From Limosilactobacillus antri DSM 16041 (GTDB lineage: Bacteria > Bacillota > Bacilli > Lactobacillales > Lactobacillaceae), in assembly GCF_000160835.1 (NCBI RefSeq), contig NZ_GG700733.1:710890-774889 (forward strand): a stretch of DNA of 64,000 nt, in the 5' to 3' direction. This document shows positions 1 through 64,000 of this stretch, in pieces; the stretch's first letter is position 1; every line of letters starts with the position of its first letter. Position numbers and translations under genes: made by a program. The notes under the pieces were generated by a model, which saw only the letters and a list, made by a program, of their open reading frames with translations, was not told the origin of the DNA and did no database searches.

Positions 1-2
1 AT

Positions 3-422
3 TTAGTGTCCACGATGTTTATTCCGTCGTTTTTGAACGCGCTGTTGGTAGCGCCGCTTTTTCAATAACCGTTTTTGGGCAGTATAGGCATCTTTTCGTA
101 GCGTCCGTTTTTCTTCCAGTTGGCTTTGCAAAGCGACCTGCGCCTTCGTACTGATGCCCTGCGTCTTCAGCGCCTGGTTAGCTAACCGTTGGGCCCGCTT
201 GGGATTCTGCCGCCGAACTGCTTTTTGCTGGTCAGCGTTGACCTGGTGAAAGTGGAATTGCCGCCAGCCTATGTTTACTAACCGCAATATTACCGGCATC
301 TTTGGCATCGAGCTGCCAAGGGTAACCGAAGCGACCGAATAAGTAGCGCCGTCGTGGCGTTCCCAAACCGCCCTGTAAAAACTGCCGTCAAAAACTATCG
401 TTAGACAAGACTGGATAACCAT
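3..422 (-). CDS. yjdF: YjdF family protein (DUF2992)
   Basis: A 139-residue protein of the YjdF/DUF2992 family, whose biochemical role is unknown. The N-terminal half is a small beta-rich part beginning LTIVFDGSFYRAVWER. The C-terminal half is very basic and helical (KRAQRLANQALKTQGISTKAQ, then many K/R) and ends in the family hallmark KHRGH. An upstream ATG at 461 exists, but I chose ATG 422 because AAGGAGG (430-436) lies 7 nt before it; ATG 425 is the alternative. The gene has its own promoter and a yjdF-type riboswitch (471-532). It is divergent from a TetR regulator and an NAD(P)H oxidoreductase, and yjdF loci elsewhere often sit with such an oxidoreductase, so a role in handling toxic aromatic compounds is inferred. 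The stop lies 3 bases from the window edge. Confidence 0.85.
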   Translation of the reverse strand: MVIQSCLTIVFDGSFYRAVWERHDGATYSVASVTLGSSMPKMPVILRLVNIGWRQFHFHQVNADQQKAVRRQNPKRAQRLANQALKTQGISTKAQVALQSQLEEKRTLRKDAYTAQKRLLKKRRYQQRVQKRRNKHRGH

Positions 423-427
423 CATGT

Positions 428-532
428 CCCCTCCTTGATTATTTTTCTGAAGGCGGGACATCCCGGAGGGGAAGGATACTGCTCAGCATTAACCGAGGTT
501 TGGACTACCAACCAAACTGTGTTTTTACCTTC
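428..532 (-). promoter_or_regulatory. yjdF-type riboswitch with RBS-sequestering platform
   Basis: Read on the minus strand, an outer stem GAAGG/CCTTC (528-532 with 471-475) closes two hairpins: GTTTGG..CCAAAC with loop TTGGTAGT, and CTCGG..CTGAG. This matches my memory of the yjdF RNA motif, an aptamer known to bind azaaromatic compounds, and it lies directly ahead of a yjdF gene. Just 3' of the aptamer is CCCCTCC (465-471), an exact complement of the Shine-Dalgarno segment GGAGGGG (428-434). ATGTCCC next to it also complements GGGACAT over the start region. This suggests translational control: ligand-stabilised P1 would free the ribosome site. The motif assignment was not checked with a covariance model. 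Confidence 0.8.
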
Positions 533-538
533 GCTCAA

Positions 539-547
539 ATTATAGCA
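539..547 (-). promoter_or_regulatory. extended -10 promoter for yjdF
   Basis: On the minus strand the sequence is TGCTATAAT, a consensus extended -10 (TGn plus TATAAT). No good -35 hexamer is seen 16-18 nt upstream. The predicted transcription start, near 532, falls at the 5' base of the riboswitch aptamer, so the transcript would begin with the aptamer itself. Confidence 0.65.
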
Positions 548-575
548 CATTCTAATTACCCCCTTTACGTCCTTG

Positions 576-616
576 GATAACAGTGTTATCTTTAAAACGC
601 AAATAACATCGTTATC
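576..616. promoter_or_regulatory. Paired operator, GATAAC-N3-GTTATC x2
   Basis: Two copies of one dyad lie ahead of the TetR gene: GATAACAGTGTTATC (576-590, perfect) and AATAACATCGTTATC (602-616, one arm base changed). Their centres are 26 bp apart. The second ends 1 nt before the Shine-Dalgarno of the regulator. This is the usual form of an autoregulatory TetR-family operator pair. It may also influence the divergent yjdF promoter about 30 bp away. Confidence 0.75.
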
Positions 617-629
617 TGGAGGGCTGAAT

Positions 630-1172
630 ATGGATCAAACAGAAGAAAAGATAATTCAGGCCACGATTGAGTGGATAATGACCGCAGACTACCGCCAGCT
701 ATCCATGCGGAAATTGGCAGCGCAAATTGGGATGACAACTGGGGCCTTGTACAAGCACTACCGCAATAAGGAGAAACTGTTTTATCAAGTTTCCGTGCGC
801 TTATCACAACGGGTTGCAGAACGGTTGCTCCCGGACCGGTCATTACCGGCGAAGGAACAATTGCTGACACTAGCAAACAGCCTGTGCCAACTGTGCGTTA
901 GCCGGCCCCAACTGGTTGACTTCCTGTTTTTTAATCCCGGCCTGAAAGAATTTTATCAGCACACGAATAGTGACTTTCAGTTTTATAACCAGGTCATGGT
1001 CCTTATCCGCCAGTTGAATCCGGGTACGGTTAGCGATCAGGACTTGTTTACCCAAGTCTGGGCGTTTATCCAGGGCTATACCTTCCTGATAATGAACGGT
1101 GCCGCTGACTATGATGCTGACCTGGTTGCAACAACGTTAAACCAGCTGGTCGGGAAAGGAGCAGGCAAGTGA
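630..1172 (+). CDS. TetR/AcrR family transcriptional regulator
   Basis: A 180-residue one-component repressor. The N-terminal helix-turn-helix is clear at about residues 24-51 (LSMRKLAAQIGMTTGALYKH, then YRNKEKLF), and the rest is the variable ligand domain typical of TetR proteins. An in-frame TTG at 573 lies before the operators, but the start is ATG 630, with GGAGGG (618-623) 6 nt upstream. Its stop overlaps the start of the downstream oxidoreductase by 4 nt (GTGA), so the two are co-transcribed and probably translationally coupled. The two dyads at 576-616 are its likely autoregulatory sites. The ligand is not known; the yjdF riboswitch next door suggests a planar aromatic toxin. Confidence 0.9.
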   Translation: MDQTEEKIIQATIEWIMTADYRQLSMRKLAAQIGMTTGALYKHYRNKEKLFYQVSVRLSQRVAERLLPDRSLPAKEQLLTLANSLCQLCVSRPQLVDFLFFNPGLKEFYQHTNSDFQFYNQVMVLIRQLNPGTVSDQDLFTQVWAFIQGYTFLIMNGAADYDADLVATTLNQLVGKGAGK

Positions 1173-1750
1173 TTTTAATTGTGTACTGCCACCCCTTTAG
1201 CGGCAGTTTTAACCATGCGGAACTGGAAGCGGTAGTGGAAAACTTAACGAGTAGTCATCAGCCTTTTCAAGTAATCGACCTCTACGCTGACCATTTTTCA
1301 CCGGTTTATTCTACTCAGGAATTACGTTTGTACCATGCGGGTGAAACGGTTGATCCCTTGGTAAAGCGATATTTAGCCTGGCTCAAACAAGCGGAGACCG
1401 TTATTTTTATTACGCCCATTTGGTGGAACAGCATCCCGGGAATGCTAAAGGGCTTTATCGATAAGGTGATGAAGGAGGGACCGGGGCTAACTCATACCGT
1501 ACACAAGACCGGCGTGAAGGGAGAGCTGACCAATATTAAGCACTGCTATGTGCTGACGAGTTCCAGCTCACCGACTGCGTATATTAAGTATTTGAATGGT
1601 AACGCGATTAAACGGATTTTTATTAAGCAGACGCTCCGGCAGTTAGGCTTCAAGCATTGCGTTTGGCAAAACTTTGGGCTGATTACGGGCTCGTCAGCTA
1701 GCCGCCGGAGTTGCTACCTAGCTAAACTACACCGGCAGTGCTTTAATTAG
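1169..1750 (+). CDS. Flavodoxin-fold NAD(P)H oxidoreductase
   Basis: A 193-residue protein of the NAD(P)H dehydrogenase (quinone)/MdaB group (flavodoxin_2 family), expected to use FMN or FAD for two-electron reduction of quinones, nitro- or azo-aromatics. The N-terminal strand and loop (ILIVYCHPFSGSFNHAEL) match the flavin phosphate-binding region. The central TPIWWNSIPGMLKGFIDKV is the conserved flavin-contacting segment. Translation starts at GTG 1169, overlapping the tetR stop by 4 nt, so it depends on the tetR transcript. Length is normal for the family. A detoxifying role under TetR control is inferred from the locus; the exact substrate cannot be read from sequence. Confidence 0.85.
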   Translation: MILIVYCHPFSGSFNHAELEAVVENLTSSHQPFQVIDLYADHFSPVYSTQELRLYHAGETVDPLVKRYLAWLKQAETVIFITPIWWNSIPGMLKGFIDKVMKEGPGLTHTVHKTGVKGELTNIKHCYVLTSSSSPTAYIKYLNGNAIKRIFIKQTLRQLGFKHCVWQNFGLITGSSASRRSCYLAKLHRQCFN

Positions 1751-1879
1751 GCTAAAGAGCAGAATCATAATTTAAGGTAATTCATCAGCTCGAAAATAGA
1801 TAGTTATAAGAGTAATTATTTGGCAATTTTTATAATTTATTTAATAATAGAAGTGTAGAGATGGAAAGGGGACTTTGAG

Positions 1880-2227
1880 ATGAGAATTGCAAAATTAATT
1901 ACTGGAATTTTTCTATTATTGCTGTCTATCTGGCTCCTAATCGATGGGATCATGGATGGAATCCTTGGGACTTGGTTTGGCAGCAATTTAGTTGTTGGCG
2001 TTTTAGAAATTATTTTAGCCGGGATACTAATTGCTGCCGGCATCATCTATATTATCTTTGAAAATAGCGACTCACTGGGCGGTTCCGTCACTGGCCTCAT
2101 TTTACTAATTGTTGCGGGGGTTATCGGCATCGTTGGTGGTTTCTTTAACCATTGGCTGTTCTTATACGCCGCAATCAGTTTGCTTATTGGGATTGGCTTC
2201 TTTATTTGGGAACGGATTGATGACTAG
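1880..2227 (+). CDS. Small four-helix membrane protein, unknown function
   Basis: A 115-residue hydrophobic protein with about four transmembrane segments: residues 5-25, 36-60, 68-87 and 90-108 (ending FFIWERIDD). The segments are rich in Ile, Leu and Gly, and no catalytic motif or signal peptide cleavage site is seen. I do not recognise a characterised family; it resembles the many short uncharacterised membrane proteins of lactobacilli. A ribosome site AAAGGGG stands upstream of ATG 1880, and a strong hairpin terminator follows at 2247, so it is probably a single-gene unit. The leader (1751-1879) is AT-rich with no clear regulatory structure. Confidence 0.7.
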   Translation: MRIAKLITGIFLLLLSIWLLIDGIMDGILGTWFGSNLVVGVLEIILAGILIAAGIIYIIFENSDSLGGSVTGLILLIVAGVIGIVGGFFNHWLFLYAAISLLIGIGFFIWERIDD

Positions 2228-2246
2228 TTTAATTAAACACTTTCAC

Positions 2247-2283
2247 AAACCGGCGGACACCTTACTTGGGTGTTCGCCGGTTT
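2247..2283 (+). terminator. Hairpin terminator after the small membrane protein
   Basis: AAACCGGCGgACACC pairs with GGTGTtCGCCGGTTT around a 7-nt loop. It lies 20 nt after the stop codon at 2227. The downstream T-run is short (part of the arm), so it may be a moderate terminator. From 2284 to 2511 (about 230 bases) I see no gene, repeat or clear promoter. Confidence 0.7.
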
Positions 2284-2511
2284 CAAGTTTCAAATATGTC
2301 CGGGAATGGAAGAATCTTGCGATGCAAAGATATAGAGCATGATTAAACAGCTCTTAGTGGGTATGCGAGGTGATTCCTAATAGAGTATTTCCCGGGAAAT
2401 GATTGGTTAGTAACTGAGCTTAGCACGGTTAAGTCATTAAATGCTGTAAAATTGTTGTTCAATAGAAAGGCAAATGGAAAGCAGCCTTCTTGATGAAAAA
2501 AGAGTGAGAAA

Positions 2512-2551
2512 AAGCATCCCCAATCAGCTGAAAAACTGATTGGGGATGCTT
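2512..2551 (-). terminator. Strong terminator of the BI-1 gene
   Basis: A perfect 16-bp stem, AAGCATCCCCAATCAG and its complement, with an 8-nt loop. Reading the minus strand the stem is followed by TTTTTCTC, so it terminates leftward transcription. It lies about 80 nt past the stop of the minus-strand BI-1 gene (2630). Confidence 0.85.
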
Positions 2552-2629
2552 GCCTTTCGCAGTGCAGCAAGCCCATTTGACCTACCAGGCAGCTACTGCG
2601 CTATTTACTTTTTAATACTTTATGTCAGC

Positions 2630-3337
2630 CTACCGTTCATCGCTTGAACTAAAAATATCAAGCAGGCTGATGAAGAGGTTGATAAAGTCAAGGTATAACT
2701 GCAACGCCCCCAGGACTGCCAGGCCATTAACGGAAAGCTGGTCGCCATAGCCGGTGTAAATGCTCTTCATCCGCTGGGCATCCCAGGCGGTCAGAATCGT
2801 GAAGATGATTACCGCGATGACCGAAAGCACGTAGTCGACGGCGGGACTGTGGAGAAAGAGGTTCACCAGCATGGCAATGATTAAGCCAATCAACGCGGCC
2901 GAAGCATACGAGCCGATCCGTGAAAAGTCGCGGTGCGAAAAAGTACCGATCAGGGCCATCGTCAGGAAAATCCCCGCGGAAGAAAGAAAAGCGGTGGAGA
3001 TGTCGGCACCGGTGTAGGCACCAGCGATAAAGGCAAAGGTAATCCCATAAATAATTGCGGTAAGGATTAAGAGAAATAGGCTCATACCGGGGCTCCGGGT
3101 GGCGTTAAAACTAATTCCAAAGGTGAGAAAGATGGGGAGTAGGATGATTAGCCAAATTCCCCAACGGTTATTGGCCAAAAAGGCAGCAAACTGGTTAGCA
3201 AAAACGTTGGCAACTAGCCACGCGGTCAGAGCGGAAATCAATACTGCGAATGTCATCAAGCCATACATCTTAGTTAAAAATCTGTTTAATCCGGTCAGAT
3301 CGGCGACAGGCCGCCGGTTGCTAGGAAATCTATCCAT
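2630..3337 (-). CDS. Bax inhibitor-1/YccA family membrane protein
   Basis: A 235-residue integral membrane protein with seven hydrophobic segments in the BI-1 (TMBIM/YbhL) pattern, normal length for bacterial members. The segment around NATRSPGMSLFLL and the late FTILTAWDAQRMKSIY (the D-x-Q region) is characteristic. The C terminus carries the acidic residues (YLDFINLFISLLDIF) associated with proton/calcium sensing in the family. Bacterial members are implicated in calcium leak or membrane quality control; the role here is not established. The start at ATG 3337 has AAAGGAG 7 nt upstream. It is a monocistronic minus-strand unit with a promoter at 3378-3406 and a terminator at 2512-2551. Confidence 0.9.
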   Translation of the reverse strand: MDRFPSNRRPVADLTGLNRFLTKMYGLMTFAVLISALTAWLVANVFANQFAAFLANNRWGIWLIILLPIFLTFGISFNATRSPGMSLFLLILTAIIYGITFAFIAGAYTGADISTAFLSSAGIFLTMALIGTFSHRDFSRIGSYASAALIGLIIAMLVNLFLHSPAVDYVLSVIAVIIFTILTAWDAQRMKSIYTGYGDQLSVNGLAVLGALQLYLDFINLFISLLDIFSSSDER

Positions 3338-3377
3338 AATTACACTCCTTTCACAGCTTAAATCCGCTATTTATTAT

Positions 3378-3406
3378 ATAATATAAAGAAAATAATTAAA
3401 TTGCAA
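3378..3406 (-). promoter_or_regulatory. Promoter of the BI-1 gene
   Basis: On the minus strand: TTGCAA (3401-3406), a 17-nt spacer, then TATTAT (3378-3383). A second overlapping TATAAT lies at 3373-3378. The predicted start is about 30-35 nt before the BI-1 start codon. Confidence 0.55.
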
Positions 3407-3469
3407 TGAATTAGCAAGTGGGAGTGAACGGTTTGAGATAACTTACTGGTGCCCTGAATAATAATTATC

Positions 3470-3475
3470 TATAAT
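3470..3475 (+). promoter_or_regulatory. Candidate -10 element for the SDR gene
   Basis: A consensus TATAAT hexamer about 60 nt before the SDR start codon, in an AT-rich stretch. No convincing -35 is seen at 16-18 nt, so this is a tentative call. Confidence 0.35.
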
Positions 3476-3536
3476 ATCATTAACTTAGTATTTACTGAGT
3501 CTGGAAACATTAATTGATTTATCGGAGGTTGAAATT

Positions 3537-4331
3537 ATGGACCTTGGTTTACAAAATAAGACCGCGCTGATTACCGGTTCGACGAAGGGAATTGGGAAGG
3601 CGATTGCAATTGAAATGGCGAAGGAGGGTGCCAACGTAATTATTAACGGGCGTAAGCAGGCGGATGTCGCCCGGGTCGTAAAGGAAATTAAGACGGCCTA
3701 CCCGCACACTAGTCCGCGCGCGGCCGCTTTTGACCTTTCCTTGGACGACCAGCGGCAGCAACTGTTTGACCAGCTCCCGCAGGTTGACATTTTGGTGAAC
3801 AATATGGGGATCTTCAAGCCGATGGACTACTTTGAAATTTCCGAAGCGACGTGGCAGCACTTTATCGACGTTAATTTCTATTCCGGGAACGCCCTGGCCA
3901 AGTTCTACCTGCCGAAAATGCTGGACCAGGACTTTGGCCGCATTATTTTTATTGCTAGCGAAGAGGCGGTCATGCCGTCCGGCGAAATGCCCCAGTATAG
4001 TTTGACCAAAACGATGAACCTTTCCCTAGCAAAGAGCCTGTCCAAGCTAACCAAGGGGACGCACGTAACGGTGAACACGATTATGCCCGGCTCAACCCTG
4101 ACGGAAGGGGTCCAGCAGATGCTGGTCGAGATGTATAAGGACAGTGGCCTGCCAGAAAGCAAGTGGGAGGGTGACTTTATGAAGCACCACCGCCCGTTAT
4201 CGCAGATTCAGCGGCTGATTCGGCCGGAAGAGGTGGGCCGCTTTACGGCCTTTGTCGCGAGCCCGTATTCGTCCTCCTTTTCCGGTGAGGCGTTACGGCT
4301 TGATGGCGGCTTAGTACCTACCCTGTATTAG
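3537..4331 (+). CDS. SDR family NAD(P)-dependent oxidoreductase
   Basis: A 264-residue classical short-chain dehydrogenase/reductase. The nucleotide-binding turn TGSTKGIGKAIA lies at residues 14-25, NNMG at about 89-92, the catalytic Ser region is ASEEAVMPSGEMPQ, and the catalytic YSLTK (Y-x3-K) is near residues 157-161. ING-R-K after the second strand, with Arg rather than Asp at its end, hints at NADP(H) preference. The substrate is unknown. The start ATG 3537 has GGAGG 8 nt upstream. The LtrA gene follows 41 nt later on the same strand and may be co-transcribed. Confidence 0.9.
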   Translation: MDLGLQNKTALITGSTKGIGKAIAIEMAKEGANVIINGRKQADVARVVKEIKTAYPHTSPRAAAFDLSLDDQRQQLFDQLPQVDILVNNMGIFKPMDYFEISEATWQHFIDVNFYSGNALAKFYLPKMLDQDFGRIIFIASEEAVMPSGEMPQYSLTKTMNLSLAKSLSKLTKGTHVTVNTIMPGSTLTEGVQQMLVEMYKDSGLPESKWEGDFMKHHRPLSQIQRLIRPEEVGRFTAFVASPYSSSFSGEALRLDGGLVPTLY

Positions 4332-4372
4332 CTCGTTTTCGTGATTAGTATTCGGACTTGTGGAGGATTGAG

Positions 4373-5482
4373 TTGAAAGAAATTGTTGCTAAGCGGGTTT
4401 CAACGCTTGAATTATTTTATGATTTGATTTTTGTCTATGCGATCTCTAAGATTACCGGGATGATTCACCACCCGGTCGCCGGTGGGCTGCCGCCCTTGGC
4501 GTACGTCGAGTTTATGTTCGTGGTCGTGATGGTAATGCAGCTCTGGCTTTACCAAGTGCTCTATATCAACCGCTTTGGCCGTAGCCGAGTGATTGATACG
4601 GCTGGCCTGCTGATCAATATGTACGCGATGGCCTACCTGGCAAACAATATTAACACTGAGTGGTCGCTAACCTTTCACTCCTTTAATTCGGCCGTCCTGT
4701 TACTGGTGGCCGTGTTGTTGGGACAGTACCTTTGCGGGTCAGAAAAGGCACCCCTGCGCGATCGTGACGTGCGGGCCTTTACCATTACCCTCAGCCTCGA
4801 ATTGCTTGCGGTGTTGGTGGGTCTTTTGAGCGGCTACCGCTACGGGATCTATTGGTGTGTCTTTGGCGGTCTGCTCGGCTTCTTAATGCCGTTGGCGATT
4901 TACCACCAGTTTATTCCGGCCAACGTTAACTTCCCGCACTTGCTGGAGCGGCTTGGCCTAATTATCATCATTAGCTTTGGCGAAGCCCTGGTGAACGTCA
5001 CCCGGTATTTTACCGGCGCGCTTTTTCGGCCGCTCCCACTGCTCATTTTTGTCCTGCTTGCGGCGATGTTTGGTTCCTATGTTATCCAGACCGAGAAGCT
5101 GATTAATCATCACCAGCGGTCCCGGGGATTTGTCCTGATGTACTCGCACGTTTTTATGGTCCTGGCAATATTGTCCATGACCGTGGGGCTGGACTACCTT
5201 GCAGATCACGCGGTCAGCCGGTTATTTGTCTGGGTGTTAATCACCGCCAGTAGCGCTGGCTACTACTTATGTCTCCTGGTCAATGACGTTTACCGCCGTC
5301 AGCGTTCCCGGGACGGCTTCTGGGACTACTGCCTGTTGGGGGCTTTGGTAATAGTTGGCAGCGCCATTTCGTTTGCTCTGAAGTCAGCAAACGTTGGCTT
5401 AGTGCTGGGCTTTAGTTTGACGAGTATCGCCATCTTTGCCGACCTGTTTGTCAAGGCGGCTGTCGTGAAGAAGAAACGCTAG
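4373..5482 (+). CDS. ltrA: Low temperature requirement A (LtrA) family membrane protein
   Basis: A 369-residue polytopic membrane protein of the LtrA family, first linked to growth of Listeria at low temperature; its transport or enzymatic role is not known. The conserved N-terminal signature is intact (KRVSTLELFYDLIFVYAISK), and about ten hydrophobic helices follow. A second family motif (IIIISFGEALVNV) lies in the middle. I place the start at TTG 4373, with GGAGG (4362-4366) 6 nt ahead. The TTG at 4358 has no ribosome site and would add five residues before the normal N terminus. A C-terminal KKKR marks the cytoplasmic end. Confidence 0.85.
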   Translation: MKEIVAKRVSTLELFYDLIFVYAISKITGMIHHPVAGGLPPLAYVEFMFVVVMVMQLWLYQVLYINRFGRSRVIDTAGLLINMYAMAYLANNINTEWSLTFHSFNSAVLLLVAVLLGQYLCGSEKAPLRDRDVRAFTITLSLELLAVLVGLLSGYRYGIYWCVFGGLLGFLMPLAIYHQFIPANVNFPHLLERLGLIIIISFGEALVNVTRYFTGALFRPLPLLIFVLLAAMFGSYVIQTEKLINHHQRSRGFVLMYSHVFMVLAILSMTVGLDYLADHAVSRLFVWVLITASSAGYYLCLLVNDVYRRQRSRDGFWDYCLLGALVIVGSAISFALKSANVGLVLGFSLTSIAIFADLFVKAAVVKKKR

Positions 5483-5505
5483 TGCGTTGAGGAGGTCGGA
5501 TATTA

Positions 5506-5985
5506 ATGGATAATCCCGTGATTGATGAACTGCAGCGAGCGGGGGTTAGCTACCAGCTGATTAACCATCCCCCGGTGTATACCGCTCAGGAAGCGGATCA
5601 GTACGTCAAGGGCTACCAGTTTGCCCGCACCAAGAACCTGTTCTTGCGGGCCGGGCAGGCATTCTACCTGGTGGTTATAGACGAGCAGAAACGCTTAGAC
5701 CTGCGGGCCCTTCGGAAGCAGCTGCATAGTTCACGGCTGCAGTTTGCAAGGGCTGACCAGCTCCAGGAGCAGTTGGGGATCGCCGCCGGGGCGGTCTCAC
5801 CGCTAAACCTGGTCAATAATTCAAAGCATGACGTGCGGGTGGTTATGGACCGCACGATTATTGAACAGGAACACCGGATCGGCTGTCACCCGAATACCAA
5901 CCGGCAGACGGTCATGCTGGCAATTCCCGACCTCCTGGCGTTAATTAAACGCTGGGGGAACGAACTGATTGTCTTAGACTTGTAG
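5506..5985 (+). CDS. YbaK/ProX-type aminoacyl-tRNA deacylase
   Basis: A 159-residue freestanding editing-domain protein of the YbaK/INS superfamily, normal length for the ProX type. Such proteins hydrolyse mischarged tRNA, most often Ala-tRNA(Pro) or Cys-tRNA(Pro), in trans. Family features are the early YQLINHPPVYTAQEA, the conserved lysine in FARTKNLFLR (about residue 45), and the late GCHPNTNRQTV segment lining the pocket. GGAGG precedes ATG 5506 by about 10 nt. It sits in a same-strand run between LtrA and the GyrI-like gene with short gaps, so an operon is likely. The exact tRNA specificity is not readable by eye. Confidence 0.85.
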   Translation: MDNPVIDELQRAGVSYQLINHPPVYTAQEADQYVKGYQFARTKNLFLRAGQAFYLVVIDEQKRLDLRALRKQLHSSRLQFARADQLQEQLGIAAGAVSPLNLVNNSKHDVRVVMDRTIIEQEHRIGCHPNTNRQTVMLAIPDLLALIKRWGNELIVLDL

Positions 5986-6000
5986 AAAGGGGCGTTTTCA

Positions 6001-6627
6001 ATGGCCTATGATTTTAAGCAGGCGCAAAAAGAACTTTACCGGCCCGGTGAACAGCCGACCCTGGTGGACGTCCCGGCGATGACCTTTTTAACCGTTCGGG
6101 GGCAGGGGGATCCGAACCAGCCGGAAAGCGAGTACCAGCAGTCAATTCAGCTATTATACAGCCTAGCTTATACCATTAAGATGAGTAAGAAGGGGACTTA
6201 CCAGCCAGCTGGCTACTTTGACTTTGTCGTACCGCCGCTTGAGGGCTTTTGGTGGCAAACGGGGATCAACGGGATGGACTACAAGCACAAGGAAAAGTTC
6301 GCTTTTATTTCCTGCCTGCGGGTGCCCGACTATGTGACCCCGGCGGTCTTTGACTGGGCGGTAAGGGAAGCTGGCGCCAAGAAAGAACTCGATTTTTCGC
6401 GGGTCAGCTTGCGAACCTTTACGGAAGGAAAGTGCGTGCAGGTCCTTCACCGGGGTCCCTTTGATGACGAACCCGCAACAGTCAGCAAACTCCGGCGCTT
6501 TATTGCGCAGGCTAAACTCAAGCCGGACTACTCTGCGCAGCGGCACCACCACGAGATCTACCTCTCCGACCCGCGGCGCACTAAGCCCGCCAACCTCAAA
6601 ACGGTGATTCGGCTCCCGGTTGGCTGA
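6001..6627 (+). CDS. GyrI-like small-molecule-binding domain protein
   Basis: A 208-residue stand-alone GyrI-like (SHS2 fold) protein. The family binds or hydrolyses small, often toxic, compounds, and the same domain forms the effector part of some MerR/AraC regulators. Recognisable pieces are the opening YDFKQAQKELYRPGEQPTL, the motif PAMTFLTVRGQGDPN, the central PLEGFWW and the C-terminal HEIYLSDPRRTKPANLKT. No DNA-binding domain is present. The ribosome site AAAGGGG lies shortly before ATG 6001, 15 nt after the previous gene. The MMPL transporter follows; a joint role in dealing with a lipophilic compound is only an inference from position. Confidence 0.8.
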   Translation: MAYDFKQAQKELYRPGEQPTLVDVPAMTFLTVRGQGDPNQPESEYQQSIQLLYSLAYTIKMSKKGTYQPAGYFDFVVPPLEGFWWQTGINGMDYKHKEKFAFISCLRVPDYVTPAVFDWAVREAGAKKELDFSRVSLRTFTEGKCVQVLHRGPFDDEPATVSKLRRFIAQAKLKPDYSAQRHHHEIYLSDPRRTKPANLKTVIRLPVG

Positions 6628-6636
6628 CCAAGGAGG

Positions 6637-6651
6637 GCCTAACCGTTAGGC
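6637..6651. promoter_or_regulatory. Perfect dyad ahead of the MMPL gene
   Basis: GCCTAAC-C-GTTAGGC is a perfect inverted repeat with 7-bp arms and a 1-bp centre. It lies between the GyrI-like stop (6627) and the MMPL start, next to AGGAGGG (6631-6637). It may be an operator or a small RNA hairpin; no regulator gene is adjacent. Confidence 0.4.
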
Positions 6652-6706
6652 GGTGGCTTCAACTGATAATCGACATTGGCTAACAAGAAAGGAAGGCGCA
6701 GGAAGT

Positions 6707-9127
6707 TTGAAAAAACTAATTCATAATCATTTCTTCGCCCTGCTTGCCTGGGTAGTTATCCTAGTGCTCTCTTTGCTGGCGTTTCCAAACGTGAACCAGC
6801 TGACCCGTGAACACTCCCAGATCACACTGCCCCAAAGCACCCAGAGCCAGATAGCACAGACGATCGAACAAAAGCACTGGGGACACCACGTCAATAACAC
6901 CTACCAGGTCGTGGCGGTCTTCAATAATGGCGACCAGAAGATGTCGGCTGCTGACCGGCAGCGGGTCCAGGAGACGGTGGACTATTTACGGAAACACCAG
7001 GCTGAGTACGGAATTAAGGCCGTGATGGGGCCGAACGATAATGCCGCTACCCGCAAGCAGCTGATTTCAAAGGACCAGACAACCCAGCTTGTTCAGCTGA
7101 ACATCAGTAAGGACCACGGGACCCTGCAGAAAATCAACCGGCAGCTGTCTTCAGCGGTGAAAACGAATGGCCTCAAGACGTACGTTACCGGTGCCGACAT
7201 CCTGAATGACGACTTTTCCGGTGCCGTACAGCAGGGGATCAAGAAGACAGAAGTCATTTCAGTAATCTTTATCTTCATTGTGCTCTTGATCGTCTTCCGT
7301 TCCCCAATTACCCCGTTGATTTCGCTCTTAATGGTCGGAATTTCCTTTTTGACCTCGTTTAGTATCGTTACCAACCTGGTTGATAAGTTTAACTTCCCGT
7401 TTTCCAACTTTACCCAGGTCTTTATGATTATCGTTTTGTTTGGAATCGGGACCGACTACGACATCCTTTTGTATAATCAGTTCAAGGAAAACCTCGGCAA
7501 GGGGATGGAGAAGTGGGCCGCAACCAAGGATGCCCAGAAGCGGGCCGGCCGGACGATCCTGTATTCCGGCTCGTCCCTGCTGATTGGCTTTACCTCCCTT
7601 GGCCTGGCCCGGTTCTCAGTTTACCAATCGGCCGTGGGGGTGGCCATCGGGGTGGCGGTTCTTCTGATCGTCCTGTTGACGCTGAACCCGTTCTTTATGG
7701 CGGTCCTCGGCAAGAAGATGTTCTGGCCGGACAAGCGCTTTACCGGTGAGTCCAGCAGCAAGCTTTGGCGGCGGATGGCCAACGGCTCCGTCCACCACCC
7801 GGTAATTACCCTGCTGCTGGTCTTCGCCATCCTCCTCCCGGTGGGGTTTGTCAACCATGGGCAGCTAAACTATAACGACGCCGATGAAATCAGTAATTCT
7901 ACGCCCTCCAAGAAAGGGTTTAACGTGGTTGAAGACCACTTTTCCAAGGGAACGGCAGAACCTGTGACGATTTACATTAAATCCAGTCACAAACTTGATA
8001 ATGAACGAAACCTGCTGTTAATTGACCGTTTGACAAACCAGCTCAAGGATAGCGCTGACGTGAAGACGGTAACTTCGGTAACCCAGCCGGCGGGCACGAA
8101 GGTCAGCCAGCTATACGTCAATAACCAGCTCCGGCAGCTGACCGGTCAGCTTGGCACCGCCCAGAGCAGCCTTTCCCAGTTGTCTTCCGGGATGGCGATG
8201 CAGGCAGCCGCCACTGGTGGCGCAGCTTCTGACCAGGCGATGGTAGCCGGGATGGGGCAAATGTCTTCCGGCCTGCAAGCGGGCGGCGATTACCTCAGCG
8301 GCCTGCAAAAGTCGGCCGCGGCGGATAGCTTCTATCTTCCGAATAACCAGCGCCGCAATCCGGAATTTCAGCAGTCGGTTAATAACTACTTGTCGGCCGA
8401 CAAGAAAACCGCTAAGCTGCTGGTGATCTTAAATTCTAACCCGAGTGCTAGCCGGGCCACCAGCGCGGTTGACGGGTTAACCAAGATCAGCAAGTATTCG
8501 CTGAAGGGCACGGCCCTGAGCCACGCAACGGTGGTTGTCGGTGGGCAGAGTTCCAAGATTAACGACACCAAGACAATTGCCGGCGGCGACTTCTTACGGA
8601 CCGCGATTATCATGATCGTCGGAATTGGCTTAGCCTTGGTTTACGTTACCCGGTCACTCCTTCAGCCGGTTTACGTGCTCGGGACCCTGGTGACGGCCTA
8701 CATGGCTTCGCTGTCGATTACGCACTTGCTGACCCGGCTTCTTCTTGGCCGGACCATGCTGACCTGGAACACCCCCTTCTTCAGCTTTATTATGCTGATT
8801 GCCCTGGGGGTTGATTACAGTATTTTCCTCATCATGCGTTACCGGAATACAGACAACCACCACTACCTGCCGACGGAGCGGATTGTGATGGCTGCCTCGG
8901 CCATCGGGACGGTAGTAATCTCGGCCGCAGTTATTCTTAGCGGGACCTTTGCTTCACTGATTCCGTCCGGCATTCCGACCCTGATTGAAGTGGCAATGAC
9001 GGTGGTAATCGGACTGATCATCCTGGTAATTATCATTCCCCTGGTGGTACCAAGTACGATTCACCTGACCTACCCAATGCGGTCGGCGGTCCGCGATAAT
9101 CAGGCAAAGCAGGCTGCCCGGAAGTAG
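6707..9127 (+). CDS. MMPL/RND family transporter
   Basis: An 806-residue RND-superfamily exporter of the MMPL type with two repeats. Each repeat has one N-terminal helix, a large extracytoplasmic domain (about residues 30-170 and 390-650) and a five-helix block. The first block carries GIGTDYDILLYNQF and the second GVDYSIFLIMRYR, the conserved charged sites of helices 4 and 10 used for proton coupling. A Gln/Ser/Ala-rich stretch lies in the second loop. MMPL proteins move lipids or hydrophobic peptides outward; the substrate here is unknown. I chose TTG 6707 (MKKLIHNHFFALLAW), with AAAGGAAGG upstream. GTG 6653 would add 18 residues and sits 15 nt from AGGAGGG. Confidence 0.85.
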   Translation: MKKLIHNHFFALLAWVVILVLSLLAFPNVNQLTREHSQITLPQSTQSQIAQTIEQKHWGHHVNNTYQVVAVFNNGDQKMSAADRQRVQETVDYLRKHQAEYGIKAVMGPNDNAATRKQLISKDQTTQLVQLNISKDHGTLQKINRQLSSAVKTNGLKTYVTGADILNDDFSGAVQQGIKKTEVISVIFIFIVLLIVFRSPITPLISLLMVGISFLTSFSIVTNLVDKFNFPFSNFTQVFMIIVLFGIGTDYDILLYNQFKENLGKGMEKWAATKDAQKRAGRTILYSGSSLLIGFTSLGLARFSVYQSAVGVAIGVAVLLIVLLTLNPFFMAVLGKKMFWPDKRFTGESSSKLWRRMANGSVHHPVITLLLVFAILLPVGFVNHGQLNYNDADEISNSTPSKKGFNVVEDHFSKGTAEPVTIYIKSSHKLDNERNLLLIDRLTNQLKDSADVKTVTSVTQPAGTKVSQLYVNNQLRQLTGQLGTAQSSLSQLSSGMAMQAAATGGAASDQAMVAGMGQMSSGLQAGGDYLSGLQKSAAADSFYLPNNQRRNPEFQQSVNNYLSADKKTAKLLVILNSNPSASRATSAVDGLTKISKYSLKGTALSHATVVVGGQSSKINDTKTIAGGDFLRTAIIMIVGIGLALVYVTRSLLQPVYVLGTLVTAYMASLSITHLLTRLLLGRTMLTWNTPFFSFIMLIALGVDYSIFLIMRYRNTDNHHYLPTERIVMAASAIGTVVISAAVILSGTFASLIPSGIPTLIEVAMTVVIGLIILVIIIPLVVPSTIHLTYPMRSAVRDNQAKQAARK

Positions 9128-9182
9128 AACTAGTGTTGTGCTCCTGTTTATAAGAGGAGTTACTTTAGAAGCTTCAATAAAA

Positions 9183-9217
9183 GGGCCTGTGGCAAAACAT
9201 TGTTTTGCCACAGGTCC
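9183..9217. repeat. Intergenic palindrome family A, copy 1 (terminator)
   Basis: GGGCCTGTGGCAAAACA pairs with TGTTTTGCCACAGGTCC across a 1-nt loop. It lies between the convergent MMPL and membrane protein genes, so it can terminate both. Related hairpins with the same GGCAAAACA/GTTTTG centre occur at 26939, 40509 and 41610. Confidence 0.8.
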
Positions 9218-9225
9218 TTTGCTGA

Positions 9226-10986
9226 CTATTGATTAATAATTTCTCGATACTTTTGTGGCACCCAGCGCACCAGTCGGTAGAGGCCGTAAGCGCATAGCAC
9301 GGTCAAACCGGTTAGCGAAACCACCAGGAGGAAGGTGAACCAGCCCGCCTGCTGAAAACTTAGTACCGCCGTGTTGTTTCCCTTGCGCTGGTAAACGGTT
9401 GGGGCCCCAACCCGGGAGCGGGGATAGTGGTGCAGCTGGTGGCCGTTGACGGATAGCCGGGATTCCTGGTAGGTAATGATTGGCAGCCGAACCGGGCCGG
9501 CCTGCTTAGCCCGCCAGCTCAGCTGGAGCCGGCCGCCTGGAAGAACAGTATGTTTGAACTCCTTGGAGTGGCGGATCACCTGATCCTGGTACGCGTAAGA
9601 TCGCACGTATTTTTTGTGCAGGTACTTCTCCGGGATCGGCAGGTAATCCGGGGCCCGTTTTTCCACCCGGAGCAGGAGCTGACCGGGGTAGTCATTATGA
9701 ACGGCCTGGCGGATGCTCTTAGCATTAGGGGTCACCCAGGCGAGGGCGGTGGAGGTGTTTAGCACTTCGTCCGATTCATAAATTGCCGTGCGCTGAAAGA
9801 CACTGGTGGTTGTCGGAATTGCCACCTGAAAGAGGGCGAAGAGGAGCAGTCCGGTGATGATGCGGAGCCGGAGTTTATCGGCCCCCGGTGCTGTGATGAG
9901 CTGCTGGCAGGTACATGCGACCCCCGTTAAGAGCAGGGGGTAGGCCATTATCGTCAGCCGATTAGGAAATTGCAGGGTCGTTTGCAAGCCCGGCAGCGCG
10001 TGCTGGACAAGTGACCAAGGGAACCAGACCGAACTGATGAAGAGCAATACGGCCCCCAGGATGGTGACCGTCGAGTTGACGAGCGACCGCCGGAAGGTGA
10101 AGAGGACGTATAGCAGCTGGAGGATAAACAGGAGCCAGCAAAAGTAAATCAGGTAGTCCCGGGTGCTCGAAAAGCGGGTGGGCTTTAATGCGTTGTCCAC
10201 CATGTCAAAGGGCGCGGGTTTGGCAATGTGGTTGTGGAGGTTGAGCATCAAAAGCGCTCCCCAGACGTTGGCAGTCAGGATCACCGTCCCCACGATGGCC
10301 TTTAAAGTCGCCAGCAGCATCCGTTCCCGGTGGTTCGTGCGGATCAGGCCAATTACGAAGAAGGGGATGAGGGTCAGGGTGAAGAACACCGAGCTGAGCA
10401 GGTGAATTTGGACGATAATGGTCATCAAAGTCATCAGCGAAAGCCAGTGTACGGGCTGAGCGCGATCTTGGAGCATGGTAATCCCAAGCATAATCAGGAA
10501 TGGGGCGAGGGTGGCGCCCCAGGCGTTCATATTTTGCGCTAATTCCCAGCGGGGCAGCCAGCCGAGGCAGAGAAAAATCATGCTGACGAGGAGGGCAATC
10601 CGCCGACTAGCGTTGACCTTGACCGCCAGCCGGTACATCCCCACGCCACCGATGAAGTAGACGAGGAAACTGGAGACGACCTGGTAATGGAACCAGGTCC
10701 CCAGCAGGCCAAGCAGGATGCCGTTGAGGTAGGCAAAGAGGGGGCCGTAGACGGCGTTGATAACCCGACCGCTCTGCTGAAAGGAAAAATTGCTTTGAAA
10801 ATAGCTCCAGCTGCCCTGCTGAATCTGCTTGGCGGTATCATAAAACCGGTTGAAGTGGAAAATCGAGTCGGTCCCGAGAATCACTCCGTGGGAAATCACC
10901 TGGGGGTACATAATAATGTAGGTCATCGTGGCGATTGCCAGGTAGGGTAAGGCCCAATTGAGCACTTTTTTACATTTTGCTTTCAT
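9226..10986 (-). CDS. Large polytopic membrane protein (PTPS-related/YfhO-like, GT-C type)
   Basis: A 586-residue protein with about 12 transmembrane helices and an extracytoplasmic C-terminal domain (about residues 400-555) before a last helix. The first loop after helix 1 (GVILGTDSIFHFNRFYDTAKQ) has the Asp/His-containing pattern of GT-C glycosyltransferases and the 6-pyruvoyl-tetrahydropterin-synthase-related membrane domain. This suggests transfer of sugars or other groups to a surface polymer, but no activity is proven. The longer reading begins with GTG 10998; I chose ATG 10986 (MKAKCKKVLNW), although no strong ribosome site is seen for either. A TATAAT (11022-11027) lies upstream on this strand. 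It is a single gene. Confidence 0.7.
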   Translation of the reverse strand: MKAKCKKVLNWALPYLAIATMTYIIMYPQVISHGVILGTDSIFHFNRFYDTAKQIQQGSWSYFQSNFSFQQSGRVINAVYGPLFAYLNGILLGLLGTWFHYQVVSSFLVYFIGGVGMYRLAVKVNASRRIALLVSMIFLCLGWLPRWELAQNMNAWGATLAPFLIMLGITMLQDRAQPVHWLSLMTLMTIIVQIHLLSSVFFTLTLIPFFVIGLIRTNHRERMLLATLKAIVGTVILTANVWGALLMLNLHNHIAKPAPFDMVDNALKPTRFSSTRDYLIYFCWLLFILQLLYVLFTFRRSLVNSTVTILGAVLLFISSVWFPWSLVQHALPGLQTTLQFPNRLTIMAYPLLLTGVACTCQQLITAPGADKLRLRIITGLLLFALFQVAIPTTTSVFQRTAIYESDEVLNTSTALAWVTPNAKSIRQAVHNDYPGQLLLRVEKRAPDYLPIPEKYLHKKYVRSYAYQDQVIRHSKEFKHTVLPGGRLQLSWRAKQAGPVRLPIITYQESRLSVNGHQLHHYPRSRVGAPTVYQRKGNNTAVLSFQQAGWFTFLLVVSLTGLTVLCAYGLYRLVRWVPQKYREIINQ

Positions 10987-11155
10987 TATCCATCTCACAA
11001 CTTATTTTAGTAACTAAAACTATTATAAGCTAATTAGGATTAGGGGGTGGGGCAAACTTGAATCGTTTTACCAAATTTGTCGTAAAATTCGCCACAATGG
11101 TATCGCTTTCGGGGTGTACAATAACGATATCTTATCAGCGAAAGTAGATGAAAAA

Positions 11156-12106
11156 ATGATCTCAATCTTCCTGTCCGCCGTCTCCGGCGTCCTGATTATC
11201 CTAATAATGGTCATTGTCGGCTTCGTGCTGAACGAGCGCGGCTGGTTTAACGAACAATCGCCGCGGATCATTTCCCGGCTGGTCACCCAGATTTCGCTCC
11301 CGTGCTACATGGTGACGACGATTATGCACGACTTTTCGGCTGGTCAACTGCGGACCCTGCTCCCCGACCTCCGTTATCCGGTGATTTCTATGCTGATCCT
11401 CTTTGCCCTTTCCTTTGCGGTCGCCCGAGTGATTGGGATCAAACGGTCCCACATCGGGCTCTTCTCGTCGATGTTTTTTAATTCCAACACCGTCTTTATC
11501 GGCCTCCCCATCAACCTGGCCCTGTTTGGCAACTCGTCGATTCCGTACGTCTTGGTCTACTACATGGCAAACACGACCTTCTTCTGGACGCTCGGCGTTT
11601 GGCTGATCCAAAAAGACGGCTTGCACGAAGCCAAGATCGACCCGCTTACGGCCCTCAAGAAGATCTTCTCCCCGCCGCTGCTGGGCTTTATTCTTGGGGT
11701 AATCTTGGTCATGCTCCACGTCAGCCTGCCGAAGTTTGTGATGAGCGACCTTTCCTACATTGGTGCCCTGACGATTCCAATGTCGATGATCTTTATCGGG
11801 ATCGCGATTTCCAACGCCGGGCTCAGCCGGATGCGACTTTCCCGGGACGCCTGGGGAATTTTGCTCGGCCGCTTCCTCTTTGCGCCGGCCCTGATGGCCC
11901 TGCTGGTGCTGCCCAGTTCAATGTCGCCGCTGATGAAGCAGGTTTTCATTCTCCAAGCCGCGATGCCGGTGATGACCAACGCGCCGGTCGTTTCCAAGCT
12001 CTACCATGCCGATGATAGCTATGCCGCCATCATGGTGACCGAAACGCCGGTCCTCAGCGTGGTGGTGATTCCGATTTTGATGGTCATCATCAAGACCTTC
12101 TTGTAG
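11156..12106 (+). CDS. Auxin efflux carrier (AEC) family permease
   Basis: A 316-residue AEC-family secondary transporter of the usual length, with ten hydrophobic helices in two halves. Family signs are the helix-1 region followed by NERGWFNEQSPRIISRLVTQ, the central NSNTVFIGLPI (Asn/Gly breaks in the crossing helix) and MPVMTNAPVVSKLY near the end. Lactobacillus members include malate and other organic acid carriers; the substrate here is not known. The reading frame is open from 11114, but the natural start is ATG 11156 (MISIFLSAV). The ribosome site there is poor. The phosphoglycerate mutase behind it has its own promoter. Confidence 0.85.
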   Translation: MISIFLSAVSGVLIILIMVIVGFVLNERGWFNEQSPRIISRLVTQISLPCYMVTTIMHDFSAGQLRTLLPDLRYPVISMLILFALSFAVARVIGIKRSHIGLFSSMFFNSNTVFIGLPINLALFGNSSIPYVLVYYMANTTFFWTLGVWLIQKDGLHEAKIDPLTALKKIFSPPLLGFILGVILVMLHVSLPKFVMSDLSYIGALTIPMSMIFIGIAISNAGLSRMRLSRDAWGILLGRFLFAPALMALLVLPSSMSPLMKQVFILQAAMPVMTNAPVVSKLYHADDSYAAIMVTETPVLSVVVIPILMVIIKTFL

Positions 12107-12112
12107 GATTTT

Positions 12113-12142
12113 TTGGTAAAGCCGCCGAAAGTACGCTATTAT
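12113..12142 (+). promoter_or_regulatory. Promoter of the gpm-esterase pair
   Basis: TTGGTA (12113-12118), an 18-nt spacer and TATTAT (12137-12142), beginning 7 nt after the AEC stop. The start codon of the mutase is 24 nt further on. Confidence 0.5.
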
Positions 12143-12166
12143 TAAAGGGGTAAAGGGAGTGCGAGA

Positions 12167-12856
12167 ATGAAAATGGCAGACTTAGTAATTGTTCGTCACG
12201 GCCAGAGCCAGGCCAACCGTGACAATATTTTTACCGGCTGGACCGACGTTCCGTTGACACCCAAGGGTGTTGCGCAGGGGGTGGCGGTTGGCCGGGCCCT
12301 CAGGCAGACCGGCATCCAGTTTGCCGATGCCAACACGTCTTATATGGCCCGGGCGATTGTCACGACTAATATTATTTTGGGTGAAATTGATCAGTTATAT
12401 ATTCCGGTCCACAAGACCTGGCGCTTGAATGAACGCCACTATGGCGCCTTGTCCGGCCGCAATAAAGCAGTTGTGAAGGCGGAAGTCGGTGCTGACCAGC
12501 TCCACCGCTGGCGGCGCGGTTATACTGAAGTGCCACCAAAACTTACCCACCACCAGCATGACCGCCGTTATGACCGGCTTGGAGTGCAGATACCGCTGAG
12601 TGAAAGCCTCGCGATGACCCAGCGGCGCTTGCTGCCATTTTGGCAAGACCAGGTGGCGCCCCGGCTCTTGGATGGCAAAAACCAGCTGATCGTAGCCCAC
12701 GGGAGTTCGTTACGGGCCCTGATCAAATACCTGGATAAAATTCCAGACGATGAGATTGACCAGGTGGAGGTTCCCAACGGCAAGCCCATTTGGTACCAAT
12801 TCGACCAGCACTTGCGCGTAATTAAGAAGACCTTTATCACGACGGAGGATGAATAA
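12167..12856 (+). CDS. gpmA: 2,3-bisphosphoglycerate-dependent phosphoglycerate mutase family protein
   Basis: A 229-residue histidine phosphatase-fold mutase. The phosphorylated-His motif RHGQSQANRDNIFTGWTD (His at about residue 11), WRLNERHYGALSG with the catalytic Glu, and VAHGSSLRALIKYLD with the second His are all present, so the active site looks complete. Several usually constant positions differ: HTSVLKRAI is NTSYMARAI, and the middle segment HRWRRGYTEVPP is diverged. It may therefore be a second, diverged paralogue rather than the main glycolytic enzyme. GGGAG stands 7 nt before ATG 12167. The esterase gene follows after 1 nt, forming a two-gene operon. Confidence 0.8.
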   Translation: MKMADLVIVRHGQSQANRDNIFTGWTDVPLTPKGVAQGVAVGRALRQTGIQFADANTSYMARAIVTTNIILGEIDQLYIPVHKTWRLNERHYGALSGRNKAVVKAEVGADQLHRWRRGYTEVPPKLTHHQHDRRYDRLGVQIPLSESLAMTQRRLLPFWQDQVAPRLLDGKNQLIVAHGSSLRALIKYLDKIPDDEIDQVEVPNGKPIWYQFDQHLRVIKKTFITTEDE

Positions 12857-12857
12857 G

Positions 12858-13724
12858 ATGGCAATTCATGAGATTGAAAATAACCCAGGACTGAAGGGAC
12901 AGGTCCGCCTGATTGACAACGTTACCTACGCGGCGGTAGACGGCCGGCCGCTGAAGATGGCGCTCCTGGAGCCTTGGACCCAGCGCTTCCCCCTCAAGTA
13001 CCACCCCGCACCACGGCCAGTGATCGTCTTTGTCCAGGGGAGTTCCTGGCGGGTCGGCAAGCTGGGGGAGCAGATTCCCCAGCTAGTTCAATTTGTCCGG
13101 GCCGGCTACGTTGTCGCTACGGTCCAGCACCGCAGCACCCTCGACGGCTACCCATTCCCGGCCTTCCTGGAGGACGTGAAGACCGCGATTCGGTACCTGC
13201 GCCTGCGGGCCATTAAGTTTGCAATTGACCCCGATCGGGTAGCGATTTGGGGAACGTCTTCCGGGGCCAACGCGGCGATGCTGGTCGGCTTGACGGGCGA
13301 TGACCCCCGTTACGCCGGGCACCTCTACCGGACCGAGTCCGACCGGGTGAACGCGGTGGTCAGCTGCTTTGCGCCAATGGATGTCCTGGATACCTTTGAT
13401 TACACCGCCGCGGTGCCGGGAAGCGAGCTGCTGAAGTTCTGCCTGCTGGGGATGGACCGCAAGAAGTGGCCGGAAATTGCTAAGGCGATGAGCCCGCTTG
13501 ACCAGGTTCAGCCGGGCCAGGACTACCCGCCGTTTCTGCTCTTCCATGGCGATGCCGACAAGGTCGTCCCGTACCAGCAGATGGTCAGGATGTATGATAA
13601 GCTGGAAGCGGATGGCTATGATGTCGCCGCTTACCGGGTTAAGGGAGCGAACCACGAAAAGGACTTCTGGAGCGAGCGAATTTACCAAACCGTTCTGGAG
13701 TTTTTGGATCAAAAGGTCATGTAG
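12858..13724 (+). CDS. Alpha/beta hydrolase, BD-FAE-like esterase
   Basis: A 288-residue alpha/beta hydrolase resembling carboxylesterases and feruloyl-esterase-like proteins of lactobacilli. It has the oxyanion region VIVFVQGSSWRVG (in place of HGGG), the nucleophile elbow GTSSGAN (G-x-S-x-G), an acid in FHGDADKVVP and the catalytic His in GANHEKDFW. It has no signal peptide and is intracellular. The start is ATG 12858, 9 nt after GGAGG (12844-12848); ATG 12849 abuts the ribosome site and is unlikely. It is co-transcribed with the mutase upstream and closed by the hairpin at 13730. The true ester substrate is unknown. Confidence 0.85.
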   Translation: MAIHEIENNPGLKGQVRLIDNVTYAAVDGRPLKMALLEPWTQRFPLKYHPAPRPVIVFVQGSSWRVGKLGEQIPQLVQFVRAGYVVATVQHRSTLDGYPFPAFLEDVKTAIRYLRLRAIKFAIDPDRVAIWGTSSGANAAMLVGLTGDDPRYAGHLYRTESDRVNAVVSCFAPMDVLDTFDYTAAVPGSELLKFCLLGMDRKKWPEIAKAMSPLDQVQPGQDYPPFLLFHGDADKVVPYQQMVRMYDKLEADGYDVAAYRVKGANHEKDFWSERIYQTVLEFLDQKVM

Positions 13725-13729
13725 TAACA

Positions 13730-13770
13730 AAAGACCGCAGCCGAACAAATGGTGTTTGGCTGCGGTCTTT
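13730..13770. terminator. Bidirectional terminator between esterase and pepC
   Basis: AAAGACCGCAGCC...AACA pairs with TGTT...GGCTGCGGTCTTT and is followed by TATTTTTT on the plus strand. It lies between convergent genes and serves both, since the minus strand also has T-rich sequence after the stem. Confidence 0.85.
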
Positions 13771-13794
13771 TATTTTTTACTAAAAAGCTGGCGG

Positions 13795-15135
13795 TTAGGC
13801 CAAGGTTCCCATTGGATCCCACGGCTTGAGAACGATTGGTTCCTGGGCCTGCTCCTTTAAGAGCTTGTCGGACAGGTACTTCTTGTTGATGACGATTTGG
13901 AAGCAGTATTGGTCCATCCAGGCGTCACTCATGACAAAGTAGCCCTTATGGCCGACCTTGTTGCCCCAGGAGTTTTCGACCTTCCACTTGCTTGGCTTGC
14001 CGTCCACGATGTCGACCCCGGTCAGGACCATTGCGTGGTCCATCATGCTTTGCCCGTAGTCGAGCATTTCGGCCTTGCTCATGTCAAGATCAACATCGAA
14101 GAGCTCATCATACTTATAAGTGTTGAGGGCCATGATTCCCAGCTTGGTTTCGGAGTATTTTACCACGTCGGAACCGAACCAGACGCTTTCACCCGCCTTC
14201 AACTGGTCGATTGCCAGCTGCTTGAACTCGTCCATTGGCAGGTTGAGGTGCTTAATTTGACGACCACCGACCACGTTGCCCAGCATCTCAATGGTGTAGG
14301 TCTGGTGGTACTGCTTGTCCGCGGTTGGGGCCTGGATGATGGAAACGTAGTCATCGAGGTTCCAGCCGACGTATTTTTGGAAGAATTCCTGTGGGGTGAT
14401 GTTGGCGTCGCGGTGGTACTGGTTATCCTTCTTGGTCCGGTACTCAAAGTCGAAGTGCTGGACCGGTTCGCCAAAGGTGTAGGCCAGCATCCGGTAAACC
14501 TCATTCAGCATCTTTTGCCGGGTCGCGGTCAGCTCCGCTTCGCTAGCGCGGTCATTGTTGATCATTCCCCGCAGGATGACGGCGTCGTGGCGCAGCTTGT
14601 TGTTCAAGACGTCGTTGATTCCCCGGGAGTTGCTGGAGTTAAAGGACTCCGGCATGGCTGACTTGGGCATGACCCCGTACTTGCTGATTAAAGCGCAGAG
14701 CATATCCCACTGCCCGCCATCACTTTGCGGCGCGGCCATCAGCCAGGACACCTTCCGGCTATCGGTTGGCTTGCTAGCCGTCTTAATGACGTTTTCGTAG
14801 AAGTAGTTGGCCTTTTCAAACTTGTCCCAGAAGAATTGGTAAGCCTGGGAGAGTTCAAAATTGTCCGGCAGGTTAAACTTCTGCTGCATTTCGTGCCGCA
14901 TCGTGTTGAGGGCCGCAAAGAGCCAGCAGCGTCCGGACTGCTTTTGGTCGGCAACGTCCCCGGTCTTGAGGTCAATCGAAAAGTGCGGGCTGTCGTCAGC
15001 GATCGAGTGCCAGTCAAAGCTGGCGTTGCGGACCCCGTTCTTCGTGACCGTCCGTTCTAAGACTCGGCTATCCCGCCGGCTGTTGTAGTCGGCCCGGAAG
15101 TTGGCAATGTCTTCGTTAGAAATGGAAAAACTCAT
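13795..15135 (-). CDS. pepC: Aminopeptidase C (C1 cysteine peptidase)
   Basis: A 446-residue cytoplasmic bleomycin-hydrolase-type aminopeptidase, the normal size for lactic acid bacterial PepC. The catalytic triad is visible: Cys70 in QSGRCWLFA, His in MMDHAMVLTG and Asn in KVENSWGNKVG. The C terminus (PWDPMGTLA) is the arm that reaches into the active site of the hexamer and enforces aminopeptidase specificity. It supplies free amino acids from peptides. AGGAGG lies before ATG 15135, and a TATAAT at 15167-15172 (minus) is the likely -10. It is monocistronic, with a terminator on each side. Confidence 0.93.
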   Translation of the reverse strand: MSFSISNEDIANFRADYNSRRDSRVLERTVTKNGVRNASFDWHSIADDSPHFSIDLKTGDVADQKQSGRCWLFAALNTMRHEMQQKFNLPDNFELSQAYQFFWDKFEKANYFYENVIKTASKPTDSRKVSWLMAAPQSDGGQWDMLCALISKYGVMPKSAMPESFNSSNSRGINDVLNNKLRHDAVILRGMINNDRASEAELTATRQKMLNEVYRMLAYTFGEPVQHFDFEYRTKKDNQYHRDANITPQEFFQKYVGWNLDDYVSIIQAPTADKQYHQTYTIEMLGNVVGGRQIKHLNLPMDEFKQLAIDQLKAGESVWFGSDVVKYSETKLGIMALNTYKYDELFDVDLDMSKAEMLDYGQSMMDHAMVLTGVDIVDGKPSKWKVENSWGNKVGHKGYFVMSDAWMDQYCFQIVINKKYLSDKLLKEQAQEPIVLKPWDPMGTLA

Positions 15136-15180
15136 TGGAAATCCTCCTTAGAATTACTTAGTTTCTATTATAAAACAAAA

Positions 15181-15215
15181 CGGACAGGGCGGGGAAGCAA
15201 CTCCCCGTCTGTCCG
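15181..15215 (-). terminator. Terminator of rpiA
   Basis: CGGACAG..CGGGGA pairs with TCCCCG..CTGTCCG. On the minus strand it is followed by TTTTGTTTTAT. It lies 13 nt after the rpiA stop and just upstream of the pepC promoter. Confidence 0.85.
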
Positions 15216-15227
15216 CACCATCAATAA

Positions 15228-15911
15228 TTACCGTGCGTGCAGCACCTTGGGACCGTCTTGGGTACCGACGATGACGTCGTTAACCCGGTTTAAGAAGAGG
15301 CCGGTTTCAACGAGCCCAACCATGTGGATCAGCTCGTCGGCCAGTTCCACTGGGTGGTCGATTTCTCCTAAGTGGAGGTCGATAATGTAGTTCTTCTCGT
15401 CAGTCAGGAACTTGTGGTCGCCGTCCATCCGCCAGCTTGGCTTGTAGCCCTTCTTTTCCAGCCGGTTAAAGACCAGCTGGGCACCAAAGGGGATTACTTC
15501 GACCGGCAACGGAAACTTGCCAAGCTTGTGAACCAGCTTGCTTTCGTCCACGATCCAAATAATCTTGTTGGAGGCGTTGGCAACGATCTTTTCCCAGAGG
15601 AGGGCGCCACCGCCACCCTTGATGCCCTGGAAATCGTCGCTGACCTCGTCGGCCCCGTCGATACACAGGTCGATGTGGTCAACGTCATCAATATCCTTGA
15701 TGGTAATCCCCAGGTCGCGGGCCTGCTTAGCGGTCCGGGTGGAAGTCGTCACCCCGATAATGTCGGTGAGCTTGCCTTCCTGAACCTGCTTGCCGAGCTC
15801 GTCGACCATGTAGCGGACCGTGGATCCGGTACCGAGGCCGACAATCATGCCGGACTGGATGTACTTGACAGATTCCCGTCCCGTTTGTGCTTTTAATTCG
15901 TCTTGATTCAT
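15228..15911 (-). CDS. rpiA: Ribose-5-phosphate isomerase A
   Basis: A 227-residue RpiA, interconverting ribose-5-phosphate and ribulose-5-phosphate in the pentose phosphate/phosphoketolase route central to heterofermenters. Signature segments are [16 protein letters not shown] (phosphate loop), the DGADEV motif in [22 protein letters not shown], and the conserved [14 protein letters not shown] near residue 130. The length is normal. AGGAGG precedes ATG 15911. A small GNAT gene begins just upstream on the same strand (10-nt gap), so the two form an operon ending at the hairpin 15181-15215. Confidence 0.95.
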
Positions 15912-15921
15912 TTTTATCCTC

Positions 15922-16218
15922 CTAATTCGTGTTGAACCGATCTGCGGGTAACAGCAGCTCTTGGTATTCTGGATGCAGCCGGAATTGGGCTTTGGCGTAT
16001 GGACACATCAGCTTGACGGTCCAGTGCTGCTCCTTGGCGTAGTCCACGAAGCGCTGAACCAGCTGGGCCGCAATTCCCTGTCCCCGGAAGTCCGGGTGGA
16101 CAAAAACGCGTTCCACCACGACCCGGTCATTGCTGACGGCGGGGAAACTGATTTCGCCGATTAATGGCTGACCAGGGGCACTGGCAACAATCCGGTGATC
16201 CTCAACTTGAAATTGCAT
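15922..16218 (-). CDS. Small GNAT-fold N-acetyltransferase (YidJ-like)
   Basis: A 98-residue protein of the short GCN5-related family found beside many housekeeping genes. It contains the acetyl-CoA loop [23 protein letters not shown] (R-G-Q-G-I-A) and a C-terminal [18 protein letters not shown] that is typical of this subgroup. The acceptor substrate is unknown. The frame is open to 16233, but I chose ATG 16218 (MQFQVEDHR), preceded by GGATGTGAT, a partial match to the anti-Shine-Dalgarno partner. It is the first gene of the unit with rpiA and is divergent from dut. Confidence 0.8.
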
Positions 16219-16346
16219 CTTAATCACATCCATTCAACTTTAATTTTCAATAAAGTCAGCTGAAAAGTCAAGCTAAGCAATACCATTAACTTTTAATCTA
16301 TCCTATAATATTAAAAGCACTGATTACGTTAACGAGGTGAATGAAT

Positions 16347-16883
16347 GTGAAACGTGGATTTAAGGTTGTGACGGCGAAAGAGGGGCAAGGATTGAACCTT
16401 CCCCAGCGGCAGACTGCTCAGGCAGCGGGCTATGACTTCGCCGCGTCCGAGGACTTTACCCTGCCCTCAATCTGGAAGGGCAACTTTCTCAGAGCACTGT
16501 GGGCGCTCCACCAGCAAAAACGGCTCGGGGATAACGACTACCAGGCGGCGGACAAGTGTCTGAAACCGTACCTGGTACCGACCGGGATCAAGGCTTACAT
16601 GGGTAAGGACGAGTTCCTCCTGCTGGCGAACCGGTCAAGCGGGCCCCTTAAGCGGCGGCTGATCCTGCCCAACGGGATTGGGATTGTTGACGCGGACTAC
16701 TACGATAACGAGAGCAACGAGGGGGAAATCTTCTTCCAGCTAATTAACTTCGGCTTGAAGGATTACCGGATCAAAAAGGGGGAGCGGATTGGCCAGGGCA
16801 TCTTCCTGCCCTACCTGCTTGCCGATGATGAAGCGGCGCCCCAGGCCCAGCGGACGGGCGGCTTTGGCTCAACGAAAAAGTAA
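16347..16883 (+). CDS. dut: dUTP diphosphatase (dUTPase)
   Basis: A 178-residue trimeric-type dUTPase that removes dUTP and supplies dUMP for thymidylate synthesis. The five motifs are seen: AGYDFAAS (I), RSSGPLKRRLILPNG (II), GIVDADYYDN with the catalytic Asp (III), KGERIGQGIF (IV) and a C-terminal RTGGFGSTKK (V). An insertion of about 35 residues between motif I and II (KGNFLRALWALHQQKR) makes it longer than the 150-residue norm, as in several lactobacilli. I chose GTG 16347, with GAGG about 9 nt upstream; ATG 16341 is too close to the ribosome site. radA follows after 13 nt. Confidence 0.9.
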   Translation: MKRGFKVVTAKEGQGLNLPQRQTAQAAGYDFAASEDFTLPSIWKGNFLRALWALHQQKRLGDNDYQAADKCLKPYLVPTGIKAYMGKDEFLLLANRSSGPLKRRLILPNGIGIVDADYYDNESNEGEIFFQLINFGLKDYRIKKGERIGQGIFLPYLLADDEAAPQAQRTGGFGSTKK

Positions 16884-16896
16884 GGAGAAATAGCAA

Positions 16897-18273
16897 ATGG
16901 CAAAGGTGCGGACACAGTACGTGTGTCAAAATTGCGGTTATAGCTCCCGCCGTTACCTTGGTCGGTGTCCCAACTGCGGGGAATGGAACTCGCTGGTAGA
17001 AGAGCAGGTTCAGTCTGAAAGCAAGGCCGCGCCGACCCGGGCAACAACGACCTTAACGGGGCTGGTTGCCAAGCCGCAGAAGATTGGTGAAATCAACAGC
17101 AAGGAAACGCCCCGGGTCAAGACCAAGCTCAACGAGTTGAACCGGGTCCTCGGTGGCGGGATCGTGCCCGGCTCCCTAATCCTGATTGGTGGGGATCCCG
17201 GTATCGGGAAATCAACCCTCCTTCTTCAGGTTTCCGGCCAGCTCAGTGACGAGCACCACAAGGTCCTGTACGTTTCCGGTGAGGAGAGCGGCACCCAGAT
17301 TAAGATGCGGGCGGAACGCCTTGGCGTGGCCGGGGACGAATTTTACGTCTACCCAGAAACCAACATGGACAGCATTAAGGAAACCATCCGGGACCTCCAG
17401 CCCGAATACGTGGTGATCGACTCCGTTCAGACCATGCAGGCGACGGACGTCAGCTCGGCCATCGGCAGTGTTTCTCAGATTCGGGAGGTTACTGCCCAAC
17501 TGATGCAGATTGCCAAGAGCAACAACATCACGGTCTTTGTCGTGGGCCACGTGACAAAGGGCGGGGCCTTAGCGGGGCCGAAGATCTTGGAACACATGGT
17601 AGATACGGTGCTCTACTTTGAAGGGGACCTCCACCATACCTACCGGATCCTGCGCTCGGTTAAGAACCGGTTTGGGTCGACCAATGAGCTGGGGATCTTT
17701 GAAATGCACGCTAACGGCCTAAGCGAGGTTAAGAACCCCTCGGAGATCTTCCTCGAGGAACGGCTGCGGGATGCCACCGGCTCCTCCGTCGTGGTTTCAT
17801 TAGAGGGGACCCGACCGATCTTGGTCGAAATTCAGGCCCTGGTGACGCCGACGGTTTACGGCAACGCTCAGCGAACTGCTACCGGTTTGAGCCGAAACAG
17901 AGTATCATTGATTATGGCGGTACTAGAAAAACGGGCGAACCTGATGCTGCAAAACCAGGATGCCTACCTCAAGGCCGCGGGGGGCGTCAAGCTGGACGAA
18001 CCAGCCATCGACCTGGCAATCGCGGTCAGTATTGCCTCCAGCTATCGGGACAAGGGAACCCGCCCTGCTGACGCCTTTGTCGGTGAAGTCGGCTTGACTG
18101 GCGAAATCCGCCGGGTCAACCGGATCGAACAGCGAGTCGCCGAAGCACAAAAACTGGGCTTTGAGCGGATCTTTGTCCCCAAGAATAACCTGAAGGGCTG
18201 GACGCCGCCGGCCGGGATTGAAGTCGTGGGAGTGACAACCCTGCGGGAAGCACTCCGCTTGGCCCTCGGCTAG
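16897..18273 (+). CDS. radA: DNA repair protein RadA
   Basis: A 458-residue RadA/Sms, a hexameric RecA-like helicase acting in recombination branch migration. It has an N-terminal C4 zinc finger (CQNCGY..CPNCGEW, residues 10-30), a Walker [11 protein letters not shown] near 98-107, the RadA-specific KNRFG motif, and a C-terminal Lon-protease-like domain whose peptidase site is not expected to be active. Length is typical. AAGGAG precedes ATG 16897. The order dut-radA-yacL is conserved in Lactobacillales. Confidence 0.96.
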
Positions 18274-18301
18274 GTTAATTTTTAAAGGAGGGATGCAATT
18301 A

Positions 18302-19435
18302 ATGCTGAAACGAATAATTCGTTTAATTTATATTTTACTGGGCGCCACGGTTGGCTTTTACTACCTGCCGTTGCTCTGGGACATTTTTAATTGGCAGCTT
18401 GACCGTTCACTGCTGTTCTTCATGGATGTTGCCATCGGTGCTATTATTTTTTGGTTATTATCCTTAGCACTCATGAAGCCGACTTTGAACGTGATTCACC
18501 AGGTGGAACACGACCTGACCAGCAAGAGCCCGATTTATATCTTCTTTGGGGCCCTGCTCACGATCCTGGGCCTGGTACTGGCCGTTTTGATTTCAATTCC
18601 CCTCTGGCGGACCCGGATTCCGGTAATCAATAACGTTTTGCCAATCCTGCTGATGGTTGTCTTCAGCTACTATGGCTTTAAGATTGGTACCTCGCGCTTG
18701 GATGACTGGAAGAACCTGGTGACCCAGCGGCGCAACAAAGAGGCCGGTGGCCCGCACGCGGTGATTAAGCAGCAGGATGCCAACTACCACCATTACAAGA
18801 TTTTGGACACCAACATTCTGATTGACGGCCGGATCTACGACTTGGTCAAGACTGGTTTCCTCGAAGGAACCCTGCTGGTGCCGAACTTTGTCCTCTATGA
18901 GCTCCAATACATCGCCGATTCCGGCGAGAGCATCAAGCGGGTGCGTGGCCGGCGGGGGCTGGACATTTTGAACAAACTCCGGAAGGAAAAGATCGTCCCG
19001 ATTGAGATGTACGACGGCGACTTTGAAGACATTCCCGAAGTTGACAGCAAGCTGATTGCCCTGGCGAAAAAGGTCGATGGGGTGATCGTCACTAACGACT
19101 ATAACCTCAACAAGGTGATCCAGTTCCAAAATGTTGACGTTCTCAACATCAATAACCTGGCGAAGTCGTTGCGGCCCCGGGTCATTCCGGGTGAAACCCT
19201 GAAGGTGGTTGTGGTCAAGAATGGGACCGAACGCCAGCAGGGGGTTGCCTACCTTGACGACGGGACGATGGTCGTGGTCGAAGATGGCCGCTACTTCATG
19301 AACAAACCGATTGAAGTCGAAGTCACCAGTGCCTTGCAGACTGATGCGGGCCGGATGATCTTTGCCCGGCCGCTGCACTCGCAACGGGGGATTAATAGTC
19401 AGAGTCCTGCCAAGGATAAGAAAGACAAGAAGTAA
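18302..19435 (+). CDS. yacL: PIN-TRAM domain membrane protein YacL
   Basis: A 377-residue protein with four N-terminal transmembrane helices (to about residue 120), a PIN nuclease domain (ILDTNILIDGRIYDLV, acidic residues continuing to VIVTNDYNLNKV) and a C-terminal TRAM RNA-binding domain ending in a basic KKDKK tail. PIN domains of this type are metal-dependent RNases, and the role of YacL is not settled. Start ATG 18302 is 9 nt after AAAGGAGGG; ATG 18293 touches the ribosome site. It ends the dut-radA-yacL run, with the family B palindrome downstream. Confidence 0.9.
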   Translation: MLKRIIRLIYILLGATVGFYYLPLLWDIFNWQLDRSLLFFMDVAIGAIIFWLLSLALMKPTLNVIHQVEHDLTSKSPIYIFFGALLTILGLVLAVLISIPLWRTRIPVINNVLPILLMVVFSYYGFKIGTSRLDDWKNLVTQRRNKEAGGPHAVIKQQDANYHHYKILDTNILIDGRIYDLVKTGFLEGTLLVPNFVLYELQYIADSGESIKRVRGRRGLDILNKLRKEKIVPIEMYDGDFEDIPEVDSKLIALAKKVDGVIVTNDYNLNKVIQFQNVDVLNINNLAKSLRPRVIPGETLKVVVVKNGTERQQGVAYLDDGTMVVVEDGRYFMNKPIEVEVTSALQTDAGRMIFARPLHSQRGINSQSPAKDKKDKK

Positions 19436-19538
19436 TCTAAGAATGGTAACGGCTGGGTGTGTGAGGACACGCATTCAGTCTTGAGAACGCAAAATGGGGC
19501 TGTGACATAAGTTCTATTACTTTAACAAAAAGCGAACA

Positions 19539-19605
19539 GCGCAGTACACAAAGGGGCTTCAGTGCTCGGCAAAGCCGAACTCTGAAGCCCCTTTGTGTAC
19601 TGCGC
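19539..19605. repeat. Intergenic palindrome family B, copy 1
   Basis: Perfect 24-bp arms (19539-19562 and 19582-19605) around the core GCTCGGCAAAGCCGAACT, itself a small hairpin. The dyad extends a few bases further with one mismatch. There is no clear T-run, so it is not a textbook terminator. Copies 2 and 3 lie at 56414 and 62572; copy 3 is in the opposite orientation. Confidence 0.85.
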
Positions 19606-19633
19606 CGTTGCTTGGCTAGATAGTACAAAAAAA

Positions 19634-19655
19634 GAGATAGCTTGGGAGCTATCTC
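19634..19655 (-). terminator. Minus-strand terminator with no annotated gene before it
   Basis: GAGATAGCT pairs with AGCTATCTC. On the minus strand the stem is followed by seven Ts (19627-19633). All large genes around are on the plus strand, so it points to a small leftward transcript (see 19657-19752). Confidence 0.75.
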
Positions 19656-19656
19656 A

Positions 19657-19752
19657 TTAGGGAGTATTACGATAATCTTGGGGGAGATTTCGCAATTTTA
19701 TTATTTTTTCGGTTACTATTGGGAGGAGTAATTGAAAAATAATAGGTTTCAT
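19657..19752 (-). CDS. Possible 31-residue peptide on a short minus-strand unit
   Basis: An ORF of 31 codons opening MKPIIFQLLLPIVTEKIIKL, a short hydrophobic helix followed by a charged tail. Its stop lies 2 nt from a strong terminator (19634-19655). A consensus TATAAT lies upstream on the same strand (19786-19791), but no good -35. A Shine-Dalgarno AAGGAGG (19770-19776) lies 17 nt from the ATG, longer than normal, and can be hidden in a small hairpin (AAGGA with TCCTT). The layout is reminiscent of Fst-type type I toxins, whose ribosome site is also sequestered, but the sequence match is weak. The rest of 19436-19922 holds repeat B copy 1 and AT-rich sequence. Confidence 0.35.
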   Translation of the reverse strand: MKPIIFQLLLPIVTEKIIKLRNLPQDYRNTP

Positions 19753-19922
19753 TGAATGTAGTAAGGATTCCTCCTTGCTACGGTTATTATAGTAACAATT
19801 AAATGTGAAGAAAGTGTGACCAAAGTTTCAAAAATTGTTTATGGCGAGAAAACTCCGAAGTGGGGCAGTGAATGTGTTAAAATTATTGGGAAGATTTCAA
19901 TCAGCGATGGGAGTCGATTAGA

Positions 19923-21338
19923 ATGCTGACGATATACAATACTTTAACCCGGCGAAAAGAAGAATTTAAGCCCCTGCACCCGGGGGTCGTTAATATGTAC
20001 GTCTGCGGTCCCACTGTTTATAACTATATCCACATTGGCAACGCGCGCAGTGCCATCGCGTTTGACACCGTCCGCCGCTACCTTGAGTTTAAAGGCTACC
20101 AGGTCAACTACGTATCAAACTTTACCGACGTGGATGATAAGATGATTAAGGCGGCCCACGAACAAGGAATTACGGTTCCCCAACTCGCGGACAAGTTTAT
20201 CCGGGCCTTCATGGAGGATACGACGGCGGTCAACATTGAACCGGCCACCAAGCACCCCCGGGCCACCGAGAACATTCCAGAAATCATTGCCTTCGTGCAG
20301 CGGCTGATTAAGAATGGCTACGCCTACGAGAGCGACGGGGACGTCTACTACCGGGCGCGAAAGTTTGCCAACTACGGCCAACTGTCCGGCCAGTCGATTG
20401 ATGACCTGGAAGTCGGGGCGAGTGAACACGTCAGTGCTGATGAAATTGGCAAAAAAGAGGACCCGATGGACTTTGCCCTTTGGAAGGCGGCCAAGCCCGG
20501 TGAAATCAGCTGGGATTCGCCGTGGGGCAAGGGACGGCCGGGCTGGCACATCGAGTGCTCAGTGATGTCCACAAAGTACCTTGGCCAGACCCTCGACATT
20601 CACGCCGGCGGCCAGGACCTCGAGTTCCCCCACCACGAAAACGAAATCGCCCAGAGTGAGGCGGCGACCGGGCAGCCCTTCGTCCGCTACTGGATGCACA
20701 ACGGCTTCGTGACGATTGGCAAGGACAACGAAAAGATGAGCAAGTCCCTGCATAACTTTATTACGGTCCACGACATCATCAAGACGGTTGATCCGCAGGT
20801 GTTGCGCTTCTTCATGGCGACGACCCAGTATCGGCGGCCAATCCAGTACAGTGAGGACAACCTGACGGACGCGCAAAATAACCTTGAGCATATCCGGACT
20901 GCCTACGACAACCTGACTTACCGGGAGCAGGATGCAGAGGTGGGGGTCGATGAAGTAGTCAGCCAGCAGCTGGCTGACTTTACCGCGCGCTTTACCGCGG
21001 TCATGGACGATGACATCAACGTCCAAAACGGGATTGCCGTGGTTTACGAGCTGGTCAAGGCGGCCAACACCTATGCCCAGCAGCCAGTCGTTAAACAGGG
21101 GGCTCTCCAGGCATACAAGGACAAGCTGGCGCAATTAGTCAGCATCTTTGGCATCAAACTGGTCGCTCGAGATAACCAGATTGACGACGAACAGATCAAG
21201 GCCCTGATTGAGGAACGGAATCAGGCCCGCAAGAATAAGGATTTTGCCCGCAGTGACCAAATCCGGGACGAATTAAAGCAGCGGGGGATTATCTTGGAGG
21301 ATACCCCCCAAGGAACGCGCTACAAGAAGGAGCAGTAA
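19923..21338 (+). CDS. cysS: Cysteine--tRNA ligase
   Basis: A 471-residue class I aminoacyl-tRNA synthetase charging tRNA(Cys). It has the HIGH motif ([11 protein letters not shown]), the KMSKS loop (KMSKSLHNF), and zinc ligands in [21 protein letters not shown] and the [13 protein letters not shown] segment. The C-terminal anticodon-binding region ends RYKKEQ. GGGAG lies about 10 nt before ATG 19923. No T-box is seen ahead of it. It leads the conserved cysS-mrnC-rlmB run. Confidence 0.97.
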
Positions 21339-21349
21339 TAACGAACAGC

Positions 21350-21763
21350 ATGGAAGAAGCAAACTACCAGCAGTTAAACGGGATCGCGCTCGCCTACCTG
21401 GGCGACGCGGTCTATGAAGTGTTTATCCGCCAGCACCTCCTGAGCAAGGGGCTCAGTAAGCCGACCAAGCTGCAGCATATCGCGACCCACTATGTTTCGG
21501 CGAAGGCCCAGGCGGCACTGATCGACCTGATGAAGGCCGACCAGCTGTTAACGGCAGAGGAGTGGGCCTATTTTAAGCGGGGCCGCAATGCTAATAGCCA
21601 CACTCACGCCAAGCACACATCGGTCTTGACCTACCGTATCTCTACGGGCTTTGAGGCCCTGATGGGTTACCTCCAGCTTTCCGGTCAGCAGGAACGGCTG
21701 GCGGAGTTAGCAGCGTGGTGCATTCAACAAGTTGAAGAGGGGCGGACAAAGTATGAAAACTGA
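21350..21763 (+). CDS. mrnC: Mini-ribonuclease III
   Basis: A 137-residue Mini-III, an RNase III catalytic domain without a double-stranded RNA-binding domain, which trims 23S rRNA precursors. The catalytic acidic motif is [14 protein letters not shown] near residues 12-25, and the second acidic helix is [18 protein letters not shown]. The [13 protein letters not shown] loop is typical. It follows cysS by 11 nt and overlaps rlmB by 11 nt, so the three are translated from one transcript. Confidence 0.95.
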
Positions 21764-22499
21764 AAATACTGACTTTATTATTGGCCGCCACCCGGCGGTG
21801 ATGGCCCTCAAGGCCGACCAGGAGATCAATAAGGTCTTCGTCCAGGCGGGGTTAAAGGCGGACGCCATCGCAGAGATTATCAAGCTGGCCAAGCAGAAGC
21901 GGCTGGTAATTTCCACGGTTCCGAAGACCAAGCTGGACCAGTTGACCGACCACCAGAACCACCAGGGGGTGGCGCTGGCGGTAGCGGCTTACCATTATGC
22001 CGACGTGGACGACCTCTTTGCCAATGCCGCCCGGAAGAACGAGGACCCGTTTTTCTTGATTTTAGATGAGCTAGAGGACCCGCATAACCTGGGCTCGATT
22101 ATCCGGACTGCCGACGCGGCGGGGGTTCATGGCATTATTATTCCCCGGCGCCGGGCAGTGGGGCTGACCTCGGTGGTGGCGAAGACGTCGACCGGAGCCT
22201 TGGAACACGTACCGGTGGCCCGGGTCACCAACCTCGTGCAAACGGTCAAGGAACTCAAGAACCGCGGGGTGTGGCTCTTTGGGACCGACATGAAGGGACG
22301 GGACTACCGGACCTGGGATGCCCATGGCGCCGTGGCCCTGGTAATCGGCAATGAAGGCAAGGGAATTTCATCCCTGCTTAAGAAGAACTGCGACGAGATG
22401 CTGACGATTCCAATGGTTGGTCACGTGCAGAGCTTGAACGCCAGTGTGGCCGCTGGCCTGCTGATCTACCAGGGTTTTAATTCCCGCCACCCCTTATAG
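21753..22499 (+). CDS. rlmB: 23S rRNA (guanosine-2'-O-)-methyltransferase RlmB
   Basis: A 248-residue SpoU-type (TrmH) methyltransferase with a knotted AdoMet fold. An N-terminal substrate-binding domain ([15 protein letters not shown]) is followed by motif 1 ([22 protein letters not shown]), motif 2 ([13 protein letters not shown]) and motif 3 ([23 protein letters not shown]). The start is ATG 21753, inside the end of mrnC. An upstream in-frame start at 21732 would add seven residues not found in the family. Function as RlmB is inferred from the conserved location. Confidence 0.93.
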
Positions 22500-22528
22500 G
22501 GCTGTTCTCCGACCAAGCAGCTTGCTTT

Positions 22529-22556
22529 TTGTTGCAGGTTCGTGATAGTCTATACT
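22529..22556 (+). promoter_or_regulatory. Promoter of rpmG-secE
   Basis: TTGTTG (22529-22534), a 16-nt spacer and TATACT (22551-22556). The predicted start is almost at the ribosome site GGAGG (22563-22567), giving a very short leader. Confidence 0.65.
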
Positions 22557-22574
22557 GGATGTGGAGGTGTTAGT

Positions 22575-22724
22575 ATGTCCCAAAAGAAAGTGGCCTTGGA
22601 GTGTACCAAGTGCGGCGCACGGAATTACACGGTTGCCGTTAACCCGCACCGCCAAGACCGGTTAGCGTTGCGCAAGTTCTGCAAACGCTGCGGGGAATAT
22701 ACGTTGCACCGTGAGAGTAAATAG
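22575..22724 (+). CDS. rpmG: 50S ribosomal protein L33
   Basis: A 49-residue L33 with two CxxC pairs (CTKC and CKRC), that is, the zinc-binding C+ form. The sequence [20 protein letters not shown] is typical. Start ATG 22575 has GGAGG 7 nt upstream; the frame is open upstream to 22542 but lacks a ribosome site. It is located before secE, as in most lactobacilli. Confidence 0.95.
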
Positions 22725-22735
22725 TGGAGGGTACT

Positions 22736-22912
22736 ATGCACTTGATTCGATTTATTAAGAGTGTTAACCATGAAATGAAGCTGGTCGTTTGGCCAACGGC
22801 ACGGGAGAACCGCCGGGATACGACGATTGTCATTTCCCTGACCCTGTTTTTCGTCCTGTTCTTCGCCTTATTCGACTGGTTAATTCAATCATTTATGAAG
22901 CTATTTGTTTAA
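22736..22912 (+). CDS. secE: Preprotein translocase subunit SecE
   Basis: A 58-residue SecE with the conserved amphipathic segment (HEMKLVVWPTARENRRDTTIV) followed by one transmembrane helix (ISLTLFFVLFFALFDWLIQ). It stabilises SecY in the membrane. The short one-helix form is normal for Gram-positive bacteria. TGGAGGG precedes ATG 22736, 11 nt after the rpmG stop. Confidence 0.95.
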   Translation: MHLIRFIKSVNHEMKLVVWPTARENRRDTTIVISLTLFFVLFFALFDWLIQSFMKLFV

Positions 22913-22941
22913 CAATAGTGGCAAAACAAATGGCGGTTTGT

Positions 22942-22947
22942 TATACT
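22942..22947 (+). promoter_or_regulatory. Candidate promoter before nusG
   Basis: TATACT with a possible -35 TGGCAA (22919-22924) at a 17-nt distance. A small hairpin with a T-run lies between it and nusG. Confidence 0.4.
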
Positions 22948-22959
22948 AACTGTGATGAG

Positions 22960-22984
22960 CTTCGTGGAGATACGAAGTTTTTTT
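22960..22984 (+). terminator. Short hairpin with T7 between secE and nusG
   Basis: CTTCGT-GGAGAT-ACGAAG followed by seven Ts. It could be a weak terminator for rpmG-secE or, as it lies after a TATACT box, an attenuator in the nusG leader. Confidence 0.6.
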
Positions 22985-23021
22985 ATTTTGGCAAAAGTTA
23001 ACTTAACGAGGAGGATTCATC

Positions 23022-23567
23022 GTGGAATCGCATGAAAAACGCTGGTATGTGCTGCATACCTACTCTGGTTACGAAAACCGGGTGAAGAGCAACTTGGAGT
23101 CACGGGCCCAGTCAATGGGGATGCAGGACTACATCTTTCGGGTAGTGGTTGCTGAAGAGACGGTTCGGGAAGTCAAGGATGGCCAAGCAAAAGAGGTCAC
23201 GGAAAATACCTTTCCAGGGTATGTCCTGGTCGAAATGGTTATGACCGATCAAGCGTGGTACATTGCCCGGAACACGCCAGGGGTAACCGGATTCTTGGGT
23301 TCCCACGGTGGTGGTTCCAAGCCGACGCCGCTACTTCCCGATGAAGTGGAACGGATTATGAAGCGGATGGGTGCCGACATTACCGTCAGTGACATCGACG
23401 TCAAGGAGGGCGACACCGTCAAGGTTATCGCCGGACCGTTTGCTGACCTGACTGGCAAGGTAACCGAGGTTGACCACGAAAAGCAGAAGCTGAAGGTCAA
23501 CGTTGAGATGTTCGGCCGGGAAACGTCTGCTGAACTGGGCTTCGACCAGGTCGACACGGTGGAATAA
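23022..23567 (+). CDS. nusG: Transcription termination/antitermination factor NusG
   Basis: A 181-residue NusG with the N-terminal NGN domain (KRWYVLHTYSGYENRVKSNL through TPGVTGFLG) that contacts RNA polymerase and a C-terminal KOW domain (EGDTVKVIAGPFADLTGKVTEVD). Length is normal. Start is GTG 23022, with GAGGAGG about 7 nt ahead. The conserved order secE-nusG-rplK-rplA confirms identity. Confidence 0.97.
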   Translation: MESHEKRWYVLHTYSGYENRVKSNLESRAQSMGMQDYIFRVVVAEETVREVKDGQAKEVTENTFPGYVLVEMVMTDQAWYIARNTPGVTGFLGSHGGGSKPTPLLPDEVERIMKRMGADITVSDIDVKEGDTVKVIAGPFADLTGKVTEVDHEKQKLKVNVEMFGRETSAELGFDQVDTVE

Positions 23568-23577
23568 AAAGGCCGTG

Positions 23578-23626
23578 GGGCTTTCAAGCTGATTTGCGGA
23601 GCCGAGTATCCAGGCTTGAAATGCCC
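23578..23626 (+). terminator. Putative hairpin at the end of nusG / start of the rplK leader
   Basis: GGGC-TTTCAAGC pairs with GCTTGAAA-T-GCCC (one bulge) around a loop of about 24 nt. A T-run lies 12 nt later. It is either an inefficient terminator or a leader structure of rplK. Confidence 0.35.
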
Positions 23627-23668
23627 GCCTAATTATGGTATTTTTTTAAGGTATGCTATTAACATACT

Positions 23669-23704
23669 GTGGGAGAGGTAAATTTTCTGCCTCATCATGA
23701 CCAC
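23669..23704 (+). promoter_or_regulatory. Candidate L1-binding element in the rplK leader
   Basis: GTGGGAGAGG, closed by a GTGG/CCAC stem, resembles the GTGGGAGG stretch of the L1 site in 23S rRNA. It lies about 25 nt before the rplK start. L1 is known to repress its own operon through such mimics in other bacteria. Confidence 0.4.
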
Positions 23705-23730
23705 AACACGGACTAAGGAGGTTTTGTCTC

Positions 23731-24156
23731 GTGGCAAAGAAAGTAGCGAACGTTGTCAAGTTGCAAATTCCTGCCGGTGCAGCAACACCAGCTCCACCAG
23801 TAGGTCCTGCACTTGGACAAGCAGGTATTAACATCATGGGCTTCACGAAGGAATTCAACGCCCGGACCGCTGACCAAAAGGGTATGCTGATCCCGGTTGT
23901 AATTACCGTTTATGAGGACCGTTCATTTGACTTCATTACTAAGACGCCGCCTGCTGCTGTCTTACTGAAGAAGGCCGCTGGTGTTGAACACGGTTCCGGT
24001 GAACCTAACACGAAGAAGGTTGCTTCTGTAACCAAGGCTCAAGTTAAGGAAATCGCCGAAACGAAGATGCAAGATCTAAACGCCGCTGACGTTGAAGCAG
24101 CGATGCGCATGATCGAAGGTACTGCCCGGAGCATGGGCTTCACTGTTGAAGACTAA
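23731..24156 (+). CDS. rplK: 50S ribosomal protein L11
   Basis: A 141-residue L11 of the GTPase-associated centre. The N-terminal [23 protein letters not shown] with its proline-rich switch and the C-terminal rRNA-binding domain ([27 protein letters not shown] helix) are intact. Start is GTG 23731, with AAGGAGG upstream. The codon choice is strongly biased to favoured codons, as expected for ribosomal genes. Confidence 0.98.
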
Positions 24157-24185
24157 CTGCTCGGCAGTCCGGACGTTCCATTAAA

Positions 24186-24226
24186 GTGGTGCGTCTCCGT
24201 GGGAGGTATTAACTCCGCTCGACCAC
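24186..24226 (+). promoter_or_regulatory. Candidate L1 operator upstream of rplA
   Basis: A hairpin with stems GTGGT/ACCAC and GCG/CGC encloses GTGGGAGG (24199-24206), the asymmetric loop sequence of the L1 site in 23S rRNA. The rplA ribosome site follows about 10 nt later. Autogenous control by L1 is inferred from similarity. Confidence 0.5.
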
Positions 24227-24250
24227 ATTTGCAAGGAGGAAAAACACAAG

Positions 24251-24943
24251 ATGGCTAAGAATCGTGGTAAGAAGTACCAAGATGCGCTTAAAAAGGTTGA
24301 CACTAAGAAAGCTTACGCTGTTAACGACGCAGTTCAATTGGTAAAAGACATTGACTTTGCTAACTTTGACTCTTCAATCGAAGTTGCATTCAACTTAAAC
24401 GTAGATACTAAGCAAGCAGACCAACAATTACGTGGTGCCGTTGTTTTGCCAAACGGTACTGGTAAGGACCAAACCGTGATCGTCTTCGCTGAAGGTGACA
24501 ACGCCAAGGCTGCTGAAGACGCTGGTGCTGACTTTGTTGGCTCCGATGACTTGGTAGAAAAGATCCAAGACGGCTGGTTAGACTTTGATGTTGCAATCGC
24601 AACGCCAAACATGATGCCAAAGGTTGGTCGCCTGGGTCGGGTCCTTGGTCCAAAGGGCTTAATGCCAAACCCGAAGACTGGTACGGTTACGATGGACGTT
24701 GCCAAGGCTGTTTCTGACGCCAAGGCTGGTCAAGTAACTTACCGGACTGACCGGGATGGTAACGTTGCCGTGCCATTTGGTAAGGTATCATTCGACACTG
24801 ACAAGCTGGTTGAAAACCTGAAGACTTTGGAAGACATCGTTGTTAAGGCGCGTCCAGCATCAGTACGTGGTACTTACATCAAGCACGCATCGATTGCGTC
24901 TACTTTCGGCCCAAGCGTTACGCTTGATCTCGAATCATTCTAA
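24251..24943 (+). CDS. rplA: 50S ribosomal protein L1
   Basis: A 230-residue L1 that forms the mobile stalk at the ribosomal E site and acts as translational repressor of its own mRNA. Conserved parts are [39 protein letters not shown] and the C-terminal [26 protein letters not shown] lies before ATG 24251. The gene ends the rplKA unit at the hairpin 24967-24997. Confidence 0.98.
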
Positions 24944-24966
24944 TTATTAAAAATTAGAAGGGGAAA

Positions 24967-24997
24967 CAGCGACGGAGAACTCCGCCGTTGTTTTTTT
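24967..24997 (+). terminator. Terminator of rplKA
   Basis: CAGCG-A-CGGAG pairs with CTCCG-C-CGTTG across a 2-nt loop and is followed by seven Ts. The A-rich sequence on the other side is weak for the opposite direction. Confidence 0.9.
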
Positions 24998-25027
24998 GTT
25001 TTAAAGGTCATCGGCGGGGGTCAGTTT

Positions 25028-25105
25028 TCACGGGCTTAGTTCAGGATGATTTAAGTCTTGCTTTGACGGCAGGGTTAACGGTTGCGGCATTTGGCAATTG
25101 GGCAT
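25028..25105 (-). CDS. Possible 25-residue peptide downstream of the T-box
   Basis: A 25-codon ORF opening MPNCQMPQPLTLPSKQDLNH, with an ideal ribosome site GGAGG (25113-25117) 7 nt before its ATG. It is the first well-supported ORF after the T-box terminator (25207-25240) on the minus strand. It runs toward the converging rplA. I recognise no family. A second ORF, opening at an ATG just before 25170 with sequence MKNTPRLRHPNF, overlaps it and lacks a good ribosome site. It may be a real micro-protein or the remnant of a lost gene. Nothing else is seen from 24998 to 25200. Confidence 0.3.
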   Translation of the reverse strand: MPNCQMPQPLTLPSKQDLNHPELSP

Positions 25106-25200
25106 GGGGGAACCTCCTCATTTGGGACACGGGGTGGAAAGTTAGGGTGACGTAGGCGTGGGGTGTTTTTCATGATGTTACCGCACCGTTATCTGAAAAA

Positions 25201-25466
25201 GAAAAAGCCCTTTAAACACCAGGATTGATGTTTAAAGGGCGAACGGGTCGCGGTACCACCTTTTTTCGTGGGCAAGCCCACCTTTACCAGACAAATAATC
25301 TGTGGTCAGGATAATGGTCGACGGCCAAACCGGCTTACTCATTTCAGCGGCTAACTTGCAGGTGATCTTGCGTGGTGGGCCGCGGCTAACTTTCACCAAC
25401 CGTTAGCTCTCTGCTGCCAGCTACCACCCGCAAATTCCTGTGCATGGTTTTTCTAGAATTAAACTT
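25201..25466 (-). promoter_or_regulatory. T-box riboswitch (minus strand, apparently orphan)
   Basis: A complete T-box leader. Stem I carries AGAGAG (25407-25412 region) and the apical hairpin GCTAAC-GGTTGGTGAAA-GTTAGC (25385-25407). The T-box itself is GGTGGTACCGCG (25249-25260). A terminator GCCCTTTAAACA/TGTTTAAAGGGC (25207-25240) is followed by TTTTTC. AAAGG before the T-box can pair with CCTTT of the terminator arm to form the antiterminator. A specifier is uncertain: the lower Stem I loop reads GATCACC, so AUC (Ile) is possible and CAC (His) less so. No amino acid gene follows on this strand; rplA converges 250 nt away. Confidence 0.85.
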
Positions 25467-25472
25467 AGCTAA

Positions 25473-25501
25473 ACTATACTCACTGTTTTTTAATTTGTCA
25501 A
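25473..25501 (-). promoter_or_regulatory. Consensus promoter of the T-box leader
   Basis: TTGACA (25496-25501), a 17-nt spacer and TATAGT (25473-25478) on the minus strand. This near-perfect sigma-A promoter would start transcription close to 25466. Confidence 0.85.
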
Positions 25502-25608
25502 CCAAGATTTTAGCATTTTCCTGAGAAAAAGATTTTTTAAATGGTCGCCATTTTATGAAGAAAGTGTTTCTGGGGGAGCCTGAAGTTCAGGAAAATCAAC
25601 TTTGGTGC

Positions 25609-25647
25609 TTAACAAGAGTTGGCAATTAGTGTATACTACGTGCCAAC
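25609..25647 (+). promoter_or_regulatory. Aminotransferase promoter with flanking dyad
   Basis: TTAACA (25609-25614), a 17-nt spacer and TATACT (25632-25637). An inverted repeat GTTGGCA..N16..TGCCAAC (25618-25647) brackets the -10, which suggests an operator for an unknown repressor. The leader to the start codon is about 63 nt. Confidence 0.7.
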
Positions 25648-25706
25648 GGCAGTTTATTAAAAACAAATTAAAACTAGCCGATCTTTATCTAAGAGGAGTG
25701 ACGACA

Positions 25707-26897
25707 ATGACAGAGTTTAAATTTTCTAAACGAGTTCCAGCAGACGGCACGGATGCGGTTGGAGCCATCTTAAAGGCAGCGGCGGATCCGCGAATTATTT
25801 CCTTTGCTGGAGGGTTGCCGGCACCCGAATTATTCCCAGTTAAGGAAATGCAGGCTGCGGTTGACCTGGCTTTTGAAGAGCACGGCCAAGAAGCGATGCA
25901 ATACGGGGCCGCTAAAGGGGTAACCGCCCTGCGTGAACAAATCTTAAAACACGTAAAAGAAAAAGAAAATGTGACCGGGGAGTTAGAAAACGTCCTGGTA
26001 ACCACGGGGTCTGAGCAGGTCCTGGACCTGGTTGGGAAGGCCTTTGTTAATCCCGGAGACACGGTGCTGGTTGAACAGCCGACCTACCTGTGTGCCCTTG
26101 ACGTCTTCAAGTCCTACGGGGCCGATTTCGTCAGCGTTGCTACTGACGATGATGGGATGAAGATGGATGCGCTGGAAGCGGCGCTGAAGGCCAACCCGAC
26201 GGCTAAGCTAGTCTACACGGTGCCGAACTTCCAAAACCCGACTGGCCGGACGATGCCTGCCGACCGTCGTCAACAGTTAGCGGAATTAGCCGCTAAGTAT
26301 GACGTCCTGGTCTTAGAGGACAACCCCTATGGTGAAATCCGCTTTGCTGGGCAGCACGTTCCGGCGGTCAAGTCTTTTGATAAGGATGGTCACGTTCTGT
26401 ACATGAGCACCTTCTCAAAGACGCTGGCGCCGGGCTTCCGGCTGGGCTGGCTCGTGGCCGACGCTAAGGTAGTCGATAAGCTGACGGTGCTCAAACAGTC
26501 TGCTGATCTCCATACCGACAACCTGGCCCAGTACGCCGTGGTTGAATTCTTAGCCCATAACGATTTAGATGCGCACGTAAAGGAAATCAGCGCCCTTTAT
26601 GGCAAGCGCAAGGCACTGATGGTTGAGGGAATCAAAGAGTACTTCCCCGCCGGCGTTAAGTACACTGATCCGGAGGGCGGGATGTTCCTCTGGGTTGAGG
26701 TACCGGGAGTTAAGGACACCGTTGAACTGTTCAAGCAGTGCCTGGAACACAACGTTGCCTTTGTGCCGGGGGACCCATTCTTTGCCGGGCAGCCGCAACC
26801 AGGAGCTTTCCGCTTGAACTACTCCAACGCTGAAGAGGACAAGATTAAAGCCGGGATGAAGCAGTTGGGTGAAGCCCTGCAGGAAGCCGTTAAGTAA
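25707..26897 (+). CDS. PLP-dependent class I/II aminotransferase
   Basis: A 396-residue fold-type I aminotransferase of the subgroup containing 2-aminoadipate, aromatic and branched-chain enzymes (MocR-like catalytic domain without the HTH). The opening ISFAGGLPAPELFPVKEM is typical, with the Asn/Pro site YTVPNFQNPTGRTM, the Asp in LEDNPYGEIRF and the PLP lysine in STFSKTLAPGFRLGW. The substrate could be aromatic or branched-chain amino acids. Start ATG 25707 has GAGGAG upstream; the frame is open to 25602 but that part is leader. It converges on an amino acid permease and is divergent from the T-box. Confidence 0.9.
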   Translation: MTEFKFSKRVPADGTDAVGAILKAAADPRIISFAGGLPAPELFPVKEMQAAVDLAFEEHGQEAMQYGAAKGVTALREQILKHVKEKENVTGELENVLVTTGSEQVLDLVGKAFVNPGDTVLVEQPTYLCALDVFKSYGADFVSVATDDDGMKMDALEAALKANPTAKLVYTVPNFQNPTGRTMPADRRQQLAELAAKYDVLVLEDNPYGEIRFAGQHVPAVKSFDKDGHVLYMSTFSKTLAPGFRLGWLVADAKVVDKLTVLKQSADLHTDNLAQYAVVEFLAHNDLDAHVKEISALYGKRKALMVEGIKEYFPAGVKYTDPEGGMFLWVEVPGVKDTVELFKQCLEHNVAFVPGDPFFAGQPQPGAFRLNYSNAEEDKIKAGMKQLGEALQEAVK

Positions 26898-26938
26898 CGG
26901 GGAAATTGTAGTTTAGTTGAGTCACGCGAATTAAATAG

Positions 26939-26967
26939 GGGACTGCGGCAAGTTTTGTCACAGTCCC
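26939..26967. repeat. Intergenic palindrome family A, copy 2 (terminator)
   Basis: GGGACTGCGGCAA-G-TTTTGTCACAGTCCC, then TTATTTTTTT. It is a clear terminator between the convergent aminotransferase and permease genes. It is a shorter member of family A, lacking the ACA/TGT part of the centre. Confidence 0.8.
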
Positions 26968-26975
26968 TTATTTTT

Positions 26976-28403
26976 TTACTTCAATTTCATTTGGCCTAAC
27001 GGTACCAGGTGCGTGTGGTGGCGGAGCTTATAGTAAAAATAGAAAAAGATAAACAGCGGCACACTCATGTAGGTAATTAAAATATTCGACCAATCCAGCT
27101 TGACGAAGGCGTTGACATTCTGTCCCGCAATTACAACGATGCAGAGGATAAAAGCAAAGATGGGACCAAACGGGAAGAGGCCGGCGTGGTAGTCGAGTTC
27201 GTCTAGGGTGTGGCCCTGGCGCAGGAAGCCGCGGCGGAAACGGTAGTGAGCAATTGCGATGCCCAGCCACTCCATAAAGCCGCCGAGACTATTGGCGGAA
27301 ATCAGGTAGTTATAGACGTTGGGGCCGATAAATTGCAGGGCCCACATTGCCAAGCTCAGGAACGACATTGCCAAAAAGCTCAGGATCGGAATTCCCCGCC
27401 GGTTGACGGCCCGGAAGCCCTTCCAGAGGAAACCGTCCATTGACTGGGAGAACAGGATTCGTGAGATGGCGTACAGCCAGGAGTTTGCCGACGAAAGCAC
27501 CGCGATCAGGATGACGAAATTCATGATTCCGGCCGCCGATCGTAGTCCGGCATACTGGAAAATCAGGGTGAAGGGACTGGTGACAATGTCCGTGACGTCG
27601 GCGGACAGGAGGCTCTTATTCGTGTACGGCAAGACGCAGGCAATCACGAAAATCGTCAGGACATAGAAGAGCAGGATCCGCCAAAAGGTGGCGTGGATTG
27701 CCTGGGGAACGCTATGCCGCGGGTCCGCGGACTCACCGGCAGCGATCCCAACCATTTCGGTTCCTTGAAAGGAGAAGCCGGAAACGACGAAGGCACTGAT
27801 GATGCCGGGAATCCCATTGACGAAGGGGGCCTGCTTATAGGTGAAGTTCTTAAAACCCAGTGCGTGGTGACCGCCAATCAGGCCCAGAATAACCGCGATC
27901 CCGACAACCACGAAGATGACGACGGCCGCGACCTTGAGCAGGGCCAGCCAGAACTCGGTTTCCCCGTAGGCCCGCACCGAGAAGTAGTTAATGATGAAAA
28001 TAATGCCAAAGGCGAGCAGGCTAAAAATCCAGCCGGGGATGTGCGGGAACCAAAAATTCATTACGATACCGACGGTTGACAGTTCGACTGCGACGGTAAT
28101 TGCACCGCAGAACCAGTAGTTCCAGCCCATTGCAAAGCCGAGTGCCGGGTCGACGTAGCGGTTGGCATATTCCGCAAACGAACCGCTCCGGGGGTTGTAG
28201 GTTGCCATCTCCGCAAGACTGGTCATCAAGAAAAACACCATCAGGCCCATCACGGAATAGGCGACGAGGCTGCCGCCGGGTCCCGCCGTCGTGATGGCGG
28301 AGCCACTAGCGATAAATAAGCCGGTCCCGATCGTGCCGCCGAGTGCGATCATCGACAGGTGACGGGACTGGAGCGTGTGCCGAATCTGACCTTGATTATG
28401 CAA
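26976..28403 (-). CDS. Amino acid permease (APC family, LysP-like)
   Basis: A 475-residue twelve-helix permease of the amino acid transporter (AAT) group of the APC superfamily. The N-terminal motif HLSMIALGGTIGTGLFIASG is the substrate-binding unwound part of helix 1. SFQGTEMVGIAAGES in helix 6 and the C-terminal cytoplasmic tail are typical. LysP-like proteins carry lysine, others in the group carry histidine or aromatic amino acids; the substrate is not resolvable here. GAAGGAG lies before ATG 28403. The neighbouring aminotransferase suggests joint amino acid metabolism. Confidence 0.9.
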   Translation of the reverse strand: MHNQGQIRHTLQSRHLSMIALGGTIGTGLFIASGSAITTAGPGGSLVAYSVMGLMVFFLMTSLAEMATYNPRSGSFAEYANRYVDPALGFAMGWNYWFCGAITVAVELSTVGIVMNFWFPHIPGWIFSLLAFGIIFIINYFSVRAYGETEFWLALLKVAAVVIFVVVGIAVILGLIGGHHALGFKNFTYKQAPFVNGIPGIISAFVVSGFSFQGTEMVGIAAGESADPRHSVPQAIHATFWRILLFYVLTIFVIACVLPYTNKSLLSADVTDIVTSPFTLIFQYAGLRSAAGIMNFVILIAVLSSANSWLYAISRILFSQSMDGFLWKGFRAVNRRGIPILSFLAMSFLSLAMWALQFIGPNVYNYLISANSLGGFMEWLGIAIAHYRFRRGFLRQGHTLDELDYHAGLFPFGPIFAFILCIVVIAGQNVNAFVKLDWSNILITYMSVPLFIFFYFYYKLRHHTHLVPLGQMKLK

Positions 28404-28498
28404 ATTAAATCACTCCTTCTTTATGGTACCCAGTTTAATGATTTCCTTACTTAATGTAAAATGCTTCCTTGAAAAATCAGGAGGGGGGAAGAAATTCC

Positions 28499-28528
28499 TT
28501 TACAACAAGCTGAGGATCGTGCTATACT
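28499..28528 (+). promoter_or_regulatory. Promoter of the rplJ-rplL operon
   Basis: TTTACA (28499-28504), an 18-nt spacer and TATACT (28523-28528), with TGC directly before the -10 (extended -10). Confidence 0.75.
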
Positions 28529-28534
28529 ATCTGA

Positions 28535-28650
28535 GTTGATTAAATATGACTCTGCCTAAGACTCAGGTGGCACCCGCCTTAATTATGCCTGCCGAGGAAG
28601 AAATGTAAATTCCTTCTCTATGTCTGCGGTCATAGGGATTTTTTTATAAA
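28535..28650 (+). ncRNA. Ribosomal protein L10 leader
   Basis: The segment with CTGCCTAAGACTCAGGTGGC, then CCCGCCTTAAT and CCTGCCGAGG is the conserved L10(L12)4-binding leader of Gram-positive rplJ operons. It ends in a hairpin CTATG..CATAG with a T-run (about 28618-28647), consistent with autogenous control by attenuation. The match is from memory of the motif, not from a covariance search. Confidence 0.85.
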
Positions 28651-28684
28651 TCCGGTCAAAATAAATTGCGGGAGGTGAAAATTC

Positions 28685-29185
28685 ATGAGTGAAGCAGCTA
28701 TTGCTAAGAAAGCAGAAATCGTTAAGCAAACCGCTGATTTGATTAACGCTGCTGAAACAGCTATCGTTGTTGACTACCGTGGCTTGACTGTTGCCGAAGT
28801 TACTGAACTGCGTCAACAGCTCCGTGACGCTGGCGTTAAGATGTCAGTTATCAAGAACAAGATTCTTGACCGGGCCGTTGAAGGTACCGACTACGAAGAT
28901 CTGCGGTCGACTTTTGTTGGCCCAACTGCTGTGGCATTCTCCGATGAGGACCCGATTGCCCCAGCCAAGATCTTAAAGAAGTTCGCTGACGACCACGACG
29001 CTCTTGAAATCAAGGGTGGCTTCATCGAAAAGAGTGTTAAGACTCTTGATGAAATCAACGAATACGCTACGATGCCTAGTCGTGAAGACCTGCTGTCCAT
29101 GCTTGCATCCGCATTGCAAGACCCAATGCGCAAGATTGCCCGGGCAGTCAAGGCCGTTGCCGACAAGGAAGACGAAGCCGCATAA
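28685..29185 (+). CDS. rplJ: 50S ribosomal protein L10
   Basis: A 166-residue L10, base of the L7/L12 stalk. The N-terminal part binds 23S rRNA ([25 protein letters not shown]), and the C-terminal helix ([20 protein letters not shown]) carries L7/L12 dimers. GGGAGG lies before ATG 28685. The preceding leader RNA provides feedback control. Codon usage is highly biased. Confidence 0.98.
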
Positions 29186-29247
29186 TTACCGTTTATCGGT
29201 TCAATATCAAATTAAAATCAATTACCTAAATATTGGAGGAAATAAAC

Positions 29248-29613
29248 ATGGCTTTTGATAAGGATGCTATCATTGCTTCATTAAAGGAAGCATCAATCTC
29301 TGACCTTAACGATCTTGTTAAGGCAATCGAAGAAGAATTCGACGTTTCAGCTGCTGCTCCAGTTGCTGTTGCTGGTGCTGCCGGTGGCGACGCTGCTGCT
29401 AAGGACAGCTTCACTGTTGAATTGACTGAACCAGGTGCTGCTAAGGTTAAGGTTATTAAGGCCGTTAAGGACATCACTGGTGTTGGCCTGAAGGATGCCA
29501 AGGACCTTGTTGACGGTGCTCCTTCAGCAATCAAGGAAGACGTTAAGGAAGACGAAGCTAACGACATCAAGGAAAAGCTTGAAGCCGCTGGTGCTACTGT
29601 TACCCTTAAGTAG
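29248..29613 (+). CDS. rplL: 50S ribosomal protein L7/L12
   Basis: A 121-residue L7/L12 with the N-terminal dimerisation segment ([20 protein letters not shown]), an Ala/Val-rich hinge (about residues 34-50) and the globular C-terminal domain ([20 protein letters not shown]). Start ATG 29248 has TTGGAGGAA upstream; an in-frame ATG at 29233 overlaps this ribosome site. It ends the operon at the hairpin 29622. Confidence 0.98.
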
Positions 29614-29621
29614 TTCTTCAA

Positions 29622-29649
29622 AAGGCTGCCATCCGGCGGCCTTTTTTAT
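29622..29649 (+). terminator. Terminator of rplJL
   Basis: AAGGCTGCC-ATCC-GGCGGCCTT followed by TTTTATTTT. From 29651 to 29844 there is AT-rich sequence with one small hairpin (GAAAGCC/GGCTTTC, 29724-29747) and no gene. Confidence 0.9.
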
Positions 29650-29844
29650 TTTAAATTTTTTTGTAGCTTAGTAGTTTAAATTCTATTTATTAGGGATTTT
29701 TGTTATCTACTGATTAGCGATTTGAAAGCCCGCGAGCACTGGCTTTCGGAAGGGCAATTTATGCTTATAGGGGCGTAATAAAGCCTATTTAGCATTATCA
29801 ATTAGTACTTTTTGAAAATCGTGATATAAAAAATTTAATCGTCC

Positions 29845-29873
29845 TTGCAAGTAAGCGCTTTGCGTTGTAAACT
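29845..29873 (+). promoter_or_regulatory. cydABDC promoter with candidate CcpA (cre) site
   Basis: TTGCAA (29845-29850), a 17-nt spacer and TAAACT (29868-29873). The spacer contains AGTAAGCGCTTTGC (29850-29863), close to the cre consensus TGWAARCGYTWWCW. Repressor binding there would block RNA polymerase directly, which fits the known carbon-catabolite repression of cyd genes in lactic acid bacteria. Confidence 0.55.
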
Positions 29874-29939
29874 TAACATGTAATAAGCAATTATTGTTAA
29901 ACTGTGATAAGTTATTTCGTTTACTGGAGGGGATTAACA

Positions 29940-31373
29940 ATGGATATTGTTAGTTTAGCGCGTTTCCAGTTTGCGATGACGACGGTTTTCCACTTTTTCT
30001 TCGTCCCATTTACTATTGGGACGGGCCTCGTCGTTGCAATTATGGAAAGCATGTATGTCCATACGAACAACCCGTCATATAAAAAGATGACGAAGTTCTG
30101 GGGCAATATTTTTATGCTGAGTTTTGCAGTCGGTGTTGTTACCGGGCTGATTCAGGAATTCCAATTTGGGATGAACTGGTCAGACTACTCCCGGTTCATG
30201 GGGGACATCTTCGGTGCGCCACTGGCCTTTGAAGCTCTGCTATCGTTCTTTATTGAATCGACCTTTATCGGTCTGTGGGTCTTTACCTGGGACCGGGTCA
30301 AGAAGGGCCTGCACTTGTTCTTTATGTGGATGATTGTCTTTGGGACCATGACGTCCGCCCTGTGGATTTTATCAGCGAACTCGTTCATGCAGCACCCGGT
30401 TGGCTTTACCGTTCGCAACGGCCGGGCCGAAATGGTCGACTTTGGCGCCTTACTGTCTAACCCGCAATTAATGTTTGAATATTCTCATGTTCTATTGACT
30501 GCGGTCCTGACTGGGGCCACCATTATCACCGGGCTGGCCGCTTTCCAGCTACTGAAGAAGCGGGCCCTGTCCGATGAAAACAAGCTGATTTACCACAAGA
30601 CGATGCGGCTCGGCTTAACCTTGATGCTGATCTTCTCACTTGGTGCCATCGTCGCCGGTGATATGCAGATGCAGTACTTGATTAAGGAACAGCCAATGAA
30701 GTTTGCGGCAACCGAGGCGGTCTACAAGACGACTAAGAGCCCGGCACCGTGGACGGTTGTCGGAATCGCCGACACCAAGACCCACCAGGTCAAGGGCAAG
30801 GTTGAGATTCCCGCAATGCTGAGTGTCCTTTCCTACCACAAACTTTCTGGTTCTGTCGAAGGGATGGAAGAAATCAACGCCCAGCTCGAAAAGAAGTACG
30901 GTACCCACATTGATGGGCAGAAGATGAACTACTACGTTCCGGTTAACACCTTGTTCTGGAGCTTCCGGGTAATGTGTGGCTTTGGGGCGCTGCTCGCCCT
31001 GGTTTCCATCGTCGGTTTGGTTATGACCAGGAAGAGCAAGCCAACCCTGTACAACCACCGCTGGATGCTGTGGGTCTTAGCCATTTTGACCTTCTCACCA
31101 TTCCTGGCTAACACCGCCGGTTGGTTCATTACCGAGTTTGGTCGGGCACCGTGGACCGTTTACGGACTGTTCACCATTGCGCAGAGTGTTTCGCCAAACG
31201 TTTCGGTTGCGTCCTTGCTGACGTCAAACATCGTTTACTTTATCCTCTTTACCGTCCTGGCAATTATCCTGATTGTACTGATCGTGCGCTTCTTGCGCAA
31301 CGACCCAGTGGAATGGGATGAAGCCCAGGCAGATAAAAAGGCCACGGATCCATTCGCAAAGGGGGCCTTCTAA
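29940..31373 (+). CDS. cydA: Cytochrome bd ubiquinol/menaquinol oxidase subunit I
   Basis: A 477-residue haem-bearing subunit of cytochrome bd oxidase, which reduces oxygen to water with quinol electrons. The N-terminal RFQFAMTTVFHFFFVPFTIG carries the proximal haem b595/d His. The Q-loop is the short Firmicutes form, with KLSGSVEGMEEI near residues 300-312. Typical late helices end in FLRNDPVEWDE. The start is ATG 29940 after TGGAGGGG, not the upstream in-frame ATG near 29904. It begins the cydABDC operon. Confidence 0.96.
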   Translation: MDIVSLARFQFAMTTVFHFFFVPFTIGTGLVVAIMESMYVHTNNPSYKKMTKFWGNIFMLSFAVGVVTGLIQEFQFGMNWSDYSRFMGDIFGAPLAFEALLSFFIESTFIGLWVFTWDRVKKGLHLFFMWMIVFGTMTSALWILSANSFMQHPVGFTVRNGRAEMVDFGALLSNPQLMFEYSHVLLTAVLTGATIITGLAAFQLLKKRALSDENKLIYHKTMRLGLTLMLIFSLGAIVAGDMQMQYLIKEQPMKFAATEAVYKTTKSPAPWTVVGIADTKTHQVKGKVEIPAMLSVLSYHKLSGSVEGMEEINAQLEKKYGTHIDGQKMNYYVPVNTLFWSFRVMCGFGALLALVSIVGLVMTRKSKPTLYNHRWMLWVLAILTFSPFLANTAGWFITEFGRAPWTVYGLFTIAQSVSPNVSVASLLTSNIVYFILFTVLAIILIVLIVRFLRNDPVEWDEAQADKKATDPFAKGAF

Positions 31374-32393
31374 ATGTCATTTCTGCAAATTTTATGGTTT
31401 ATCCTGATTGGCGTCCTGTTTGCGGGCTTCTTCTTCCTGGATGGCTTTGATTACGGTGTCGGCATGGCAGTCGGGACGCTTGCCCACGATGAGGGTGAGC
31501 GGACGCAGCTGATCCGCTCGATCGGTCCGGTTTGGGACGGCAACGAAGTATGGTTAATTACCGCCGGTGGTGCGATGTTCGCATCGTTCCCGTACTGGTA
31601 CGCCACCCTCTTCTCTGGCTACTACCTGATCCTCTTGCTGATTTTGGTCAGCCTGATTTTACGGGGTGTTTCCTTTGAATTCCGGGCGAAGAGTTCAGAC
31701 AGCAAGAAGCCGGTTTGGGACCGTATCCTGGCTTGGTCCAGCTTCTTTGCCCCATTCCTTTTCGGGGTAATGTTTATCTCGATGATCAAGGGGATGCCGA
31801 TTGACGCTGCGGGGAATATCCACGCCCACTTCTTTGACTACTTTAACTGGTTCTCAATCGTCGGCGGGATTGCCCTGGCACTGCTGACCTACCTGCATGG
31901 TCTGAACTACATCACCTTAAAGACTAAGGGACCAATTTCTGAACGGTCCCAGAACTACGCCCAGGCCCTCTATTGGGTACTGTACGTCGGTGAAGTAGTC
32001 TTTGCGCTGCTTCTACTGTTCCAGACCGACTTCCTGGCGGTTCACCCAGTGCTCACCTTGCTGTGCTTAGTCCTGATCGTCGGCTTCTCTGTTTGGGCCC
32101 ACGTTGCTACCTTTAAGGACAAGCAGGGGCAGGCCTTTACGGCGAGTGGCTTAACCCTGATTGCGCTGGTTGCGCTGATCTTCTGTGGTCTCTTCCCACG
32201 GGTAATGATTTCTTCAATCAGCAGCAAGTTTGATTTGATGATTCAAAGCGCATCCTCATCCAATTACACCCTAATTGTGATGACGATTGCCACAGTAATT
32301 TTAGTACCATGCGTCCTGGCATACACGGTCTGGGCTTACTGGATCTTCCGGAAACGGATTGCCATGCCACGCGTGGGGGAGGCAAATTATTAA
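31374..32393 (+). CDS. cydB: Cytochrome bd oxidase subunit II
   Basis: A 339-residue CydB, the second membrane subunit. The N-terminal FFFLDGFDYGVGMAVGTLA and GPVWDGNEVWLITAGGAMFASFP are signature stretches, and eight to nine helices follow. The start ATG 31374 comes directly after the cydA stop, and the stop TAA shares a base with the cydD start (TAATG), so translation is coupled. Confidence 0.97.
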   Translation: MSFLQILWFILIGVLFAGFFFLDGFDYGVGMAVGTLAHDEGERTQLIRSIGPVWDGNEVWLITAGGAMFASFPYWYATLFSGYYLILLLILVSLILRGVSFEFRAKSSDSKKPVWDRILAWSSFFAPFLFGVMFISMIKGMPIDAAGNIHAHFFDYFNWFSIVGGIALALLTYLHGLNYITLKTKGPISERSQNYAQALYWVLYVGEVVFALLLLFQTDFLAVHPVLTLLCLVLIVGFSVWAHVATFKDKQGQAFTASGLTLIALVALIFCGLFPRVMISSISSKFDLMIQSASSSNYTLIVMTIATVILVPCVLAYTVWAYWIFRKRIAMPRVGEANY

Positions 32394-34105
32394 TGATTGA
32401 TCGAGAGCTATTTCAACTCGCGGGAGCTAAATCAATCAGTCAAAAGCTTGCGGGACTGGACGTTCTGCAAGCTTTTTTGATTGTCGGCCAGGCTTTAGCA
32501 CTGAGCGCCGTCATTACGCAGCTCTGGCAGGGCCATTCCCTAAACTGGCCGTTGCTGGCGGGCTTTGCGGCCTGTTTTACCGGCCGGCAGCTGTTAACCT
32601 GGCTTAGCGACCGCTGGCTTGACCACTACGCGGGTCAGACCGCGCAGACATTACGCCGCCGGCTGTTGGCAAAGCTCTTCCAGCAGGGGCCGGCCCTGGT
32701 GCAAGCCCAGGGGACGGGGAGCATGATTACGATGACCCTCGACGGGATTGCCGAGGTCCGTCAGTACATCAAACTGTTGTTTTCCAAGACCCTGGCGATG
32801 ATGATCGTGCCGGTGGTGGTCCTGATTGCGGCCGGCTGCTTGGACCTGCGTTCGGCGGCCATCCTCCTGCTGATGTACCCGTTAATCGTAATGTTCATGA
32901 TTATCCTGGGAAAAGCGGCCCAGGCAAAGGCGGAGAAGCAGTTTGGCAACTTCCAGAAATTATCAAATAATTTTATCGACTCCCTACGGGGGATTGCGAC
33001 ACTCAAATACTTAGGGCTGAGCAAGCGCTACTCGCGGAGTATTTTCAACTCAAGTGAGCACTTCCGGGAACGGACTATGCGGGTATTAAAGATTGCCATG
33101 CTTTCGACCTTCGCCCTAGACTTTTTCACGACCCTGTCAATTGCCGTCATTGCGGTTTACCTGGGGTTTGACCTGATTAAGGGAAAGATCGATCTCTATC
33201 CCGCCCTGGCCGTGTTAATCTTGGCACCAGAATACTTCTTGCCAATCCGCAACTTCGCCAGTGACTTCCACGCGACGCTCAACGGCAAGAACTCATTTAA
33301 GCGAATTCACCAGCTGATTAACCAGCCGACCCCGCCCACGGTCGACCTGGCCCTGCACGAATGGGGGGCAGGGGATGAATTAAAGCTGGACCGGGTGCAG
33401 TTCAAGTACCAAAACGGGGCGGCCATTGCCCCCTTGACGCTGACCATCCGTGGCTACCAGAAGGTGGGGATTATCGGTATGAGTGGGGCCGGCAAGACGA
33501 CCCTGATCAACCTCCTCAGTGGCTTTTTAACGCCAACCGCGGGCCAGATTGCTATTCAGGGGCACCCGGACCTTGCCAGCTTGGACATCCCAGACTGGCG
33601 CCGGCAGCTCCTCTACATCCCGCAGAACCCGTACGTGTTTACCGCGACCCTGCGGGAAAACATCGCTTTCTACACCCCAGACGTTAGTGACAAGCAGGTG
33701 CTGGAAGCAATCAAGGTTGTTGGCCTGGAGGATCTCTTGGCTGACCTGCCGGAAGGGCTGGACACGGTCATCGGGAGCGGCCGCCGGGTCCTTTCTGGCG
33801 GCCAGGTCCAGCGAATTGCCCTGGCCCGGGCCTTCCTGGATAAGCAGCGGCGGGTCATGATTTTTGACGAACCGACCGCCCACCTGGATATTGAAACCGA
33901 GCTGGATTTAAAGGCGCGGATGCTGCCGCTGATGGACCAGCGGTTGGTATTCTTTGCCACCCACCGGCTGCACTGGATGAAAGAGATGGACTACATTTTG
34001 GTAATGAACCACGGCAAACTCGTTGGGCAGGGGACCTTTGCCGATCTCCAGCAGGACAATGAATACTTCCAGCAGCTGATGAAAGAAATGCGGGGTGAAG
34101 ACTAG
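32393..34105 (+). CDS. cydD: Thiol reductant ABC exporter, CydD-type subunit
   Basis: A 570-residue ABC half-transporter with six N-terminal helices and a C-terminal ATPase (Walker A GMSGAGKTT at about residues 362-370, signature LSGGQVQR, Walker B VMIFDEPTAHLD). With its partner it exports cysteine/glutathione or binds haem for assembly of cytochrome bd. The frame is open back into cydB, but the start is ATG 32393 with GGGGGAGG upstream, overlapping the cydB stop by one base. Confidence 0.93.
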   Translation: MIDRELFQLAGAKSISQKLAGLDVLQAFLIVGQALALSAVITQLWQGHSLNWPLLAGFAACFTGRQLLTWLSDRWLDHYAGQTAQTLRRRLLAKLFQQGPALVQAQGTGSMITMTLDGIAEVRQYIKLLFSKTLAMMIVPVVVLIAAGCLDLRSAAILLLMYPLIVMFMIILGKAAQAKAEKQFGNFQKLSNNFIDSLRGIATLKYLGLSKRYSRSIFNSSEHFRERTMRVLKIAMLSTFALDFFTTLSIAVIAVYLGFDLIKGKIDLYPALAVLILAPEYFLPIRNFASDFHATLNGKNSFKRIHQLINQPTPPTVDLALHEWGAGDELKLDRVQFKYQNGAAIAPLTLTIRGYQKVGIIGMSGAGKTTLINLLSGFLTPTAGQIAIQGHPDLASLDIPDWRRQLLYIPQNPYVFTATLRENIAFYTPDVSDKQVLEAIKVVGLEDLLADLPEGLDTVIGSGRRVLSGGQVQRIALARAFLDKQRRVMIFDEPTAHLDIETELDLKARMLPLMDQRLVFFATHRLHWMKEMDYILVMNHGKLVGQGTFADLQQDNEYFQQLMKEMRGED

Positions 34106-35854
34106 ATGTTTAAACGGATTTCCTTATTGCGGGCCCTAAAGCGCGACCGCTGGGTCCGGCCCTTTTTGCGGCGCTACCGGAAAACGCTGATTTTCGCAAT
34201 TACTATCGGGGTCGTTACCTTCGTCTGCGGCGCCGGGTTAATGTTTAGTGCTGGTTTCCTGATTAGCAAATCGGCGACCCGGCCGGAGAACATCCTGCTG
34301 GTGTATGTGCCCATCGTCCTGACCCGGGCCTTCGGGATTGCCCGGCCGGCGTTCCGCTACCTGGAACGCCTGGTGAGCCACAACTGGGTTCTTAAGATGA
34401 CCTCCCGCCTGCGCCAACGGCTCTATGATACCTTGGAGCGTGACGCGACCTCGTTTTCCAGCAAGTACCAGCTGGGCGATATTCTCGGCCTCTTGTCCGA
34501 TGACATCCACCACATCCAAAACCTTTACTTGCGGACCCTCTTTCCGATGTTCGTGGCGTGGGGGCTCTATGCCCTGATCGTGGTGGCTTTTGGAATCTTG
34601 TCGCCGCTGATGGGGCTGTGGATGCTAATCCTATTTGGCCTGATGATTTTTGCGATTCCGCTCTGGTCCGTCCTGGTGAACGGGGCCCGTCAGGAATACG
34701 AAAAGGACGTCAAGGATCAGCTGTACGTTAACCTGACCGATAACGTCCTTGGAATTGCCGACTGGGTGCTGGCTGGACGAAGCAATGCCTACCTCCAGCT
34801 TCATGACCAAAACGAACGGCAGTACCTGGCAACCGCCCGGGCGATGCACCGTTTTGAACGGCTCCGGGACTTCTTGATGCAGCTGCTGGTCCTGCTGCTG
34901 GTAATCAGTCTGCTAATCTGGGGCGCGGCCCGGTTCGGCGGCCAGGCCGGCGGGCCGGCCAACTGGATTGCGGCCTTTGTCCTAGCGGCCTTTCCGCTGA
35001 TTGACGCCATCGCACCGCTGCCGGCTGCAGCGCAGGAAACCAACGTTTACACCAATTCGCTGGTGCGGTTGAATAACCTGCCAGCCCCGACCGGTCAGTC
35101 GACCACCGCTCCAACGATTACGCTGCCGGCTGCGCTGCAAGTCCGGGACCTCCACTATACCTACCCAGAAACGAGTAAGGAGGTTTTGCGGGGGATCAGC
35201 CTCGCTATCAAGCCGGGCGAAAAACTGGCAATCCTGGGCCGGAGCGGTGCCGGGAAGAGTACCTTAGCGGCCCTGCTCCGCGGTGACCGGACCCCGACGG
35301 CCGGGAGCGTTACCCTGAATGGGGTGCCAACCGCCCAGTTTGGCGACCAGATCGCCGACTACATCAGTGTCATTAACCAGCAGCCTTACCTGTTTAACAC
35401 GACGATTGCCAATAATGTTCGCTTGGGAAATGAAGCGGCTAGTGATGATGACATTTGGGCGGTCCTCCGCCGGGTGGGTTTAGCCAAGATGGTGGCCGAC
35501 CTGCCGCACGGCCTCGATACCAAGGTTGATGAAGCGGGTCTGCGTTTTTCTGGTGGTGAACGCCACCGGCTCGCGCTCGCCCGGATCCTGCTCAAGGACA
35601 CGCCAATCATCCTGCTGGATGAACCCACGGTGGGGCTGGACCCGATTACTGAGCAAGCCGTTATCAATACGATCTTTAAGCAGCTTGCCGGTAAGACACT
35701 GATCTGGATCACCCACCACCTGCAGGGGATTGACCACTTTGACCAGGTTATTTTTATTGAGGACGGCCAGTTGGCCATGCACGGAACACCAACGGGATTG
35801 TGGCGGACAAACCAGCGCTATCGGGAACTAAAAAAAGCCGACCAGGGACTTTAA
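34106..35854 (+). CDS. cydC: Thiol reductant ABC exporter, CydC-type subunit
   Basis: A 582-residue ABC half-transporter partnering CydD. It has six helices, then an ATPase domain with Walker A GRSGAGKST, signature FSGGERHR and Walker B IILLDEPTVGLD, with a late ITHHLQGIDHFD switch histidine. The start ATG 34106 follows the cydD stop with no gap. The last 15 or so bases of the gene form part of the terminator for the opposing polyprenyl synthase gene. Confidence 0.93.
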   Translation: MFKRISLLRALKRDRWVRPFLRRYRKTLIFAITIGVVTFVCGAGLMFSAGFLISKSATRPENILLVYVPIVLTRAFGIARPAFRYLERLVSHNWVLKMTSRLRQRLYDTLERDATSFSSKYQLGDILGLLSDDIHHIQNLYLRTLFPMFVAWGLYALIVVAFGILSPLMGLWMLILFGLMIFAIPLWSVLVNGARQEYEKDVKDQLYVNLTDNVLGIADWVLAGRSNAYLQLHDQNERQYLATARAMHRFERLRDFLMQLLVLLLVISLLIWGAARFGGQAGGPANWIAAFVLAAFPLIDAIAPLPAAAQETNVYTNSLVRLNNLPAPTGQSTTAPTITLPAALQVRDLHYTYPETSKEVLRGISLAIKPGEKLAILGRSGAGKSTLAALLRGDRTPTAGSVTLNGVPTAQFGDQIADYISVINQQPYLFNTTIANNVRLGNEAASDDDIWAVLRRVGLAKMVADLPHGLDTKVDEAGLRFSGGERHRLALARILLKDTPIILLDEPTVGLDPITEQAVINTIFKQLAGKTLIWITHHLQGIDHFDQVIFIEDGQLAMHGTPTGLWRTNQRYRELKKADQGL

Positions 35855-35864
35855 TCCTGGCGGC
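35837..35864 (-). terminator. Terminator between cydC and the polyprenyl synthase
   Basis: GCCG-A-CCAGG pairs with CCTGG-CGGC, preceded on the plus strand by AAAAAA (T-run on the minus strand). It terminates the minus-strand gene and lies within the 3' end of cydC. Confidence 0.75.
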
Positions 35865-36848
35865 CTAGTTGGTCCGTTTTAAGAGTTGGGATGTCATATG
35901 CTGTAAGAGCCGCCGGGCCTTTGTCGCCGGAAGCTTTGTCAGGTCAGTGAGCGCCCCCTGGGTGAACTGGCTGGCGAGCTGCCGGCTCTTTTTGACTGCC
36001 CCGCCGGCGATCACGTACTGCTGTACCCGCTGGATGTCCGTTGCCGTTAATTGCCTTCCCTTAGCCAGCAACGGTTTGACCTGGGCGGCGCTGGCTGGGT
36101 CTTGCAGGGCCAGCAGCACCGGAAGGGAGTAGACCCCGGTAGCGAGGTCTTCGAGCACCGGTTTGTTGAGTTCCTTGCCGCCGGTATAATCGAGGATGTC
36201 ATCGAGCATCTGGAAGGCAATGCCCAGCTGCTGACCAAAGGCGGCGGCACTGGCAACCTGGTCGGCAGTGCCGCCGGCAAAGTGGGCCCCCTCCTGGGCG
36301 GCTAGCTTAAACAGGGCGGCGGTTTTGCCCTTTACGTTAGCGAGGTAGTCGGCCAGCGTTTGCTGGAGGTTGAACCGCTGGCCCATCTGGCCTAACTCGC
36401 CGTCTAAGATCTGCCGCATTGCCTGGGCGTTGACCCGCAGGTAGGCTGAAGAAGGGATGGCCTCCAAGAGCAGGTCGAAGAAAATTGTGAAGAGCAGGTC
36501 GCCGGCGTAGACCGCGGTATCCTTGCCAAAACGGGCTTGGATGCTGACTGCTCCACGGCGTTCGGGCGAATCGTCGATAATGTCGTCGTGGATGAGGGTT
36601 GCCATGTGGAGGACCTCGATCGACGCCGCTAGTTTAACCAGCCGCTCATCGTCCTGGCTGTCCGTCGTGAACATCCGGCTGACCAGGAGCAGAAGGGCTG
36701 GGCGGAGGTACTTGCCGCCATTATTTGCCATGGTCACCAGGGCGGTATGCAGGTCCGCATTTTGGCAGTCAATGCGTTCCTGGATGCACTGGTTGACGGC
36801 TTTGAGTTGGGTGCTGATAAGTGGATAAGTTTGCCAATTGTTATTCAT
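35865..36848 (-). CDS. Polyprenyl diphosphate synthase (HepT/IspB-like)
   Basis: A 327-residue trans-prenyltransferase that builds the isoprenoid tail of menaquinone. It contains the first aspartate-rich motif HDDIIDDSPERRG, the conserved GGKYLRPALLLL, and the second motif FQMLDDILDYTGG. Length fits the catalytic component II of heptaprenyl synthases and single-subunit long-chain enzymes. A component I partner (HepS) is not in the window. It is divergent from menA with about 60 nt between starts, which supports a joint role in quinone synthesis. The start is ATG 36848. Confidence 0.9.
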   Translation of the reverse strand: MNNNWQTYPLISTQLKAVNQCIQERIDCQNADLHTALVTMANNGGKYLRPALLLLVSRMFTTDSQDDERLVKLAASIEVLHMATLIHDDIIDDSPERRGAVSIQARFGKDTAVYAGDLLFTIFFDLLLEAIPSSAYLRVNAQAMRQILDGELGQMGQRFNLQQTLADYLANVKGKTAALFKLAAQEGAHFAGGTADQVASAAAFGQQLGIAFQMLDDILDYTGGKELNKPVLEDLATGVYSLPVLLALQDPASAAQVKPLLAKGRQLTATDIQRVQQYVIAGGAVKKSRQLASQFTQGALTDLTKLPATKARRLLQHMTSQLLKRTN

Positions 36849-36908
36849 AGTAATAGTTTTCCTTATATGCTGTCTTTAGTTATAATTATACCGAAAGGAT
36901 GTGGTTTA

Positions 36909-37811
36909 GTGTCGTTAAATGTTTTCTTGGAGCTGGTTGAAATCAAGGCGAAAACGGCGAGCGTGGTTCCCTTTTTCCTGGGGATGGCCTTTAGCCTGTA
37001 CTACTTCCACTCGCTGAATTGGCCCTTAGCAATTATCTTTTTTGTGGCGATGTTCTTATTCAATATGGCGGTGGATATGCTTGATAACTACAACGATTAT
37101 AACCATGCAGTTGATCAGCAAAACTACAAACAGAAGACCAACATCATCGGGCGAGAACGGCTGTCCCCCCGGCTAGTGCTTACCTTGCTGGTGACCTTTT
37201 CCGTGGTGGCCGCCCTGCTTGGCTGCTGGCTGGTCTACCGCGCGGGCTGGCCGGTCCTGTGGATGGGGATGTTCTGCTTTGCGGTCGGCATCCTCTATTC
37301 GTCCGGTCCGCACCCACTCTCCAGCCTGCCCTGTGGCGAACTGGCGTCGGGCTTTACGATGGGCTTTATGATCGTGCTGCTTAGCGTCTACCTGAATGCT
37401 TACCAGCAGTTTGAGTGGAACTGGGCGACGCTGTGGCGGGTCTTTATCGTCGCCCTGCCCGATGAGCTGTGGATTTCCAACCTGATGCTGGCTAATAACA
37501 TCTGTGATGCTCAGGAGGATGATGACAACCAGCGGACGACCATTGTACACTTCATTGGTAAGCGGAACGCCCTGATTGCCTTTTCGGCCAAAAACGTGCT
37601 TGCGTTTGCCATGATTATTGTTTCACCATTTTTGAAAATTGCGCCAATGACGGTATGGCTGACACTTGTTATTTTACCGTTTACTTATCACCAGAACAAG
37701 TTGCTGATGCAAAAGCAGGTGAAGAGTGAAACATTTATCTGCGGGGTCAAAATTCTGCTGGTCGGTTCGCTGGCCCAGTTGCTTACTTACTGGCTCGGAA
37801 TCGTAATTTAA
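36909..37811 (+). CDS. menA: 1,4-dihydroxy-2-naphthoate polyprenyltransferase (MenA/UbiA family)
   Basis: A 300-residue UbiA-superfamily membrane prenyltransferase with about eight helices. The first prenyl-diphosphate/Mg motif is DMLDNYNDYNHAVD, and the second acidic motif is NLMLANNICDAQEDDDNQRTT. It joins the prenyl chain to dihydroxynaphthoate to form demethylmenaquinone. Start is GTG 36909, with AAAGGATG before it; the frame is open further upstream but overlaps the divergent gene. NDH-2 follows 24 nt after the stop. No menB-F genes are in view, so the precursor may come from outside. Confidence 0.9.
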   Translation: MSLNVFLELVEIKAKTASVVPFFLGMAFSLYYFHSLNWPLAIIFFVAMFLFNMAVDMLDNYNDYNHAVDQQNYKQKTNIIGRERLSPRLVLTLLVTFSVVAALLGCWLVYRAGWPVLWMGMFCFAVGILYSSGPHPLSSLPCGELASGFTMGFMIVLLSVYLNAYQQFEWNWATLWRVFIVALPDELWISNLMLANNICDAQEDDDNQRTTIVHFIGKRNALIAFSAKNVLAFAMIIVSPFLKIAPMTVWLTLVILPFTYHQNKLLMQKQVKSETFICGVKILLVGSLAQLLTYWLGIVI

Positions 37812-37835
37812 TAAGGATAATTGGAGGAATTAAAA

Positions 37836-39056
37836 ATGAAAAAAGTTGTTGTATTAGGAGCCGGTTATGCCGGCCTCAAGACCGTTGTTGAACTGCAAAA
37901 GAAGTGCCGGGGGCAGGTTGAAATCACCCTGGTGGACGAAAATGATTATCACTACGAAGCAACCGACCTGCATGAAGTTGCTTCGGGAAACCTGCCGGCC
38001 AGCAAGATTACCTTCCCGATTAGCGACGTTTTGGACCCGAAGATGACAACGCTGGTCCTGGCCCACGTCTCCCGGGTTGACGAGGAGAAGCGGCTGGTGA
38101 TCCTTGATGGGCACGCGCCATTGGAATATGACTACTGCGTCTTCGCCCTGGGCTTCGTTTCCGAAACCTTCGGCATTAAAGGGGCGGCGGAAAACAGCCT
38201 GCCGATGACCAACGTCAAGGAAGCCGAGGCTATCCATGAGCACATCCTCGAGCAAATGAAGGACTACCAGCAGACGAAGGATGAAAACGACCTCCGGATT
38301 ATCATCTGTGGGGCCGGCTTTACCGGAATCGAACTGGCGGGGGCCTTAGCCGATGCCCGGGTTCGCTATGCCAAGCTCGCCGGGGTAACGCCGGACCAGA
38401 TTAAAATCGACATTATCGATGCCTCCAAGCGCCTCTTGCCAATGTTTAATGATAAGCTTGCCGATTACGGGATCAAGCTGCTGGAAAAGCTGGACGTGAA
38501 CATTATTACTGAGGCCCTGATCCAGGAAATCCAACCGGACCTGGTTCTCTACAAGGGTGCTAATGATGCAGACGGGACCCCATTGCACAAGGTCGCGGGC
38601 AACACCATCATTTGGACGACCGGGGTCAGCGGCAGTCCGGTCGTTGCCGAATCGAACCTGCAGGAACGGCGGGGCCGGGTAATGGATACGGCCCATCTGA
38701 CGGCGCCCGACCACGATGATCTCTATATGGTTGGTGACGTGGCCGCCGTAATGCCGCCGGACGGCAAGCGGCCGTACCCAACGACTGCCCAGATTGCCCT
38801 GTCGATGGCTAATTACGTTGCCAAAGACATCGCGGCCCGGGTAAAGGGCACGAGCCGTCCTGGTGCTTACACTTACAAGTCCCTAGGGACGGTAGCCTCC
38901 GTCGGCAACACCCGGGCCTTCGGGGAAGCGGGCGGCCACTCCTTCAAGGGCTACCCGGCTTCGGTAATGAAGAAGATGATTATGAACAAGTCGCTAATGG
39001 AATTAGGCGGTCTCAAAGAGCTGATTTCCAAGGGACGGTTCGACCTTTACCACTAG
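37836..39056 (+). CDS. ndh: Type II NADH dehydrogenase (NDH-2)
   Basis: A 406-residue single-subunit FAD-dependent NADH:quinone oxidoreductase. It has the FAD-binding GAGYAGLKTVVEL near the N terminus, the NADH-binding GAGFTGIELAGALADARVRY, the FAD-contact YMVGDVAAVMPPDG, and the quinone-site stretch YPTTAQIALSMANYV. A C-terminal amphipathic region (KKMIMNKSLMELGGLKEL) anchors it to the membrane. Start ATG 37836 is 7 nt after GGAGG. It feeds electrons into the menaquinone pool used by cytochrome bd. Confidence 0.95.
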   Translation: MKKVVVLGAGYAGLKTVVELQKKCRGQVEITLVDENDYHYEATDLHEVASGNLPASKITFPISDVLDPKMTTLVLAHVSRVDEEKRLVILDGHAPLEYDYCVFALGFVSETFGIKGAAENSLPMTNVKEAEAIHEHILEQMKDYQQTKDENDLRIIICGAGFTGIELAGALADARVRYAKLAGVTPDQIKIDIIDASKRLLPMFNDKLADYGIKLLEKLDVNIITEALIQEIQPDLVLYKGANDADGTPLHKVAGNTIIWTTGVSGSPVVAESNLQERRGRVMDTAHLTAPDHDDLYMVGDVAAVMPPDGKRPYPTTAQIALSMANYVAKDIAARVKGTSRPGAYTYKSLGTVASVGNTRAFGEAGGHSFKGYPASVMKKMIMNKSLMELGGLKELISKGRFDLYH

Positions 39057-39065
39057 AATCAAAAA

Positions 39066-39107
39066 GACAGCTCGGCCGGAGTTCCTTCCGGTAGAGCTGC
39101 CTTTTTT
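39066..39107 (+). terminator. Terminator of menA-ndh
   Basis: CAGCTC..CCGGA pairs with TCCGG..GAGCTG, followed by TTTTTT, 9 nt after the ndh stop. Confidence 0.88.
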
Positions 39108-39261
39108 ATGGACATATTAACGGTAAAATGTTGAGAACAGTATCATTTAACTGCACTATTTCGCGACAATTGATTGAAAGCGGTTACCGAATACCAGCCG
39201 AAGCATTACAAAATAAAGGTGTCAGCTAAGACAAATTTTGACGAAAGGAAGGTACAATTCA

Positions 39262-40299
39262 ATGCTATTTCAAGTTTATGGTAGTCAATCGGGCTGGCAA
39301 TTATTCGGTTGGATTCTCGTATTTATTTGCCTGGTGGTTACTAACGAAATTGCACGGCGGACGAAGGTCGGCGGCCTGTTCTTCTTTGTCGTCCTGCCGA
39401 TTGCACTGACGATTTACTTTATTGCAATCTACGTCTGTGCTGGGCAGGGGCAGTCCTGGGCGCTGCATAATCCGACCTATTTTCATATGAACAGCTAGTT
39501 TCATTACGCAAAGCTCTACGCGGCCACCTTTGGCTGTATCGGTTTCATGATTCTTAAGTACCACTGGGGCCACTTGGGGAAGGCTTACTGGTTTAAGATT
39601 TTCCCGTTCGTGATCGTGGCGATCAACATCTTTATCGCCGTAGGGAGCGACTTTGAGTCGGCAATTCGAGGAATACACGCCCTGCAAACGACGGGGAGCC
39701 AATGGTGGCTCTCCTCGGAAGGGGTTTGGCTCTATGGTGGCTGGTGGAACGTCCTTAATGGCCTGGCCGGGATTATCAATGTCTTTTGTATGACCGGCTG
39801 GTTTGGGATTTACTCTTCCAAGAATGAGCAGGATATGCTGTGGCCAGACATGACCTGGGAATTTATCCTGGCTTACGATGTTTGGAACTTTGAGTATACT
39901 TACAGCAACCTGCCGACCCACTCCTGGTACTGTGGGTTAGCGCTGCTGCTCGCCCCAACCTTTGCTGCAGAATTTTGGAACAAGGGTGGCTGGATTCAAA
40001 ACCGGGCCAACACCCTGGCAATCTGGTGTATGTTTGCCCAGGTCTTCCCGCTCTTCCAGGATCATAGCAAGTTCTCTGTCCTGCCGGTTCTCTACCGGGA
40101 CGGGGTAATGAACCCGGCAGTCCACCCGACTGCTGCTGACCCGCACATGATGGGAATCATTGCTATCTTTTCAATTGTGATTAACGTGGTTGTGTTCACT
40201 GACATTTGGAAGCGGGCACTCAAGCAACACATCAACCCATACCTGCAACCAGTATTCGTGGGTACCAGGGATTACGACGAAGCAATGGCCCGTCGTTAG
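39262..40299 (+). pseudogene. DUF5692-like membrane protein gene interrupted by one amber codon
   Basis: A 346-codon frame, starting at ATG 39262 (GAAAGGAAGG upstream), is broken by TAG at 39496-39498 after codon 78 (PTYFHMNS-stop) and then continues in the same frame as FHYAKLYAATFGCIGF to 40299. No frameshift is needed. TAG is one base from TGG (Trp), which fits the Trp-rich context. The product would be a polytopic membrane protein resembling the uncharacterised DUF5692 family (assignment from memory). Residues FAQVFPLFQDHSKFSVLPV and the late TDIWKRALKQH look well kept, so the mutation is recent, a read-through site, or a sequencing error. A second ATG at 39547 could start a 250-residue fragment, but it has no ribosome site. 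Confidence 0.7.
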
Positions 40300-40383
40300 T
40301 GTTGCCAGTCGAGAAACGTGGGGGATGTACCATCCAGAGCAGTTATGCTCCCCGTGAGTTTTGTTAGAAAGCAGGGGCGGTCC

Positions 40384-40430
40384 CGGTCCCCAGAGTTTGG
40401 TTTTATCAAGCTCTGGGGACCGCTTTAGTT
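40384..40430 (+). terminator. Terminator after the DUF5692-like gene
   Basis: CGGTCCCCAGAG pairs perfectly with CTCTGGGGACCG around a 15-nt loop, followed by CTTTAGTTT. The rest of 40300-40573 holds a small GC hairpin near 40470 and repeat A copy 3. Confidence 0.75.
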
Positions 40431-40508
40431 TAAATTAGCTTAGGGAGTTGCCGCTTCACCGTACGACCCGGCGCCGTGCCGGTTTTACGGGCTTCGACAC
40501 GAAAACGA

Positions 40509-40543
40509 GGGCCTGCGGCAAAACATAGTTTTGTCACAGGCCC
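40509..40543. repeat. Intergenic palindrome family A, copy 3
   Basis: GGGCCTGCGGCAAAACA and GTTTTGTCACAGGCCC form a long hairpin with two mismatches. It sits between convergent genes (DUF5692-like and the small membrane protein) and is likely a terminator for leftward transcription. Confidence 0.8.
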
Positions 40544-40554
40544 CCGCGTGGTTA

Positions 40555-40572
40555 ACGAAGTGCGAACTTCGT
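40555..40572 (-). terminator. Small hairpin at the 3' end of the 95-residue membrane gene
   Basis: ACGAAGT-GCGA-ACTTCGT with a tetraloop, just past the stop codon at 40574. It has no T-run on the minus strand, so it may only protect the transcript end. Confidence 0.4.
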
Positions 40573-40573
40573 T

Positions 40574-40861
40574 TTAGTGACTGCCGGCATGGTGAATATT
40601 ACCAGCAGACAGGCTCCGGTATCCAAAGTAGAATTGAAGAATAGCAACTACGATGTTAATCCAATTCATCGCAATGAACCAGCCATCAATTCCGCTGCCA
40701 ACTGGCCCCGCCATGTAGTAGACACAGAAACCGATAATAATGGCACAAACATTAATCCAGGCGAAGGTCTTTTGTAACGTCTGATCGTCGAGCTTGAACC
40801 ACATCCAAATGACGTTGATAACAAACCAGATGGCTAAAATCCAAAATACAGTGTTAAACAT
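40574..40861 (-). CDS. Small membrane protein of unknown function (95 aa)
   Basis: A 95-residue protein with three hydrophobic helices: residues 2-19, 33-52 and 60-80 (ending FYFGYRSLSAGNIHHAGSH). No known catalytic motif is seen, and I do not recognise a named family. Start ATG 40861 (MFNTVFWIL) has AAGGAGGG 7 nt upstream; the open frame extends to 40906 without a ribosome site. The His-containing C terminus is unusual but too short to interpret. It is monocistronic on the minus strand. Confidence 0.75.
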   Translation of the reverse strand: MFNTVFWILAIWFVINVIWMWFKLDDQTLQKTFAWINVCAIIIGFCVYYMAGPVGSGIDGWFIAMNWINIVVAILQFYFGYRSLSAGNIHHAGSH

Positions 40862-41039
40862 AAGACATCCCTCCTTAGATAAATATTGTTTACCAAAGAA
40901 TAACAAATAATATTATTTATTATTCACCTTAATTATAACTTTGATTGGCGGAAAAGCAAACCATAACGGTTGCAATTTGATTACTCACGGATTAAAGAAA
41001 CTAAATTGCCCCGGCAGTGGACACCAGCCCGCTTTTATC

Positions 41040-41417
41040 CTAGTTGTCGGTCTTGTTTTCTTTTAAGAGTTCAGTGATTTCCTTGAGGTACTGAGCCTCT
41101 GGACTGGGCTTAGCCGGGGCCGCTTGCTCCTTTTTCCGGAACTTATTGATTCCCTTTACCAGCATGAAGACCACGAAAGAGATAATCAGGAAGTTAATGA
41201 CCGCGTTTAGGAAGGCCCCGTATTTGAATTGGGCGTCGCCAATGGTAACGGCTAGGTTGGAGAGGTCGATTTTACCAATAAACAGGCCGACTAGGGGGTT
41301 AATCAGGTTGTTGACCAGTGAGTTGACAATCGACGTAAACGCGGCCCCGACGATGATCCCAACGGCCATATCGATGACGTTGCCCCGGGCGATGAAGTCC
41401 TTAAATTCTTTGAGCAT
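41040..41417 (-). CDS. mscL: Large-conductance mechanosensitive channel MscL
   Basis: A 125-residue MscL, the pentameric emergency valve opened by membrane tension on osmotic downshift. The N terminus [27 protein letters not shown] is the conserved amphipathic helix and first transmembrane pore helix, and the second helix is [19 protein letters not shown] charged C-terminal helix ([16 protein letters not shown]) follows. Start ATG 41417 has AAGGAGG upstream. Length is normal. Confidence 0.96.
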
Positions 41418-41543
41418 AGTATCCTCCTTGATGATGATTTGTAAGGACATTGTAGCAAATTAGCAGAAGGCCCGGCTATTTTAGGGGGATGAACTTAACG
41501 AAAAATCAAGGGATGCAAAGGGGGCTTAAATCATGGCTAGGGC

Positions 41544-41580
41544 TGCAAGGCGGACCTTGCATCGTGCACTGGGGGGCACG
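41544..41580. other. Two adjacent hairpins in the mscL-adhE gap
   Basis: TGCAAGG-CGGA-CCTTGCA (41544-41561) is followed at once by CGTGC..GCACG (about 41563-41580). There is no T-run and no ORF. They lie between the adhE terminator (41610) and the mscL start (41417). Apart from these and repeat A copy 4, I see nothing in 41451-41689. Confidence 0.35.
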
Positions 41581-41609
41581 GGATACCGTTAAAAGGTTTG
41601 AAACTAAAA

Positions 41610-41644
41610 GGGCCGGCGGCAAAACATGGTTTTGTCACCGGCCC
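41610..41644 (-). repeat. Intergenic palindrome family A, copy 4 (adhE terminator)
   Basis: GGGCCGGCGGCAAAACA with GTTTTGTCACCGGCCC. Compared with copy 3 the pair CTG/CAG has become CGG/CCG on both arms, so the stem is kept by compensating change. On the minus strand it is followed by TTTTAGTTTC and ends adhE. Confidence 0.8.
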
Positions 41645-41689
41645 TCGTCACGATAGGGTGCTAGATTGATTGGTTTGGGTAATTAGTTA

Positions 41690-44326
41690 TTAGTCTTCTT
41701 CAACACCGGTACCGTTATAGCAACGTTCCAGCAGTTCCTTCAACTGGCTGACCAGCGGTTCTACCGGGTTAGTTGTCGTACATTGGTCTTCGTAGGCCAG
41801 GACAGCCAACTTGTCCACGACCTTGTCAAACTCTTCGCGGGAAACTCCGTTGGCCTTCAGGCTCAGGGTAACCCCACATTCGTGAGCGACGTCGACGTAC
41901 TTTTGGGCGTAAGCATCGGCAAGCTCTTCATCCGTGTTGCCCTTGAGGCCGATGAAGCGAGCCAGGTCGGCGTAGTCCTTAGTAGCGTGGTAAGTTTCGT
42001 AGTGTGGCCAGAGGGCCAGCTTTTGTGGCCGTTGGGCGTTAAAGCGAATTACCTGTGGCATCGCGATGGCAATCAGCAGACCGTGAGGAAGGCCGAATGC
42101 CCCACCCATCTTGTGGGCCAGGGAGTGGGTAATTCCCAGGAAGGCTTGACCGAACGCCATTCCCGCCATTGTCGAGAAGTCATGCATCTTCCGCCGGGCG
42201 AGCTTGTCACCCTTAACCGACTTCGGCAGGTATTCCATGGCCCCCTTAACGGTTTGCAGGGACCAGCCACGGGTGTAGTCAGTAGCCATTACGGAAACAT
42301 ATGACTCAGTAGCGTGGCAGAGGACGTCTAAACCCGTGTAGGCAGTTGTCTTGGCCGGTACAGTTTCGACGAACTGGGAGTCCACGATCGCAATGTTTGG
42401 TGTCAAAGCGTAGTCAGCTAATGGGTACTTCACGTGAGTTTCGGAGTCCGTAATCACCGCGAACGGCGTTACTTCTGAACCAGTCCCCGAAGTCGTTGGG
42501 ATCCCGATCAATTGGGACTTCTTTGGCTTCTTGATCTGGTAAGCCCGCTTCCGGATATCGAGGTACTTTTGCATTACCCCGTACCAAGAAGTTTCTGGGT
42601 GCTCGTAGAACATCCACATTGCCTTTGCGGCATCCATCGGTGAACCACCACCGAGGGCAATAATGGTGTCCGGCTTGAAGTCGTTCATCATTGCAACCCC
42701 TTTTTCAACGGTGTTGGTTGATGGATCTTCTTCAACGTCGTCAAAGACAAGGAAGGAAGTTTCGTTTTGCCGTAACCGTAATTGGTCAATGACCCGTTGA
42801 ACGTAGCCCCGCTTGCTCATTCCGGGACCAGTAACGATGAAGGCCCGGTCAATGTTTGGAATATCGCGCAATTCTTTCAGTGAATTCCGTTGAAAGTATA
42901 CTTTTGGGGGAATCTTGACCCACTGACGATTTTCCCGCCGTTTCGCGATTACCTTGATGTTTAAGAGATCCCAGTCGGTAACGTTGTGGGAAACGGAGTT
43001 ACCACCGTATGAACCAGTCCCCAGGGTCAGGGATGGGGTCATGTTGTTGTAGATGTTACCAATTCCACCGATTCCGGATGGGGAGTTAACGATGATCCGG
43101 GAAGCCCGCATTTCAAGCCCGTACTTAGTAGCCAGGTCGTCATCCAGGGTGTGGATTGCGGCCGTGTGCCCTTCACCACCGTAGTGGAGGAGCTGGCGAC
43201 AGATGTCAAAGGCGTTCTCACGGGAGCTGGCCCGGTACATGGTCAGCACTGGCGACAGCTTTTCGGCGGACAGCGGGTAGTCGTCACCGACCCCGTCGAT
43301 TTCAGCAATCAAAACCTTGGTGTTGTCAGGGACGTTCTTCAAACCACACATTTCCGCGATGGCGTTGGCAGACCGACCAGCGATTGGACCCCGAACCTGG
43401 TGGCGTTGCGGGTCGATGAAACCATCAGAGAAGGTCTGCATTTCGTTCGGCTTAACGAAGTAACAGTTCCACTTTTGGAATTCTTCCTTGACTTGGTCGT
43501 AAATTTCGTCATCAACCACGACCGAATTTTCGGAGGCACAGATCATCCCGTTATCAAAGGTCTTGGACAGGACGATGTCGTAAACGGACCGTTCGATGTT
43601 TGCGGACTTTTCGATGTAGGCTGGACCGTTACCAGGACCAACCCCTAAGGCTGGGTTACCAGAACTGTAAGCGGCCTTAACTAAACCAGGACCACCGGTT
43701 GCCAGGATGGTGGCGATGTTCGGGTGCTGGAGCAATGCGTTCGTGTTTTCACGGCTGCATTGTGGAATCCATTGGATCATGTTCTTTGGCGCGCCAGCCT
43801 TTTCCGCAGCGGCTTGAAGAATCTTGGCGGTCTTAACGGAAGATTCAAAGGCTTGCGGGTGGAACGAGAAGATAATCGTGTTCCGGGTCTTGGCGGAGAT
43901 GATTGACTTGAAAATCGTGGTGGAAGTAGGGTTGGTAACAGGAACTACTCCGGCAATGATTCCCAGTGGGTCCGCAATGGTGATGGTTTGATCTTCATCG
44001 TTGTCTTCGATGATGCCAACCGTCTTGTCGTGACGGATGTTGTTCCAGATGTATTCACTGGCGTAGATGTTCTTGATGGCCTTATCTTCGGCAACACCAC
44101 GGCCAGTTTCGTTAGCGGCGCTGACCGCCAAGTCCATGTGATGTTCTTCCGCAGCCAGAGCCATGGCCTGACAGATGTTATCTACTTGTTCTTGTGTAAA
44201 GTTACGCAATTGTTCAAAAGCAACCTGGCTCTTTTTGACTAAGCCGTCAACCAGTTCGTGAGCAGCTTGTTGCTTGTCCTGCTCAGTTTGCTTTTGTTCA
44301 ACTTGGTGCTTCTTTGAAGTTGCCAT
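41690..44326 (-). CDS. adhE: Bifunctional acetaldehyde/alcohol dehydrogenase AdhE
   Basis: An 878-residue AdhE, turning acetyl-CoA to acetaldehyde and ethanol while regenerating two NAD+, the key redox sink of heterofermenters. An N-terminal aldehyde dehydrogenase half (active Cys in DNGMICASENSVVV, about residue 250) is linked to an iron-dependent alcohol dehydrogenase half with GGSPMDAAKAMW and metal ligands in GITHSLAHKMGGAFGLPHG. AdhE forms long spirosomes. Start is ATG 44326, with AAGGAGA upstream; the TTG two codons earlier is not used. It is monocistronic, with a Rex-like operator at 44414. Confidence 0.97.
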   Translation of the reverse strand: MATSKKHQVEQKQTEQDKQQAAHELVDGLVKKSQVAFEQLRNFTQEQVDNICQAMALAAEEHHMDLAVSAANETGRGVAEDKAIKNIYASEYIWNNIRHDKTVGIIEDNDEDQTITIADPLGIIAGVVPVTNPTSTTIFKSIISAKTRNTIIFSFHPQAFESSVKTAKILQAAAEKAGAPKNMIQWIPQCSRENTNALLQHPNIATILATGGPGLVKAAYSSGNPALGVGPGNGPAYIEKSANIERSVYDIVLSKTFDNGMICASENSVVVDDEIYDQVKEEFQKWNCYFVKPNEMQTFSDGFIDPQRHQVRGPIAGRSANAIAEMCGLKNVPDNTKVLIAEIDGVGDDYPLSAEKLSPVLTMYRASSRENAFDICRQLLHYGGEGHTAAIHTLDDDLATKYGLEMRASRIIVNSPSGIGGIGNIYNNMTPSLTLGTGSYGGNSVSHNVTDWDLLNIKVIAKRRENRQWVKIPPKVYFQRNSLKELRDIPNIDRAFIVTGPGMSKRGYVQRVIDQLRLRQNETSFLVFDDVEEDPSTNTVEKGVAMMNDFKPDTIIALGGGSPMDAAKAMWMFYEHPETSWYGVMQKYLDIRKRAYQIKKPKKSQLIGIPTTSGTGSEVTPFAVITDSETHVKYPLADYALTPNIAIVDSQFVETVPAKTTAYTGLDVLCHATESYVSVMATDYTRGWSLQTVKGAMEYLPKSVKGDKLARRKMHDFSTMAGMAFGQAFLGITHSLAHKMGGAFGLPHGLLIAIAMPQVIRFNAQRPQKLALWPHYETYHATKDYADLARFIGLKGNTDEELADAYAQKYVDVAHECGVTLSLKANGVSREEFDKVVDKLAVLAYEDQCTTTNPVEPLVSQLKELLERCYNGTGVEED

Positions 44327-44379
44327 AATCAAGTTTCTCCTTCGTTTCTTGTGTTTTTGTTACCTTTTGAACATGGTTA

Positions 44380-44466
44380 ATAGTACACTATGCAGGAGTG
44401 CTTTTCAAGCGCCTTGTGACTACTTGCACAATGGTCGGTGACCATGAATTCGCTTCCAATATTATA
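44380..44466 (-). promoter_or_regulatory. adhE promoter region with Rex-like site and second dyad
   Basis: On the minus strand, TTGAAA (44403-44408), a 17-nt spacer and TACTAT (44380-44385) form a good promoter about 47 nt from the start codon. Five bases upstream of the -35 lies TTGTGACTACTTGCACAA (44414-44431), which matches 12 of 14 fixed positions of the Rex consensus TTGTGAA-N4-TTCACAA. It abuts a perfect dyad ATGGTC-GGT-GACCAT (44431-44445) of unknown role. A separate TATAAT (44461-44466) may mark an upstream promoter. Confidence 0.65.
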
Positions 44467-44610
44467 GTGATAGGCCCGTGGTTATTGCGAAAAAGATTGG
44501 TCCAAATTTTAAGTAAGGAGCTTTTGCGCAATCAGTTGCACAGAGGCTGATGATCAGAGATTCACAATCGTGGATTAGAAAGGGGGAATGACCGGCTTCG
44601 GCAATCAAAA

Positions 44611-44645
44611 ACGCCAGCCGAACTGACTTGCAGTTCAACTGGCGT
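44611..44645 (-). terminator. Terminator of nrdHEF
   Basis: ACGCCAG..GAACTG pairs with CAGTTC..CTGGCGT; on the minus strand it is followed by TTTTG. It lies 12 nt after the nrdF stop. Confidence 0.88.
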
Positions 44646-44656
44646 GCTGGATTAGA

Positions 44657-45676
44657 TTAGTCGCGGGAATTCTTGTCCTTGCCCGCGTTCGGGTCGAGAA
44701 TGTGGTAGTCATCATCCTTCATGGCTTCCACTTCACCGAGCCGATAGCCGTTACCAACCTGACTGAAGAAGTCGTGGTTAGAGGTCGAGGTGGAAATCCC
44801 GTTCATGACGACGGGGTTAACGTCGGTAGCCGTGTCTGGGAAGAGCGGGTCCTGACCGAGGTTCATCAACGCCTTGTTAGCGTTGTAGCGGATGAAGGTC
44901 AGGACGTCATCGGTCCAGCCGATCTTGTCATACAGCAGGTGGGTGTACTTCTCTTCGTTGTCGTAGAGTTCGTACAAGAAGTTGTACATCCAGTCCTTCA
45001 TGTCCTGCTGTTGTTTTTCGGTCCGTTCGTGCAGGCCAACCTGGAACTTATAACCGACGTAGGTACCGTGGACAGATTCGTCACGCAAAATCAATTTGAT
45101 GATTTCCGCCACGTTGTTTAATTCGTTGTGCCCGAGGTAGTAGAGTGGGGTATAAAAACCGGAATAGAAGAGGAAGGTTTCCAAAAAGACGTTGGCAACC
45201 TTTTTCTTGAGCGGGTCTTCTGCCGGGTTCAGGTACATATTCGCAATCTTCGTGGCCTTATTTTGCAGGTACTCTTCGGTGTCAGACCAGTTAAAGATTT
45301 CGTCAATCTCATCGGGACTGTTTAATGTAGAAAAGATGGTGGAATAGCTCTTGGCGTGGACGGATTCCATGAACTGGATGTTGTTCAACACCGCCGTTTC
45401 GTGTTGGGTTTTAACGTCTTCCTTGAGGGCCGTCATTCCCGCTTCGGATTGGACGGTGTCCAGCAGGGTTAATCCCCCAAAGACGTGGCCCACGGTCCAC
45501 TGGTGATCCTCATCGAGGTTTCGCCAATCATCGAGGTCGTTGGAAACCGGGATCCGGGTATCCAGCCAAAACTGCTCCGTCAGCTTTTCCCACGTTGCCT
45601 TGTCAATCATGTCGGAAACTTCATTCCAATTGATTGCCTTATACTGGTTTAATGGTTTGAATTCTTCAAGTTTCAT
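44657..45676 (-). CDS. nrdF: Class Ib ribonucleotide reductase, beta subunit
   Basis: A 339-residue radical-generating subunit. The dimetal ligands are visible: Asp in GGLTLLDTVQ, Glu and His in MESVHAKSY, Glu in LETFLFYSGFY, and Glu and His in LRDESVHGTYVGYK. The C-terminal acidic tail binds NrdE. Length fits class Ib. It is the last gene of nrdHEF, with 75 nt after nrdE. NrdI, the flavodoxin needed for manganese cofactor activation, is not in this operon or window. Confidence 0.95.
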   Translation of the reverse strand: MKLEEFKPLNQYKAINWNEVSDMIDKATWEKLTEQFWLDTRIPVSNDLDDWRNLDEDHQWTVGHVFGGLTLLDTVQSEAGMTALKEDVKTQHETAVLNNIQFMESVHAKSYSTIFSTLNSPDEIDEIFNWSDTEEYLQNKATKIANMYLNPAEDPLKKKVANVFLETFLFYSGFYTPLYYLGHNELNNVAEIIKLILRDESVHGTYVGYKFQVGLHERTEKQQQDMKDWMYNFLYELYDNEEKYTHLLYDKIGWTDDVLTFIRYNANKALMNLGQDPLFPDTATDVNPVVMNGISTSTSNHDFFSQVGNGYRLGEVEAMKDDDYHILDPNAGKDKNSRD

Positions 45677-45751
45677 TTACCTAGCCTGCTCCTTAACTTA
45701 ATCAACCTGTTTTTAATTGCATTCAAATTTTAGCAATGATTTTTATGAAAA

Positions 45752-47923
45752 TCAAATGACACAGCTTTCACACTGGTTAGCACCAATCTCGTCGTTATCG
45801 TCAGTAAAGGTCCGAATGTAGTAGATCGATTTAATCCCCTTTTGGTAGGCGTAGTGCCGGAGGATATTCAGGTCCCGGGTCGTCATCTTGTTAGTCCGCC
45901 CGTCCTTCCATTCGTAAAGACCTGCTGGGATCGTTGACCGCATAAAGAGGGTCAATGACATTGACTGGTCAACGTGCTGCTGTGCGGCGGCGTAGGTGTC
46001 GATGACCTTCCGCATATCGATGTCGTAGGCGGACTGGTAGTACGGCATCGTGTCGTTAGACAAGTACGGTGCCGGGTAGTAGATCTTCCCAATCATCTTT
46101 TCCTGGCGTTCCTCAACCCGGTTGGTAATTGGGGTGAGGCTAGCGGTGGAATCATTGATGTAGGAAGTGGAACCGTTTGGCGCCACGGCCAGCCGGTACT
46201 CGTTGTACAGGCCGTCCTGCATCACCTTTTCCTTCAGCGCTTGCCAGTCGGCTGGCCCGGGGATGAAGATTCCCTGGAAGAGTGCTTTGACCACGTCAGA
46301 TTGTGGCCCCCAGTCCTTAGTGGTGTACTTGTCAAAGTAGGAGCCATCGGCGTAGGCACTCTTGGCAAAGTTATGGAAAGTTTCCTGCCGCTCCTTGGCG
46401 ATTTCGTTGGAAGCAACTAACGACCAGTAGTTAAGCAGCATGAAGTAGACGCCGGTAAACTCGATGGCAACCGGGCTGCCGTATTGGATGTGGTTCTTTG
46501 CCAAGTAGCTGTGCAGGCCCATTGCCCCGAGTCCCACGGAATGGGCGAGGGCGTTTCCCCGCTTGATGCTTGGTACGACGGTGAGGTTTTCAACGTCGCT
46601 GATGTGGGTCAAGCCCCGCATCATTGCCCGGACGGACCGGCCGAAGTCGGGGCTGTCCATCATGTTGGCAATGTTGGTGGAACCGAGGTTGCAGCTGATG
46701 TCGGTCCCGAGGGTTTCGTAGGATTGGTCGTCGGCAACCTTCGATGGGACCTGCACCTGAGCAATTTCGGAGCAGAGGTTACTCATGACGATCTTCCCGT
46801 CGATCGGGTTGGCCCGGTTAACCGTGTCGATGTTGATGATGTACGGGTAGCCGGATTCCTGCTGGAGCTTGCTGATTTCGTCCTCTAAGTCGCGCGCGTT
46901 GACCTTCTTCTTGCGAATCTCGTCGTTGGCGACCAGGTTATCGTATTCCTTGGTAATGTCAACGTAGGAGAAGGGCTTGCCGTAGATTCGTTCTACGTCG
47001 TAGGGACTAAAGAGGTACATATCCGCGCCAGCTTCGACCAGTTCGTAAAACTTGTCGGGAACCGTGATGCCCAGTGAGAGGGTCTTGAGCCGGATTTTTT
47101 CGTCGGCATTTTCCTTCTTGGCACCCAAAAATTCGATGATGTCGGGGTGGAAGACGCTCAGGTAAACAACCCCGGCACCTTGCCGCTGGCCAAGCTGGTT
47201 GGAGTAGGAAAAACTATCTTCCAGTAATTTCATTACTGGGACAACCCCGCTTGCGGCCCCCTTAATCTTTTTGATTGGGGCGCCGGCTTCCCGGAGGTTG
47301 CTGAGGTTGATCCCAACCCCGCCACCGATTTTGGAGAGCTGGAGGGCGGAGTTGATCGTCCGGCCGATAGTGTTCATATCATCGGTAGCCTGGATCGCAA
47401 AGCAGGAAACAAATTCTCCCCGTCGCTTCCGGCCGACGTTAAGGAAGGTCGGGGTGGCAGGCTGGTAGCGCTGGTGGATAATCTCGTCCGCCAGGTCCAT
47501 GGCGAGTTCTTCGTCACCGTCAGCGAGGTAGAGGGCGTTCATCGCGACCCGGTCAACGTAGTTTTCCAGATAGTATTCCTTATCATCGGTCCGCAGGGCG
47601 TACTGGGCATAGAACTTATATGCGGCCATGAAGGAGTGGAAGTGGAAATTCTGGGCCGTTAAGTAGTCATAAAGCTTGGCTAAAAAGGCGGGGCTATACT
47701 GTTCTACAAAGCCCTTTTCAATGTAGTCGTGATCTTCTAGCCACTGGAAACGGTCAGTTAATGAAGCAAACTGCTTGGTATTGGGCCGGACGTTTTGTGC
47801 GATGAAGTCGGCCAGGGCTTCCTGGTCCTTGTCCAGTTGGATCTTGCCGTCGCGGGGGATGTTGACTTCGTTATTGAGGTCGTAGTATTTAACTTTGGTA
47901 ATATCAATGTCAGATAAGGCCAT
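45752..47923 (-). CDS. nrdE: Class Ib ribonucleotide reductase, alpha subunit
   Basis: A 723-residue catalytic subunit reducing ribonucleoside diphosphates. Conserved stretches include CFAIQATDDMNTIGR (active-site Cys), GGGVGINLSNLREAGAPI, the NLCSEI motif with the radical cysteine (IVMSNLCSEIAQV), and the C-terminal redox pair in CESC. It lacks the ATP-cone typical of class Ia. ATG 47923 is preceded by AAGGAG. Electrons come from NrdH, encoded just upstream. Confidence 0.95.
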   Translation of the reverse strand: MALSDIDITKVKYYDLNNEVNIPRDGKIQLDKDQEALADFIAQNVRPNTKQFASLTDRFQWLEDHDYIEKGFVEQYSPAFLAKLYDYLTAQNFHFHSFMAAYKFYAQYALRTDDKEYYLENYVDRVAMNALYLADGDEELAMDLADEIIHQRYQPATPTFLNVGRKRRGEFVSCFAIQATDDMNTIGRTINSALQLSKIGGGVGINLSNLREAGAPIKKIKGAASGVVPVMKLLEDSFSYSNQLGQRQGAGVVYLSVFHPDIIEFLGAKKENADEKIRLKTLSLGITVPDKFYELVEAGADMYLFSPYDVERIYGKPFSYVDITKEYDNLVANDEIRKKKVNARDLEDEISKLQQESGYPYIINIDTVNRANPIDGKIVMSNLCSEIAQVQVPSKVADDQSYETLGTDISCNLGSTNIANMMDSPDFGRSVRAMMRGLTHISDVENLTVVPSIKRGNALAHSVGLGAMGLHSYLAKNHIQYGSPVAIEFTGVYFMLLNYWSLVASNEIAKERQETFHNFAKSAYADGSYFDKYTTKDWGPQSDVVKALFQGIFIPGPADWQALKEKVMQDGLYNEYRLAVAPNGSTSYINDSTASLTPITNRVEERQEKMIGKIYYPAPYLSNDTMPYYQSAYDIDMRKVIDTYAAAQQHVDQSMSLTLFMRSTIPAGLYEWKDGRTNKMTTRDLNILRHYAYQKGIKSIYYIRTFTDDNDEIGANQCESCVI

Positions 47924-47963
47924 GATTAATGAGTGCTCCTTTTAAAAATGCTAAACAATAAGC

Positions 47964-47995
47964 AAACCAGGCGCGCTCTCGGGTGCACCTGGTTT
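47964..47995 (-). other. Hairpin between nrdH and nrdE
   Basis: AAACCAGG and CCTGGTTT, with further partial pairing inside (GCGC/GTGC), form a stable stem about 25 nt after the nrdH stop. No T-run follows, so it may be an mRNA stability or processing element that sets the nrdH to nrdEF ratio. Confidence 0.5.
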
Positions 47996-48019
47996 GAAAC
48001 GGGTAAAATCGCAAATTAG

Positions 48020-48241
48020 TTAGGCCAGCGCCTGCAGCCGGTCCGGACGAAAACCGGAAAAAGCACTGCCGTTTGGTAATTTGACTACCGGAGTTGCGAG
48101 GAAACCAGCGGCTTTTAACTGGTCGACGTACTCTGGCTGTTCGTCAATATTATGTTCAACAAAGTTGATCTGGTGCTGTTGCAAAAACTTCTTGGTCATC
48201 TTGCATTGGATGCAATTATTCTTGGAAAACACAGTGACCAT
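48020..48241 (-). CDS. nrdH: Glutaredoxin-like redoxin NrdH
   Basis: A 73-residue NrdH that reduces the class Ib reductase. The active site CIQC stands at residues 9-12 (TVFSKNNCIQCKMTKKFL), and FLATPVVKLPNGSAFSGFRPDRL is the family C-terminal signature. The open frame extends to 48343, but ATG 48241 has GGGAGG 8 nt upstream. It is the first gene of nrdHEF. Confidence 0.95.
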   Translation of the reverse strand: MVTVFSKNNCIQCKMTKKFLQQHQINFVEHNIDEQPEYVDQLKAAGFLATPVVKLPNGSAFSGFRPDRLQALA

Positions 48242-48284
48242 GATGAAAACCTCCCAGGAAATTAATTCGTTGTTGATGTTATTT

Positions 48285-48312
48285 AGTATAGCTGGAATCT
48301 TAAAAAAATCAA
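48285..48312 (-). promoter_or_regulatory. Promoter of nrdHEF
   Basis: TTGATT (48307-48312), a 16-nt spacer and TATACT (48285-48290) on the minus strand, 44 nt from the nrdH start codon. Confidence 0.75.
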
Positions 48313-48320
48313 TTAAAAAA

Positions 48321-48367
48321 GCACCATATGTTGTGAGCGGCAATCAGTGAAACACAACATATGGTAC
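48321..48367. promoter_or_regulatory. Tandem NrdR boxes
   Basis: Two 16-bp boxes: GCACCATATGTTGTGA (48321-48336) and ACACAACATATGGTAC (48352-48367). Their centres are 31 bp apart, about three helical turns, the spacing typical of paired NrdR sites. The boxes are also inverted copies of each other (13-bp arms). They lie directly upstream of the nrdHEF -35. Confidence 0.85.
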
Positions 48368-48488
48368 AAAACGCGTGGGCTATTCAGCGTGAAACTTTTT
48401 TATTTAATCACTAGATAAGTTTTCGGAACTAATTTAATATTATACACTGAATTGACGTAATATGGCGAGAAAATTGGGGAAAGTTTTA

Positions 48489-48983
48489 ATGAAACAAGAG
48501 CAAGAACAATTTATGGCGGCGGCGGTGGCGGAAGCCCGGCAGGCGGCGCTGTTAAACGAAGTCCCGATTGGGGCAGTGGTGGTTAAGGATCAGCAAATCA
48601 TTGGCCGGGGCCATAATATGCGGGAGCACTTTCAGGACGTTACCTACCACGCGGAGATGCTGGCCATTATGGAGGCCTGTGAACGTCTGCATAGCTGGCG
48701 GCTGGAGGGCTGCGACCTTTACGTGACCTTGGAGCCCTGCATAATGTGCAGTGGCGCCATTATCAACGCGCGGATCGCCAACCTCTATTACGGGGCGGCT
48801 GACCCCAAAGCCGGGGCGGTGGAGAGCCTATATCATTTAATGAATGACCCGCGCTTAAACCACCAGGTTCAGGTGGCAAGTGGGGTCATGCAGGAGGAAT
48901 GCAGCCAGATGCTCAAGGATTTCTTCCGGGCAATCCGGCGGCGAAAGAAAGCTGCCCGCAAAAAAGGTCGGGCCGGGGACTAG
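48489..48983 (+). CDS. tadA: tRNA-specific adenosine deaminase
   Basis: A 164-residue TadA that makes inosine at the wobble position of tRNA(Arg). It has the zinc/catalytic motif HAEMLAIMEA and the second zinc motif TLEPCIMCSGAI. Basic C-terminal residues (RAIRRRKKAARKKGR) are usual. The frame starts at ATG 48462, but I prefer ATG 48489 (MKQEQEQFM), 8 nt after GGGGA and matching the family N terminus. It is followed by the SRP RNA gene. Confidence 0.93.
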   Translation: MKQEQEQFMAAAVAEARQAALLNEVPIGAVVVKDQQIIGRGHNMREHFQDVTYHAEMLAIMEACERLHSWRLEGCDLYVTLEPCIMCSGAIINARIANLYYGAADPKAGAVESLYHLMNDPRLNHQVQVASGVMQEECSQMLKDFFRAIRRRKKAARKKGRAGD

Positions 48984-49019
48984 CATTTCCGGCTGAAGTA
49001 GTGTATGATACTAATTGCC

Positions 49020-49110
49020 GTAAGGCCTTAGGGCAAGGGTGCGCTTACGAACCGTGTCAGGTCCGGAAGGAAGCAGCACTAAGTATGATGTGCCTTGTGC
49101 TCTAAGTTAG
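49020..49110 (+). ncRNA. ffs: Signal recognition particle RNA (small bacterial type)
   Basis: The diagnostic domain IV sequence GTGTCAGGTCCGGAAGGAAG followed by CAGCAC is present. The long helix closes with CTTAG..GCAAGG against CCTTGTGCTCTAAG. The short form without an Alu domain is usual for lactobacilli. It lies between tadA and dnaX, as in relatives. Ends are approximate. Confidence 0.93.
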
Positions 49111-49125
49111 AGTGATATTAGACGG

Positions 49126-49152
49126 AGACTGGGAATTATCCCGGTCTTTTTA
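49126..49152 (+). terminator. Terminator after the SRP RNA
   Basis: AGACTGGGA-ATTA-TCCCGGTCT followed by a T-rich run. From 49153 to 49345 I see only AT-rich leader sequence with a TATAAT near 49300, likely the dnaX -10. Confidence 0.8.
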
Positions 49153-49345
49153 ATTTTTTAAAGCAAGCACCTGGCAATCCAACGGCGGCTGGCGCCCAAT
49201 TAACGGGGCGGCTGGCGGCGGACGAGTTGCGCAGCCGGCAGCTTGAAATTGTTTGACGAGGAAGCACTTTTATTATCGAAAATTGGCAGAAAGCTAGTAT
49301 AATATTTAAATAACGTACTAAGAATGCAAGAAAGGAAGCCACGCG

Positions 49346-51142
49346 ATGAGTTACCAAGCATTATACCGGGTTTGGCGTCCCCAACGCTTTGATGAGCTTG
49401 TTGGCCAGCAGGTTGTTACCCAAACTCTGAAAAATGCCATTATTACCCACCAGATCAGTCACGCTTATCTCTTTGCGGGGCCCCGGGGGACCGGTAAAAC
49501 ATCCGCCGCAAAAATCTTTGCGAAGGCCGTTAACTGCCACCACTTAAAGGATGGGGAACCATGCAACGAGTGTGAGATCTGCAAGGCCATCACGAACGGA
49601 CAGCTGAACGACGTAATTGAAATCGATGCCGCCTCGAATAACGGGGTGGAAGAAATTCGTGACATCCGGGATAAGGCTAAGTATGCGCCCACCCAAGCGG
49701 ACTATAAAGTCTACATTATTGACGAAGTGCATATGCTGTCGACGGGGGCTTTCAACGCCCTGCTTAAGACGCTGGAAGAGCCGCCGGCCAACGTTATTTT
49801 TATTTTGGCGACTACCGAACCGCACAAGATTCCGCTAACAATTATTTCCCGGGTCCAACGCTTTGACTTTCGGCGGATTTCTGCCCAGGACGCCTACGAG
49901 CGGATGAAGTATATCTTGGACCAGAAGCAGGTTCAATATGAGGAGAAGGCCCTCTGGGTGATTGCTAACGCGGCCGAAGGGGGGATGCGTGACGCCCTGA
50001 GTATCCTCGATCAAGTATTATCCTTTAGTGACAACCAGGTCCAGCTCAAGGATGCTCTGACGGTGACGGGCAGTGTGACCAAACAGCTGCTGGAGAAGTA
50101 CTTCTTTGAGGTGACCGCCCACCAGAGTGCCGACGCCCTAAACACAATGAAGGACATCCTTAACGCGGGTAAGGACGGCCAACGGTTTATTGAGGACCTG
50201 ATCTCCTTTATCCGGGACGTCCTCCTGTACCAGGAATCGCCGAAGCTGATTATGGTCGAGAGTACGGGGCTGACGGATGAGGACTTTCAAAAGATGAGCG
50301 CTGCGGCGCCGGCCACCGTCCTCTACCAGATGATTGACGCCCTTAATGGAATTCAGGAGGAGATGCGGTTTACGACCCACCCTGACGTTTACCTGGAGGT
50401 CCTGACGGTCAAGCTGGGTCAGATTGATGACCAGCCGACGCCAGCAGCAACGGCCGCCCCCGCCGCGGCGCCGTCTCGTGACGACCAGCAGACCATCGCC
50501 CAGCTTGAGGCAACGGTTAAACAGCTACAGGCGACGGTCAACCAGTTGCAAGCGGCTCCGGCAGCCAAGCCCGCAAAACCAGCCAAGCCGGCCAGTCAGC
50601 CACGGGTCCAGCAACGCAACGTGGAAGTTAAGCTCAGCCAGATCAACCCGATCCTGGGGAAGGCGACCCGGCGGGACCTGGTGGAAATTCAGGGCCTCTG
50701 GCAGGAACTCTTATCTAAACTGAGCGTTCCCCAACGGTCGCTGCTCCACGTTTCCAAACCGGTGGCGGCTAGCACGGGCGGCGTTATCGTTGCCTTTGAC
50801 TACGCCTTCCTCTTCCAGCAGGCAATGGATGATTCAGCCCTGCTAACGAGCATGGAACAGGGGCTGCAGGAGCTGACCGGGACCGAGCGCAAGGTTGTGT
50901 TTGTACCGAAGGACAAGTGGCCCCAGATCCGGCGCGAGTACATTCGGGACCATGGGCTGGATAAACGCCAACCCGCTAAGAAAAGCGCGGCCCCGTCCAC
51001 TAGCGGCCAGCAGCCGGCGGAGAGTACGGCCGCTGACGAGCAGCGTCCCCCAGCAGCGAAGGATTCTGTCGGGCCGGCTGATCCGGTCAGCAAGGCGCAG
51101 GAGCTATTTGGCAGCGAAATTGTTAAAATAGAAGATAATTAA
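49346..51142 (+). CDS. dnaX: DNA polymerase III subunits gamma and tau
   Basis: A 598-residue clamp-loader subunit. It has Walker A GPRGTGKTS (residues 45-53), a zinc site CHHLKD..CNECEIC, DEVHMLSTGAFNALLKTLEEPP (Walker B and SRC region), an Ala/Pro-rich linker near residues 365-420, and a C-terminal domain. I see no obvious slippery A-run for a programmed frameshift, so only tau may be made. Ribosome site AAAGGAAG stands before ATG 49346. Confidence 0.96.
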   Translation: MSYQALYRVWRPQRFDELVGQQVVTQTLKNAIITHQISHAYLFAGPRGTGKTSAAKIFAKAVNCHHLKDGEPCNECEICKAITNGQLNDVIEIDAASNNGVEEIRDIRDKAKYAPTQADYKVYIIDEVHMLSTGAFNALLKTLEEPPANVIFILATTEPHKIPLTIISRVQRFDFRRISAQDAYERMKYILDQKQVQYEEKALWVIANAAEGGMRDALSILDQVLSFSDNQVQLKDALTVTGSVTKQLLEKYFFEVTAHQSADALNTMKDILNAGKDGQRFIEDLISFIRDVLLYQESPKLIMVESTGLTDEDFQKMSAAAPATVLYQMIDALNGIQEEMRFTTHPDVYLEVLTVKLGQIDDQPTPAATAAPAAAPSRDDQQTIAQLEATVKQLQATVNQLQAAPAAKPAKPAKPASQPRVQQRNVEVKLSQINPILGKATRRDLVEIQGLWQELLSKLSVPQRSLLHVSKPVAASTGGVIVAFDYAFLFQQAMDDSALLTSMEQGLQELTGTERKVVFVPKDKWPQIRREYIRDHGLDKRQPAKKSAAPSTSGQQPAESTAADEQRPPAAKDSVGPADPVSKAQELFGSEIVKIEDN

Positions 51143-51162
51143 TAGAAAAGGAATGATGAAGA

Positions 51163-51471
51163 ATGATGCGCGGAATGAATATGCAGCAAATGATGAAGCA
51201 GGCCAAAGCAATGCAGAAGAAAATGATGGCCGAACACGAAGAACTGGCTAAGCAGGAATTTATTGGCAAGGCCCCCGATGACATGGTGACGGCCACGTTT
51301 ACGGGCGACAATACCCTGGTTGACCTGAAGATTAAGCCGGAAGCAGTTGATCCTGATGACGTGGATATGCTGCAAGACCTGGTTGTTGCTGCGATTAACG
51401 ATGGCATGAAGCAGGTTAACGACGCGACCCAGCAGAAACTGGGCAAGTACACGCGCGGTATGGGGATGTAG
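51163..51471 (+). CDS. ybaB: YbaB/EbfC family nucleoid-associated protein
   Basis: A 102-residue small dimeric DNA-binding protein of the YbaB/EbfC family. It has a Met/Gln-rich N-terminal helix ([24 protein letters not shown]) and the conserved strand [25 protein letters not shown]. It is always found between dnaX and recR. GGAATGATGAAGA precedes the start, and an ATG 51163 start fits the family. Confidence 0.95.
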
Positions 51472-51476
51472 CCACG

Positions 51477-52076
51477 ATGCAGTACCCAGAACCACTAGCT
51501 AAGTTGATCGAGAGTTATACCAAACTCCCCGGCATTGGCCAAAAGACCGCGACCCGGCTAGCCTTTTACACTTTGGGGATGCAAGAAGATGACGTTACCA
51601 ACTTTGCCAAGTCGTTGCTATCAGCGAAACGGGACCTGCACAGCTGCAGCATTTGCGGCAACATCACCGAAGATGACCCGTGTCCGATCTGTCGGGACAA
51701 GACCCGCGACCAGTCCCAGATCCTGGTGGTTGAGCAGTCGCAAGACATTATGGCCCTGGAGCGGATGCACGAATACCATGGCCTGTACCACGTCCTCAAC
51801 GGGGTGATTTCACCAGTTGCCGGCACCGGACCGGAGGACATTAACATTGCGAGCCTGTTGAAGCGCCTGCAAAAAAACGAAGCGGTTAAGGAAGTTATCA
51901 TTGCCACCAACGCGTCATCTGACGGGGAGCTGACGGCCGGGTACCTTGCTAAATTAATCAAGCCGGCCCAGATCAAGGTTACCCGGCTGGCCCACGGTTT
52001 GTCAGTCGGTGCCGACATCGACTACGCTGATGAAATGACGTTGTTCAAGGCGGTTCAAGGACGAACGGAGATGTAA
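51477..52076 (+). CDS. recR: Recombination mediator RecR
   Basis: A 199-residue RecR that works with RecF and RecO in loading RecA. It has the helix-hairpin-helix ([22 protein letters not shown]), the C4 zinc finger [18 protein letters not shown], and the Toprim domain ([16 protein letters not shown] to [13 protein letters not shown]). It starts 5 nt after ybaB. Confidence 0.97.
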
Positions 52077-52078
52077 AA

Positions 52079-52327
52079 ATGCTGTTTAAGCGTCAGCACG
52101 ACCGGGTGAAACAGGCCCGGAATCAACGCCTGCTAGATACCATTTACGATACCAAGGCGAGCTGGGATCACGCCCGCGAAACCCAGCGGGCTGTATACGA
52201 GGCCAACGTCAGCAGTGAGCTGAGCGATCGGGCTAAGATCCAAGAGCAAAAATACCTCTATCTGTATAACCTGGCCCGTCGGTATAAGCTGCACGGCAAG
52301 CTGAATAAGGGGGTTATCAGCCAGTGA
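52079..52327 (+). CDS. yaaL: YaaL family protein (DUF2508)
   Basis: An 82-residue, highly charged, helical protein of unknown function, found after recR in many Firmicutes. It has basic N-terminal residues (MLFKRQHDRVKQARNQRLL) and a Tyr-rich end (KYLYLYNLARRYKLHGKLNKG). It overlaps tmk by 4 nt, starting from ATG 52079 just after the recR stop. Confidence 0.9.
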   Translation: MLFKRQHDRVKQARNQRLLDTIYDTKASWDHARETQRAVYEANVSSELSDRAKIQEQKYLYLYNLARRYKLHGKLNKGVISQ

Positions 52328-52980
52328 ATGAACAAGTGCGGGGGAAGTTTATTTCGTTTGAGGGCCCGGACGGTGCGGGGAAAACCAGTGTCTTGCGGGC
52401 CATCCAAAAGCGGCTCGTCGACCAGCTCGGCGCCGACCGGGTAATGTACACGCGGGAGCCGGGGGGCAACCACATTTCGGAGCAGATCCGCCGGGTCCTG
52501 TTTAGTCCGGAAAATACCGACATGGACGGCCGGACCGAGGCCCTGCTCTTTGCGGCCGCCCGGCGTCAGCACATTGTTTCGGAAATTGTGCCCGGGTTGC
52601 GGGCCGGCAAGGTCATCCTCTGTGACCGTTACGTTGACAGTTCGATTGCCTACCAGGGGGCCGGCCGTCAGCTTGGCGAGGAAGCGATTTGGCAGATGAA
52701 CCAGTTTGCCATTGACGGCCTACTGCCGGACCTGACAATCTACCTCGACGTTGAGTCGGCGGTGGGCTTGCGGCGGATTGCCGAACACCGGGCCGACCAG
52801 GTGAACCGGCTGGATGAGGAAAAGCTCGCCTTTCATCAGACGGTGCGGGCCGCCTACCTGCGCCTTTACCGTGCTCACCCGGACCGGATTAAGCTGATTG
52901 ATGCTAGTCAGCCCCTGGATCAGGTGATTGCCGATGTTGCCCAGACAATCGAACAACGTTTTCCAGACCGATTTGAATAA
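52324..52980 (+). CDS. tmk: Thymidylate kinase
   Basis: A 218-residue dTMP kinase. It has the P-loop FEGPDGAGKTS (residues 13-23), the DR-x motif TREPGGNHISEQIR, the CDRYVDSSIAYQGAGR substrate region and the lid near LRRIAEHRADQVNRLDEE. The GTG start at 52324 overlaps yaaL by 4 nt, which indicates coupled translation. Confidence 0.97.
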   Translation: MNEQVRGKFISFEGPDGAGKTSVLRAIQKRLVDQLGADRVMYTREPGGNHISEQIRRVLFSPENTDMDGRTEALLFAAARRQHIVSEIVPGLRAGKVILCDRYVDSSIAYQGAGRQLGEEAIWQMNQFAIDGLLPDLTIYLDVESAVGLRRIAEHRADQVNRLDEEKLAFHQTVRAAYLRLYRAHPDRIKLIDASQPLDQVIADVAQTIEQRFPDRFE

Positions 52981-53001
52981 CTAAGTTTAGGGGTGAATGC
53001 G

Positions 53002-53325
53002 ATGAAGATGATTATTGCAATTGTTCAATCCAAAGACAGCAACCGTCTGCGTAAGGCCTTTAACAAGGCGGAAATTCAGGTTACCCAACTGTCCACGACC
53101 GGGGGCTTTCTCCGCGAGGGCAACGCGACCTTCTTGATTGGGGTCAAGGATGAACGGGTCCAGACCGTCCTCGACGTAATTAAGAAGAATGCTGAATCAC
53201 GGGAACAGTACGTGACCTCGCAGATGCACGTTGACGCCGAGGGCGGTTCGGCCTTTCCGGTGAATGTTCGGATCGGCGGCGCAACCGTCTTTGTGCTGCC
53301 GATTGAACAGTTCCTCAAGTTTTAA
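53002..53325 (+). CDS. Cyclic di-AMP receptor PstA/DarA (YaaQ)
   Basis: A 107-residue PII-like trimeric protein that binds cyclic di-AMP. Recognisable segments are MIIAIVQSKDSNRLRKAFNK, the STTGGFLREGNATFLIGV loop and the C-terminal RIGGATVFVLPIEQF. Its downstream target is not established. GTG 52993 lies in the ribosome site region AGGGGTGA, so ATG 53002 is preferred. The location between tmk and holB is conserved. Confidence 0.93.
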   Translation: MKMIIAIVQSKDSNRLRKAFNKAEIQVTQLSTTGGFLREGNATFLIGVKDERVQTVLDVIKKNAESREQYVTSQMHVDAEGGSAFPVNVRIGGATVFVLPIEQFLKF

Positions 53326-53338
53326 GCGGGTGATTTAG

Positions 53339-54370
53339 GTGGCAGGCAAACAAGTAAGGACGGTCCGGCAGCTCCAGCCGGCGTTAATTGACCGGCTCAA
53401 GCGGGTGATTGACAGGCAGGAATTAGCACACGCTTACCTCCTCGTCGGCCCCGCGGGTTCAGGGAAAAGTGAAGTGGCGCAGTGGCTGGCCTTGCGCCTT
53501 TTTTGCTTGCACCCGCAAGACGATGAACCCGACCTGACCTGTCCGGAATGCCAACGAATTTTGAGCGGCAACCATCCAGACGTGGTTGTCGCGGCGCCCG
53601 AGGGCCGGCAGATTAAAGTGGACCGCATTCGCTACCTCAAGAGCGAGTTTACCAAGAGCGCGATGGAAGGGAGCCAGAAACTCTTCATCATTCAAGACGC
53701 GGAGAAGATGACGACCAGTGCGGCCAACAGCCTGTTGAAGTTTATTGAAGAACCGGGGCCGGGCACTTATATTTTGATGCTGACCAGCAATAAGAGTGCC
53801 GTCCTACCGACGATTCAATCCCGGACCCAGGTGCTGGAAATGGCTCCCCTGAAGCGGGCGGACCTCCTCAGGGTCTTAGCCGATCACGGGGTCAGTCAGC
53901 GATTAGCACAGGTGGCGGTCGGCCTGACCGATTCGGTAGCGGCAATTGAACGGTGGTGCGGGGACGACTGGCTATCCAATGCCGTTCAGGGGGTCACCCG
54001 CTGGTACCAGCATGCCAGTGCCGGGCAGATGCTGGCCTTTGTTGACGTGACGACGGACCTGGTTAAACTGGCGGGGCATGACCGGGAGCGCCAACAGGTC
54101 TTGTTGGACTTGATGACCCTCTTGTGGCGGGATACGCTATTAGTAGCGAGCGGGGTGACCGTAAGCAGCCGCTTGCACTTTGCGGATGACTTGGACCTGG
54201 TTAAGCAGGTTAGCCAGCGCTACTCACTTGACCAGCTGCTCGCGGTCAGCCAGTTAACGTTAGATACCCGCCATCAGTTGGAGCAAAACATCAGTTTCCA
54301 AAACGTTAGCGAGCAATTGACGATTCAAATTGTCCAGACCTTAAACGGGAATACGGGGGCACGCAAATGA
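53339..54370 (+). CDS. holB: DNA polymerase III subunit delta'
   Basis: A 343-residue clamp-loader subunit with the AAA fold: VGPAGSGKSEVAQWLALRLF (P-loop), CPECQRIL region, and KMTTSAANSLLKFIEEPGPGTYILML with the SRC-like segment. Its ATPase role is limited in the family. The start is GTG 53339, with GGGTGA as a weak ribosome site, and the stop overlaps yabA by 4 nt. Confidence 0.94.
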   Translation: MAGKQVRTVRQLQPALIDRLKRVIDRQELAHAYLLVGPAGSGKSEVAQWLALRLFCLHPQDDEPDLTCPECQRILSGNHPDVVVAAPEGRQIKVDRIRYLKSEFTKSAMEGSQKLFIIQDAEKMTTSAANSLLKFIEEPGPGTYILMLTSNKSAVLPTIQSRTQVLEMAPLKRADLLRVLADHGVSQRLAQVAVGLTDSVAAIERWCGDDWLSNAVQGVTRWYQHASAGQMLAFVDVTTDLVKLAGHDRERQQVLLDLMTLLWRDTLLVASGVTVSSRLHFADDLDLVKQVSQRYSLDQLLAVSQLTLDTRHQLEQNISFQNVSEQLTIQIVQTLNGNTGARK

Positions 54371-54726
54371 ACGAAAATCAACAGCAGAATAATATTTACG
54401 ATCACCTGGCCAAGCTCGGCAGCCACCTGACGGAAATGGGAAACGAACTGGCGGCACTGAAGTCACAGTTGAACCTAGCCCTGGCCCAGAACGCAGAGCT
54501 GACGATCGAAAACCGTCACCTCCAAGAGGCAATCAAGAAGCTTCGGGACCAGCGGGGCGAGCAGCAGCTTTCCACGGGCCGGCGGACGCTGAATGAGCTT
54601 TACCACCAGGGTTTCCACGTCTGTCGGAAGCACTTTGGCGAGCGCCTTGCTCCTCACGAGAGCTGTATTTTTTGTGATGAGGCAATTTTCAGCGGCTTGG
54701 ACAAGCAGAACGGGGGGCAGGACTGA
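54367..54726 (+). CDS. yabA: DNA replication initiation control protein YabA
   Basis: A 119-residue regulator that binds DnaA and the DnaN clamp to limit initiation. An N-terminal coiled coil (LAKLGSHLTEMGNELAALKS) drives tetramerisation. The C-terminal zinc motif is HVCRKHFGERLAPHESCIFC (His/Cys ligands). The start ATG 54367 overlaps the holB stop. Confidence 0.94.
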   Translation: MNENQQQNNIYDHLAKLGSHLTEMGNELAALKSQLNLALAQNAELTIENRHLQEAIKKLRDQRGEQQLSTGRRTLNELYHQGFHVCRKHFGERLAPHESCIFCDEAIFSGLDKQNGGQD

Positions 54727-54727
54727 G

Positions 54728-55597
54728 ATGCAACGGATTAGCAGTTTTAACGGTGACCAGCAGGGGCGGCTCTACCTGGTGCCCACCCCGATTGGCAACC
54801 TGGATGATATGACCTTTCGGGCGATTAAGACCCTGCAGGCGGTCGACCTGATTGCCGCAGAGGATACGCGCCATACCCAGCAGCTGCTCAACCACTTTGA
54901 AATTTCGACCCGTCAGGTTAGTTTTCACGAGCATAACACCGAGCAGCGGATTCCCGAGTTGCTGGCTAAACTCAAGGCGGGACAGCAAGTTGCCCAGTGC
55001 AGCGACGCGGGGATGCCCTCAATTTCCGACCCGGGAAAGGAACTGGTTGCCGCGGCGGTGGCGGCCGGAATCCCGGTTGTCCCGTTGCCGGGGGCCAATG
55101 CCGGCCTGACCGCCTTGATTGCCTCGGGACTGGCGCCCCAGCCCTTTTACTTTTATGGCTTTTTAGAACGCAAGCACCAGCAGCAGGTTAGTGAACTTCA
55201 GCAGTTGGCTGACCGGCCGGAAACAATGATTTTCTATGAAGCCCCCCACCGGCTCAAAAAGACCCTGACGACGATGGCCGAGGTATTGGGAAATGACCGG
55301 CGGGCCGTACTGGCACGGGAGCTAACCAAGCGTTACGAGGAGTTCAGCCGGGGTACGCTGGCTGAACTACGGGACTACTTTGCCGACCACCAGTCCCGGG
55401 GGGAGTTTGTGATCCTGGTTGCCGGCAATGACCACCCGACTGCCGGGCAGCCCCAAAGTGCTGGGAGCCCGGTCGAACAGGTCGATCAGGAAATTAGCCG
55501 GGGGCTGTCGACCAACGCGGCGATTAAACTGGTTGCCAAGCGCAACCGCATTAACCGGCAGGAATTATACCGGGAATACCACCACATAGGAGAATAG
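54728..55597 (+). CDS. rsmI: 16S rRNA (cytidine-1402-2'-O)-methyltransferase RsmI
   Basis: A 289-residue tetrapyrrole methylase-fold enzyme. The start shows LYLVPTPIGNLDDMTFRAI, AAEDTRHTQQLLNH, the glycine loop VAQCSDAGMPSISDPG and the LPGANAGLTALIASG region. The open frame runs upstream into yabA, but ATG 54728, one base after the yabA stop, gives the normal N terminus. The thioesterase gene follows after 2 nt. Confidence 0.95.
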   Translation: MQRISSFNGDQQGRLYLVPTPIGNLDDMTFRAIKTLQAVDLIAAEDTRHTQQLLNHFEISTRQVSFHEHNTEQRIPELLAKLKAGQQVAQCSDAGMPSISDPGKELVAAAVAAGIPVVPLPGANAGLTALIASGLAPQPFYFYGFLERKHQQQVSELQQLADRPETMIFYEAPHRLKKTLTTMAEVLGNDRRAVLARELTKRYEEFSRGTLAELRDYFADHQSRGEFVILVAGNDHPTAGQPQSAGSPVEQVDQEISRGLSTNAAIKLVAKRNRINRQELYREYHHIGE

Positions 55598-55599
55598 TT

Positions 55600-56358
55600 G
55601 TGACCAAGTTAATTCAAAACGCGAATTGCTATGAAATGCAGCACCAGCTGACCTATTACGAATGTACCGATTCTGGTCATCCCAGCATGAGTATGCTGCT
55701 GAGCATGATGACGATGGTTTCGGACGCCCATTCAATTTTTGTGGGCCTCGATCGGGCCGCTGTTGATAAGAGCGGAGGGGCCTGGGTAATCGTTGGCTAT
55801 GATGGTCAGCTGGCGCCCCACCAGCCCTGCTTTGGCGACCAGGTGATCATTGGCACCCGGGCGCTGGCTTACAACCGCTTCTTTGCCCTGCGGGAGTTCT
55901 GGCTTTCGGACCTCGACCACCAGCAGCAGTACGTCCACGTTAAGGCCCTTTTTGTCATGATGGACTTGACGGCCCGGCGGCTGATGCGGATTCCGGCCAG
56001 GTTAATTACCCCCTTTGCGTCGCCATTAAAGAAACGCTTGCCCCGTTTGGCCAAACCGGGACAGCTGCCCGCGGAGTACGCGGCTCGCGACTACCGGGTG
56101 CGCTACTTTGATATTGATATTAACCATCACGTCAACAACGCCCGCTACCTTGACTGGATGTTGGACCCGTTAGGCCCGGATTTCCTGCGGCAGCACCGCC
56201 CAGTAGCCTTTAAGATCAACTATGAAGCGGAGGTCCAGGAGGGGGCCACGGTTGAGAGCCGCTACGTTCTTGACCGCCCAACCCTCACCACCGTTCACGA
56301 AATCTGGGCCGGGGGACGGCGCTGCACCACGGCTGAACTTAGCTGGCAGACAGCTTAA
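55600..56358 (+). CDS. Acyl-ACP thioesterase
   Basis: A 252-residue double hot-dog acyl-ACP thioesterase (FatA/FatB type) that can release free fatty acids in the cytoplasm. The first hot-dog domain covers about residues 5-130. The second begins with VRYFDIDINHHVNNARYLDWM, which contains the Asp, Asn and His of the active site. Start is GTG 55600, with AGGAGA 6 nt upstream. It is the last gene of the long tadA-to-here run before the family B palindrome. Confidence 0.9.
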   Translation: MTKLIQNANCYEMQHQLTYYECTDSGHPSMSMLLSMMTMVSDAHSIFVGLDRAAVDKSGGAWVIVGYDGQLAPHQPCFGDQVIIGTRALAYNRFFALREFWLSDLDHQQQYVHVKALFVMMDLTARRLMRIPARLITPFASPLKKRLPRLAKPGQLPAEYAARDYRVRYFDIDINHHVNNARYLDWMLDPLGPDFLRQHRPVAFKINYEAEVQEGATVESRYVLDRPTLTTVHEIWAGGRRCTTAELSWQTA

Positions 56359-56413
56359 CGGGCCGAATGGTACGCGGAGCACTATTATTAAGCTGAAAAT
56401 CAAATAATGTGGT

Positions 56414-56465
56414 ACAGAATGAGGTCTAAAGCTCGGCAAGGTCGAACTCTAGACCTCATTTCTGT
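56414..56465. repeat. Intergenic palindrome family B, copy 2
   Basis: ACAGAATGAGGTCTA pairs with TAGACCTCATTTCTGT (one bulged base) around GCTCGGCAAGGTCGAACT. The core matches copy 1, while the arms differ in sequence but remain complementary. It follows the thioesterase and is followed by T-rich sequence. The gap 56466-56640 contains only a weak CGGAAG/CTTCCG dyad. Confidence 0.8.
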
Positions 56466-56640
56466 TTCCTAAAGCCGAGCCCAGGGGACCAAAACGGAAG
56501 TCCTAACCGGCTTCCGCGTTAGAACCGTTCAAAAACGAACTCATCCTGATTCCTGTTTCACGGTTGGGCGCCCATCCTCATTCTGGCCCGGTTTAACTGC
56601 CCGTTAATTTATAAATATGATTTTAGTAATAAATTCTGTT

Positions 56641-56668
56641 TTGGCCCGGCGGAATCATAAGCTATAAT
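56641..56668 (+). promoter_or_regulatory. Promoter of the polyphosphate operon
   Basis: TTGGCC (56641-56646), a 16-nt spacer and TATAAT (56663-56668), 41 nt before the first start codon. Confidence 0.6.
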
Positions 56669-56709
56669 GGATCTATAAAGAACTGCGAACCATATTGAGG
56701 AGGGATAAA

Positions 56710-58224
56710 ATGGCCAAGTCATTAACAGCAGTAATTTACTTGGAGCCGAACCAAGTAAGCTTGCGGATTATTGAGCTGCCGAGCCTGAAGGTGGTTAACA
56801 ATGTTCAGTCTGGCGCCTTGATGGTTGGTACTGAGGAGATTGCCAACTATGCCCAGAATATGGAAGCGATTGTTAATAACCTGGACGGCTTTAAGCAACT
56901 GGTCAAGGATTATCAAGTCAAGGAAATTTCGTTTTACGGGGCCCTAGAGGACCTGGATGAGGTGACGGCCCAGTACGTGGCCGACCAGCTAGAGGTCCGG
57001 ACCGGTCTTCGGATCAAGTGGCTCAACAACAACCAGTTGATGGCCCAGTCGATGAGTTGTGTCGTCACCCACCTGGCGGAATTTAGCAAGCTAAGCAGGC
57101 ACTGCCTTTACCTGGTCAGTCTGGGGCTTGATTCGATGACCCTGGCCTTCTTCCACCACGGCAACTTTGAAACTTTGTGGGAGCTTGACCTCGGCGGTGC
57201 GCAAATCAGCCGGCTGGTGGAGCACCTGCGCCAAACCACCACCAATCCCGAGGAAATTATCCAGGACTATATCAATAGCAAGCTGGGCTACATCGCTCCG
57301 GAACTGATCCAAAAGAAGAAGACGACCCTGCTGATTCAAAATGCGCCCACCCTTGCCAAACGGTATATTGAAGGGCGCCACCACCTGGGCGAGGTTTCCA
57401 GTGAAGTCTTTATGAACCCGCTTGACCAGATTGACCTGCTAGCGCCCGAACAGCGCCTCTGGGACGAGGAGCTGGTTGAAAGCCGGCAACGGGAGCTGCT
57501 GGTGCCAAATTACCTGGTGATCGCCCGGACGGCCGAGCTGATTCACCCAACCAATATTTACGTGACTGATATTTCGGTAATGGACGGGCTGGCCAGCGGG
57601 ATCGCCGTCAACAACGACCAGTCGCGCCAGCAAATCCATACCATGATCCGGACCTCGGCCCACGACCTAGCGGAGCGCTACGGGGTCAACAACGCGCACC
57701 AGCGGTTTGTGACCAGGTTTGCCCTCCAGTTTTTCGACCAGCTGCGGCCGATCCACCGGCTGGGCAACCATGAGCGGCTCCTGCTGGAAATCGCCAGCAT
57801 GGTTGATGATATTGGCAACTTCATTAACCAGAGCGGCCACTACCGCCACTCGGCCTATATCCTGCGGGCCAACCCGCTGATCGGGCTGTCGGACGAAGAC
57901 AACCGGATTATTGCCGAAGTGGCCCGTTACCACAGTGCAGAGTCACCGACCGCGATGCAGCCGCACTATCGCCACCTCGACGATAATATTCAATTGACGA
58001 TTGCCAAGCTGGCGGCGATCCTGCGGGTAGTGGATTCGCTTGATGATTCCCGCCAGCAGAAGATCACCGCCGTCAGTCTTAAACTCACCAGCGACAACCG
58101 CCTCAAGATCAAGGCAACCGCTAACGACGACCTGGTTTTGGAAAAGTGGTCGTTCAGTTCAAAAGCAAGATTATTTAAGGATGTCTACGGAATTCAACCA
58201 ATCTTAATTGAGAGGGGCAATTAG
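56710..58224 (+). CDS. Ppx/GppA-like protein with degenerate active sites
   Basis: A 504-residue protein with the two-part layout of long exopolyphosphatases: ASKHA-type domains (about residues 1-300) and a C-terminal HD-type helical domain (320-500). The phosphate-binding start, normally D-x-GSNS-x-R-L, is VIYLEPNQVSLRIIEL here, without the Asp or the Gly-Ser-Asn. The HD site reads MVDDIGNFIN, where the family has L-H-D-I-G. This points to a non-catalytic or altered paralogue. The start ATG 56710 has GAGGAGGG upstream. ppk begins 2 nt after its stop and an intact ppx follows. Confidence 0.8.
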   Translation: MAKSLTAVIYLEPNQVSLRIIELPSLKVVNNVQSGALMVGTEEIANYAQNMEAIVNNLDGFKQLVKDYQVKEISFYGALEDLDEVTAQYVADQLEVRTGLRIKWLNNNQLMAQSMSCVVTHLAEFSKLSRHCLYLVSLGLDSMTLAFFHHGNFETLWELDLGGAQISRLVEHLRQTTTNPEEIIQDYINSKLGYIAPELIQKKKTTLLIQNAPTLAKRYIEGRHHLGEVSSEVFMNPLDQIDLLAPEQRLWDEELVESRQRELLVPNYLVIARTAELIHPTNIYVTDISVMDGLASGIAVNNDQSRQQIHTMIRTSAHDLAERYGVNNAHQRFVTRFALQFFDQLRPIHRLGNHERLLLEIASMVDDIGNFINQSGHYRHSAYILRANPLIGLSDEDNRIIAEVARYHSAESPTAMQPHYRHLDDNIQLTIAKLAAILRVVDSLDDSRQQKITAVSLKLTSDNRLKIKATANDDLVLEKWSFSSKARLFKDVYGIQPILIERGN

Positions 58225-58226
58225 GA

Positions 58227-60482
58227 ATGTACAAGGATTTTTATAAACCAGAAAATTACGTCAACCGGGAACTCAGCTGGATTGACTTTAATGGCCGGGT
58301 CCTCGGTGAGGCCACGGACGTCAGCAACCCGCTGCTGGAGCGGGCAAACTTCCTCGGGATCACCCAGAGCAACGTCGATGAGTTCTTTATGGTCCGGGTG
58401 GCCTCGCTCCATAAACTGGCGGCGGCCAACGTGACCACGACTGATGCCTCAGGGCTCACGCCGGAAGAGCAGCTGAACGCGGTCAACCGCAAGGAACACC
58501 GGATGGTCCAGGAACGCTATGAGATTTACAATGAACAGATCATTCCCCAGCTGGCAAAGGAGCAGATTAACATTCTCCACATCCAGGACCTGGACCAGAA
58601 GCAGTATGAGTTTATCCGCCGCTATTTCAACGACGAATTGATGCCGGTCCTGACACCAATGGCTGACGATAGTTCCCGGCCGTTCCCGTTTATCTCCAAT
58701 AGTTCACTCAACATTGCGATCCGTCTGCGGCGGGATCCGGCGGCCCGGCAGCCCGGGAAACACGAAACCTTGGAGGGGGACCAGGAAGTTAATAAAAAGC
58801 AAACCGAACCCCATGACGACCGGCAGGAAGCCGAAATTAAGTTTGCAACAGTCCGGGTGCCGGAAATTTACAAGCGCCTGGTCCGGCTACCGGGAGAAAA
58901 TAACTTTATCCTGATTGACGAACTGGTCAAAGAGTTTCTGACCCTGCTCTTTCCGGGCTACCAGATCCTGGCGACGGCTACCTACCGGGTCATGCGGGAC
59001 ATGGACCTGGACGTGGCGGAAGAAGATACCTCGGACCTCCTAAGGGCCGTCAAGCACCAGCTGCGGGAACGGGAGCACGGCCAGGTGATGCGGCTGGAAG
59101 TGGAGAATAGCATTGATGGCTGGTTAGAGGATCAGCTGATTGATAACCTCCACGTTTCAGAACGGTCGATCTACCGGGTTGACGGCCCGGTTGACCTGAC
59201 CTTTTTGAAGAAGCTGTCGGGAATGGTTGACGGGCACGCCGACCTGCGCTTCAAACCGTTCAAGCCCTACCTAAACCCCCAGCTGGACATGGAACACAAC
59301 ATCTTCAAGGCGATTCGCCAGCGGGATTACCTGCTCCAGCACCCCTACGACAACTTTGACGCGGTCGTTAACTTTATCCACCAGGCGGCGACCGATCCCG
59401 CAGTGCTGGCCATTAAGATGACCCTCTACCGGGTTTCGGGAAATTCGCCAATTATCAAGTACCTGGGGATGGCCGCCCAGCGGGGCAAGCAGGTAACGGT
59501 CCTGGTCGAAGTCAAGGCCCGGTTTGATGAGCAGAATAACGTTCGCTGGGCCCAGCGCTTGGAGCAGATGGGCTGCCACGTAATTTACGGCCTGGTGGGC
59601 TTAAAGACCCACTGTAAGGTGGCCCTGGTTATCCGCCGGGATGAGGACGGTCTGCGGCGCTATATGCACCTGGGAACCGGGAACTATAATGACGTTACCG
59701 CGCACTTTTACACTGACATGGGGCTCTTTACCTGTGACCATGAATTAGGGGTCGACATGACCAACCTCTTTAACATGCTCTCCGGGTTTGCCCGGCCGCC
59801 GTACTTTTACCAGCTCCGGGTTTCGCCAGACGGGATTCGCAATTTCATTAACCAGAAGATTGACGACCAGATTGCGGTGGCCAAGTCCGGCAATCCGGCC
59901 CTGATCCGGATGAAGATGAATTCTCTGTCGGATAAGCAGATCATTGCCCACCTTTATGACGCGGCGGCTAATGGGGTCAAGGTCCAGCTGCTGGTTCGGG
60001 GAATCACCTGCCTGCGCAATGACCTGCCTGAATTGCACAATAATATTGAGGTCCATTCCATCGTTGGCCGCTTCCTGGAACACTCCCGGATTTACTACTT
60101 TGAAAGTAACGGTCACGAGGAAATTTACCTCGCCAGTGCCGATATGATGACCCGCAACCTGAACCGGCGGGTCGAAGAATTGTATCCGGTCACCCAGGCA
60201 GATACCAAGGCCCGGGCCATTCAAATCTTTGATATTATGTGGCGGGACAACGTTAAAACCCGGGTCTTAGAGGGGGACCACTACGAGCGGATCGACCGTG
60301 ACGGTGCAGCACCATTTAACTCCCAGGAATACTTTGTTCAGGAGGCGGTCCGTCTGAATAAACAGGACAATAAGCAGCAGCGGGCCCGGCGCCACTTCCC
60401 CAACGTCTTTGAAACCCTCTCAAAGCACGTACCGAGCCTGCACTTAAAAGAAAAGGATGATGCTAATGGCGAAAACGACTAG
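58227..60482 (+). CDS. ppk: Polyphosphate kinase 1
   Basis: A 751-residue PPK1 that reversibly makes polyphosphate from ATP. It has the N-terminal domain YVNRELSWIDFNGRVL, the phospholipase D-like motifs with GLKTHCKVALVIRRD (the autophosphorylated His region) and RYMHLGTGNYND, and the Arg/His pocket with EHSRIYYFESNGHEEIYLAS. A 30-residue charged insert near residues 175-205 (ETLEGDQEVNKKQTEPHDD) is variable in the family. It overlaps the following ppx by 17 nt. Confidence 0.95.
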   Translation: MYKDFYKPENYVNRELSWIDFNGRVLGEATDVSNPLLERANFLGITQSNVDEFFMVRVASLHKLAAANVTTTDASGLTPEEQLNAVNRKEHRMVQERYEIYNEQIIPQLAKEQINILHIQDLDQKQYEFIRRYFNDELMPVLTPMADDSSRPFPFISNSSLNIAIRLRRDPAARQPGKHETLEGDQEVNKKQTEPHDDRQEAEIKFATVRVPEIYKRLVRLPGENNFILIDELVKEFLTLLFPGYQILATATYRVMRDMDLDVAEEDTSDLLRAVKHQLREREHGQVMRLEVENSIDGWLEDQLIDNLHVSERSIYRVDGPVDLTFLKKLSGMVDGHADLRFKPFKPYLNPQLDMEHNIFKAIRQRDYLLQHPYDNFDAVVNFIHQAATDPAVLAIKMTLYRVSGNSPIIKYLGMAAQRGKQVTVLVEVKARFDEQNNVRWAQRLEQMGCHVIYGLVGLKTHCKVALVIRRDEDGLRRYMHLGTGNYNDVTAHFYTDMGLFTCDHELGVDMTNLFNMLSGFARPPYFYQLRVSPDGIRNFINQKIDDQIAVAKSGNPALIRMKMNSLSDKQIIAHLYDAAANGVKVQLLVRGITCLRNDLPELHNNIEVHSIVGRFLEHSRIYYFESNGHEEIYLASADMMTRNLNRRVEELYPVTQADTKARAIQIFDIMWRDNVKTRVLEGDHYERIDRDGAAPFNSQEYFVQEAVRLNKQDNKQQRARRHFPNVFETLSKHVPSLHLKEKDDANGEND

Positions 60483-61410
60483 ACTAGCGGTGATTGACCT
60501 CGGCTCGAATTCGGTCCGGCTTAAGATCAGCGAGATCCTGCCGGACAACGAGGTGGTGACCCGGCAGTATATCAAGCGCTACGTCCGGCTTTCTTCACAG
60601 ATGGGGCCGGAAAAGACCCTGAAAAAGGAACCGGTCGAACGGACACTGGACGCCCTGCGGGAATTTCGCGAAATCTGCGACCAGTATTCACGGCTCAAGG
60701 TGATTGCGGTGGCGACGGCGGCAGTCCGGCAGGCAAAAAACCAAGCAGAATTTTTGCAACGGGCGAAAAAGGAAACCGGCTTTGCCATTCGGGTAATTTC
60801 CGGGGCCCAGGAAGCTTACTTAGATTACGTGGGGGTTACCCATAGTCTGGAAATTGACCGGGGGCTGATTATTGATACCGGGGGTGCCAGTATGGAGCTC
60901 GTCGGGGTCGAAAGCGGGGCCGCTGAAGAAACCATCAGTATCCCCCTGGGGTCAGTGATCTTATCCCAGCACTACCACCTCGGCGATCAAATTCAGGCTG
61001 CCAACCTCTTCGACGCCATGGTCGAGGTTGATGAGGCATTGTCGCACCAGCGCTGGCTCAGCCGCTTCCGGGACAGCCGGATTATTGCCCTGGGCGGCTG
61101 CAACCGGGCCCTCGCCAAAATCTACCGCTGGCGAAACGCGGTCGAAGGCAAGGCCGCGCCGATTCACGGCCTGATGATGACCTCGGCGACGGCTTTTCAA
61201 ATCATGCACGAACTGCTAGAAGGGGATCGGGCCAGCCGGGCGGCAATCCGCGGGGTAACCCGGGAACGGGCCGATGTCATTGTGGGTGGCCTCCTGCCGC
61301 TGCTCGCCTTGATGCGCCAGTTAGCAATTGATGAGGTGGAGTTTAGCAATAGCGGGCTGCGTGAGGGCCTCCTATACAAGTATCAGGAGCACAAGCTCGA
61401 CTTTGACTAG
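60466..61410 (+). CDS. ppx: Exopolyphosphatase (Ppx/GppA, short form)
   Basis: A 314-residue Ppx/GppA phosphatase consisting of the two ASKHA domains. The site is intact: LAVIDLGSNSVRLKI at the N terminus, TAAVRQAKNQAEF, GLIIDTGGASMELVGV (second phosphate loop) and LGGCNRALAKIY. It degrades polyphosphate or pppGpp. I chose ATG 60466, after AAAAGGATG, inside the end of ppk; ATG 60457 and 60460 are alternatives. The pairing with ppk suggests control of the polyphosphate pool. Confidence 0.9.
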   Translation: MAKTTRLAVIDLGSNSVRLKISEILPDNEVVTRQYIKRYVRLSSQMGPEKTLKKEPVERTLDALREFREICDQYSRLKVIAVATAAVRQAKNQAEFLQRAKKETGFAIRVISGAQEAYLDYVGVTHSLEIDRGLIIDTGGASMELVGVESGAAEETISIPLGSVILSQHYHLGDQIQAANLFDAMVEVDEALSHQRWLSRFRDSRIIALGGCNRALAKIYRWRNAVEGKAAPIHGLMMTSATAFQIMHELLEGDRASRAAIRGVTRERADVIVGGLLPLLALMRQLAIDEVEFSNSGLREGLLYKYQEHKLDFD

Positions 61411-61459
61411 TTTTACTCCTTTTTACTAAAATTTACTAATTATTTTAGCGGGTCTGTGC

Positions 61460-61465
61460 TACAAT
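61460..61465 (+). promoter_or_regulatory. Extended -10 of galE
   Basis: TGCTACAAT, a TGn extended -10 about 60 nt before the galE start; -35 not clear. A small hairpin CCGTCAG/CTGGCGG (61485-61501) lies in the leader. Confidence 0.5.
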
Positions 61466-61525
61466 TTGGGTGAACGAAGCGCAACCGTCAGTTGCTGGCG
61501 GTAGTTGAAGCAAGGAGGAAGTAAG

Positions 61526-62521
61526 ATGGCAATTCTAGTTGCTGGTGGGGCCGGCTACATTGGCTCCCATATGGTGAAGAACCTGGTGGAACATGGTGAA
61601 GACGTGGTTGTTGCCGATAACTTGTCGACCGGACACCGCGCCGCAATTAACCCGCAGGCGAAGTTTTACGAGGGCGACATCCGGGACCGGGAGTTCTTGG
61701 ATCAGATCTTTGAGAACGAGGACATTACCGCGGTCGTTCACTTTGCGGCCTTTTCAATCGTTCCAGAATCAATGAGCAAGCCATTGAAGTACTTTGACAA
61801 CAACACTGGTGGGATGATTACCCTGCTAGAAGCAATGCACGATCATGGGATCAAGTACATCGTCTTTAGTTCAACCGCCGCCACCTATGGGGTACCTGAG
61901 CATATGCCGATTAAGGAAACTGACCCGCAAAAGCCGATTAATCCTTACGGCCTGAGCAAATTGATGATGGAAGAAATGATGGCCTGGGCGGACAAGGCGT
62001 ACGGGATTAAGTTTGTGGCCCTGCGCTACTTCAACGTTGCCGGAGCCGCACCAGACGGTACAATCGGGGAGGACCACGGTCCAGAAACGCACCTGGTACC
62101 GATTATCCTCCAAGTTGCCCAGGGGAAGCGGGATGAATTGAGTATCTTCGGTGATGACTACAACACCCCGGACGGGACGAACGTGCGGGACTATGTTCAC
62201 GTCATGGACCTGACCGATGCCCACATTCTCGCCATTAAGTACCTGGAAGCCGGCAACCAGAGCAACGCATTCAACCTGGGCTCATCAACCGGCTTCTCCA
62301 ATAAGCAGATGCTGGAGGCGGCCCGGGAGGTTACCGGGAAGCCGATCCCAGCTAAGATGGCACCCCGGCGTCCAGGGGACCCTGACTCCCTAGTAGCGGC
62401 GAGTGATAAGGCCCGGGAAGTCTTGGGCTGGAAGCCAAAGTACGATGATGTTCACGATATCATTGCCACGGCGTGGAAGTGGCATTCCGCGCACCCTAAG
62501 GGCTATGATGACCGGGACTAA
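61526..62521 (+). CDS. galE: UDP-glucose 4-epimerase
   Basis: A 331-residue extended SDR epimerase interconverting UDP-glucose and UDP-galactose for the Leloir pathway and surface polysaccharides. It has the NAD motif [13 protein letters not shown], the FSSTAATYG serine region, and the catalytic [12 protein letters not shown] (Y-x3-K). [11 protein letters not shown] and the late [14 protein letters not shown] are GalE signatures. Start ATG 61526 is 7 nt after AAGGAGG. It is a single-gene unit, ending near the family B palindrome. Confidence 0.95.
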
Positions 62522-62571
62522 TTAACGTGAAACGATATAGTGCGGTGCAATGCGGCTGCACGAGATAATTG

Positions 62572-62619
62572 CAGATGGGGCTTCAGAGTTTGGCTTTGCC
62601 GGCGCTGAAGCCCCATCTG
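62572..62619. repeat. Intergenic palindrome family B, copy 3 (inverted)
   Basis: CAGATGGGGCTTCAG and its exact complement (15-bp arms) enclose AGTTTGGCTTTGCCGGCG, which is the core of copies 1 and 2 read on the other strand. The inner arm GGGGCTTCAG is identical to that of copy 1. It lies between galE and tsaB. Confidence 0.85.
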
Positions 62620-62740
62620 TGTCCCGCGTCAGCTAATGAATTCCAGAGCAACTGAGAGTTTTTTGGCGCGCCCCCGGCTTTCGGTCAGCAAAAGCGGGGT
62701 GGGTGTGATAAGATGGTCTATGATTGAAAGGATGATCGAA

Positions 62741-63466
62741 ATGAAAGTACTTGCCATTGATACCTCAAACCACCCGATGAGCGTGGCCCTAGTTGAGGAT
62801 GACCAGCTGCTGGCCACCACAACGTTAAACATGGTCCGCAACCATAGCATTTACTTGATGCCAACGATTGATCAGCTGGTTCAGCTGGTTCAGTGGACCC
62901 CCGCAGACATTGACCGGGTCGTTGTCGCCCAAGGTCCTGGCTCGTATACAGGTATCCGGATTGCCGCCACGACGGCCAAGACCCTGGCGGATACGCTGAA
63001 GATTGACCTAGTGGGCGTTTCCAGTTTGGAAGTAGTTGCCCGGAACGTTTTACCAGGCAGCGAGCAGGTCATTGTCCCCTTCTTTGACGCGCGGCGGGGC
63101 AACGTCTTTGCGGGTGCCTACCAGTGGCAGGAGGGGCAGCTGGTCAGTTTGATTGCCGACCAGCACTTGGCAATGACGACCCTGCTCGACCAGCTGGCAC
63201 GGGTGGACCGTCCGGTGATCCTGCTCGGCCACATGACCAAGCGGCTTAACGACCAGGTTAACGCCCTACCGGCAAACGTGACCTTAGCTCCCCGGGCTTA
63301 CGGGATTCCGTCAACTTACCAGCTGGCCCTCGCGGGTGAAAGCCGCCCGGCGGCCCAGGCAATCGATCCCTTTGTACCGCACTACCTCCGGATTACCGAG
63401 GCGGAGGCCAACTGGCAGAAACTACATCCAGGAGAAAATAAGCAGAATTATGTTCGAGAAGTTTAA
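62741..63466 (+). CDS. tsaB: tRNA threonylcarbamoyladenosine biosynthesis protein TsaB
   Basis: A 241-residue ASKHA-fold partner of TsaD in t6A modification of ANN-decoding tRNAs. The opening VLAIDTSNHPMSVALVEDD and the conserved VVAQGPGSYTGIRIAATTAKTLA are diagnostic. The frame is open to 62636, but ATG 62741 follows AAAGGATGATC and matches the family. It overlaps the rimI start by 17 nt, the usual tsaB-rimI-tsaD operon arrangement. Confidence 0.95.
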   Translation: MKVLAIDTSNHPMSVALVEDDQLLATTTLNMVRNHSIYLMPTIDQLVQLVQWTPADIDRVVVAQGPGSYTGIRIAATTAKTLADTLKIDLVGVSSLEVVARNVLPGSEQVIVPFFDARRGNVFAGAYQWQEGQLVSLIADQHLAMTTLLDQLARVDRPVILLGHMTKRLNDQVNALPANVTLAPRAYGIPSTYQLALAGESRPAAQAIDPFVPHYLRITEAEANWQKLHPGENKQNYVREV

Positions 63467-64000
63467 ATCGTGGTACCACTGCACCATTAACGCGCGGCGC
63501 CAACCGATTTTGGACTTTAGCCGGCGGCTGATTGTGGTTCAGGGCCGGCACTTTACCGTCCGGCAGGCGGCTGAACGGGACGTCCAAAGGATGGTTGAGA
63601 TTGAAAAACAAATTTACGGGACGGCGCCGTGGAGCTACGCCGCCTTTCAGCTAGAATTGCAACGTCCCCACGACCGTCTCTACCTCGTGATTGCCACTGA
63701 CGCAGAGACGGTTGGTTTTATCGGGATGGCGGTTGACTGGTACCACTTGGACCTCCACATTACCAAGCTGGGAATCACCCCGGGCTGGCAGCGCCGGGGT
63801 CTGGGGACGTACTTAATCAAGACCGCCCTTGCCTATGCCCGTCACTTGCAGCTGCGGTCGCTGAGCCTGGAAGTCCGGGTTCACAACCTGGTGGCGCGGC
63901 ACCTGTATGAGCAGTTTGGCTTTCGCGAACAGCACATCAAACACCGGTACTACCTGGATAACCATGAGGACGCAATTGATATGCAGGTCGACCTATTGAG
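63450..64000 (+). CDS. rimI: Ribosomal protein S18-alanine N-acetyltransferase RimI (3' truncated)
   Basis: A GNAT acetyltransferase whose first 183 codons are in the window; it runs off the right edge. An N-terminal extension of about 35 residues (MFEKFKSWYHCTINARRQP) precedes the catalytic domain. The acetyl-CoA loop is PGWQRRGLGTYLIKTALAYA, and LEVRVHNLVARHLYEQFGF is the RimI-like end. ATG 63450 lies within the tsaB 3' end. RimI identity is supported by the tsaB neighbour. Confidence 0.85.
   Translation, partial: MFEKFKSWYHCTINARRQPILDFSRRLIVVQGRHFTVRQAAERDVQRMVEIEKQIYGTAPWSYAAFQLELQRPHDRLYLVIATDAETVGFIGMAVDWYHLDLHITKLGITPGWQRRGLGTYLIKTALAYARHLQLRSLSLEVRVHNLVARHLYEQFGFREQHIKHRYYLDNHEDAIDMQVDLL

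Follow-up and report, generated by a model that had tools for sequence, protein, structure and literature searches.

T-boxes are generally regarded as cis-acting switches. Among described leaders that bear on the present locus, the S. aureus ilv leader is an amino-acid leader-peptide attenuator (PMC5794164), tandem T box and riboswitch systems place two control layers in one leader (PMC9481103), and an M-box controls a small upstream ORF (PMC12810186). The window analysed here is a 64,000-nucleotide stretch of Limosilactobacillus antri DSM 16041. In it we found a predicted tRNA-Ile-sensing T-box leader whose hydratase-like structural gene appears to have been lost in the lineage, and which is most likely a vestige.

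The element lies on the minus strand. A sigma-70-type promoter, TTGACA-17-TATAGT (25473..25501), matches the consensus at 11 of 12 positions and precedes the T-box aptamer region from Stem I to the antiterminator (25232..25454), which was recognized by a covariance match to RF00230 and by alignment with 11 relatives. The intrinsic terminator has a 15-pair stem (25207..25240), found by a terminator scan. The covariance match scored 81.8 bits (E 4.8e-18) and covered the whole model, positions 1-219. The full T-box leader and the promoter that an earlier note had read from the letters of this DNA are confirmed. The RF00230 gathering score is 93, and the element is therefore absent from the output of a default Rfam scan. 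Its score is nevertheless ordinary, since the T-boxes of three close genomes (G037, G046 and G038; n=83) ranged from 31 to 129 bits, with 28 of the 83 reaching the cut-off; gene-bearing relatives scored 85.5 (L084), 97.4 (L006) and 98.4 bits (L007). Shuffled sequences yielded a mean of 1.0 promoter-like and 1.1 terminator-like sites in the same scan, which makes the promoter and terminator matches weak taken alone. The specifier codon was assigned by eye as AUC (isoleucine, 25364..25366) with the GAA...XXXA rule (PMC5794164), and the letters ATC were the same in 12 of 12 aligned T-boxes, the window copy included. The T-box sequence GGUGGUACCGCG (25249..25260), placed by motif position and covariance-model alignment, is of the UGGN type and comes with the competing terminator. 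The UGGU of a T-box sequence would pair with the tRNA 3′ end ACCA. Transcription would start at the promoter described above; with charged tRNA-Ile the transcript would end at the terminator after ~260 nt, and with uncharged tRNA-Ile the antiterminator would form and the RNA would continue toward the rplA 3′ end, presumably yielding no conserved product.

The element is flanked by rplA (24251..24943, plus strand), which converges with it, and by a class I/II aminotransferase gene (25707..26897, plus strand), which is divergent from it and served as the syntenic anchor. From the terminator end to the rplA stop (24943) there are ~263 nt, close to the gap of about 250 nt given earlier, and the terminator of rplA, read by eye at 24967-24998, lies between. 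We found no amino-acid-related gene behind the T-box: among listed minus-strand ORFs of at least 20 codons, those starting within 420 nt past it have 23 to 32 codons. The 25-codon ORF (25028..25105, minus strand) does have the good ribosome site noticed before, GAGGAGG 7 nt ahead of its ATG. The stretch between the T-box terminator and the rplA terminator (24995..25206, minus strand), where relatives hold a leader and a hydratase gene, had no DNA relative in 50 genus genomes, as the matches seen at E ≤1 in 38 of the 50 were all short and the best E was 0.018. Pfam returned no domain in three minus-strand ORFs and one plus-strand ORF. With both searches empty, the 25-codon ORF was rejected as a micro-protein, a role that the earlier note had offered for it. 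No hidden hydratase remnant was found by tblastn of eight hydratase queries against the window (best E 0.11, none near 25.0-25.2 kb), and a candidate remnant after the T-box that the window would share with L. oris and G037 was just a 12-nt match (E 0.07) and was not used. Elsewhere in the window, an azaaromatic (yjdF) riboswitch was found at 438-538 on the minus strand (88.2 bits) and a Ribosomal protein L10 leader at 28537-28653 (70.5 bits). An AA_permease-family gene (26976-28403) adjoins the aminotransferase gene; among the Limosilactobacillus loci, with flanks of ≤5 kb, only L001 and L004 gave strong matches.

The aminotransferase next to the T-box has its relatives in Limosilactobacillus, the nearest being that of L. 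oris DSM 4864, whose protein is 97% identical. The gene itself shows 86-87% DNA identity to those of G001 (L. oris) and G037; judged by its sequence, the window looks like a species separate from both, represented by one strain. L005 and L015 have the same T-box in the same setting, with rplA on one side and the aminotransferase gene on the other, and behind it, on its own strand, a gene for a 265-aa hydratase-like protein. This protein resembles 2-keto-4-pentenoate-type hydratases, with NCBIfam HpaH at 6.5e-25, under the cut-off, and matches to PDB 2wqt and 1sv6 at ~1e-17. A hydratase homologue occurs somewhere in 37 of the 50 genus genomes, and a T-box motif was present in all 32 distinct hydratase upstream regions of the fetched loci (23 by script and nine by eye). 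As the same T-box drives a hydratase-like gene in relatives and this gene is absent from the window, gene loss is the best account of the orphan, and this origin is well supported. The suspicion of a gene loss in the earlier note thus held, with an intact gene in relatives, and the gene turned out to be hydratase-like and not the permease or synthetase named there. An intact gene in relatives with a plain loss here, the case that the same note had set against its novel readings, is largely what we observed, and a novel reading of the window is weakened accordingly. In the nearest relatives, G001 and G037, the interval from rplA to the aminotransferase gene holds neither T-box nor hydratase gene, and all 26 T-boxes of G037 lie outside it, so that the window looks like an intermediate. 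At other sites in their genomes, G001, G037 and G046 do have a T-box-hydratase copy. G033 has aminotransferase copies from two lineages within a single metagenome bin, which may be mixed. As to the hydratase neighbourhood more widely, a hydratase gene, a lactate/malate-dehydrogenase-family gene and an aminotransferase gene stand in one row in L009 (3139-6188) and L003 (2858-5913), which suggests a keto acid pathway shared by the three genes. In L169 (2210-2512, genome G022) a T-box lies directly before the aminotransferase gene on the same strand, linking this enzyme to amino acid control.

The comparison with L005 and L015 also bears on the converging orientation. Over a distance of ~263 nt, readthrough in isoleucine starvation could make RNA antisense to the rplA 3′ end, against which the earlier note had suggested an action, and lower ribosomal protein output. 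However, the unit already faces rplA in L005 and L015, with the hydratase gene in between, indicating that the arrangement was inherited; moreover, the rplA terminator intervenes, and in L019 and L020 the T-box unit is not beside rplA. We therefore consider a special action on rplA to be very improbable.

If the element is a vestige, it would be at an early stage of decay, with the gene and the isoleucine leader of relatives gone and with promoter, aptamer and terminator intact. The window T-box departed at 9 of the 119 columns that are invariant among 13 gene-bearing T-boxes. By eye, six of these nine departures lie in helices with the pairing kept, two being compensated double changes (in stem II and the terminator), and the remaining three lie in linkers or the tail; none affects the specifier or the T-box sequence. 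When gene-bearing clades were left out in turn, they showed 0 to 14 departures at their own invariant columns. Against a vestige, the tip branch of the window T-box shows no clear decay: its ratio to aminotransferase third codon positions was 0.32 for the window and 0.00-0.36 for 10 gene-bearing tips, of which L005 alone exceeded the window (15 taxa; L027g, from which no aminotransferase piece was extracted, was excluded, and the near-identical L020 and L023 were left out of the tip comparison). By these measures the aptamer has stayed intact with, at most, a mild acceleration, compatible with recent loss or with continued use.

In relatives, a short ORF (M-x-D-S-D-I-S...) is located between the T-box terminator and the hydratase start. 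Of the 32 distinct regions upstream of hydratase genes, 21 contain this ORF, which has clustered isoleucine codons and, close to its start, the motif x-[DE]-S-[DNG]-I; L125 and L128 have a similar leader ORF by eye, and the nine others have none. The ATT codon at the first isoleucine is invariant in 16 of 16 aligned leaders, and changes in the ORF fall at third codon positions. A second class of hydratase upstream regions, recognized by eye, has a T-box with GGATGGTACC and lacks the isoleucine leader (L121, L122, L127, L129, L131, L132, L101, L116 and L120). Segment 1 of the leader, comprising its ribosome site and start codon, can pair with segment 2, the end of the leader ORF, and segment 2 can alternatively pair with segment 3 ahead of the hydratase ribosome site; of the 11 gene-bearing units that adjoin the aminotransferase gene, L002 is the exception to this alternative pairing, its segment 2 having its best partner at another place. 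In these 11 units, 0-24 of 300 shuffles were as good as the 1:2 pairing, and the fold of the remaining 3′ part was equalled by 1-86 of 200 shuffles. In an alignment of 11 gene-bearing rows (A2), 93.9% of cells paired in 1:2, against 33-58% for slid partners, with a covariation score reached by 0 of 500 shuffles, and 81.7% paired in 2:3 (1 of 500 shuffles), against 31-44%; these shuffles leave the relatedness of the sequences in place. In the same alignment, neither pairs changed on both sides (232/500 shuffles for 1:2 and 382/500 for 2:3) nor further pair types (85/500 and 389/500) exceeded shuffles. Outside the aminotransferase neighbourhood, the 1:2 pairing was absent in six of 11 leaders (L123, L125, L126, L185, L130 and L135). 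No U-run follows the leader hairpin, which is thus not a second terminator. We infer that the leader gives ribosome-dependent control responding to Ile-tRNA, making it a putative second isoleucine sensor in series with the T-box. A T-box followed by a leader peptide for its own amino acid would constitute a natural two-step isoleucine sensor, in which tRNA charging is read at transcription and then again at translation. Among the titles listed by literature searches with little coverage of subscription papers, none describes an isoleucine leader placed in series with a T-box, or a T-box hydratase in lactic acid bacteria.

The leader is found beyond the hydratase genes of this genus. A leader-only pattern matched in 17 of 396 family genomes, eight of these matches being the Limosilactobacillus leader. 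Among the other nine, G364, which belongs to another genus, has a T-box together with the leader, and in the remaining eight the 400 nt upstream contain no T-box motif. A pattern combining T-box and leader was found at 11 places, spread over 10 of 397 family genomes, and its reversed control in 0 of 397. Eight of the 11 places precede hydratases. At the other three, each a T-box with a DS.I leader, the gene that follows codes for a family 5 solute-binding protein in G364 (L280 1578-1822), for a family 3 solute-binding protein in contig C108 of G014 (L289 293-527) and for a lactate/malate-dehydrogenase-family protein in G028 (L284 1585-1823), with Rfam T-box scores of 112.3, 104.4 and 83.0 bits, respectively. 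Within its genus, of which 26 genomes were searched, G364 is the sole carrier of the combined pattern. These three non-hydratase genes indicate that the module can occur independently of the hydratase.

A T-box without its gene was also found in two other genomes, G046 and G008 (L. kribbianus, containing locus L014). Both keep the T-box, a 27-codon leader (MKDSDISGIQ...), both pairings and the hydratase-like start codon, after which other sequence with stops follows. Genome-wide, there is one hydratase elsewhere in G046 and none in G008, and neither genome has one at the T-box unit. The downstream remnant aligns between the two, so that the gene loss is older than their split. The tree joins the window with G037 and G001 (100/99) and G046 with G008 (100/100) and leaves the order of the groups open; the window and the G046/G008 pair may derive from a single shared loss of the hydratase or from two losses. 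Downstream of the gene-less unit in G046 is a helix-turn-helix gene (L166 1347-1712), which we take to be antitoxin-like; the G008 contig gave no alignment at this gene.

We found that from the promoter to the hydratase start G046 and G008 differ at 10 of 432 counted sites (2.3%; the 16 nt between terminator and leader are omitted from the counts), with 2 of 85 sites differing in the leader. By comparison, 29 of 297 sites differ in the next 300 nt downstream (9.8%; Fisher p 1.6e-5 against the unit), 13 of 181 in the upstream intergenic region (p 0.008) and 85 of 475 at fourfold sites of three neighbours (18%; p 6e-16). A divergence of 2.3%, lower than the 9.8% of the downstream stretch and the 18% of fourfold sites, makes the gene-less unit look selected, which speaks against a vestige. 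Gene-bearing pairs show a like contrast, L006/L007 having 18 of 269 T-box sites changed against 54 of 129 fourfold sites (five pairs were compared, L020/L021 with just 8 fourfold sites), and the ratio of T-box to third-position divergence was 0.17 in the gene-less pair and 0.19 in both L006/L007 and L002/L008. In addition, an ORF of 90 aa or longer follows within 420 nt at 82 of the 83 T-boxes of G037, G046 and G038, and the gene-less orphan is the one where none does; the first such ORF was counted whether or not it is a real gene, and a few look spurious (for example L222 and L251), so this count is an upper bound.

These data fit the possibility that the orphan T-box RNA itself works without a protein-coding target and is kept by selection. 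Tentatively, it might work in trans, or by sequestering uncharged tRNA-Ile; the acting species might be either the terminated T-box RNA or a longer, starvation-induced RNA. A T-box unit selected after gene loss would suggest a role in trans or on its own. However, product and partner are only hypothetical here, one gene-less pair was compared and its low divergence could partly reflect a local rate difference, and G046/G008 sit on a long T-box branch. Ratios in deeper pairs ranged from 0.19 to 1.65, the highest in G046-L006, although third positions near saturation make these values uninformative. The window also lacks the isoleucine leader that G046 and G008 keep. A tRNA-sensing unit that works on its own account, as suggested in the earlier note, gains support from G046 and G008, where the gene-less T-box and leader change at a rate like that of gene-bearing species; a kept gene-less function is possible and better supported by the sequence data in those two genomes than here, where we continue to read the element as a vestige.

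The ORF after the T-box, either the leader of relatives or the 32- or 25-codon ORF of the window, could alternatively be the product or a working leader. In line with this, the x-[DE]-S-[DNG]-I motif is kept with changes at third codon positions, and the leader stands before three other genes and outlasts the hydratase in G046 and G008. However, the relatives' leader ORF overlaps RNA pairings, and its conservation can therefore be regulatory. Neither window ORF is like that leader. The 32-codon ORF (25075..25173, minus strand), which occupies the place of the isoleucine leader, has one isoleucine codon in 32, against 2-7 in 24 other leaders, and may be read as a degenerate or replaced leader. 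Within the stretch up to the 25-codon ORF, its start gave a pairing no better than shuffles (265/300). In an extended stretch, the start can pair with the ORF's own end at 25090-25069, which is the layout of the relatives' leader and counts against a vestige, at a borderline strength that 18 or 71 of 500 shuffles equal, according to how long a 5′ piece is taken. The hairpin of segments 2 and 3 is absent from the window fold, and there is no next gene. With neither window ORF resembling the relatives' leader and with no relative in the 50 genomes, a product or working leader is unlikely.

Taken one step further, the T-box and leader might form a Lactobacillaceae isoleucine-starvation RNA module that senses twice and, in some Limosilactobacillus species, outlives its gene by virtue of an RNA job of its own, with the window as its most reduced form; we put this forward with considerable reserve. 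If it is true, tRNA binding would be sensed first and ribosome behaviour on a leader of isoleucine codons second, with varied genes behind. Even if it is a fossil, the window copy would show a route of decay in which the gene and the leader go first and the aptamer last.

Compared with known systems, the window element shares with the isoleucine-specific T-box riboswitch (RF00230) the AUC specifier in Stem I, the T-box sequence, the antiterminator and terminator and a sigma-70 promoter, and differs in having no downstream gene and a score below the curated cut-off. Its T-box is orthologous to that of the Limosilactobacillus T-box-leader-hydratase unit (L005, L015, L006 and others), with the same place and orientation in L005 and L015, whereas the isoleucine leader, the 2:3 hairpin and the hydratase gene are missing from the window. 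The gene-less unit of G046 and G008 is like the window in being a T-box without its gene, but it retains the leader ORF, the hairpin and the hydratase start codon. Attenuators of the S. aureus ilv type resemble the relatives' arrangement, not that of the window, in having a codon-rich leader, mutually exclusive pairings and a metabolic gene; in the relatives, unlike in these attenuators, the leader comes after a T-box that is specific for this amino acid too, and it lacks its own U-run terminator. The tandem T box/riboswitch systems and the M-box likewise have two layers, or a riboswitch ahead of a small ORF, but in the relatives a leader presumed to depend on the ribosome, and serving the amino acid already sensed by the T-box, would form the second layer in place of a second aptamer.
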